From: Candidatus Igneacidithiobacillus taupoensis
GTDB lineage: Bacteria > Pseudomonadota > Gammaproteobacteria > Acidithiobacillales > Acidithiobacillaceae
Assembly (NCBI GenBank): GCA_021375695.1
Contig: JAEPKX010000017.1
Coordinates: 1 to 34,319 of the forward strand
Reading direction: 5' to 3'
DNA length: 34,319 bases
Under the pieces are notes generated by a model, which saw only the letters and a program-made list of their open reading frames with translations, ran no database searches and was not told where the DNA came from. This document shows, piece by piece, positions 1-34,319 of the stretch. The position numbers and the translations under genes are program-made. The first letter of the stretch is position 1, and every line of letters begins with the position of its first letter.

Positions 1-100
1 AGTCTGCCGGAGCTGAAATGTAGTGGGTTCCATGTGCACCCGTTGGGTGAATCAACGATGACCAGATTATACCATGGAAAACATGTTATTAGGACATTTT
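1..100. other. Unidentified sequence at a rearrangement breakpoint left of recJ
   Basis: This stretch should hold the 5' part of recJ, but no reading frame resembles RecJ. It contains a tight hairpin, CACCC-GTT-GGGTG, at 37-49, and a weak promoter-like pair (TTGGGT at 43-48, ATTATA at 66-71, 17-nt spacer). Frame 1 stays open from position 1 into recJ but gives no recognisable protein. It could be the edge of a mobile element or an arbitrary deletion joint. I could not identify it. Confidence 0.4.
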
Positions 101-1350
101 CTAGGGATCGAGGTCACGGATTCAGAGTACCGGAAGAATTGCCCCCGGCACCCTGCGTCAATCCAGTGCGGCGGGATTCCCGTTTTCCTGACCCCTACAT
201 TGCCGGAGTCCACGTGGCCTGGCTCTATTGTTGCGCCCTGCGCCAGGGGCTCATTGCGGCTGGGGTTTTGCCCGCCAGCACCCCAAAACTGGGTGGGTTG
301 CTGGATCTGGTCGCCTTGGGAACGGTGGCTGACTGTGTGGATCTGGCCCGCTCGGTCAACAATCGCGTCATCGTCCGCCGCGGTTTGGCGCTGATGAATC
401 GTTCTGGCCACCGCGTGGTGTGGGAGGCTTTGGCAGCCTGTAGCGGCCACCTGGGACCCATCAGCGCTGCTACGGTGGGTTTTCGTTTTGCCCCCCTGAT
501 CAATGCCAGAGGTCGCCTCGATTCGGCCCTGGAAAGTGTCGAACTCTTGTTATGTACCGATCGGCATCGAGCCCTGGCATTGGCTGCAACCCTGCAGGAT
601 GACAATGAGGAACGCAAACGTATCCAGGCCCGGATGCTGCAACGGGCAGAGCATTTGGCGCGGGAACAGTCGGCAGCCGCCGCTTTGTGTATCCTGGATC
701 CCGAAGGCCATCCCGGAGTCCATGGCATCTGTGCGGCGCGCCTGGCGGAGCGCTGGGGACGCCCCGTTGCCTTTTTTTCGCCCAAGGAAGATCCAGATTT
801 TCTCACCGCCTCCTTGCGCAGTTTTGGCGATTTCCCCATCCGTGATTGTCTAGCCCAGATTGCCAAACGCTTTCCCGAGGAAGTCTTGCATTGGGGTGGA
901 CACAAAGGGGCAGGTGGCATCACCATCCACCGCATGGCCTTTGAACGATTTCAAGCGTATTTCCAGACCCTGGCGGCCAGGTTCTTTGGGCAGGAAGCAC
1001 TGGGTCCGCGGATCTGGCTCGATGCCCCATTGCCGGAGAGAATCGAAGCCGACTTGCTCGCCGAATTGGCAACGCTGGAACCCTTTGGCCGACAATGGGA
1101 AGCCCCTGTCTTTGGGGTCCGGGCCGTGGTCACCGCCCTCCATCCCCTGGGCGACGGACGTCATTGGCGGGTCCAGCTAACGCGCAAGGATCAGGTCCTT
1201 CCCGAGGCAGTCTGGTTCCACGCCAGCGAGGATGGCGCTGCTCCCATCGATCTGGGTCAGTCCGTACTAGGAGCTTGTCATGTCGAAGCCAATCACTTTG
1301 GCGGCAAGACCCGCGTGCAGTTACTCATCCGCCATTTGGCGCATTGCTGA
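101..1350 (+). pseudogene. recJ: 5'-truncated, frameshifted recJ (single-stranded-DNA-specific 5'-3' exonuclease)
   Basis: RecJ degrades single-stranded DNA 5' to 3' in recombination and mismatch repair. About 410 residues align with the C-terminal two thirds of RecJ: EELPPAPCVNP, IAGVHVAW, LLDLVALGTVADCVDL, the DHHA1 motif GGHKGAGG and the C-terminal OB-like domain. E. coli RecJ is 577 aa. The N-terminal phosphoesterase part, with the DHH and metal-binding motifs, is absent. At 101-120 the +2 frame reads LGIEVTD, resembling the RecJ LGIxVIVTDHH segment. Homology then continues in the +1 frame from about 127, so a small deletion and frameshift lie at 113-128. Frame +1 is open from position 1, and an ORF starting at ATG 34 (438 aa) would normally be called as the gene. 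Without the DHH motifs it should not be an active nuclease. prfB follows 183 nt downstream. Confidence 0.7.
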
Positions 1351-1463
1351 TGAAAATTCGGGTAAGTGGCAAGATTTGCCAGGGAAATCCTTCTAGGATG
1401 CCTTGGCTGGTTTTGGCTTTCGGAAGCCTGGCTGTGGCAGCATACTGGTGCGAAGACCGCTAG
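1350..1463 (+). CDS. Possible 37-aa single-pass membrane peptide
   Basis: A small ORF begins at an ATG overlapping the recJ stop (TGATG), an arrangement typical of translational coupling. The product has a basic N-terminus (MKIRVSGK) and one hydrophobic stretch, MPWLVLAFGSLAVAAYW, ending in CEDR, so it could be a single membrane segment. No clear Shine-Dalgarno sequence precedes it, and the family is not recognised. It fills most of the gap between recJ and prfB. It may be chance, because a 37-codon ORF is not by itself significant. Confidence 0.25.
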   Translation: MKIRVSGKICQGNPSRMPWLVLAFGSLAVAAYWCEDR

Positions 1464-1533
1464 CATGGGCATAATGACAAATTTGCGCCGGGGGCTTGGG
1501 GCTCCGGTGCTTATTTCCCTTGGAGTGTGAGAG

Positions 1534-2632
1534 ATGCGAGAAGTCAACGAAATGCGCGCACTGCGCGACAATTTGGAGGCCCGGGTGGAGAGTCTTAGGG
1601 GGTATCTTTGACCTGCCAGGCAAAGAGGCGCGGCTAGAAGAGGTCCAACGAGAGCTCGAAGACCCCGCCATTTGGTCGACGCCCGAAAAGGCCCAGGAGT
1701 TGGGCCGTGAACGGGTGAGCCTGGCGGCCGTGATCACCCCCCTGCAGGAGCTGGCTCGCAGCGTGATGGAGATCGGGGAGATGCTGGAGCTAGCCCTGAC
1801 GGAAAACGATGCTGAACTGCTGGCCGCTATTGATCAGGATCTGGATCGCGCCCTGACCCAGGTGGAAAAGCTGGAATTCCAGCGGATGTTCTCGGGCCCC
1901 CACGATGCCAGCCATTGTTTTTTGGACATTCAGGCCGGAGCCGGGGGTACCGAGGCCCAGGATTGGGCGGAAATGTTGTTGCGCATGTACCTGCGCTGGT
2001 GCGAGCAACAGGGCTTTGCAGCAGAGTTGGTGGAAGTTTCCGAGGGCGAGGTGGCGGGGATCAAATCGGCCAGTATCCACATCGAGGGCGACTATGCCTT
2101 TGGCTGGTTGCGCACGGAAACGGGGGTGCATCGCCTAGTCCGGAAATCTCCCTTTGATTCGGGAAACCGTCGGCATACCAGCTTTGCCAGTGTCTTTGTC
2201 TATCCGGAAGTTGACGATAGTTTTGAAATTGAGATTAATCCGGGCGATCTCAAGACTGATACCTACCGTGCCAGTGGTGCGGGGGGTCAACATGTGAACA
2301 AGACCGACTCGGCGGTGCGCATTACCCACCTTCCCACGGGCATCGTGGTGGCCTGCCAGACCGATCGTTCCCAGCACAAGAACCGGGCCGAGGCAATGCG
2401 GATGCTGCGTTCCAAGCTTTTTGAACTGGAACTGCAAAAGCGTCAGGCAGAAAAGCAGGCCTTGGAGGACAGCAAGAGTGACATTGGCTGGGGACATCAA
2501 ATCCGTTCCTATGTATTGGATCAGTCCCGCATCAAAGATTTGCGCACAGGTCTGGAGATGGGCGATACCCAGAAGGTCCTCGATGGCATGCTCACGCCCT
2601 TCATCGAAGCAGCCCTCAAGGCGGGTCTTTGA
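1534..2632 (+). CDS. prfB: Peptide chain release factor 2 (programmed +1 frameshift)
   Basis: RF2 recognises UGA and UAA stop codons and triggers hydrolysis of peptidyl-tRNA on the ribosome. Translation starts at ATG 1534 (GGAG at 1522-1525, 8-nt spacing) and reads 25 codons ([10 protein letters not shown]...RGYL) to an in-frame TGA at 1609-1611. A +1 shift then continues in the other frame to the stop at 2630-2632. The joined protein is 365 aa, the same as E. coli RF2. The stop-recognition motif SPF (in VRKSPFDSG) and the peptidyl-hydrolysis motif GGQ (in [10 protein letters not shown]) are both present. An ORF read only in the second frame (from 1496) gives a wrong N-terminus. lysS follows after 24 nt, the usual prfB-lysS pairing, so co-transcription is likely. 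A CATAAT box at 1470-1475 could be part of its promoter, but no good -35 is seen. Confidence 0.97.
1597..1612 (+). promoter_or_regulatory. prfB programmed +1 frameshift site
   Basis: The sequence AGGGGGTATCTTTGAC has the internal Shine-Dalgarno-like AGGGGG (1597-1602), the slippery CTT (1606-1608), the in-frame TGA (1609-1611) and the following C. It matches the E. coli prfB site as I know it. When RF2 is scarce, the ribosome pauses at TGA and slips +1 to read GAC, so RF2 controls its own synthesis. All parts and spacings needed are intact. Confidence 0.95.
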
Positions 2633-2656
2633 TGCCTGGGTTATGGTCATGGGACA

Positions 2657-4174
2657 ATGACAACTGGCGGGATCAGGGGGACAGAATTGGAAACGGAACG
2701 TAACGATCAAATGCAGGTGCGCTGGGAAAAACTCCAGCGTTGGCGGAAGGAGAGCCGGGCCTATCCCAATGATTTCCGCCGCGATGCCCAAGCGGCAGAC
2801 CTGCAGCGACGCTGTGCCGATATGGATGCAGCTGCCCTGGAGGCAGAACCCATCCTGGTGCGCCTGGCGGGGCGGCTGCTTTCGCGCAGGATCATGGGCA
2901 AGGCGAGCTTTGCCGATCTGCAGGATGGCAGTGGCCGCATCCAGCTTTTTTGCAGTCGGGACGAGCTGGGAGGAGGTGAGTATGCCCTCTTCAAGGATCT
3001 GGATCTGGGTGATCTACTGGGTATTGAAGGAACCCTGTTTCGCACCAGGGCCGGAGAATTGACCGTGCGGGTGCAAGTCCTGCGCCTGTTGGCCAAGGCC
3101 CTGCGCCCATTGCCCGAAAAATGGCATGGGTTGACGGACCCCGAGACCCGCTTCCGCCAGCGCTACGTTGACCTGATCGTGACCGACGAGGCCAGGCGAA
3201 CCTTCCAGATCCGGGCAGCGGCAGTGGCTGCCTTGCGCAAGGGGCTGGAGGCGGAAGGTTTTCTGGAGGTGGAAACACCCATGATGCATCCTATCCCGGG
3301 AGGGGCAACGGCGCGACCCTTCGTTACCCATCATCACGCCCTGGATATGACCCTCTACCTGCGTATTGCCCCGGAACTGTATCTCAAGCGTCTGGTAGTA
3401 GGGGGCTTTGAGCGTGTCTTTGAAATCAATCGCAATTTTCGAAATGAGGGAATCTCCGCCCGACATAATCCCGAGTTTACCATGCTTGAATGGTACGAAG
3501 CTTATACCGACTATCACTCGGCCATGGATCGTTGTGAGGCCCTCATCCGTTTGGCCGCCCTAGCCGCTTTGGGACGCACCAGCTTGCAATATCAGGGACT
3601 ATCCATTGAGCTTGGGAAACCCTTTGCCAGGCTCAGTGTGGCCGAAGCGGTACGGGCTTTCCATCCCGACCTGGCCACGGCCAATCTTAGGGACCCGGAG
3701 CTGCTGGGAACCAGGCTGCAGGCTGTGGGAGTGACCGTGCATGGGAGCTGGGGTTGGGGAAAACGATTGTTGGAACTCTTTGAAAAAACCGTGGAAGCAA
3801 AGCTTGAGCAACCCACTTTCATCACCGACTATCCCACCGAGGTCAGTCCCTTGGCGCGGGCCAAGGATGGCGATCCGGAGCTCACCGATCGCTTCGAGCT
3901 ATTCATCGCCGGTAGGGAGCTCGCCAATGGCTTCTCCGAACTCAACGACCCCGAAGATCAGGCTCGTCGTTTCCAGGCCCAAGTCCAAGCCAAAGAGGCA
4001 GGTGATGACGAGGCCATGTTTTTTGATCAGGACTATATCCGGGCCTTGGAATATGGGATGCCGCCCACCTCCGGGGTAGGGCTGGGTATTGATCGTTTGG
4101 TCATGTTGCTGGCCGATCAGCCGAGCATTCGCGAAGTGATCCTCTTTCCTCAATTGCGCCCGGAACAGCCATGA
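2657..4174 (+). CDS. lysS: Lysyl-tRNA synthetase, class II
   Basis: Charges tRNA-Lys with lysine in the cytoplasm. The N-terminal OB-fold anticodon-binding domain (about residues 55-150) is followed by the class II catalytic core: motif 1 ([21 protein letters not shown]), motif 2 ([21 protein letters not shown]) and motif 3 ([13 protein letters not shown]), plus the lysine-site segment [12 protein letters not shown]. At 505 aa it equals the usual bacterial length. The start is uncertain. ATG 2657 has only a close GGGA, whereas an in-frame TTG at 2687 has a strong AGGGGG with 6-nt spacing and would give 495 aa; both keep the conserved YPNDFRRD. It lies 24 nt after prfB, and its last codons overlap lolC by 4 nt (ATGA), which suggests coupled translation. 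Confidence 0.95.
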
Positions 4175-5415
4175 TCCCTTTTGAGTTTTGGGTGGGGCTA
4201 CGATACACCCGGGCCAAACGCCGGAATCATTTCATCTCGTTTATTACGGGTACGGCCATCTTGGGCATGGTCATTGGCGTTGCCGCCCTGATTGCGGTGA
4301 TGGCGGTCATGAACGGTTTTGATCATACCCTCCGCTCGCGAATCCTGGCGGTGACCTCCGATGTCATCGTCCAGGGCAATGGGGTACCCGTCCTTGATTG
4401 GCAGCAGGCCGAAAAGAATCTCTCCCAGGTGCCTGGTACTACCGGCGTGGCTCCCTTCATCCAGGCCCAGGCCATGCTTTCCCATGATGGACTGGTGAGT
4501 GGAGCGGTGGTGGAAGGGATTGATCCGGGTCTGGAGAGTCGGGTCAATCGCCTGGCTGCTGATATGAAGGTGGGCAGTCTCCAGGCCTTGCAATCCCGTC
4601 CTTGGGGGATTGTGCTGGGTCGGGCCCTGGCACATCAATTAGGGGCAAGTCTGGGTAGCAAGGTCACCCTGATTTCGCCCCAGGGAGGGGTGACTCCCCT
4701 GGGGGTGACGCCAAGTCTGCGTCAGTTCACCGTGGTGGGCCTCTTTTCCGTCGGGATTTATGCTTACGACAGTGGGATGGCCTATATCAGTTTGCCCGAT
4801 GCCCAGGCACTCTATCATCTGGGCGACGGGGTGACCGGTTTGCGGATGCAGATTCACGACCCCTTTGCAGCACCCGTATTCGCCGCCCACCTGCAAAAGG
4901 TCCTGGGCCCGGCCTTTACGGTCCAGGACTGGACGCAAACCCACGAAAACTTTTTCAAGGCCCTGGCCATGGAGAAATTGGTCATGTTTGTCATTCTGTC
5001 GTTGATCATTGCCGTGGCTGCCTTCAACATTGTGGCTACCTTGGTCATGTTGGTCACCGACAAGGAATCAGATATTGCCATTTTGCGCACCCTGGGCGCC
5101 CGACCGCGCAGCATCATGCTGATTTTTATGGTGCAGGGCCTGGTGATTGGCTTTTTTGGCACGGCCTTGGGGGTTTTGGGCGGGGTCTTGCTGGCCCTGA
5201 ACATCCCGACCATCGTCCCTTTTCTAGAGCAATTGCTGCATGTCCAGTTCCTCTCTCCGGAGGTCTATTCCATAAGTCAGCTGCCCTCCCGGCTGGAGCC
5301 TGCCGATGTGATCCACGTGGCCATCGCTGCCTTGCTGATGAGTTGGTTGGCGACTTTGTATCCCTCTTGGCGGGCATCCCGCATTGATCCTGCCGAGGCT
5401 CTTCGATATGAGTGA
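4171..5415 (+). CDS. lolC: Lipoprotein-releasing ABC transporter permease, LolC/LolE family
   Basis: Inner-membrane permease of the LolCDE complex, which extracts outer-membrane lipoproteins and hands them to LolA. The 414-aa protein has the MacB/FtsX-like layout: one N-terminal membrane helix ([30 protein letters not shown]), a periplasmic domain of about 210 residues, and three C-terminal helices (near 270-295, 315-345 and 375-400). The N-terminal [20 protein letters not shown] is typical of the LolC/E family. Only one permease gene is present before the ATPase, so it may act as a homodimer (LolF type) or have a partner elsewhere. The start overlaps the lysS stop (ATGA), and the end overlaps lolD. 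Confidence 0.93.
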
Positions 5416-6115
5416 AGCGATGGTATTGCGGGTCCGCGATCTCCATCATCGTTTTCGGCTGGGGGCCAGCACCCTGGAGGTCCTGCGCGGGGTAACGCTG
5501 GAGCTTACGGCTGGGGAACGGGTGGGAATCGTGGGTGCTTCGGGCCAGGGCAAGAGTACCTTGCTGCATTTGCTGGGGGGGCTGGAGCGTCCGAGTAGTG
5601 GACGGGTGGAGATTCTCGAGCAGGATCTCTATGGGCTCAGTGAGGCCGAGCGCAGCCGTTTGCGCAATCAAAAGATCGGTTTTGTCTATCAATTGCATCG
5701 GCTCCTGCCAGAATTTACGGCCCTGGAAAACGTTTTGCTTCCCTTGCGCATTGGCCGCCAGCTTGGCAAGGGACAAGAATCCTGGGCCAAGGAGCTCCTG
5801 GAGCGGGTGGGTTTGGGACAACGTTTTGGACACAAGCCCGGGATGCTTTCGGGTGGAGAACGTCAACGGGTGGCCTTGGCCCGGGCCTTGGTGAACCGCC
5901 CGGCCCTCCTCCTGGCGGACGAACCCACGGGCAATCTCGATAGCAGCGCGGCAGAACAAGTCCACGATCTCCTGCTTGCTCTCAACGCTGAACTCGGTAC
6001 GACCCTTCTGGTCGTGACCCATGAACCTGCCCTGGCCGGGCGCATGGGTCGCGTACTGCAATTACGGGATGGTTACCTCCATTGCCAGGGCGCGGTGGCT
6101 CAAGAGCGCAATTGA
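5408..6115 (+). CDS. lolD: Lipoprotein-releasing system ATP-binding protein LolD
   Basis: Cytoplasmic ATPase that powers lipoprotein release by the LolC/E-type permease. The Walker A motif (GASGQGKST), signature LSGGERQRVALARAL, Walker B with D-loop (LLLADEPTGNLDS) and switch His (VVTHE) are all visible. I chose ATG 5408 (235 aa, close to E. coli LolD at 233) because it overlaps the lolC stop (TATGAGTGA). A start at 5384 would add eight residues encoded inside lolC. The Q in GQGKST replaces the common S and is tolerated in ABC ATPases. The 3' end overlaps the convergent DUF2062 gene by 16 nt. Confidence 0.95.
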   Translation: MSEAMVLRVRDLHHRFRLGASTLEVLRGVTLELTAGERVGIVGASGQGKSTLLHLLGGLERPSSGRVEILEQDLYGLSEAERSRLRNQKIGFVYQLHRLLPEFTALENVLLPLRIGRQLGKGQESWAKELLERVGLGQRFGHKPGMLSGGERQRVALARALVNRPALLLADEPTGNLDSSAAEQVHDLLLALNAELGTTLLVVTHEPALAGRMGRVLQLRDGYLHCQGAVAQERN

Positions 6116-6654
6116 TGCCGACGGTGCAATCGCCAGTTGACCCAGATCCGCCAACCCAGAAGAATGGCCGTATACGTCAAGGTCGCCAGGATTGCTCCCA
6201 GGAGCACGCTGCCGACCCAGGTGATCCAGTAGGCATGCCAAAGACGATCGCCCATGCGCAAGAGCTGGACCTTGCCCTGAAAGAGCCGATGAATATCGGC
6301 ATAGTGGATGGTGAGTTCCGGTGCCAGATGGAATTGCCGTAGGAGCCAATAGCCAGTCTGATACGCAAAGTAAAAAAATGGGACGATGGTGAAGGGACCA
6401 GTGACTACGAAAGGCATGATCACGGCAATGGGAATGTATGCCCGACGCCAAAGGCAGATCAACAGGATGGTCGCCACATGACCAAAATAGGGAAGGGAGC
6501 CTATGAACACGCCAATCGCCGCACCCCGGGCGACGTTGCGGCGATGCAGGTGCCAGTTGGGGCTCGCCGCCAAATAATGGGTAAAGCGTCCCAAGGGTCG
6601 TTTGCGGAGGATTTCCTCACGGCTGGGGAGATGGAGAAATGCTGGAAGGCGCAA
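6100..6654 (-). CDS. DUF2062 domain membrane protein
   Basis: A 184-aa protein of the DUF2062 family, function unknown. The family signature is clear: RRNVARGAAIGVFIGSLPYFGHVATILL near residues 39-66, then PFTIVPFFYFAYQTGYW and a C-terminal hydrophobic pair near 143-173, giving three or four membrane segments. The start is TTG at 6654 with AGGA six nucleotides upstream; no ATG is available nearby. The gene converges with lolD (16-nt overlap) and diverges from comEC with overlapping start regions. From memory, a DUF2062 gene also lies between lolCD and comEC in pseudomonads, so the position is conserved and may hint at an envelope role. Confidence 0.85.
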   Translation of the reverse strand: MRLPAFLHLPSREEILRKRPLGRFTHYLAASPNWHLHRRNVARGAAIGVFIGSLPYFGHVATILLICLWRRAYIPIAVIMPFVVTGPFTIVPFFYFAYQTGYWLLRQFHLAPELTIHYADIHRLFQGKVQLLRMGDRLWHAYWITWVGSVLLGAILATLTYTAILLGWRIWVNWRLHRRHQLRS

Positions 6655-8828
6655 GGCGAATCCTGATTCGACAAAGGTTCTTTAGTCTAGCGGCTTGGCG
6701 AGGTTGGTCCAAATCCTGGCCGGGTCTCCTTGGGGTAGCTTTGGCTTGCGAAGCTGGAATCATTCTTTTCCAAACGTTTACTGCGCTTCCGTCCCCCACG
6801 CCAGCCTGGGTGCTCTTGCTGATCTCCCTGGCGCTGCTCCTCCTGGGTAATGGGAAGGCCCTTCTTCCCACGGTCTTTGCCCTGGGTTTTCTCTCGGCGG
6901 GGTGGCAGGCGCGAGACTATGTCTCCCAGGTAGTTCCCGCCGGTCAGCAAGTAACTGTGGAAGGCAGGATCGAGGGAATGCCACGGGAAAGCCTACGGGA
7001 GTGGCGCTTTCAGCTTGCGCCAGTGCGAATCGCAGGAAAGGGACAGTCCTTACCCCTACCGCCTTTGCTCGAGCTGCATGGCAATCTTCCGGAGCCACCC
7101 GTACCCGGGCAACGCTGGCAGCTGCACGTTCGTACGGAACCCTTGTCCAGCCTGCGGCGCAGTCCCTTCAAGGACCTTCCCCGAGAGCGTTTTTGGCAGG
7201 GTATTTTGGGAGCGGGCAAGATCCAGTCTGCCGAACTCCTGGCATCGCCCTGGAATCCGATGGATTGGCTGGCACAGGCTCGCGCCCGGATCGTACAGGC
7301 CAGTAATGAGGCCCTTCCCCGCATTGGGGCCGGTTACATTCAGGCGCTGACCGTAGGCATTGGCACCCAGCTTCCCGCCAATCTCTGGCAAATCTATCGG
7401 GACACGGGTACGGCCCATTTGCTGGTGATCTCTGGCTCCCATGTGGCGGTGGTGACTGGTTTTTTCCTTGTACTCTGGCGTTGGGCCTGGCGGCGAATTC
7501 CGTCCCTGGCCCGTCGCTGGCCTGCCCAGCAAAGTGCCTGGTTGGCAGCTATTCCCGTAGCCTGGCTCTATGCCTACCTGGCGGGCATGCAAAGTCCCGG
7601 TGAACGGGCAGCGTGGATGATTACCGTGGCGAGCCTGGCCGCGCTGCTGGGTCGACGACACGGGATTTGGTCGGCGCTGGCCTTTACCGCGGCCATCATG
7701 GCAGTTCTTGATCCCGGACAGGTGATTGATCTGGGCTACTGGTTGTCGATCCTGGCAGTGGCTATTTTGATCAGCCTGGGTGCCGGGGAGGGACACTGGC
7801 GACAGGCCGTGGCGGCGCAATGGCGGGTTTCCCTCTTGTTGCTACCCCTGATCGCCTACCTCTTCGGCAATCTTTCCTTGATTTCCCCCCTTGCCAATAT
7901 CCTGGTCATCCCTTTGATTGAGCTGATTGCCGTACCCATTGCCCTGCTGGGTGCAGTCGCTGCCCTGCTGGACTGGGAGTTGCTCTATCGGATCCTTTTT
8001 CGGCTGGTGGCCCTGGAAATGTCGGCGGTAACTGCACTCCTCGATGGCTTACGCCAATTGCCCCATGCCCTGGTCAGTGTCGCCAGTGGCCGGCTCTGGG
8101 CTGCGCTGGCTGCGAGCCTTGCTTTCTCGCTGCTCTTGTTGCCAAAGTTTTGGCCTGGCCGATCATTGGCTTATCTCGGTTTTGTTCCCCTGCTCGCTCC
8201 GGGGGTAAGTGGGGGAGATGATTTTCGCTTGCAAGAATTACCCGTGGGCTCTGGCATGGCCCTTTTTTGGCAGCAGGGGCAGCAGACCGGTCTATATACC
8301 GCCAATCTCTGGAACAAGGATTCCCAACGGGCATTGCCGGGGGAATTGGCGGCCAGACTGCAGAAAACAGGGTCCAGCAAACTCGATATCTGGGTACTTG
8401 GTGATCTTTCCCATCCCCAACCCTTGCCCCAAAGCCAGCGCATCCTCCTTCCTCCCGGAAGCCGATGGCCAGAACTTCGAAGCTCTCCCGAAAGTTGCGC
8501 TGGTGCCCAGATTGCCGGTGCACAAAGCCCCGCCTTTGCCCCGGTGCAGACCTGTGTGCTCTGGCTCGACCAGGGGCGAGTCCTGATTTTGGGAGATCTG
8601 GACGAGCCCACCCTGGGAAAATTCCTGCTTCCACAGCATCGGGGTGCACCCAAGGTGATCTTTGCGCCCGCAAGCCTGGATGTCTGGCAGCGTCATGACC
8701 TGCTGCAGGCCTATCCCTTCGCCAGTATTCGCTATGTGGGGGAAGGAAAGGGAAACTGGAACTGGGCCCAGGGAAAGCTGCAGATGGCTGCCCGTAATGG
8801 GCTGCGGCCCTATTGGGAATTGTCCTAG
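6639..8828 (+). CDS. comEC: ComEC/Rec2-family DNA uptake channel with a degenerate C-terminal domain
   Basis: ComEC forms the inner-membrane channel that takes up single-stranded DNA in natural competence. The 729-aa protein has two N-terminal helices, a DUF4131-type domain (about 95-200) and the Competence domain with the hallmark HLLVISGSHVAVV (about 265-277), followed by many membrane helices to about residue 510. The C-terminal 200 residues align in pattern with the usual metallo-beta-lactamase domain (ELPVGSG for DVGQG, LDIWVLGDLSHP for LDxLVLSHxDxDH, VLILGDLD for VLLTGDIE). The His/Asp metal ligands and the HHGS motif are missing. ATG 6639 follows a GGAGA; its start lies inside the 5' end of the DUF2062 gene on the other strand. 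exbB begins 107 nt downstream. Confidence 0.92.
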   Translation: MLEGARRILIRQRFFSLAAWRGWSKSWPGLLGVALACEAGIILFQTFTALPSPTPAWVLLLISLALLLLGNGKALLPTVFALGFLSAGWQARDYVSQVVPAGQQVTVEGRIEGMPRESLREWRFQLAPVRIAGKGQSLPLPPLLELHGNLPEPPVPGQRWQLHVRTEPLSSLRRSPFKDLPRERFWQGILGAGKIQSAELLASPWNPMDWLAQARARIVQASNEALPRIGAGYIQALTVGIGTQLPANLWQIYRDTGTAHLLVISGSHVAVVTGFFLVLWRWAWRRIPSLARRWPAQQSAWLAAIPVAWLYAYLAGMQSPGERAAWMITVASLAALLGRRHGIWSALAFTAAIMAVLDPGQVIDLGYWLSILAVAILISLGAGEGHWRQAVAAQWRVSLLLLPLIAYLFGNLSLISPLANILVIPLIELIAVPIALLGAVAALLDWELLYRILFRLVALEMSAVTALLDGLRQLPHALVSVASGRLWAALAASLAFSLLLLPKFWPGRSLAYLGFVPLLAPGVSGGDDFRLQELPVGSGMALFWQQGQQTGLYTANLWNKDSQRALPGELAARLQKTGSSKLDIWVLGDLSHPQPLPQSQRILLPPGSRWPELRSSPESCAGAQIAGAQSPAFAPVQTCVLWLDQGRVLILGDLDEPTLGKFLLPQHRGAPKVIFAPASLDVWQRHDLLQAYPFASIRYVGEGKGNWNWAQGKLQMAARNGLRPYWELS

Positions 8829-8893
8829 TTGCTTACCATTCATGTTTGTTGATACACAGGTGCTGCACGGGTCCTCGGCAATGCCCCTGCTTG

Positions 8894-8902
8894 TGATATA
8901 TT
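8894..8902 (+). promoter_or_regulatory. Candidate extended -10 promoter for exbBD
   Basis: TGATATATT fits the extended -10 form TGnTATAAT with one mismatch in the hexamer. No good -35 is found 16-18 nt upstream, as is usual for extended -10 promoters. Transcription would begin near 8909, 27 nt before the exbB start. It would give exbBD and the lipid A genes a promoter of their own after comEC. Confidence 0.35.
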
Positions 8903-8935
8903 TCTGTGGCATGAATTGTGGAGCCGGAGGCCTAT

Positions 8936-9553
8936 GTGCATGATGTGATCGAGCTGTTCCGTCTGGGAGGATTCGTCCTGCCCTTGCTCATTGTGGCGGC
9001 CATCCTTGCCTTGGCCATTGTCGGCAATCGCCTTTGGGTTCTGCGACGGGCCCGGATCGTCCCCCGAGGGCTGGTGGAACGGGTTGTGGAGCTGGTGGAG
9101 GTGGGCAAAATCCAGGCCGCGGTGAAGCTTCTCTATGAGAACGACACTCCCTTGGCCCGGATTCTCCTGATTGCACTGCAGCAGATCGGACACTCCCGGG
9201 AGCAGATCCGCGAGTCGGTGGAGGATGCCGGTCGATACGAAATGGCCCACCTGGATCGATACCTGAATCTTCTCGGGAGCATTGCCGGGGTTGCCCCGTT
9301 GCTGGGCCTGCTGGGTACGGTCTTTGGTATCATGCATGCCTTTGCGGCCATTGGCATGGTCGGTATGGGGGATCCCAAGGCCCTGGCTGGCGGTATTGCT
9401 GAGGCCTTGATTACTACGGCTGCGGGTTTGATCGTTGCTGTTCCCAGTCTGCTCTTTTACCGCTTCTTTCGCGGCAGGGTAGAAGCCCTGGTGCTTTCGA
9501 CGGAAAAAGAAGTTTTGAAGTTGGTCAATCTTCTTACGGAGCCGAAGAAATGA
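8936..9553 (+). CDS. exbB: MotA/TolQ/ExbB proton channel family protein
   Basis: Inner-membrane proton-channel subunit that, with ExbD/TolR, couples proton flow to TonB- or TolA-type energisation of the outer membrane. Three membrane helices are visible: near the N-terminus (GGFVLPLLIVAAILALAIV), LLGSIAGVAPLLGLLGTVFG, and a third in ALITTAAGLIVAVPSLLFY, with the family signature around GVAPLLGLLGTVFGI. The start is GTG 8936, five nucleotides after GGAGG (8926-8930). An earlier in-frame GTG at 8918 has no ribosome site and would add six residues. The stop overlaps exbD (ATGA). No tonB, tolA or tolB is nearby, so ExbB versus TolQ is decided only by general similarity and by the exbBD-lpxK synteny. 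Confidence 0.93.
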   Translation: MHDVIELFRLGGFVLPLLIVAAILALAIVGNRLWVLRRARIVPRGLVERVVELVEVGKIQAAVKLLYENDTPLARILLIALQQIGHSREQIRESVEDAGRYEMAHLDRYLNLLGSIAGVAPLLGLLGTVFGIMHAFAAIGMVGMGDPKALAGGIAEALITTAAGLIVAVPSLLFYRFFRGRVEALVLSTEKEVLKLVNLLTEPKK

Positions 9554-9963
9554 ATTTTCGTCCTCGCACAGGGATGGAGGAACCAGAGATCAACGTCATT
9601 TCCATGGTGGATATTGTCCTGGTTCTGCTTCTTTTCTTTATGGTGACCACCAGCTTTGTGCAGCAGAGTCATCTATCGATGCAATTGCCCAAGGCGCAGC
9701 AGGCTAGTAAAGGTGAGCCCAAAACCCCCATCAAGATCCAACTGAGTGCCAGTGGTCAGGTGGCCCTGGATGGTCAGTCCTTGCCCATGGCACAGTTGGC
9801 GTCGCGCCTCAAGGCCCTGGCTGCCCAGGATCCAGAACGGGTGATCATCTTGCAGGCCGATAAGAATGCTACCCAGCAATATGTCATCGATGTGCTGGAT
9901 GCCGCCCAAGCGGCGGGGCTGACCCGCATCAGTTTCGCTACCTTGACCGCAGCTGGACGGTAG
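9550..9963 (+). CDS. exbD: ExbD/TolR family biopolymer transport protein
   Basis: Partner of ExbB. The single membrane helix (about 14-37) holds the essential proton-carrying Asp21 in SMVDIVLVLLLFF. The periplasmic domain follows, with the conserved VIILQADKNATQQYVIDVLDAAQAAG segment type. At 137 aa it has the normal length. Its ATG overlaps the exbB stop by 4 nt, so the two are translationally coupled at matched levels. The acyltransferase gene starts 2 nt after its stop. Confidence 0.94.
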   Translation: MNFRPRTGMEEPEINVISMVDIVLVLLLFFMVTTSFVQQSHLSMQLPKAQQASKGEPKTPIKIQLSASGQVALDGQSLPMAQLASRLKALAAQDPERVIILQADKNATQQYVIDVLDAAQAAGLTRISFATLTAAGR

Positions 9964-9965
9964 CC

Positions 9966-10652
9966 GTGCGTTTGGGGCCCCGTTTGCAGCCATTGGCTGC
10001 ATACTTCGCGGCGCTCTTGCTCAAGGCTATTGCCCGTTCGGTACGCTGGCAGGAAGAAGGCACTGGCCACGTACGTTCCCTCAAGGAAGCAGAAACGCCC
10101 ATGCTGATGGCCTTTTGGCATGGTCGCCTTGCCATGATCCCCGCCGCCTATGCTCGTGTTGGCGGGCAACGGGTCAAAATCTTGATCAGTGAACATCGTG
10201 ATGGGGAATTTATTGCCCAAACCATGGCCCACTGGGGCTATGAAGCCGTTCGGGGCTCCACCCGGCGCAGTGCCATCAAGGGGGCTCGGGGAATGCTCCG
10301 TGCTGCTCGCCAGGGGTATGATCTGGCCATTACTCCGGATGGTCCGCGCGGTCCTCGGGAGTGTCTGCAAGACGGTGTGCTGGAGCTCGCGCGCTGGACC
10401 GGGCTACCCATTGTTCCCGTTTGTTTTGCCGCCAGTCGTGCTTGGCGCTTCTCCAGTTGGGATGGTTTTGTGCTCCCCAAGCCGGGCAGTCGAATCCTGG
10501 TCCATTGGGGGGAGCCTATCTGGGTGCCAGCCGCGGCTTCCGAGGCACAGCTGCAGGATTTGCGCGGACTTCTCGAGGGGGTTATGCGCAGGCAACGGAT
10601 GGAAGCGGATCGACGGATGGGATGGTCGAGTCACAACGAGAGCGTCCCATGA
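9966..10652 (+). CDS. DUF374 lysophospholipid acyltransferase family protein
   Basis: A 228-aa member of the DUF374 branch of the lysophospholipid acyltransferase superfamily, probably acylating a lipid at the inner membrane. Diagnostic segments are FWHGRLAMIP, ISEHRDGEFIA, RGSTRRSAIKGARGML and the strongly conserved ITPDGPRGPRE. The N-terminal hydrophobic stretch (LAAYFAALLLKAIA) may anchor it. The likely start is GTG 9966, three bases after the exbD stop. Its 3' end overlaps the WaaA-like gene (ATGA). Its place beside lpxK and a WaaA-like gene suggests a lipid A acylation or precursor role, perhaps replacing an LpxL-type enzyme. That is inference; the substrate cannot be read from the sequence. 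Confidence 0.88.
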   Translation: MRLGPRLQPLAAYFAALLLKAIARSVRWQEEGTGHVRSLKEAETPMLMAFWHGRLAMIPAAYARVGGQRVKILISEHRDGEFIAQTMAHWGYEAVRGSTRRSAIKGARGMLRAARQGYDLAITPDGPRGPRECLQDGVLELARWTGLPIVPVCFAASRAWRFSSWDGFVLPKPGSRILVHWGEPIWVPAAASEAQLQDLRGLLEGVMRRQRMEADRRMGWSSHNESVP

Positions 10653-11791
10653 GTTATTATGGTGCCAATTTTTGGCGAGCCCTGTGGGCTAGTTGGCGGG
10701 ATCGACGTGCCGGTCGTTTGGCGCAGGCCAATGCCCGTTGGGGGCGGCTTCGCCTACCTGGTGAACGGGGGCCAGTATTCTGGTTACAAGGGGGAGCTAG
10801 TGCCGAGCTTCTCCAGTTGGGCGTGGAGCTGAGTCGGGCCATCAGTAACAAACGAAAGGATATCCGTTTGATTCTGACCTTTGAGGCTGAGCCTCCCGGA
10901 GTTTTCACAGAAAATCTGGGAATCGATCGCTTCGGTTATGGGTTTGGCCCCTGCGCCCATCCGCGTGCCTTGTCGCAGACCTTATCCCGCCTGCAACCCT
11001 TGCGCTATATGGGTTTGGGGCGGAATCCATCTGCCCCGCTGGCGGCCCTGTTGCAGACATCGGGTATCCCGGCCCTGGCCTTGGGAAGCAGCCCGGATCG
11101 GCATGCGAAAAAAGTCCCCTGGGAGGCAATCTACCCCCATAGTGTTGCGGCCCATCGGGCCTGGCGCGAAGCGGGTTTTGGCTCCTTTTTGCAAGAAGCC
11201 GTGGATTTTTTTCCGCTCATTACCGTAGCCCAGGTGGATCCTAATTTTCGTAATCTGATTTTAGGAAGTCTGGGCGATGCCCTCTTTTGGGTGACTGCCT
11301 TACAGCCCCAGGATTGGTCCGCTTGGCGGGCTGCCTGGGAGGCATCCCCCTTGCAAAAACGAGGTATTCTCTTTTTGGAGGGGCAAGGCGGACCAGAGGA
11401 TCTGCCCAGCCTATCCCAGTGGAAGCGAGATCGGCAGGTTCCAGGGAAGATCCTTCGGGTCGATGAAGAACGTTGGTATCCGGCACTGGCAGCCAGTTGC
11501 GATGCCGTCCATCTGCAAAGCGCGAGCCGTGCCCAGGCCTGGCAAATTTTTGCGGGCGGCCGCCCTCTAAGCCAGTCCCCTGGCTGGCAGTGGTCAAGCC
11601 CCAGGGAGCCAGCGCCCCAGATCCCCATTCTCTCGGAAATCTCGGCGGTTCTAGCGCACTGGCAACAGATTCTGAATGATCCCATTGCCGCTCGGGAAGA
11701 GGCCGATGCCTACCGTCGTTACTTTTGGCAGGCACGGCGCCAGGCAGCCGAGCGTCTGCCAGAGCTGCTCCAGCGGATCTTTGATTGGTAA
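10649..11791 (+). CDS. Divergent KDO-transferase (WaaA/KdtA)-like protein, function uncertain
   Basis: A 380-aa protein starting at ATG 10649, which overlaps the upstream stop by 4 nt; an upstream extension to 10361 lies inside the acyltransferase gene and is not needed. The layout resembles the two-domain WaaA/KdtA fold: an N-terminal segment FWLQGGASAELLQLGVEL that matches the WaaA pattern (L/I)HxVSVGExxAAxPLxxAL, with Glu53 at the position of the catalytic Glu. Next come DIRLILTFEAEPPG (WaaA: TTMTPTG) and a C-terminal helical tail like that of WaaA. Many usual WaaA signatures (ETELWPN, GGSLVxxGGHNxLEP) are absent. It sits directly before lpxK, fitting a KDO/lipid A role. It may be a true but divergent transferase, a degenerate paralogue, or an unrelated GT-B protein. 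Confidence 0.8.
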   Translation: MSYYGANFWRALWASWRDRRAGRLAQANARWGRLRLPGERGPVFWLQGGASAELLQLGVELSRAISNKRKDIRLILTFEAEPPGVFTENLGIDRFGYGFGPCAHPRALSQTLSRLQPLRYMGLGRNPSAPLAALLQTSGIPALALGSSPDRHAKKVPWEAIYPHSVAAHRAWREAGFGSFLQEAVDFFPLITVAQVDPNFRNLILGSLGDALFWVTALQPQDWSAWRAAWEASPLQKRGILFLEGQGGPEDLPSLSQWKRDRQVPGKILRVDEERWYPALAASCDAVHLQSASRAQAWQIFAGGRPLSQSPGWQWSSPREPAPQIPILSEISAVLAHWQQILNDPIAAREEADAYRRYFWQARRQAAERLPELLQRIFDW

Positions 11792-11793
11792 GC

Positions 11794-12795
11794 ATGTCCT
11801 GGCGTTCGGCTTTGGAGCAAGAATGGTATGCCGAGAACGGAGGGCTGCTCAGCGATCTCCTGGTCCCACTAGGGAAAATCTATTGTGCCCTGGCGGCGCG
11901 CCGACGGGCGCAGGCCCATCCCCGTCCGTCTGCCATTCCCAGCATTGTCGTCGGTAATCTCAGTGTAGGCGGCAGCGCCAAGACCCCGACGACCTTGGCT
12001 TTGCTTCGTTGGCTGGAGGCCGAGGGCTGGCAACCAGCCGCGGTGAGTCGGGGCTATGGGGCCCATCCTCCGCAGCAGCCCTATCGGGTAGCCCCAGCAG
12101 ACGATCCAGAGCAGGCCGGAGATGAGCCGCTCTTGTTGCGGCAGGTGGCCCCTGTGTATCTAAGTCGGCATCGCCACCAAGGGATTCAGGCCGCTGCTGC
12201 TGACGGTCATGATATAGTGGTGTTGGACGATGGCTTCCAGCACTTGGCCCTTCGCCCCACCCTATCGATTTTATTGCTGCTTGGCGAGCGCCCCCTGGGA
12301 AATGGTCGCTGTCTGCCTGCCGGACCCTTGCGCGAGGGGCCTTCGGCCTTGGCGGCTGCCGATGCCCTCCTCTGCGACGATGCGGCTTCCCGGAGCCACT
12401 GGCTACGGCAGAGTGTCCGACCCATTTTCCGGATGGAGGCCAAGGTCCATGGGCTCCATGTTTTGCAAGATGGTCGCGCCCTTCCCCTGTCCATTCTGCA
12501 AGGCACACGGGTGCAGGCAGTCACTGGTATCGCCCGACCGGAACGCTTTCGAAGGACCCTGGAGTCCCTAGGGGCAAAGGTAGACATGCATAGTTTCCCC
12601 GATCATCATCGTTTTCACCAAGAGGATTTTCGGGGGCTTTCGTCCCCTCTCGTCATGACTGCCAAGGATGCCGTAAAATGCAGGTTTTTAGAGGGCTTGC
12701 CCGAGGCTTGGGTCCTCGGGCAAGGGATCCATTGGGGACCCGACTTTTCCGCCTGGCTTCGTGCGCAGCTTGCCTCCAGGAGATTCCTGCCGTGA
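11794..12795 (+). CDS. lpxK: Tetraacyldisaccharide 4'-kinase
   Basis: Phosphorylates the 4' position of the lipid A disaccharide at the inner membrane to give lipid IVA, the acceptor for KDO. The 333-aa length matches the family (E. coli 328). Visible motifs are the N-terminal W-Y membrane-binding region, P-loop region IVVGNLSVGGSAKTP (about 51-65), AVSRGYG, the DDGFQHLALRP segment and the PDHHRF segment near the C-terminus. The P-loop usually reads GGTGKT or GGSGKT; here Ala62 replaces the last Gly. ATG 11794 starts two bases after the WaaA-like stop. The last codon region overlaps the next gene (GTGA), so expression is coupled. Confidence 0.93.
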   Translation: MSWRSALEQEWYAENGGLLSDLLVPLGKIYCALAARRRAQAHPRPSAIPSIVVGNLSVGGSAKTPTTLALLRWLEAEGWQPAAVSRGYGAHPPQQPYRVAPADDPEQAGDEPLLLRQVAPVYLSRHRHQGIQAAAADGHDIVVLDDGFQHLALRPTLSILLLLGERPLGNGRCLPAGPLREGPSALAAADALLCDDAASRSHWLRQSVRPIFRMEAKVHGLHVLQDGRALPLSILQGTRVQAVTGIARPERFRRTLESLGAKVDMHSFPDHHRFHQEDFRGLSSPLVMTAKDAVKCRFLEGLPEAWVLGQGIHWGPDFSAWLRAQLASRRFLP

Positions 12796-12980
12796 ATATT
12801 GATCGTCGCTTGCTCGACCTGCTGGCTTGCCCTCAATGCAAAGGTCCCATTTTTCCATGTCTGGAACGAAAAGCCTTGTGTTGCTCTCGCTGCCGTTTGC
12901 GCTTTCCCATTCGGGAAGGAATACCCATATTGCTGATCGACGAGGCCGAAAGCCTGGGAGAAGGGGAGCAAAGTCAGTGA
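12792..12980 (+). CDS. Trm112 family zinc-ribbon-like protein (YcaR/UPF0434)
   Basis: A 62-aa protein from GTG 12792, overlapping the lpxK stop by 4 nt (GTGA). The sequence begins VNIDRRLLDLLACPQCKGPI and ends with FPIREGIPILLIDEAE, closely matching the YcaR family (LL...ACPxCxGxL, then F.I.xGIPxLL). Cysteines at 13, 16, 31 and 34 form two CxxC pairs that could bind zinc, with extra Cys at 23 and 30. Trm112 proteins activate methyltransferases in eukaryotes; the bacterial partner is not established. The position between lpxK and kdsB is widely conserved, and the kdsB start overlaps its stop (GTGA). Confidence 0.9.
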   Translation: MNIDRRLLDLLACPQCKGPIFPCLERKALCCSRCRLRFPIREGIPILLIDEAESLGEGEQSQ

Positions 12981-13753
12981 GTTTCACCGTATTGATTCCC
13001 GCGCGGTTAGCCTCCACGCGCCTGCCAGGAAAGGTCTTGCTCCCGATTGGCGAGCTACCCATGATCGAGCAGGTACGTCGCCGGGCTCTGGCCAGTGGCG
13101 CCCTGCGGGTGGTGGTGGCCGCCGATGACATGGCCATTGCGGCAGCCCTGGAACCCTTTGGCGCCGAGGTGGTGCTCACTGCTGCCGACCATCGCTGTGG
13201 CAGTGAACGCTTGGCCGAGGCTGCAAGTATTCTGGGGCTGGGGGATGAGGAAATCATTGTCAATTTGCAGGGGGACGAACCCCAGATGCCGCCGCAGTTG
13301 ATTGCGCAGGTAGCCCACCTCCTGAGCCGCTCCCCTGATCTGGGGGTAACGACAGCGGCCGTTCCCATCCAAAGTTGGGAGGAACTCCAGGACCCCCATA
13401 GTGTGAAAGTGGTCCTGGATACGCGCGGGCGAGCCCTATACTTTTCCCGGGCACCGATCCCCTGGGATCGCGAGCACTTTCCTTTGCCGCCCGGAAGTCC
13501 ACTGCAACCGGGAGTTTTCTGGCGACATTTGGGTCTCTATGCCTATCGGGTTGCCTTTTTGCGGGACTATGCCGCTTGGCCCCAAGCGCAGCTGGAACAG
13601 GTAGAATCTCTGGAGCAGTTGCGCATCCTCGCCCAGGGTTTGCCCATGGGTGTCTACTGCGCCCAGGAATCACCTCCGGCCGGGGTGGACACTCCCGCCG
13701 ATCTGGCTCGGGTTCGGGCTGCCTTTTCATGTTCTACCGCACAGGAGAGTTGA
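12977..13753 (+). CDS. kdsB: 3-deoxy-manno-octulosonate cytidylyltransferase (CMP-KDO synthetase)
   Basis: Activates KDO with CTP to CMP-KDO, the donor for WaaA in LPS core synthesis. The 258-aa protein carries the nucleotide-binding start [17 protein letters not shown], the GSERLAEAA segment, [15 protein letters not shown] with the metal-binding Asp, and HLGLYAYR. The chosen start is GTG 12977, which overlaps the upstream stop by 4 nt and puts VLIPAR at residues 4-9 as expected; a longer reading from 12827 lies inside the Trm112-like gene. The stop overlaps or abuts the ppa start (TGATGATG). Confidence 0.95.
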
Positions 13754-13755
13754 TG

Positions 13756-14280
13756 ATGAAGTTGCAAGAAATTCCAGCCGGAAAGTCCCTGCCCGATGAT
13801 ATCAATGTGATCATCGAGATTCCCCAGGGTTCCAGTGTCAAATACGAAGTGGACAAAGAGGCGGAAGCCATTGTCGTGGATCGTTTTCTCTTTACGGCGA
13901 TGCACTATCCCCTCAATTACGGCTTTATCCCCAACACCCTTTCCGATGATGGTGATCCCACCGACGTACTGGTTCTAGCGCCCCAGCCGGTGGTTCCGGG
14001 GGCCGTTCTTCGCGCCCGTCCAGTGGGAGTGCTGACCATGGAGGACGAGAAAGGAGTGGACATGAAAGTCATTGCCGTACCTCACGGAAAGGTGGCTGCA
14101 GGCTACGAGCATATCCAGGACGTACAGGATCTCCCCCGGGTCCTGCTGGATCAGATCCGGCATTTTTTTGAGCACTATAAGGATCTCGAAGCAGGGAAAT
14201 GGGTGAAACTCAAGGACTGGTCCGGTGCCGAAGCCGCCCGCAAGATCATCCAGGAAGACGCCAGGCGCTATCACGGCTAA
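13756..14280 (+). CDS. ppa: Inorganic pyrophosphatase, family I
   Basis: Hydrolyses pyrophosphate to two phosphates, pulling biosynthetic reactions forward. The 174-aa protein matches E. coli Ppa (176 aa) throughout: [44 protein letters not shown] with the metal-binding aspartates, [14 protein letters not shown] and [17 protein letters not shown]. Two tandem ATGs exist; I prefer the second (13756), six nucleotides after AGGAGAG, over 13753, which overlaps the kdsB stop. Its location after kdsB is sensible, since KdsB releases pyrophosphate. Confidence 0.95.
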
Positions 14281-14668
14281 GGACCGCCCCGGTACTACCC
14301 TTGCCGTCCACTTGGGCGGGCCTGGAGTACCGGAGCTGAGTCGCTTTGCCGATTGCCAGGCCTCTACCCCGCTCTGGCAGCGGGTCCCTACCCATGACGA
14401 ATTCGGCCATCTCCTTGCCGATTTCCGGATGATTTTTCCGGGACTGAAGTCCCAGGAACCGATCCGGCAACTCCACACCCTACGTGAGATTGGGGGCGTC
14501 CTGGAGCGCTATGCCAGCTGGGTAGTGTTTGCCGATTTGAGTCTTCGAACCAACCTCTTATGGGTCAGTATCCGGGCGCGCCCCGGTTTGACCTTGGAGA
14601 TCCCCGCAGCCATTCTGGAACGCTTACCCGAGGCCCGGTTGCTGGCTCCCTATTGGCGTAGCCGCTAG
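14225..14668 (+). CDS. Hypothetical protein, unrecognised
   Basis: An ORF of up to 147 aa that fills the space between ppa and clpA. I do not recognise the family. The C-terminal two thirds (from about [20 protein letters not shown] to [21 protein letters not shown]) have the balanced, amphipathic composition of a folded cytoplasmic protein with no membrane segment. The start is unclear: GTG 14225 lies inside ppa with AAGGA upstream (56-nt overlap), while TTG 14312 would avoid the overlap but has no ribosome site. The stop at 14668 lies 4 nt from the convergent clpA stop. Confidence 0.6.
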
Positions 14669-14672
14669 GGAT

Positions 14673-16922
14673 TCAGGCTTCGGCAACCTCGGGGAGGCGA
14701 AGAATTACCTGTTCCCCTTCCAGGTCTGCGCGGATCCGTGCGCCTTTGGCCAGATCGCCAAAGAGGATGTGTTCGGCCAGGGGTTTTTTGAGTTTCTCCT
14801 GAATTAGGCGGGCCATGGGGCGGGCACCCATTTGGGGATCATAGCCTTTGGCAGCAAGCCACTCCCGCAGGGGCTCGCTGACTTCCAGGCTATAGCCTTT
14901 CTGTAGCAACTGCTCGTCCAATTCCATGAGGAATTTGTCCAGGACGTGCAGAATATCGGCCCGAGAAAGGGGGGAAAAGGGAACGATGGCATCCAGGCGG
15001 TTCCGAAATTCCGGGGAAAAGACCCGGCGGATAGATTCCATTTCCTTGCCCTTGCTCCCATCGGCTTGCACAAAACCAATGCCGGCGCGGCTGCTTTCTT
15101 CGGCACCTGCATTGGTGGTCATGACCAGGATGACCTGACGAAAATCCACTTGCCGGCCACTGGCGTCGGTTAGTTTGCCATGATCCATAACCTGCAGGAG
15201 AACGTTAAAAATATCCGGATGGGCTTTTTCGATCTCATCCAGCAGCAAGACGGCGTGGGGATGCTTGAGGATGGCATCGCTGAGGAGACCCGATTGATCA
15301 TAGCCCACATAGCCGGGAGGGGCGCCAATGAGTCGAGAGACGCTGTGGCGCTCCATGTACTCGCTCATGTCAAAGCGCAACAGAGGGATCCCCAGCAGGT
15401 GGGCAAGTTGGCGGGTGAGTTCCGTTTTGCCAACCCCGGTAGGCCCGGAAAAGAGGAAAGCACCAATGGGTTTTTCCTGATGGCGAAGCCCGGCCCTAGC
15501 CAATTTGATGGCAGCACCCAACTCGCGGATGGCCTCATCCTGACCAAAGATCACCAAGCCTAGATCCCGTTCGAGATTACGCAGGGTATTGCGGTCATCC
15601 ATGGATACAGACTTGCCGGGGATACGAGCCATTTTGGCCACCATTTCTTCGATTTCGTGGACGCCGATGCTCTTGCGCCGACGGGATGGGACCAGGAGGG
15701 CCTGGGCAGCCCCGACTTCATCGATCACATCAATGGCCTTGTCAGGGAGATGACGGTCATGGATGTGCTTGACCGATAGCTCCACCGCTGCGCGGAGCGC
15801 TGCATCGGTATAGCGCAGGCGGTGGTGCTGTTCGAAATGACGTTTGAGTCCCCGCAGTACCGCTACTGTTTCATCAATACTCGGTTCGGGCACATCAATT
15901 TTCTGGAAGCGACGACTCAGGGCCCGATCCTTTTCAAAGTACTGTCGGTACTCCTGATAGGTGGTGGCCCCGATGCATTTGAGTTCCCCTGCAGCTAGCG
16001 CTGGCTTGAGCAGGTTGGAGGCATCCATGGCCCCGCCAGAAACGGCCCCGGCACCGATGATGGTGTGAATCTCATCAATGAAAAGGATTGCGTTACTTTG
16101 CCGATGCAGGGCCTTCAACACGGCCTTGAGCCGCTCCTCGAAGTCACCGCGATAGCGGGAACCGGCGATGAGGGCACCCATGTCGAGGGCATAGATGGTG
16201 GCGTCTTCGAGGATTTCTGGAACATTGCCATGGACGATGGCACGGGCAAGACCTTCGACGATAGCCGTCTTGCCCACACCAGGCTCCCCTACGAAGAGGG
16301 GATTGTTTTTGCGCCGCCGCACGAGAATTTGCAAGGCGCGTTCCAACTCGGCTCCCCGACCAATAAGGGGATCAATGCGGCCAGCCCGCGCCAGGGCATT
16401 GAGATTACGGGTATAGGCCGTAAGGGGATCTTTGTTGCTTTTGCGTTCATTATCGGGTTCGTTGCTTTCCTCCGCTTCCTCGCCAGCATCTTCCTTGCGC
16501 TGACCATGGGCCAGGTAAGAAACCACATCCATCCGGGTAACCCTTTCTTTCTGGAGAAAATAAACCGCATGGGATTCCCGTTCGGCAAAGAGAGCCACGA
16601 GGACATTGGCTCCGGTTACTGCGTCCTTGCCTGCGGATTGGACATGGTAGAGGGCCCGCTGGATGACCCGTTGAAAGCCAATGGAGGGTTGGCTGTTCAC
16701 GGTGCCGGCGGCGCCAATGGAAGGGATCTGTTTGCTCAAAAACTCCTGCAGCTCTTTGCTGAGACGTTTGCGGTTGGCACCACAAGCCTCCAGCACTTCG
16801 ATGCTTGCCTCGTTGTCGAGCAGGGCAAGCAGCAGATGTTCCACCGAAGCATATTCGTGACCCAGTTGGCGGGCGATCTGAAAGGCTTGGTTGATGGTTT
16901 GCTCAAGTGCCTTGTCGATCAT
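14673..16922 (-). CDS. clpA: ATP-dependent Clp protease ATP-binding subunit ClpA
   Basis: AAA+ unfoldase that feeds substrates to ClpP. The 749-aa protein has the ClpA layout: a double N-domain (about 1-145) that binds ClpS, AAA domain 1 with Walker A GEPGVGKTA and Walker B ILFIDEIHTI, AAA domain 2 with Walker A GPTGVGKTE and Walker B VLLLDEIEKAH, and a C-terminal D2-small domain. The ClpP-docking loop appears as IGF in SSRAGIGFVQ (E. coli ClpA has IGL). There is no middle coiled-coil, which separates it from ClpB/ClpC. The start is ATG 16922 with AAGGAG inside the end of clpS, 3 nt away, so clpS-clpA are one unit. clpP is not in this window. Confidence 0.97.
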   Translation of the reverse strand: MIDKALEQTINQAFQIARQLGHEYASVEHLLLALLDNEASIEVLEACGANRKRLSKELQEFLSKQIPSIGAAGTVNSQPSIGFQRVIQRALYHVQSAGKDAVTGANVLVALFAERESHAVYFLQKERVTRMDVVSYLAHGQRKEDAGEEAEESNEPDNERKSNKDPLTAYTRNLNALARAGRIDPLIGRGAELERALQILVRRRKNNPLFVGEPGVGKTAIVEGLARAIVHGNVPEILEDATIYALDMGALIAGSRYRGDFEERLKAVLKALHRQSNAILFIDEIHTIIGAGAVSGGAMDASNLLKPALAAGELKCIGATTYQEYRQYFEKDRALSRRFQKIDVPEPSIDETVAVLRGLKRHFEQHHRLRYTDAALRAAVELSVKHIHDRHLPDKAIDVIDEVGAAQALLVPSRRRKSIGVHEIEEMVAKMARIPGKSVSMDDRNTLRNLERDLGLVIFGQDEAIRELGAAIKLARAGLRHQEKPIGAFLFSGPTGVGKTELTRQLAHLLGIPLLRFDMSEYMERHSVSRLIGAPPGYVGYDQSGLLSDAILKHPHAVLLLDEIEKAHPDIFNVLLQVMDHGKLTDASGRQVDFRQVILVMTTNAGAEESSRAGIGFVQADGSKGKEMESIRRVFSPEFRNRLDAIVPFSPLSRADILHVLDKFLMELDEQLLQKGYSLEVSEPLREWLAAKGYDPQMGARPMARLIQEKLKKPLAEHILFGDLAKGARIRADLEGEQVILRLPEVAEA

Positions 16923-16925
16923 GGT

Positions 16926-17234
16926 TTACTCCTTTTCCATGGTGCAGCGCAGGGGGTGTTGATGCTGGCGGGCATCAGCAGTGACCATGGCCACCTTGGT
17001 TTCGGCCAAATCAAAGGGATAAATCCCACAGACTCCCTTTCCTTCCTGATGCACGGTCAACATGATGCGGGTGGCTTCCTGGTGATCTTTGTGAAAATAG
17101 CGTTCAAGGATATGTACCACATAGTCCATGGGCGTAAAGTCATCATTGAGAAGGCAAACCCGATAGAGGTGCGGCTCCCGTAGCTGGTTCTGCCGCTCCA
17201 AAACTGGTTGCTGTCCCACTTTTCGATTTGCCAT
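16926..17234 (-). CDS. clpS: ATP-dependent Clp protease adaptor ClpS
   Basis: Adaptor that delivers N-degron substrates to ClpA and inhibits other ClpA substrates. The 102-aa protein has the full N-degron pocket: [13 protein letters not shown], the His in [15 protein letters not shown], and ETKVAMV near the C-terminus. I chose ATG 17234 because GGAGGGTAAGA directly precedes it; a reading from 17294 would add 20 residues across the promoter. The stop is 3 nt from clpA. A terminator and promoter separate it from ppiC upstream. Confidence 0.95.
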
Positions 17235-17265
17235 TCTTACCCTCCGACTCTCTGAGCCTATCTTC

Positions 17266-17294
17266 ATTTTGGCCCTGTCATTGTGCACTGGCAA
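17266..17294 (-). promoter_or_regulatory. Candidate sigma-70 promoter for clpS-clpA
   Basis: On the minus strand TTGCCA (-35, 5 of 6) is followed after 17 nt by CAAAAT (-10, 4 of 6). Transcription would begin near 17259, about 25 nt before the clpS start. It lies immediately after the terminator of the upstream operon, giving a clean boundary. Confidence 0.45.
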
Positions 17295-17295
17295 G

Positions 17296-17335
17296 GGAAA
17301 AGGAAAGCCGGGCGAGAGGAGACTCCCGCCCGGCT
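17296..17335 (-). terminator. Rho-independent-type terminator after ppiC
   Basis: On the minus strand a 9-bp perfect stem, AGCCGGGCG with CGCCCGGCT (17306-17335, 12-nt loop), is followed by TTCCTTTTCC. The T-tract is interrupted by C residues, but the stem is very GC-rich. It lies 25 nt after the ppiC stop and just before the clpS promoter. Confidence 0.75.
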
Positions 17336-17360
17336 GATCAGAACTGCCTGTACTGCTTTT

Positions 17361-18137
17361 TTATTTGTTGATTTCGATCTTTGCCTTGTTACGCAGATCG
17401 GAAACGAACTTGGCTGCCTCTTCCTGCTGCAACTGGTCCTTGATGCGTCCTTGCATGGCACTCAAGGTAGGTGGAGTCAAGGGACGAGTCGCCTGTACTT
17501 CAATGATATGGTAACCGAACTGGGTTTGAATCGGGCCTACGGGTTTGTTGAGGGGCGCCGACTCAACTGCTTGCGCAAAGGGAGGTACTACCATACCAGG
17601 AACGATCCAGCCCAATTCACCACCATGGGCGGCACTGGCTTTATCAATGGAGTATTTCTCTGCCAGGGTAGAGAATTTCTTGCCGGCCTTTAGCTCCGCC
17701 ATGATCTTATCCGCTTCGGCCTTGGTTTTGACCAGGATGTGACGAACCTCATATTCCTTTTTCCCCATGGCTGCAACAAACTTGTCGTAGGCGTTCTGGA
17801 TCTCGGCCTGGGAAACTGGATGCTGGCTGATATACTGATCAACGGCAGCATCGGCAAGGATCTGGCGCTTGGCCAGGGCAAGGCGCTCCTTGACGTCGGC
17901 TGATTGGGCCAAACCATGGTCGTTGGCATATTGCGCCAAGACTTCCATGTTAATCAGGTTCTGGATGACTTGTTCGCGGGCGTTGGGCTGCTTGGCCAAA
18001 TCAGGGCTCATGGACATGATTGCCTGGACCTGGCTGTTGTCAATGGGTTGACCGTTGACGGTGGCAACCGGCGCGGCCAGAGCGGGGAGAGAAAAGCTGC
18101 CAAGGATGGCGGCAAACACAACTGCGCGTAATTTCAT
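17361..18137 (-). CDS. Periplasmic parvulin-type peptidyl-prolyl isomerase
   Basis: A 258-aa PpiC/SurA-type foldase. It has a Sec signal peptide (MKLRAVVFAAILGSFSLPALA, cleaved before APVATVNGQ), a SurA_N-like helical region (about 30-125) and one parvulin domain (about 130-230), with EYEVRHILVKTKAEA, GGELGWIVPGMVVPPFAQAV and FGYHIIEVQ. I chose ATG 18137 (AAGGA, 6-nt spacing) because it places the signal peptide at the N-terminus; a longer reading to 18269 runs into the upstream gene. It is the last gene of the gpmI-envC-ctpA-DJ-1 string, 10 nt after the previous stop, and is followed by a terminator. It probably folds outer-membrane or periplasmic proteins. Confidence 0.93.
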   Translation of the reverse strand: MKLRAVVFAAILGSFSLPALAAPVATVNGQPIDNSQVQAIMSMSPDLAKQPNAREQVIQNLINMEVLAQYANDHGLAQSADVKERLALAKRQILADAAVDQYISQHPVSQAEIQNAYDKFVAAMGKKEYEVRHILVKTKAEADKIMAELKAGKKFSTLAEKYSIDKASAAHGGELGWIVPGMVVPPFAQAVESAPLNKPVGPIQTQFGYHIIEVQATRPLTPPTLSAMQGRIKDQLQQEEAAKFVSDLRNKAKIEINK

Positions 18138-18147
18138 GATGAATCCT

Positions 18148-18783
18148 TCAGGTAAGGGTACGACGGACATTATCCACAGGCAAATCAGAAAGTAAAACAG
18201 GGGGGCGCTGCAGCGGGCCTTCGACGCTTTGGCGTTTTTCCTTGCCCAGGAGCCATTCCACAATGCCAAGGGCGAAATCCATGGCCGTGCCTGGCCCCCG
18301 GGAACTGATCAAGGGCGCATCCAGCACCACTGGTTCTTCCAGGTATTGGTACTGGTGGCTATGGGGATCCAGGGTACCTGGGAATCCGGTGACCCGCTTG
18401 CCGGTAAGTAGACCCCATTGGGCGAGCAGCGAGGGAGCCGCGCAAATGGCCCCAACGGGTGCATTTACCTGCAAGCGCTGCTGCACCAACTCCCGAAGCG
18501 AAGAAGCGCTGGCCAAGGCCTGGACTCCCTGGGTACCGCCTGGCAAGAGCAAAAGATCCATGGGGTTGGCAATGGCTTCCTCCCAGGGAAGATCCGGCAG
18601 CAAGCGGAGCGAACGGGAAGCGGTGATGGGTCCTGGTCCGTTTATTCCGGCCAGCTCCACCTGCATCCCTGCCCGGCGCAGGATATCGGTGCAGATGACA
18701 ACCTCCATCTCCTCGCAGCCATCGGCTATGGGGATTACCACCCGAAGGGGTGAGGGCTGAGAAGTGACCGTATGCTGAGTCAT
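18148..18783 (-). CDS. DJ-1/PfpI (YajL/ThiJ) family protein
   Basis: A 211-aa protein of the DJ-1/PfpI superfamily. The nucleophile-elbow Cys114 in VGAICAAPSLLA and the partner Glu in DGCEEMEVV (about 24-27) are present, as are the family segments LLLPGG and SRGPGTAMDFALGIVEWL. DJ-1/YajL members have been described as chaperones, oxidative-stress sensors or deglycases, and the true activity is disputed, so I give no symbol. No signal peptide is seen, so it should be cytoplasmic although its neighbours are exported. Its ATG overlaps the ctpA stop (ATGA) and it ends 10 nt before ppiC. Confidence 0.92.
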   Translation of the reverse strand: MTQHTVTSQPSPLRVVIPIADGCEEMEVVICTDILRRAGMQVELAGINGPGPITASRSLRLLPDLPWEEAIANPMDLLLLPGGTQGVQALASASSLRELVQQRLQVNAPVGAICAAPSLLAQWGLLTGKRVTGFPGTLDPHSHQYQYLEEPVVLDAPLISSRGPGTAMDFALGIVEWLLGKEKRQSVEGPLQRPPVLLSDLPVDNVRRTLT

Positions 18784-20237
18784 GCTGCTTTGACCGTCCT
18801 GGAGGTGGTTTTATCCTTGGCCCGATCGGTAGGGAGAGGGATAACAATGTCATGGACATGCCCCTGCTCTTCCACCGGGACCGGCTTGCCTTGCAGGATA
18901 TCCAAGGCCATGCGCAAGGAAAAGTCATGGTCCGGGTCGATCTTGTCGTTAGACTTCTTGACCGCTCCAGGATTGGCGGGCTTGGCCACTGGGGCAGGGG
19001 GTTCAGGGATTTGGTACTGGGGACGTGCCTTGCGGCAGGGGTCTGGAGCCTGCAAGGCGCCTGGTAGTTCAGATTCTTTGAGCAGGGCAGCAGCGATGTT
19101 TTTTTCCTCGGAATTGCTAGGGGTGATGGCGACGTTGGGGACGATGCCTTGGCCCTGGATCGAGCAGCCGGCGGGGGTATAGTACAGTGCGGTGGTCAGG
19201 GTTACCGCTCCCCCATTGTCCAGGGGAATGACCGACTGGACCGAGCCCTTGCCAAAACTCCGACTCCCAAGGATCAAGGCGCGCCCATTATCTTTGAGGG
19301 CGCCGGTGACGATCTCTGCTGCCGAGGCGGTCCCGCCATTGATGAGAACCACCATGGGGGTACCTGCAATCAAATCCGGTCCGTGGGCGCGAAAACGCAT
19401 ATTGCTATTGCTCGTACGCCCTTTGGTGTAGACGATGAGTCCGTGATTGAGGAAGGCATCGGCAGTTTCGACACCGGCTTGGAGTACGCCGCCTGGATTA
19501 TTGCGGAGATCCAGAATCAGGCCACGCAATGGTCCATGGTTCTCCTGGCGAAGTTGTACCAATGCCTGACGTACTGCATTGCCGGTGTTATCCTGGAACT
19601 GGCTGATCCGCAAATAGCCAATGCCAGGTGCCAGCAGTTGTTCCCGGACACTTTGGACCTTGATGATAGCCCGCGTCAGGGTGAGATCCAGTGGGGTGGC
19701 ACTGTGTGCACGGATCAGGGTCAAACGTACTTGACTGCCTGGCTTTCCCCGCATTTCATCGATGGCCGTTTGCAGCCCCATTCCTTGTACGGATTTGTCA
19801 TTGATCTTGATAATGAGGTCGCCGGCCTTGATCCCGGCCTTGGCGGCCGGGGTGCCATCAATGGGGGCGACTACCCGTAACAGCCCATGATCTGGAGTCA
19901 CTTCGATTCCCAGTCCGCCAAACTTACCGTTGGTGAAGACCTGCATCTCTTTCCATTCCTTGGGGCTTAAATAGGTCGAATGGGGGTCCAGAGAAGAGAC
20001 CATGCCGGCGATGGCACCATCCATTAATTTTTTGTCGGAACTGGGATCCACATAATCGGACTTGATCAGGGCGAATACCTGGCTGAAGGTTTTGATTTCG
20101 GCGATGGGGATCCTGGTTTGACTGGTATCCGTGGCTTGGGCACATCCAGTGCTCCCCAGGAGTAGGGCCAGAGCAAGCAAATTGACGGGAAGCTTCAAAG
20201 AAAACATGGCGAATTTCCGTTGGGACCTGATTGTCAC
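18780..20237 (-). CDS. ctpA: S41 family carboxyl-terminal processing protease
   Basis: Periplasmic tail-cleaving serine protease. It has an N-terminal hydrophobic export segment (about 13-32, ending GSTGC), a PDZ domain (about 105-190; FGGLGIEV, GTPAAKAGIKAGDLIIKIND) and the S41 catalytic core with Ser305 (GGTASAAEI) and Lys330 (FGKGSVQS), 25 residues apart as in the family. The proline-rich C-terminal tail (about 405-485) is extra. The GTG at 20237 overlaps the envC stop; an internal ATG at 20207 would put the signal at the very N-terminus, and either could be used. The -3 residue before Cys32 is Ser, so a lipoprotein is uncertain. Proteases of this group often sit next to envC and trim cell-wall hydrolases; that link is inference. 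Confidence 0.94.
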   Translation of the reverse strand: MTIRSQRKFAMFSLKLPVNLLALALLLGSTGCAQATDTSQTRIPIAEIKTFSQVFALIKSDYVDPSSDKKLMDGAIAGMVSSLDPHSTYLSPKEWKEMQVFTNGKFGGLGIEVTPDHGLLRVVAPIDGTPAAKAGIKAGDLIIKINDKSVQGMGLQTAIDEMRGKPGSQVRLTLIRAHSATPLDLTLTRAIIKVQSVREQLLAPGIGYLRISQFQDNTGNAVRQALVQLRQENHGPLRGLILDLRNNPGGVLQAGVETADAFLNHGLIVYTKGRTSNSNMRFRAHGPDLIAGTPMVVLINGGTASAAEIVTGALKDNGRALILGSRSFGKGSVQSVIPLDNGGAVTLTTALYYTPAGCSIQGQGIVPNVAITPSNSEEKNIAAALLKESELPGALQAPDPCRKARPQYQIPEPPAPVAKPANPGAVKKSNDKIDPDHDFSLRMALDILQGKPVPVEEQGHVHDIVIPLPTDRAKDKTTSRTVKAA

Positions 20238-21670
20238 CGAAGATACTGCAAAGGGTTGACTGGATGGCCGTGGCTGCGAATTTCCAGATATAAACCATCT
20301 TCACTCATGCTGCCACCGCTACCGACACTACCGATGAGAGAACCCGTCTGCACCTGCTGTCCCACATGCACCGCAGGATTGGATAGGTGACCGTAGATGG
20401 CCAGGATGAGCCCGGCTTGCTGGACGATTACAATCTCGCCATAGCCACGTAACGGACCAGCATAGAGTACCATGCCTGGAGCAATGGCACGAACCGGGCT
20501 GCCGGGCGATGCAGCAAAGGTAATTCCTTCCCAGTCAGGACCACCGTTCATCCTGGGAGTGCCAAAGAGGTGCTGCACGGGGGCATTGACGGGCATGGGA
20601 AAATTGCCTGTGCCCTGCGTCTGGGCAGGTGCTGCAGGCGTGGGGGTCTTTGGCGCTACAGAGGGAGCCGGGAGAGTCGCAATCCGGGGTGCTTGCACGG
20701 GTACACTCGGGGGGGGTGTAGGCTTTAGCTCTTGCTGCAGCTGCCTGGCCCTGGCTTGTTCTGCAGCCTCTTCCCGCGCCTGGGCGGCGGCTTCTTGACG
20801 CGCCCGTGTGGCAGCGGCGGCCTGTGCAGCCCGGGCGCGTTCAGCGGCCAGGCGTTCGGCCGCCCGGCGACGAGCTGCCGCTTCCCGGGCCCGTTGGGCC
20901 GCCGCTGCCCGCTCGGCGGCAAGCTGTTGTTGATACTGCTGGGAAAGACGGGTGACCAAGCTATTGAGAATTTGGGCATTGGCCTCCAAGTTACTGATTT
21001 TGGCCTGGTCAGCGGCAATCCTTTGGACCAGTTGCTCCTCCAGGGCGGCATGTTGACGCCGCTGCTCTTGCAAATGTTTTTCCTGGGATTCGGTTTGTGC
21101 AGCCAACCGGGCTAGCTGTTGTTCCTGTTGCATGCGTTCTTTTTGGTGTTGCTGGATTTGCGTTTGGGTATCTTGTGTTTTCTGGATGAGCTCCAGGCGC
21201 GCTTTTGCGAGTGACTGATAGTAAACACTCAGCCGCCCGATTTCGGCCGGTCTTTCGGTTTGCAACCAGACCGCAAGGGGGGTTTCGCTACCCAACATAT
21301 ACGCAGCTCGCAGCTGATCGCTGAGAATTTGTTTTTGCTGCTGCAGCTGCCCTTCCAGTTGTTGGATCTGGGCTTGCAGGCTGGCGATTTCTGTTTGGGT
21401 ATGATGCTGCCGTTGTTGGATTTGTTGGAGTTTGTTCTGGCTTTGCCGAATCTGTTCATCCAGGGTTTTGATTTCTTGACGAAGTTCTGCCTGGGTTTTT
21501 TGTTTTTCGGCCAAACTGTGCCGCAGATTGGCAACATTCTGGTGGATCGCTTGCAAGCGTTTTTTGCTTTCGTGGATTTTGTAGGGCAAATCCGAAGCCA
21601 AGCTCCACTGGCTGGAAAACAGCAGGATCGTCCCCACGGGCAGGAAGAGTGCTGCGCTGAACTTCTTCAC
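20234..21670 (-). CDS. envC: EnvC-type murein hydrolase activator (coiled coil plus degenerate LytM/M23)
   Basis: A 478-aa protein with a signal peptide (MKKFSAALFLPVGTILLFSSQWSLA), a long Gln-, Glu- and Ala-rich coiled coil (about 33-320), a Pro-rich linker and a C-terminal LytM/M23 domain (about 355-478). The LytM metal ligands look lost: the HxxxD site reads PDWEGITF and the HxH site reads LAIYGHL with one His. That is the EnvC pattern of a non-enzymatic activator of cell-wall amidases at division. It starts with GTG 21670, overlapping the gpmI stop by 3 nt. The Ala/Arg/Glu-rich part (about 240-305) is low-complexity. Confidence 0.93.
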   Translation of the reverse strand: MKKFSAALFLPVGTILLFSSQWSLASDLPYKIHESKKRLQAIHQNVANLRHSLAEKQKTQAELRQEIKTLDEQIRQSQNKLQQIQQRQHHTQTEIASLQAQIQQLEGQLQQQKQILSDQLRAAYMLGSETPLAVWLQTERPAEIGRLSVYYQSLAKARLELIQKTQDTQTQIQQHQKERMQQEQQLARLAAQTESQEKHLQEQRRQHAALEEQLVQRIAADQAKISNLEANAQILNSLVTRLSQQYQQQLAAERAAAAQRAREAAARRRAAERLAAERARAAQAAAATRARQEAAAQAREEAAEQARARQLQQELKPTPPPSVPVQAPRIATLPAPSVAPKTPTPAAPAQTQGTGNFPMPVNAPVQHLFGTPRMNGGPDWEGITFAASPGSPVRAIAPGMVLYAGPLRGYGEIVIVQQAGLILAIYGHLSNPAVHVGQQVQTGSLIGSVGSGGSMSEDGLYLEIRSHGHPVNPLQYLR

Positions 21671-23193
21671 ACGTGCTCGATGAGACTTCTGCCACCCATT
21701 TCCGGGGGTTTGGGCAGATGTAAGAGGTGCAACATGGTTGGCGCGATATCTTCCAGGGCACCCGCATTTTGCAATTGGGCGCGACGCCCAATGTACAGCA
21801 GTGGCACTGGATTGCAGGTATGAGAGGTATGGGCTTGTCCCGTTTCTGGGTCCAGCATCTGCTCCACATTGCCGTGGTCAGCCGTAATCAGCAATTCTCC
21901 GCCAGCCTCCAGGACCGCCGGGACAATCTTGCCGAGTGCCTGATCGACTGCCTGGACGGCAGCAATGGCCGCCGCCAGTTTTCCGCTGTGGCCCACCATG
22001 TCGGGATTGGCGATATTGCAGATAATGACATCATATTGTTTGCTGGCAATGGCCTCCACCAGCCTCTCGCTGAGGAAGTGAACACTCATTTCTGGCTGCA
22101 GATCATAGGTGGCCACTTGGGGGGAGGGGATCAGAATCCGATCTTCACCTGGAAAAACCTGCTCCTCCCCGCCATTGAAAAAGAAGGTCACATGGGCGTA
22201 CTTCTCGGTTTCTGCAATCCGTAGTTGCCGCAGGCCAAAACGCGATATCCATTCGCCAAAGGTATTGCGCAGACGGGTCGGAGGATAGGCAACGGCTACC
22301 GGCAGGTGTTCACTGTATTCCGTCAGGGTGACAAAAGCAGACAAGCTGGGCCAGACGCCGCGGGAAAATCCAGTGAAATCTGCCTCAACAAAGGCGCGGG
22401 TGATTTGTCGAGCCCGATCTGAACGGAAATTCAGGAACAGGATGCTATCACCATCGGCCATGGGCTGCGCCGGGCCAATGCGGCAGGGACCAACAAACTC
22501 ATCGCTCTCCCCGCGGGCGTAGGCATCCTCCAGGGCTGCCAGGGCGCTTGGGTAAGCGGTTCCAATCCCTTGGGTGATGAGATCGTAGGCCGTTTGCACC
22601 CGGTCCCAGCGATGGTCCCGATCCATGGAATAGTACCGGCCGATAAGGGTCGACAGTTGCCCTCCTTCCTGATCCAAAAGCTCCTGCAGTTTTTGCAAGG
22701 ATGCTGCAGCAGAGCGAGGTGCGGTATCGCGGCCATCCAGGAATGCGTGGACTCGGACCTTCGCACCGCGCCGCCGCGCCAGACGGACCCCGGCCAGGAT
22801 GTGATCCTCGTGAGAGTGGACTCCACCGGGCGAGAGCAGACCCAGAATGTGGACGGTCTTGTCGACCTGTCGAGTCCGATCGACGGCAGTGCAGAGGGCG
22901 GAATTGGTAAAAAAACTGCCATCGGTAATGGCCCGATTGATCCTTTCATATTCTTGATAGACCACGCGCCCTGCACCGATATTGAGGTGACCAACCTCGC
23001 TGTTGCCCATCTGCCCCCGGGGGAGTCCCACCGAGGCCTCGGAAGCTTGCAACAGGGTGTGGGGATATTGATCCCAGTACTGCTGCCAATGGGGAAGCTG
23101 GGCTTGGGCAATGGCATTGTCCGGAGCAAACTCCCGGTAACCCCAGCCATCCAGAATCAGCAGCACGATAGGGCGGATGCTTTCTCTACTCAC
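21667..23193 (-). CDS. gpmI: 2,3-bisphosphoglycerate-independent phosphoglycerate mutase
   Basis: Interconverts 3- and 2-phosphoglycerate in glycolysis and gluconeogenesis. The 508-aa protein has the alkaline-phosphatase-fold metal sites: LLILDGWGYRE at the N-terminus, the catalytic Ser in GQMGNSEVGHLNIGAGRVVYQ, HAFLDGRDTAP, NIANPDMVGHSGK and LLITADHGNVEQM. Length matches the family (about 510). It starts at GTG 23193 with a weak GAG seven nucleotides upstream, 40 nt after the glgP stop. The envC start overlaps its stop, an old gammaproteobacterial gpmI-envC linkage. Confidence 0.96.
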   Translation of the reverse strand: MSRESIRPIVLLILDGWGYREFAPDNAIAQAQLPHWQQYWDQYPHTLLQASEASVGLPRGQMGNSEVGHLNIGAGRVVYQEYERINRAITDGSFFTNSALCTAVDRTRQVDKTVHILGLLSPGGVHSHEDHILAGVRLARRRGAKVRVHAFLDGRDTAPRSAAASLQKLQELLDQEGGQLSTLIGRYYSMDRDHRWDRVQTAYDLITQGIGTAYPSALAALEDAYARGESDEFVGPCRIGPAQPMADGDSILFLNFRSDRARQITRAFVEADFTGFSRGVWPSLSAFVTLTEYSEHLPVAVAYPPTRLRNTFGEWISRFGLRQLRIAETEKYAHVTFFFNGGEEQVFPGEDRILIPSPQVATYDLQPEMSVHFLSERLVEAIASKQYDVIICNIANPDMVGHSGKLAAAIAAVQAVDQALGKIVPAVLEAGGELLITADHGNVEQMLDPETGQAHTSHTCNPVPLLYIGRRAQLQNAGALEDIAPTMLHLLHLPKPPEMGGRSLIEHV

Positions 23194-23233
23194 AAATCAC
23201 TCTTGTCTGGTGGGCCTGCATTGCTGGCTGATT

Positions 23234-25747
23234 CTAGCGAGGCTGGGCATTTTCCGCCAGTAAAGGTTGCAAGTGCCAGATTTCATTATTGTACTCGCTA
23301 ATGGTCCGATCACTGGAAAAGATCCCACTGGCGGCAGTGTTGCGGATACTGAAGCGCAGCCATTCCTCCGGATCTTGCCAGAGGGCTTCCACCTCCCGTT
23401 GTTTGTGTTTGTAGCTGGTAAAGTCCGCCAGGACCATCCAGGGATCGTTGGGGCTGAGTATGCTATCCAGGAGGCAGTCGAACAGGCCCGGGTCATAGGG
23501 ATTGAAATAACCGCTGCGGAGGAGCTCCACGACCCGCTGGAGATCTTCGTCGGCAGCCAGGAAATGCTGGGGTTGATAGTGGGGGCGCAGGGCTGCCACT
23601 TCCTGGGCCGAGAGACCGAAGAGAAAAAAATGGTCGGCGCCCACGGCATCACGGATTTCGATGTTGGCACCGTCCAGGGTCCCAATGGTGAGGGCGCCAT
23701 TCATCATGAATTTCATATTGCCCGTACCCGAGGCTTCCTTGCCCGCCGTGGAAATTTGTTCGGACAAGTCGGTTGCCGTGCAGATTCGCTCCATGAGGGA
23801 AACCCGGTAATCGGGAAGAAAGACCACGCGGAGTCGCCCATCGGTGTCGGGGTCGCTATTGATGGTGCGGGCAATTTCGTTGATCAAGCGAATGATCCGT
23901 TTGGCCTGGAAGTAGCCAGGTGCCGCTTTTCCAGCAAAAAGGACGTTGCGAGGGGTGATGTCGGGATCTCCGCGTTTGATGCGATCGTAGAGATGGACTA
24001 CGTGCAAGGCGTTGAGTAATTGTCGCTTATATTCGTGAATTCGTTTAACCTGGCTGTCGAGCAGGGCATCGCTCAGGAGCTGGACGCCGGTCTGGGAGTG
24101 CACCAGTCGCGCCAACTCCTTTTTATTGGCCGAGCGGATGGCAGCCCAGCGTTTACGGAAGCGACCATTGTTCGCATACGCACCTAGATCGCCCAAGGCC
24201 GCAAGGTTTTGTTGCCAGTGGTTACCGATTTTCTCGCTGATCAAGGCGGCCAGGGCCGGATTGGCCAACTGCAGCCAGCGGCGCGGGGTGACGCCATTGG
24301 TCTTGTTGTTGAAGCGTTGCGGCCAGAGGGCATGAAAGTCGGCAAATAACTCTTTGCGCAAGAGTTCCGTATGCAGTGCCGCAACGCCATTGACAGAGAA
24401 ACTCCCCACCACGGCAAGATGGGCCATGCGGACCATGGGTTCTGGACCTTCTTCAATCAGGGAGAGGCGGCGAAGTAATTCGGTATCGCCGGGATATTGC
24501 CGGGCCACTTCGCGTAAAAAGCGGGCATTGATTTCCAGGATGATTTCCAAAACCCTGGGCAATAATTGCCGGAACAATCGTACCGACCAGCGCTCCAGGG
24601 CCTCGGGCAGCAGGGTGTGATTGGTGTAGGCCATGGTGTGGCTGGTGATCGCCCAAGCCGTATCCCAGTCCAGATGATGTTCGTCCAGGAGTAAACGCAT
24701 GAGTTCGGCAACGGCCACGCTCGGATGGGTGTCATTGAGTTGAAAGACGTGTTTTTCGGCAAATTGCGAAAAATCACGACCATGCTCTGCTACCCAGTCT
24801 GCCAGGATATCCTGGAGGGTGGCTGAGGCCAGAAAATACTGCTGCCGCAAGCGAAGTTCTTTCCCATTTTCACTGCTATCATTGGGGTACAAGACCATAC
24901 TGATGTGTTCCGCCGCATTTTTGGCGGCAACGGCCTCGGGGTAGGCACCGGCATTGAACTCACCCAGGTCAAAGACATCGGTGGCAGCAGCCCGCCAGAG
25001 GCGAAGCGTGTTGACAATGCCATTGGCATAGCCGGGAATGGGGATATCGTAGGGCACGGCGAGAACATCGTGGGTATCCACCCAGCGAAATCGTTGCTGT
25101 CCAGAGCAATCTACGTAGGTTTCCGAATGGCCCTGGTAGGGAATGCGCCGCACCCGCTCGGGTCTTTTCAGCTCCCAGGGATACCCATTCTTGAGCCAGT
25201 GGTCGGGTTCCTCTACTTGTTCCCCGCCGCGAATCTCCTGTCGGAACATTCCGTAGGCATAGCGGATACCATAACCCGTTACAGGCAGTGCCAGGGTGGC
25301 ACAGCTATCCAAAAAACAGGCTGCCAATCGTCCCAAACCGCCATTGCCAAGACCTGCATCGCTTTCCCATTCAGCCAATTCGGCAAGTTGCATACCCTCG
25401 GTCAGCAAGGCCTCTTGGGCAGCATCCTGGAGCTGGAGATTGAGCAGGGTGTTGCCCAGACTTCGGCCCAAGAGGTACTCCATGGAAAGGTAAAATGCCC
25501 TTTTTCCCCCAACCTGCCTGCGCAGGGATTCCGTCTTCTTCCAGCGTTCCACCAAACGATCGCGCAAGGCCATCCCCAAGGCGAGATAGACGCTTCTCTG
25601 CCGCTCCGCCTCAGCAAAGGCAGCGTCGTCAACGGGGGCGCCAAGGGTATAGTTCAGGTAACGACGAGCATCCTGGCAAAGGCCCGCGGCATCCATGGCG
25701 AGGGGAGCAAAACTGCATTGGATGTCGATTCTGCTTTTTCTTGCCAT
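23234..25747 (-). CDS. glgP: Glycogen/alpha-glucan phosphorylase
   Basis: Releases glucose-1-phosphate from glycogen or maltodextrins with pyridoxal phosphate. The protein is 837 aa from ATG 25747, which has GGAGA eight nucleotides upstream; a reading from 25786 would add 13 residues without a ribosome site. Motifs include AFYLSMEYLLGRSLGNTLLN near the N-terminus, GNGGLGRLAACFLDS, RVHEYKRQLLN-type VKRIHEYKRQLLNAL, and the PLP-lysine segment EASGTGNMKFMMNGALTIG near the C-terminus. No glgA, glgB, glgC or malQ is present here, so it may serve storage glycogen from a separate locus. It diverges from the rhodanese gene. Confidence 0.96.
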   Translation of the reverse strand: MARKSRIDIQCSFAPLAMDAAGLCQDARRYLNYTLGAPVDDAAFAEAERQRSVYLALGMALRDRLVERWKKTESLRRQVGGKRAFYLSMEYLLGRSLGNTLLNLQLQDAAQEALLTEGMQLAELAEWESDAGLGNGGLGRLAACFLDSCATLALPVTGYGIRYAYGMFRQEIRGGEQVEEPDHWLKNGYPWELKRPERVRRIPYQGHSETYVDCSGQQRFRWVDTHDVLAVPYDIPIPGYANGIVNTLRLWRAAATDVFDLGEFNAGAYPEAVAAKNAAEHISMVLYPNDSSENGKELRLRQQYFLASATLQDILADWVAEHGRDFSQFAEKHVFQLNDTHPSVAVAELMRLLLDEHHLDWDTAWAITSHTMAYTNHTLLPEALERWSVRLFRQLLPRVLEIILEINARFLREVARQYPGDTELLRRLSLIEEGPEPMVRMAHLAVVGSFSVNGVAALHTELLRKELFADFHALWPQRFNNKTNGVTPRRWLQLANPALAALISEKIGNHWQQNLAALGDLGAYANNGRFRKRWAAIRSANKKELARLVHSQTGVQLLSDALLDSQVKRIHEYKRQLLNALHVVHLYDRIKRGDPDITPRNVLFAGKAAPGYFQAKRIIRLINEIARTINSDPDTDGRLRVVFLPDYRVSLMERICTATDLSEQISTAGKEASGTGNMKFMMNGALTIGTLDGANIEIRDAVGADHFFLFGLSAQEVAALRPHYQPQHFLAADEDLQRVVELLRSGYFNPYDPGLFDCLLDSILSPNDPWMVLADFTSYKHKQREVEALWQDPEEWLRFSIRNTAASGIFSSDRTISEYNNEIWHLQPLLAENAQPR

Positions 25748-25781
25748 GATGGGTCTCCATTCCAGACAGGATAGGGGTTTG

Positions 25782-25809
25782 ATCATAGGCTCAATTTATG
25801 GGCAAGCAA
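25782..25809 (-). promoter_or_regulatory. Candidate promoter for glgP
   Basis: On the minus strand TTGCTT and TATGAT (5 of 6 to the -10 consensus) are separated by 16 nt, placing the start near 25775 and giving a leader of about 28 nt. The -35 is weak (3 of 6). Confidence 0.35.
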
Positions 25810-25884
25810 AGTGGTCAACCTATTGCATTGGCAGAGAAATCACGGCAGCTTCTGTAACCCACGACTTCTAGAGGAGATTAGCGC

Positions 25885-26274
25885 GTGGCCAAGAGTCTGG
25901 CGGATTTTATTCGGGAAGCGCGAGCCCAGATTCAGGAAATTGACTGTGATCAGCTCGAAGCATGGTTGATACAGGATCCTGACGGCTTGCTTGTGGTGGA
26001 TGTGCGGGAGCGGGAGGAATATCAGCGAGCGCGTTTGCCCGGCGCCCATCATGTGCCCAGGGGCCATCTAGAGGCCTTGGCCGATCTGGACTATGGCAAG
26101 GCCCATCCAGAACTCTCCAGGGCCCGCAACCGCAAAGTGGTATTGTATTGCGACAGCGGAACCCGGTCGGCCTTTGCCGCCGTAACCCTGCAACAGATGG
26201 GCTTTCAGCAAGTCTACAGCCTCGCCGGTGGGATGGTAGTTTGGGAAGCCGAAGATAAACCCTTGGAGTCGTGA
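25885..26274 (+). CDS. Rhodanese-like domain protein
   Basis: A 129-aa single-domain sulfurtransferase-type protein. The rhodanese fold is shown by LLVVDVREREEYQRARLPGAHHVPRG and the active-site loop VLYCDSGTRSAFAA with catalytic Cys89, followed by VYSLAGGMVVWEAE. It lacks a signal peptide, so it is cytoplasmic. The start is GTG 25885 with GAGGAGA upstream (25870-25876). In a sulfur-oxidising organism it might carry persulfide sulfur, but nothing here shows a partner. It diverges from glgP, and its stop directly abuts the stop of the convergent PfkB kinase gene. Confidence 0.92.
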   Translation: MAKSLADFIREARAQIQEIDCDQLEAWLIQDPDGLLVVDVREREEYQRARLPGAHHVPRGHLEALADLDYGKAHPELSRARNRKVVLYCDSGTRSAFAAVTLQQMGFQQVYSLAGGMVVWEAEDKPLES

Positions 26275-27219
26275 TCACGGGAGGGTTTCGCCAAAGCTTT
26301 CTTGATACCGCTGGGCAAACTCTTCCATCGTAAAGGAATGGTTCTGCGTTCCTGCCGATGCAATTTTCCAGGCCCCCATGAGCGATGCAATCCTGCCCGA
26401 TTGTTCCCAGGAAAGCCCACGCTCCAAGCCGTAGAGTAAGCCGGCTCGATAGGCATCCCCGCAGCCCGTGGGATCCACCATCGCTGTGGCTTTGGCAGCG
26501 GGTATGGTGATTTCTTCTGCGTTTCCCAAATAAATCTGGGAACCCTTTTCGCCGCGGGTAACGATCAAGGCTTGCAGCTTGCTGCGGAGGGTCGTCAGGT
26601 TCCATTGCGTCCGCGACTGGATCATTTCGCACTCGTAATCATTGACGCTTAGATACTGGACTTGCTCGATCAGCTGCCGTAGCAGTTCCCCGCTGAAGAG
26701 GGGCAGGGCCTGCCCCGGATCAAAAATGGTGGCAATCCCTGCGGCGTGGAGTTCTTGCAGATGGCTGACCATGGCGTCCAGACCATCAGGAGCGACAATG
26801 GCCCATCGGCAATTACGCGGGATGCGGTCACGCAGGGAGTTGTGCTGCGCTTGCAACATGGCCCCGGGATGGAATGCAGTGATCTGGTTATCATCGAGGT
26901 CAGTGGTAATGAAAGCCTGGGCGGTGTATTCCGAGGGCAGGGACAAGATGTGACTTTGGCTGATGCCTAGCGCCTCCAGATGCTCACCATAACTGCCAAA
27001 GTCCTGACCCACGGTCCCGACAATCAGTGGTTCTCCTCCTAACAACTTGAGATTGTAGGCAATATTGCCGGCACAGCCACCAAAATCCCGGCGCAGCTGC
27101 GGTACGGTAAAGGACACATTCAGAACATGAACCTGGTCGGGCAGGATGTGTTCCTGGAAACGGCCCTGGAAGACCATAATGGTATCGTAGGCCAGGGAAC
27201 CGCAGATAATTGTAGGCAT
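26275..27219 (-). CDS. PfkB-family carbohydrate kinase, candidate adenosine kinase
   Basis: A 314-aa ribokinase/PfkB kinase. The two family signatures are clear: FGGCAGNIAYNLKLLGG near residues 46-62 and DPTGCGDAYRAGLLYGL near 249-265, with catalytic Asp255. ATG 27219 follows AGGAG with 8-nt spacing; a longer reading to 27264 crosses the promoter. The substrate is not certain from sequence. Adenosine is the best guess because metK and ahcY lie within 2 kb, SAH hydrolase makes adenosine, and some bacterial adenosine kinases are PfkB proteins. Alternatives are another nucleoside or a sugar. It converges with the rhodanese gene and diverges from the outer-membrane protein gene. Confidence 0.9.
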   Translation of the reverse strand: MPTIICGSLAYDTIMVFQGRFQEHILPDQVHVLNVSFTVPQLRRDFGGCAGNIAYNLKLLGGEPLIVGTVGQDFGSYGEHLEALGISQSHILSLPSEYTAQAFITTDLDDNQITAFHPGAMLQAQHNSLRDRIPRNCRWAIVAPDGLDAMVSHLQELHAAGIATIFDPGQALPLFSGELLRQLIEQVQYLSVNDYECEMIQSRTQWNLTTLRSKLQALIVTRGEKGSQIYLGNAEEITIPAAKATAMVDPTGCGDAYRAGLLYGLERGLSWEQSGRIASLMGAWKIASAGTQNHSFTMEEFAQRYQESFGETLP

Positions 27220-27247
27220 ATCAACTCCTGTGGATTTTTTGCAACGA

Positions 27248-27276
27248 AATGTAGCATTCATCATGAATCATGACTA
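27248..27276 (-). promoter_or_regulatory. Candidate promoter for the PfkB kinase gene
   Basis: On the minus strand TAGTCA (-35, 4 of 6), a 17-nt spacer and TACATT (-10, 4 of 6) place a start near 27241, 22 nt before the ATG. The spacer contains the palindrome at 27256-27268. Confidence 0.35.
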
Positions 27277-27280
27277 TACT
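27252..27280 (+). promoter_or_regulatory. Candidate promoter for the outer-membrane protein gene
   Basis: TATACT (27275-27280, 5 of 6 to the -10 consensus) has a poor -35 (TAGCAT) 17 nt upstream, suggesting an activator. The start would be near 27287, 34 nt before the ATG. It overlaps the opposite promoter of the kinase gene. Confidence 0.35.
27256..27268. promoter_or_regulatory. Perfect palindrome ATTCAT-C-ATGAAT, possible operator
   Basis: A 13-bp perfect inverted repeat sits between two back-to-back candidate promoters, in the spacer of the kinase promoter and over the -35 region of the outer-membrane protein promoter. That is a position where a dimeric regulator could control both genes. 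The regulator is unknown, and no regulator gene lies in the window. Confidence 0.4.
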
Positions 27281-27320
27281 GGTCACATTCTAAGATGGTA
27301 AGAGTGTCGAGGGCGAATCC

Positions 27321-27902
27321 ATGGTGTGGCGAATCTGCTTGGCAATGCTGTTTGGCTTGGGAGTAACGCTTCCTGACCTGGCTAGCGCTGCACCCCAAAA
27401 TGCCCTCTCGTTGGGTGCTGGCGCCACAATTTTTGGTACTGGTAGTGGATTGCAAACGGCTCCCACCCTGACAGCCCAATATGGGCTGCGTTTGGGTGGG
27501 GGGCATCTTGGCATTGATGCGCAAATTGCCTCGGCCTTTGCCCGACTGCAAAACCAGGACCACAGCGCAACGCAGCTGAGTGGTTCTTTGATTGGCAGTT
27601 ATTACCCTTTTGCCAATGGCTCCTCCCCCTATATATCCCTGGGCTTGGGTGCCTCCAGCAATGACTTTGCAAGCAGCAATCGCGACACTTCCCTCATGGG
27701 GGTCTTCGGCTTGGGCTACGAACAGCGGCTCAGCGATCATTGGGGTTTGCGCGTCGGACTCCAGGACCAACTCCTCTTCCATACCCCCAGAGCAGTCAAT
27801 GGCCCCCTGAATGATCTCCAGGTTACGGGAGGGGTTTCCTATTTTTGGGGAGGCGGCAAGGAACGCCCTGCATTTCCCATTATTTCCTCGGAAAAACGCT
27901 AA
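27321..27902 (+). CDS. Outer-membrane beta-barrel protein
   Basis: A 193-aa secreted protein with a Sec signal peptide (MVWRICLAMLFGLGVTLPDLASA, cleaved before APQN). It then has alternating amphipathic strands typical of a small 8-stranded barrel: ALSLGAGATIFG, LTAQYGLRLGGGHLGIDAQIASAF, TQLSGSLIGSYYPF, SPYISLGLGASSN, LMGVFGLGYEQRL, WGLRVGLQDQLLFH and LQVTGGVSYFWG. It resembles the OmpA-like/OmpW-like barrel class without a peptidoglycan-binding domain. Aromatic residues near strand ends fit. The exact family is not recognised. GAGGG lies eight nucleotides before ATG 27321. metK lies downstream with its own likely promoter, so co-transcription is uncertain. Confidence 0.82.
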   Translation: MVWRICLAMLFGLGVTLPDLASAAPQNALSLGAGATIFGTGSGLQTAPTLTAQYGLRLGGGHLGIDAQIASAFARLQNQDHSATQLSGSLIGSYYPFANGSSPYISLGLGASSNDFASSNRDTSLMGVFGLGYEQRLSDHWGLRVGLQDQLLFHTPRAVNGPLNDLQVTGGVSYFWGGGKERPAFPIISSEKR

Positions 27903-27924
27903 ATCTTTTGCTTGAAGATTATTT

Positions 27925-27952
27925 GCTCGGATCGTGAGCGCCTTTCATTTTC
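27925..27952 (+). terminator. Weak hairpin after the outer-membrane protein gene
   Basis: GCTC-GGATCGT-GAGC (27925-27939) is followed by GCCTTTCATTTTCC. The stem has only 4 bp and the T-tract is broken. A second AT-rich repeat, AATCTT and AAGATT, lies just before at 27902-27920. This may be a leaky terminator between the barrel gene and metK, or nothing. Confidence 0.25.
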
Positions 27953-27972
27953 CCCATTCCCCTTCCCTTTGG

Positions 27973-27978
27973 TATATT
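27973..27978 (+). promoter_or_regulatory. Candidate -10 box for metK
   Basis: TATATT (5 of 6) lies about 46 nt before the metK ATG, after a pyrimidine-rich stretch. No good -35 is seen, so an activator or a different sigma factor may be needed. The leader it would give is too short for a SAM riboswitch. Confidence 0.3.
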
Positions 27979-28024
27979 CGGCCAACCAATCTGACTGTCT
28001 TCCTGCTGCCCGAGGAGTCGTTCC

Positions 28025-29194
28025 ATGAGCAAGAATTATCTCTTTACCTCCGAGTCCGTGTCCGAAGGGCATCCAGACAAAATAGCCGATCAGATTTCCG
28101 ATGCCATTCTGGACGCGATTTTGGCCCAGGACCCGCGAGGTCGGGTGGCTGCAGAGACCCTGATCACCACGGGTCTCATCGTCTTGGCGGGGGAAATCAC
28201 TACGACCGCTCAGGTGGATTATGCTGATGTGGCGCGGCAAACGGTACGCGCCATCGGCTACGATTCTTCGGAAATGGGTTTCGATTGGGCTTCCTGTGCC
28301 GTAGTCCAAACCCTGGACAAGCAGTCCCCCGACATTGCCCTGGGGGTCAATGAGGGAACGGGTACCGATCTGGATCAAGGCGCTGGCGACCAGGGGCTTA
28401 TGTTTGGCTATGCCTGCGATGAAACGGACGTGCTGATGCCCATGCCCATTTATTTCGCCCATCGCCTGACCGAACGGCAGGCCATGGTCCGTAAAGATGG
28501 TCGCCTGCCCTGGTTGCGCCCCGATGCCAAGAGCCAGGTCACGGTTCGCTACGAAGATGGCAAACCAGTTGCCATTGATGCGGTGGTGCTGTCTACCCAG
28601 CACAGCGAAGGGATAAGATACGAGGACCTGGTGGAAGCGGTTCGGGAGGAGATTATCAAGCCGGTACTGCCCGCGGCGATGTTGCACAAAGGCACCAAAT
28701 ACTACATCAATCCTACGGGCCGTTTTGTGATCGGTGGACCTGTGGGAGATTGTGGACTTACTGGCCGAAAGATCATTGTCGATACCTATGGTGGCCAGGG
28801 GAGTCATGGTGGTGGTGCCTTTTCGGGTAAGGATCCTTCCAAGGTGGACCGTTCGTCCTCCTATGCAGGGCGCTACGTGGCCAAGAATATCGTGGCGGCG
28901 GGACTGGCCAGGCGTTGTGAGGTCCAGGTGGCCTATGCCATCGGCATTAGCCAACCCGTAAGCTTGATGATCGATACCTTCGGCACGGGCGTGATCGATG
29001 ACGATCGGATTGCCGCCCTGGTACGGGAGCACTTCGATCTCCGTCCCAAGGGGATTATCCAGATGTTGGATCTCCTTCGGCCCATCTATCGCAAGACCGC
29101 CACCTATGGTCATTTTGGGCGGGAAGAGCCGGAATTCACCTGGGAACGTACCGATCGCGCAGCTGTGCTGCGGGAGGCCGCTGGATTACGCTGA
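28025..29194 (+). CDS. metK: S-adenosylmethionine synthetase
   Basis: Makes S-adenosylmethionine from methionine and ATP. The 389-aa length is normal (E. coli 384). Signatures: [21 protein letters not shown] at the N-terminus with the catalytic His and metal Asp, the [16 protein letters not shown] loop, and the glycine-rich [24 protein letters not shown] 28025 has GAGGAG eight nucleotides upstream. The SAH riboswitch and ahcY follow within 110 nt, so SAM synthesis and SAH removal are linked. Confidence 0.97.
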
Positions 29195-29206
29195 TTTTTC
29201 TCTGGG

Positions 29207-29281
29207 CTTCGAGGAGCGCTGCAGCCGATACCTGCCGGATCGGTCAGGCTCGGAGTCCAAATCCCAAGGTCAACTGCGCTC
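29207..29281 (+). promoter_or_regulatory. SAH riboswitch upstream of ahcY
   Basis: The core matches the SAH riboswitch consensus as I know it: CGAGGAGCGCTGC, then CAGGCTCGG, then a downstream GCGCTC. P1 is a 7-bp helix, CTTCGAG (29207-29213) with CTCGGAG (29249-29255), containing one G-T pair. P2 is CCGAT (29225-29229) with ATCGG (29239-29243). GAGCGC (29214-29219) is complementary to GCGCTC (29276-29281), forming the long-range P4 pairing. The RNA class senses S-adenosylhomocysteine and turns on the recycling genes downstream, here ahcY 22 nt later with its GAGGAG ribosome site in between. Known placement of the class (upstream of ahcY in proteobacteria) agrees. Confidence 0.92.
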
Positions 29282-29303
29282 TTTTTGCTGAGGAGACCAA
29301 GTC

Positions 29304-30710
29304 ATGAATGCTATGGTACAGGAAAAAGGGGACTTCAAGGTCGCGGATCTCTCCCTGGCCGGTTGGGGACGCCAGGAGATTTCTATTGCCGAAACGGAAA
29401 TGCCGGCCCTGATGCGGATTCGGGAAAAATATCGGGCCGAGCAGCCCCTCAAAGGGGCACGCATTGCCGGTTGTATCCATATGACCATCCAGACGGCCGT
29501 GCTCATTGAAACCTTGATTGCCTTGGGGGCAGAGGTGCGATGGTCTTCCTGTAACATTTTTTCTACCCAGGATCAGGCAGCGGCAGCCATGGCTGCAGCA
29601 GGTATTCCGGTTTTTGCTTGGAAGGGAGAAAGTGAGGAAGAATACTGGTGGTGTGTGGAGCAGACCATCCAGGGTCCAGGAGGGTGGCGACCCAATATGG
29701 TGTTGGACGATGGGGGCGATCTGACCGGCTTGCTCCACGAAAAATATCCAGAGCTCCTGGAGGGAATCCATGGTATTTCCGAAGAGACCACTACCGGGGT
29801 TCATCGTCTTTGGGAGATGCTCCGGGAAGGGAAGCTGCGGGTACCGGCCATCAATGTCAATGATGCCGTGACCAAAAGCAAAAACGACAACAAATATGGT
29901 TGTCGACATTCTCTCAACGATGCCATCAAGCGGGCAACCGATCATTTGCTTTCGGGAAAGCGTGCCCTGGTGCTGGGCTATGGCGATGTGGGCAAGGGTT
30001 CGGCGGCCTCCTTGCGCCAGGAGGGAATGATCGTGCGGGTGACGGAAGTAGATCCCATTTGTGCCATGCAAGCTTGCATGGATGGCTTTGAGGTAGTCTC
30101 ACCATTTTATGGCGGTATCGACGATGGCAGTGACAGCTGTATCCATCGGGAGCTCCTCGGGCAGACGGACCTGCTGGTGACAGCTACGGGCAACTATAAT
30201 GTTTGCAATGCCCGGATGCTGGCAGCGCTGAAGAAGGGTGCGGTGGTCTGCAATATCGGCCACTTCGACAATGAAATCGATACGGCATATATGCGCAAAA
30301 CATGGGCCTGGGAAGAGGTGAAACCCCAGGTACACAAGGTCTATCGGGACACCCCCGCAGGTAGCAAGGTGGGTCCCCAAAGCCAGGACTATCTGATTCT
30401 GCTATCCGAGGGCCGACTGGTGAATCTGGGCAATGCCACGGGGCACCCGAGTCGCATCATGGATGGCTCCTTCGCCAATCAGGTCCTGGCACAGATTCAT
30501 CTCTACCGGGCAGGCTTTGCGGCGCTGCCCAAGGCAGAAAAAGCCCGGCAGATTCGCGTGGAGGTACTGCCAAAGAAGTTGGACGAAGAAGTGGCTCGGT
30601 ATATGGTGGAAGGCTTTGCTGGTGTCCTCACCCGGCTGACTCCCGAACAGGCCGACTATTTGGGAGTTCCGGTGGATGGGCCTTTCAAAAATGACGCTTA
30701 CCGTTACTGA
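29304..30710 (+). CDS. ahcY: Adenosylhomocysteinase (SAH hydrolase)
   Basis: Splits S-adenosylhomocysteine into adenosine and homocysteine, removing the product inhibitor of methyltransferases. The 468-aa protein is the longer bacterial form, with an insertion around residues 115-155 relative to the shortest forms. It has [16 protein letters not shown] near the N-terminus, the NAD-binding [13 protein letters not shown], the substrate-site HSLNDAI region and the typical C-terminus [16 protein letters not shown] 29304 follows GAGGAG (29290-29295). The SAH riboswitch lies directly upstream. The stop overlaps the metF ATG by one base (TGATG). Confidence 0.97.
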
Positions 30711-31543
30711 TGAGTCAATCTCGACCGGAACTATCGGTGGAGTTTTTTCCACCCAAGAACGCTCAGGGAGAGGAGCGTCTGGCAGAATGTCTGCAAGCGT
30801 TCCGATCCCTGGGGCTGGCTTATGCTTCGGTGACCTATGGAGCTGGAGGTTCTACCCAAACGCGAACCCTGGCAACGGTGGCGCTTCTCCAAAAAAGGGG
30901 TGATTTTCCTGCTGTCCCCCATTTGACTTGCATAGGTTCGACCCCGGAAGGAATCCGTGAGCTGCTGCGGCAGTATCGGGAATTGGGGATTCAGAAGATT
31001 GTCGCTCTTCGCGGGGACTTGCCCGCAGGCATGGATAATCCTGGCGCCTTTCGTCATGCCGCGGATTTGGTGGCTTTTATTCGCGACTTTGGCGGCTTTG
31101 AGGTCCTGGCGTCGGCGTACCCAGAAGTGCATCCGCAAGCAGAAAATGCCGTGCAAGATCTCCATTACCTGGCTGTCAAGGTCCAGGCAGGGGTTTCGGG
31201 ACTCATTACCCAATATTGTTACAACCCCGATGCCATTCTCCAGTTGCGGGACGCATTGGCTCGCCTGGGGGTTACGGTGCCCCTCACGGTGGGGGTCATG
31301 CCCATCAGCAATTATGAGCAGATTGCCCGGTTTTCTGCGCAATGTGGCGCCGAGATCCCCCGATACCTGCGCCTTGGTATGGAAGCCCTTGCCCAGGATC
31401 CCGCTGGGCAACGGGAATTGGCGGCGGATCTGGTGGCCAGGCAATGTGCCCTGCTGCTGCGTGAAGGGCTGCCGGGCTTGCATTTTTACACCCTCAATCA
31501 GGCGGAAGCCACGCTGGCCATTACGCAACGGCTAGGGATTTGA
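30710..31543 (+). CDS. metF: Methylenetetrahydrofolate reductase
   Basis: FAD-dependent reduction of 5,10-methylene-THF to 5-methyl-THF, the methyl donor for regenerating methionine from homocysteine. The 277-aa protein has the TIM-barrel signatures VEFFPPKNAQGEERL, SVTYGAGGSTQTRT, LTCIGSTPEGIRE, ALRGDLPAG, EVHPQAENAVQDLHYLAVKVQAGVSGLITQYCYNPDAIL-type active-site segments and the C-terminal LHFYTLNQAEAT. Its start overlaps the ahcY stop (TGATG), so it is translated with ahcY and likely also responds to the SAH riboswitch. Confidence 0.96.
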   Translation: MSQSRPELSVEFFPPKNAQGEERLAECLQAFRSLGLAYASVTYGAGGSTQTRTLATVALLQKRGDFPAVPHLTCIGSTPEGIRELLRQYRELGIQKIVALRGDLPAGMDNPGAFRHAADLVAFIRDFGGFEVLASAYPEVHPQAENAVQDLHYLAVKVQAGVSGLITQYCYNPDAILQLRDALARLGVTVPLTVGVMPISNYEQIARFSAQCGAEIPRYLRLGMEALAQDPAGQRELAADLVARQCALLLREGLPGLHFYTLNQAEATLAITQRLGI

Positions 31544-31567
31544 GGCAATTGTAGCGGCTGATATACA
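31540..31567 (+). promoter_or_regulatory. Candidate promoter for phosphoribulokinase
   Basis: TTGAGG (31540-31545), a 16-nt spacer and TATACA (31562-31567), with an extended TG at 31559-31560, place a start near 31574 and a leader of about 60 nt. The -35 overlaps the metF stop codon. It would let prk be transcribed separately from the methyl-cycle genes. Confidence 0.4.
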
Positions 31568-31573
31568 CTCAGC
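31557..31573. promoter_or_regulatory. Inverted repeat with TNA-N7-TNA, possible CbbR site
   Basis: GCTGA-TATACAC-TCAGC is a perfect 5-bp inverted repeat whose core TGA-N7-TCA fits the TNA-N7-TNA (T-N11-A) pattern bound by CbbR, the LysR-type activator of Calvin-cycle genes. It lies 62 nt upstream of the phosphoribulokinase start. It overlaps the candidate -10 box, which fits repression better than activation unless the real promoter is lower down. No cbbR gene is in the window. Confidence 0.4.
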
Positions 31574-31582
31574 TGAAAATGG

Positions 31583-31616
31583 CAGGGAAGTTACCCTGTC
31601 GTAACCAGATTTTTTT
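31583..31616 (+). promoter_or_regulatory. Two mutually exclusive hairpins before a T-run in the prk leader
   Basis: CAGGG-AAGTTA-CCCTG (31583-31598) and GTTAC-CCTGTC-GTAAC (31590-31605) overlap, so only one can form at a time. The second is followed after CAGA by seven T residues (31610-31616), which gives it a weak terminator shape. This could be an attenuator between metF and prk, or regulator sites; stems of 5 bp are marginal. Confidence 0.3.
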
Positions 31617-31634
31617 CGCAAAGGAGTTGTATGC

Positions 31635-32504
31635 ATGTCCAATAAGCATCCCGTCATTGCGGTGACAGGTTCATCGGGTGCCGGTACGACCACCGTCAAA
31701 CACGCCTTCCATGATATTTTCCGCCGGCTAGGGGTCAATCCGGTTATTATTGAAGGTGACAGCTTTCATCGTTATAACCGGGTGGAAATGCGGGAAGCCA
31801 TTGCCAGGGCCGCAGCCGAGGGTAAAACCATCAGTCATTTTGGCCCGGAAGGAAATGACTTTGGCGCCTTGGAAACCTTGTTTCGTACCTATGGCGAAAC
31901 GGGCACGGGACAGATGCGTTACTATGTCCATGATGACGCCGAGGCGGAGCTGCGCGGGAGCGCCCCGGGTACCTTTACTCCATGGCAAAGCATCCCACCT
32001 GGAACGGATTTGCTTTTTTATGAAGGTCTGCACGGTGGCGTCAAAACCCCGGAGCATGATGTGGCGAACTATGTGGACCTGCTGGTGGGGGTGGTCCCTG
32101 TTGTCAACCTGGAATGGATCCAGAAGATCCATCGGGACAACGCTCAGCGCGGCTATTCCGCCGAGGCCATCGTCGACACCATTCTGCGGCGTATGCCCGA
32201 TTACATTAACTATATCACCCCCCAGTTCAGCCGGACCCACATCAATTTTCAACGGGTACCTTTGGTAGATACTTCCAATCCATTCATCGCCCGAGATATC
32301 CCTACCCCGGACGAAAGCATGGTGGTAATCCGCTTTAGAGATCACAAGGAAGAGAACTTCCCCTATCTTTTGCAAATGATTCCTGGCAGCTTCATGTCCC
32401 GGAAAAATACCATGGTTATCCCTGGCAGCAAGATGGGTTATGCCATGGAATTGATCCTTGGTCCGCGGATCGAACGGTTGCTGGAACAGCGCCAGCACTT
32501 ATGA
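31635..32504 (+). CDS. prk: Phosphoribulokinase, class I (proteobacterial)
   Basis: Phosphorylates ribulose-5-phosphate to ribulose-1,5-bisphosphate, the CO2 acceptor of RuBisCO. The 289-aa length and sequence match the octameric proteobacterial class: P-loop VTGSSGAGTTTVKHAF near the N-terminus, IEGDSFHRYNR with the catalytic Asp, YYVHDDAEAELRG, LLFYEGLHGGV with the Walker B-like region, and RMPDYINYITPQFSRTHINFQRVP. AAGGAG lies ten nucleotides before ATG 31635. It follows metF by 91 nt that contain a candidate promoter and inverted repeats. RuBisCO is not in the window. E. coli-type PrkB paralogues look similar, but the autotroph-like setting favours a true Calvin-cycle enzyme (cbbP). Confidence 0.93.
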   Translation: MSNKHPVIAVTGSSGAGTTTVKHAFHDIFRRLGVNPVIIEGDSFHRYNRVEMREAIARAAAEGKTISHFGPEGNDFGALETLFRTYGETGTGQMRYYVHDDAEAELRGSAPGTFTPWQSIPPGTDLLFYEGLHGGVKTPEHDVANYVDLLVGVVPVVNLEWIQKIHRDNAQRGYSAEAIVDTILRRMPDYINYITPQFSRTHINFQRVPLVDTSNPFIARDIPTPDESMVVIRFRDHKEENFPYLLQMIPGSFMSRKNTMVIPGSKMGYAMELILGPRIERLLEQRQHL

Positions 32505-32525
32505 GATTGGGTTTGCTTGATCATC

Positions 32526-32570
32526 ACCACACGGGGCGAAGAGGCAAAAAAGTGTGGTTATTCTTCTATT
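32526..32570 (+). terminator. Candidate terminator after phosphoribulokinase
   Basis: ACCACAC (32526-32532) pairs perfectly with GTGTGGT (32552-32558), with a 19-nt loop, followed by TATTCTTCTATT. The long loop makes it a weak candidate. The rest of the 219-nt gap (32505-32723) holds no ORF or other structure I can support apart from the patB promoter. Confidence 0.3.
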
Positions 32571-32711
32571 GAGGCTTTCTCGCCCTAAGTGCGATTCCGG
32601 CAGATATTATGGTCAAATTCTCCCGACCTTCGATTTTCTCTTTGCCCAGTTTCTATGCTGATGAAACAAGGGAATGTCCAGAGTTTCTGGCATCTGGTCA
32701 CCTACCCGGCT

Positions 32712-32717
32712 TAAAAT
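32712..32717 (+). promoter_or_regulatory. Candidate -10 box placing the patB transcript start on its ATG
   Basis: TAAAAT (5 of 6 to the -10 consensus) ends 6 nt before the patB ATG at 32724, so transcription would begin at or next to the A of the start codon. A CTGGCA at 32687-32692 is a possible but badly spaced (19 nt) -35. Confidence 0.35.
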
Positions 32718-32723
32718 TATGGT

Positions 32724-33890
<1,167 letters not shown>

Positions 33891-33894
33891 AGGG

Positions 33895-33934
33895 TGGTGA
33901 CCCGGATGCGAATCGAACGCATGACCTACCGTTT
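33895..33934 (-). other. 3' half of a tRNA gene with CCA end (likely attachment-site remnant)
   Basis: Read on the minus strand, the last 40 nt of a tRNA are present. They comprise anticodon-loop AA, the 3' anticodon stem ACGGT, a 5-nt variable loop AGGTC, a perfect T-arm (ATGCG-TTCGATT-CGCAT with canonical loop), the acceptor strand CCGGGTC, discriminator A and encoded CCA. The 5' half is missing: no D-arm and no matching GACCCGG appears in the 70 nt beyond, and position 33 is G instead of T, so the break lies at the anticodon loop. Such 3' halves are what tRNA-targeting integrases duplicate at att sites. The tRNA identity cannot be told because the anticodon is lost. Confidence 0.75.
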
Positions 33935-33945
33935 GGGCGGCAGTC

Positions 33946-34319
33946 ATGGAAGATGCAGATTTGTCAGTATCCACTCATCGGAATAACCTGCTACGGGCCC
34001 TGCTGCTGCAAGTGTTTTATAGCATCCGCTCCGAGCGGCAGCTGATGGAACAACTGGACTACAACCTGTTGTTCCGCTGGTTCGTGGGCCTGGGGATGGA
34101 TGCCCCCGTCTGGGTGCCCACGGTCTTCACCAAGAACCGGGACCGGTTGCTGGATCATGGCATCATCCACCAGTTCTTCCACTCGGTGGTCCAGCAGGCG
34201 CGGGAACAAGGGCTGCTGTCCGAAGAGCACTTCTCGGTGGATGGGACACTCCTGGAAGCCTGGGCCTCGCAAAAGTCCTTCCAGCCCAAAGATCCTGAGG
34301 ACCGCAATGGTGACGGCTC
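33946..34319 (+). mobile_element. IS5-family transposase, 5'-truncated and cut by the window end
   Basis: From 33988 the frame encodes LLRALLLQVFYSIRSERQL, then LDYNLLFRWFVGLGMDAPVW, TVFTKNRDRLL and HFSVDGTLLEAWASQKSF, typical of IS5-group transposases. The Asp in SVDGTLLEAWAS is the first residue of the DDE triad. Full members have about 55-60 residues before LLRALLLQ; here only about 14 unrelated residues can precede it (ATG 33946, with an in-frame stop at 33922), so the 5' end and left terminal repeat are gone. The gene is still open at the window edge, so the rest cannot be judged. It abuts the tRNA remnant. Confidence 0.85.

Follow-up and report, generated by a model that had tools for sequence, protein, structure and literature searches.

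Genes and features at the end of the contig

The window analysed here, a stretch of 34,319 nucleotides from Candidatus Igneacidithiobacillus taupoensis, is the entire contig C53 of a draft assembly (62 contigs; genome 1.73 Mb). At its end, two host genes are followed by the 3' part of a tRNA-Arg(CCU) gene, a short spacer and a piece of an IS5-family transposase gene (Table 1). Four bases lie between the patB stop codon and the tRNA fragment, as a preliminary description of the sequence had correctly given. The homologue of the patB-like gene in G002, a genome of the same family, carries PF00155. The same description had placed a truncated IS5 gene 11 nt from the fragment. This distance holds for an ATG, but homology to the IS begins only at 33986, ~40 nt off; the gene is truncated in that its first ~60 codons are gone, but its 3' part is cut only by the end of the contig, which lies 374 nt beyond the start codon of the broken gene. 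Direct insertion of IS5 into the tRNA was rejected because the IS lacks its 5' end and begins ~40 nt away. The spacer had no match among the flanks of the orphan tRNA halves of relatives.

Table 1. Features at the end of the window, with the evidence for each
Feature	Position	Strand	Evidence
prk (phosphoribulokinase/uridine kinase)	31635..32504	+	PF00485; 88% identical to the gene beside the empty site (G026) and beside the orphan half (G028)
patB-like aminotransferase, the host gene closest to the half tRNA	32724..33890	+	62% identity to G002, G003 and G007 genes in the vicinity of tRNA-Arg(CCU)
tRNA-Arg(CCU) positions 39-76: anticodon stem 3' strand, variable loop, T-arm, acceptor 3' strand, discriminator A, CCA	33895..33932	-	32/38 identity to the intact tRNA-Arg(CCU) of G005 and of G001; sequence search match, E 8e-8
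Positions 26-38: anticodon loop and 5' side of its stem, damaged; crossover presumably in this region	33933..33945	-	9 of 13 bases match, and 0.06% of the window's 13-mers score this high; orphan halves of relatives start on the same arm
Spacer of ~40 nt, presumed element DNA or rearrangement junction	33946..33985		Without match in 29 family genomes; lies between the end of the tRNA matches (33944) and the first IS homology (33986)
Interior part of a transposase gene of the IS5 family (ISAtc5-like)	33986..34319	+	77-78% DNA identity over 332-334 nt to L049/L050; PF05598; protein comparison

Sequence and identity of the tRNA fragment

On the minus strand, the fragment reads CCCAAACGGTAGGTCATGCGTTCGATTCGCATCCGGGTCACCA from 33937 to 33895. 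The T-arm is fully paired (ATGCG-TTCGATT-CGCAT) and is followed by the acceptor strand CCGGGTC, the discriminator A and CCA. From position 26 to the CCA (positions 26-76), 42 of 51 bases are identical to the tRNA-Arg(CCU) of congeners. The maximum in 60 Markov-randomised windows was 30, and the runner-up place in the window scored 26. A 102-nt query matched tRNA-Arg(CCU) in most genomes of the family, mainly over query positions 5-54 or less, which correspond to 33895-33944 of the window. The homology thus extends from 33895 to ~33944-33945, that is, to tRNA position 26-27 on the 5' side of the anticodon stem, while positions 1-25 match only at chance level and are absent. The preliminary description of an orphan 3' half at 33895-33934, with everything 5' of the anticodon loop missing, was right about the nature of the fragment but set its boundary too early, since the 5' side of the anticodon stem is retained within a damaged arm. 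It had also called the T-arm, acceptor strand and CCA perfect; this applies to the T-stem, but base 71 is T in the fragment and G in the relatives.

The anticodon arm has decayed, with G33, CCC in place of CCU (base 36) and a C31-A39 mismatch. In the T-stem, the fragment differs from G005 at three bases (A51-U63 to G-C, G49-U65 to A-U); all three differences preserve pairing, and two together make up a double change. Such changes indicate that the fragment was once part of a working tRNA, and by its sequence it appears to be a once-working 3' half that has decayed since. tRNA-Gly(CCC), considered as the parent from the CCC in the loop, was rejected because the genome's own tRNA-Gly(CCC) is located elsewhere and because the fragment aligns to tRNA-Arg(CCU) including the AGGTC variable loop. 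ARAGORN and Rfam reported no tRNA at the fragment, as expected for half a gene, and the complete cloverleaf of a functional tRNA gene is absent from it. No second copy with up to 3 mismatches was detected in the genome assembly. A collection-wide exact search with the T-arm matched only 23 contigs, all of unrelated organisms and mostly of gut bacteria, and the same search of viral contigs gave zero matches. Taken alone, the hairpin of the fragment has no unusual stability (z -1.8). Within 33918-33948 of the window, CATGAC (minus strand, just 5' of the anticodon stem) is complementary to GTCATG (variable loop and start of the T-stem), so that the scar folds into a hairpin longer than that of a tRNA; this complementarity possibly represents the symmetry of an integrase core site, or chance.

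The parent tRNA and the assembly gap

A search of the genus with a pattern of the tRNA-Arg(CCU) anticodon loop and T-loop detected one such gene per genome in all seven congeners. In the fragment's own genome, neither this search nor the 41 detected tRNAs included a tRNA-Arg(CCU). The intact tRNA that had been expected to share the 40 nt is thus missing from the species' own assembly but present throughout its congeners. Intact or contig-cut copies of tRNA-Arg(CCU) also occur in 26 of the 28 other genomes of the family. In nearly all relatives, its 5' neighbour is a Na/Ca-exchanger gene (PF01699), which adjoins the intact tRNA in 23 loci. The exchanger gene of this genome lies on contig C37, which stops ~7 nt before the expected start of tRNA-Arg(CCU). 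Because C37 keeps the upstream region and then ends at the expected start, the missing tRNA-Arg(CCU) falls in the gap beyond C37, and an intact copy presumably lies there. No matching full integrase was detected in the assembly of this genome. Four integrase matches are present elsewhere in it, none of them linked to the candidate island.

Other tRNA genes of this assembly (G000) also lie near integrase genes or contig ends. An integrase gene (L148, G000:C51:1972-2439) is located just 3' of tRNA-Pro(GGG) (C51:2537-2610), which is probably another occupied tRNA site. An integrase remnant with a stop codon (L149, G000:C29:59924-60061) is found near the end of C29, ~2.2 kb 3' of tRNA-Arg(UCU), and is 50% identical over 50 aa to an integrase of G023. 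In addition, several contigs begin or end 0-10 nt from the CCA of a tRNA gene (Met, Leu(UAG), Thr(CGU), Cys and Gln(CUG); C40 start, C39 start, C20 end, C33 end and C46 end/C28 start), a pattern that further tRNA-borne elements or variable sites may have produced by breaking the assembly. C46 and C28 share a 126-nt overlap.

Synteny and use of the site in relatives

Comparison of the locus in relatives, which the preliminary description had proposed, yielded both an empty site and an occupied one; the genomes compared are relatives and not strains of this species. The empty site, made up of the exchanger gene, tRNA-Arg(CCU) and prk, is seen in G025 and G026. In G028, prk adjoins an orphan 3' half, and the flank beyond its CCA is the same DNA as in G026. 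The window, with prk, patB and the orphan half, shows the G028-type border with patB in between. With the exchanger on C37, the tRNA expected next to it, and prk, patB and the half on C53, synteny places the fragment at the far border of the tRNA-Arg(CCU) site. The order sahH-metF-prk upstream of patB is common to the window, G003 and G007. At least two genes lie between patB and tRNA-Arg(CCU) in G002, G003, G004 and G007, so that the native 3' flank in this species is not established. The spacing of prk and patB is 220 nt here (window 32504-32724) and 14-16 kb in G003 and G007, so that either this 1.73-Mb genome has been compacted here or the others have expanded.

Several relatives carry integrase elements at the same tRNA. 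Genes for PF00589 integrases are located just 3' of the intact tRNA-Arg(CCU) in G020, G023 and G027, with a near-identical one in G022, and integrase remnants occupy this position in several more genomes, among them the congeners G001 and G006. Orphan 3' halves that start at the anticodon arm were detected at the ends of elements in G020, G023 (two), G027 and G028, and the break point of the fragment (position 26-27) is close to their starts. In the tandem array of G023 (G023:C1:664668-682463; L139, L140), the intact gene comes first, followed by an integrase, proteins of the Toprim and AAA_25 types, one orphan half, a second integrase remnant, transposases and the other orphan half; the first integrase element of the array spans ~7 kb. 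In G001, where an integrase remnant adjoins the intact gene, a second orphan tRNA-Arg(CCU)-like 3' half (26/36; L101:2324-2359, minus strand) lies ~3 kb beyond that gene.

Origin of the fragment

The fragment derives from tRNA-Arg(CCU), it occupies the syntenic place, and integrase elements of relatives use the same site. Very probably, it is the displaced 3' half of tRNA-Arg(CCU), an attachment-site remnant left by the integration of an island, and by analogy with the relatives this copy would have arisen by integrase insertion. A tyrosine-integrase element would have inserted into tRNA-Arg(CCU) by crossover in the anticodon arm. The 3' half carried by the element would have rebuilt the tRNA on the exchanger side, and the old half would have been pushed to the far end, beside patB and prk, where its anticodon arm, free of selection, could decay. 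An IS5 copy just inside the island may have been broken later; the truncated IS5 is thus probably a passenger inside the border and not the cause of the scar. The candidate island itself is best read as falling in the assembly gap. The earlier proposal of an integration scar at an island border is largely borne out: the parent tRNA was found in relatives and is an integration site there. A matching tRNA absent from both the genome and its relatives had been named as speaking against it; this was not the case, as the relatives have tRNA-Arg(CCU).

An unlikely alternative is that a deletion or an IS5-linked rearrangement truncated the native tRNA-Arg(CCU) where it stood and that this genome has truly lost it, AGG being read by wobble of tRNA-Arg(UCU). 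The assembly indeed has tRNA-Arg(UCU) and no tRNA-Arg(CCU), AGG is an infrequent codon (5 per 1000 in the genes of the window), the genome is small with patB and prk compacted relative to congeners, and a broken IS5 lies ~40 nt from the fragment. However, the IS piece comes from inside its gene and lies apart from the tRNA, the break in the anticodon arm is that of integrase-made halves, and the absence of the tRNA sits at a gap, C37 being intact up to the expected start. It is similarly improbable that the species has lost a tRNA-Arg(CCU) kept by the rest of the family, with the tRNA of the hot spot left unrestored after an insertion or deletion. Less probable still is a chimeric contig end, in which the last few hundred bases of C53 are foreign to the patB neighbourhood. 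Such an error would suit a contig of a 62-contig draft that ends in an IS, but the join fits conserved synteny, as prk lies beside a tRNA-Arg(CCU) 3' half in G028 and beside the intact gene in G025 and G026.

As a displaced half, the fragment marks one border of the integration hot spot at tRNA-Arg(CCU), which runs family-wide as exchanger-tRNA-Arg(CCU)-prk in Acidithiobacillus-like bacteria. It also names C37 and C53 as the contigs that flank the candidate missing island, which aids assembly and island mapping. No general view is changed by this border; scars of this type are well known, and this is an ordinary further case.

Comparison with known systems

The argW gene of E. coli encodes tRNA-Arg(CCU). 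The prophage KplE1/CPS-53 sits at argW with its core duplicated, and resembles the present case as an element in a tRNA gene with a duplicated core, but that core is 16 nt at the very 3' end, in contrast to the half tRNA from the anticodon here (PMC2951348). Islander catalogues genomic islands at tDNAs on the principle of the displaced tDNA fragment and recognizes crossover subsites in the anticodon loop, the T loop and the T/acceptor junction (PMC4383910). The integrase and orphan-half arrangement of the relatives is the Islander signature with an anticodon-centred crossover. In the window, the displaced 3' tDNA fragment lies at the far end with a host-side gene beyond it and breaks in the anticodon region (Islander class A), but unlike in Islander islands, this assembly contains neither the partner intact tDNA nor the integrase. 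Many genomic islands and ICEs of A. caldus at tRNA genes have direct repeats of ~45-50 nt of the 76-77 nt tRNA (PMC3826726). These resemble the ~43-51 nt here, but the targets differ and include Arg-TCT, Arg-CCG and Lys-CTT, among others. An island at this target is already published: according to PMC10322971 on Acidithiobacillus ferrooxidans CCM 4253, the 37-kb genomic island iMGE11_CCM4253 is located at tRNA Arg-CCT, an integrase is recorded for it, and its integration was confirmed by PCR. Excision was shown there for five of six tested elements, the passage not specifying which five. On that account, iMGE11_CCM4253 shares its target tRNA with the site described here, in another species.
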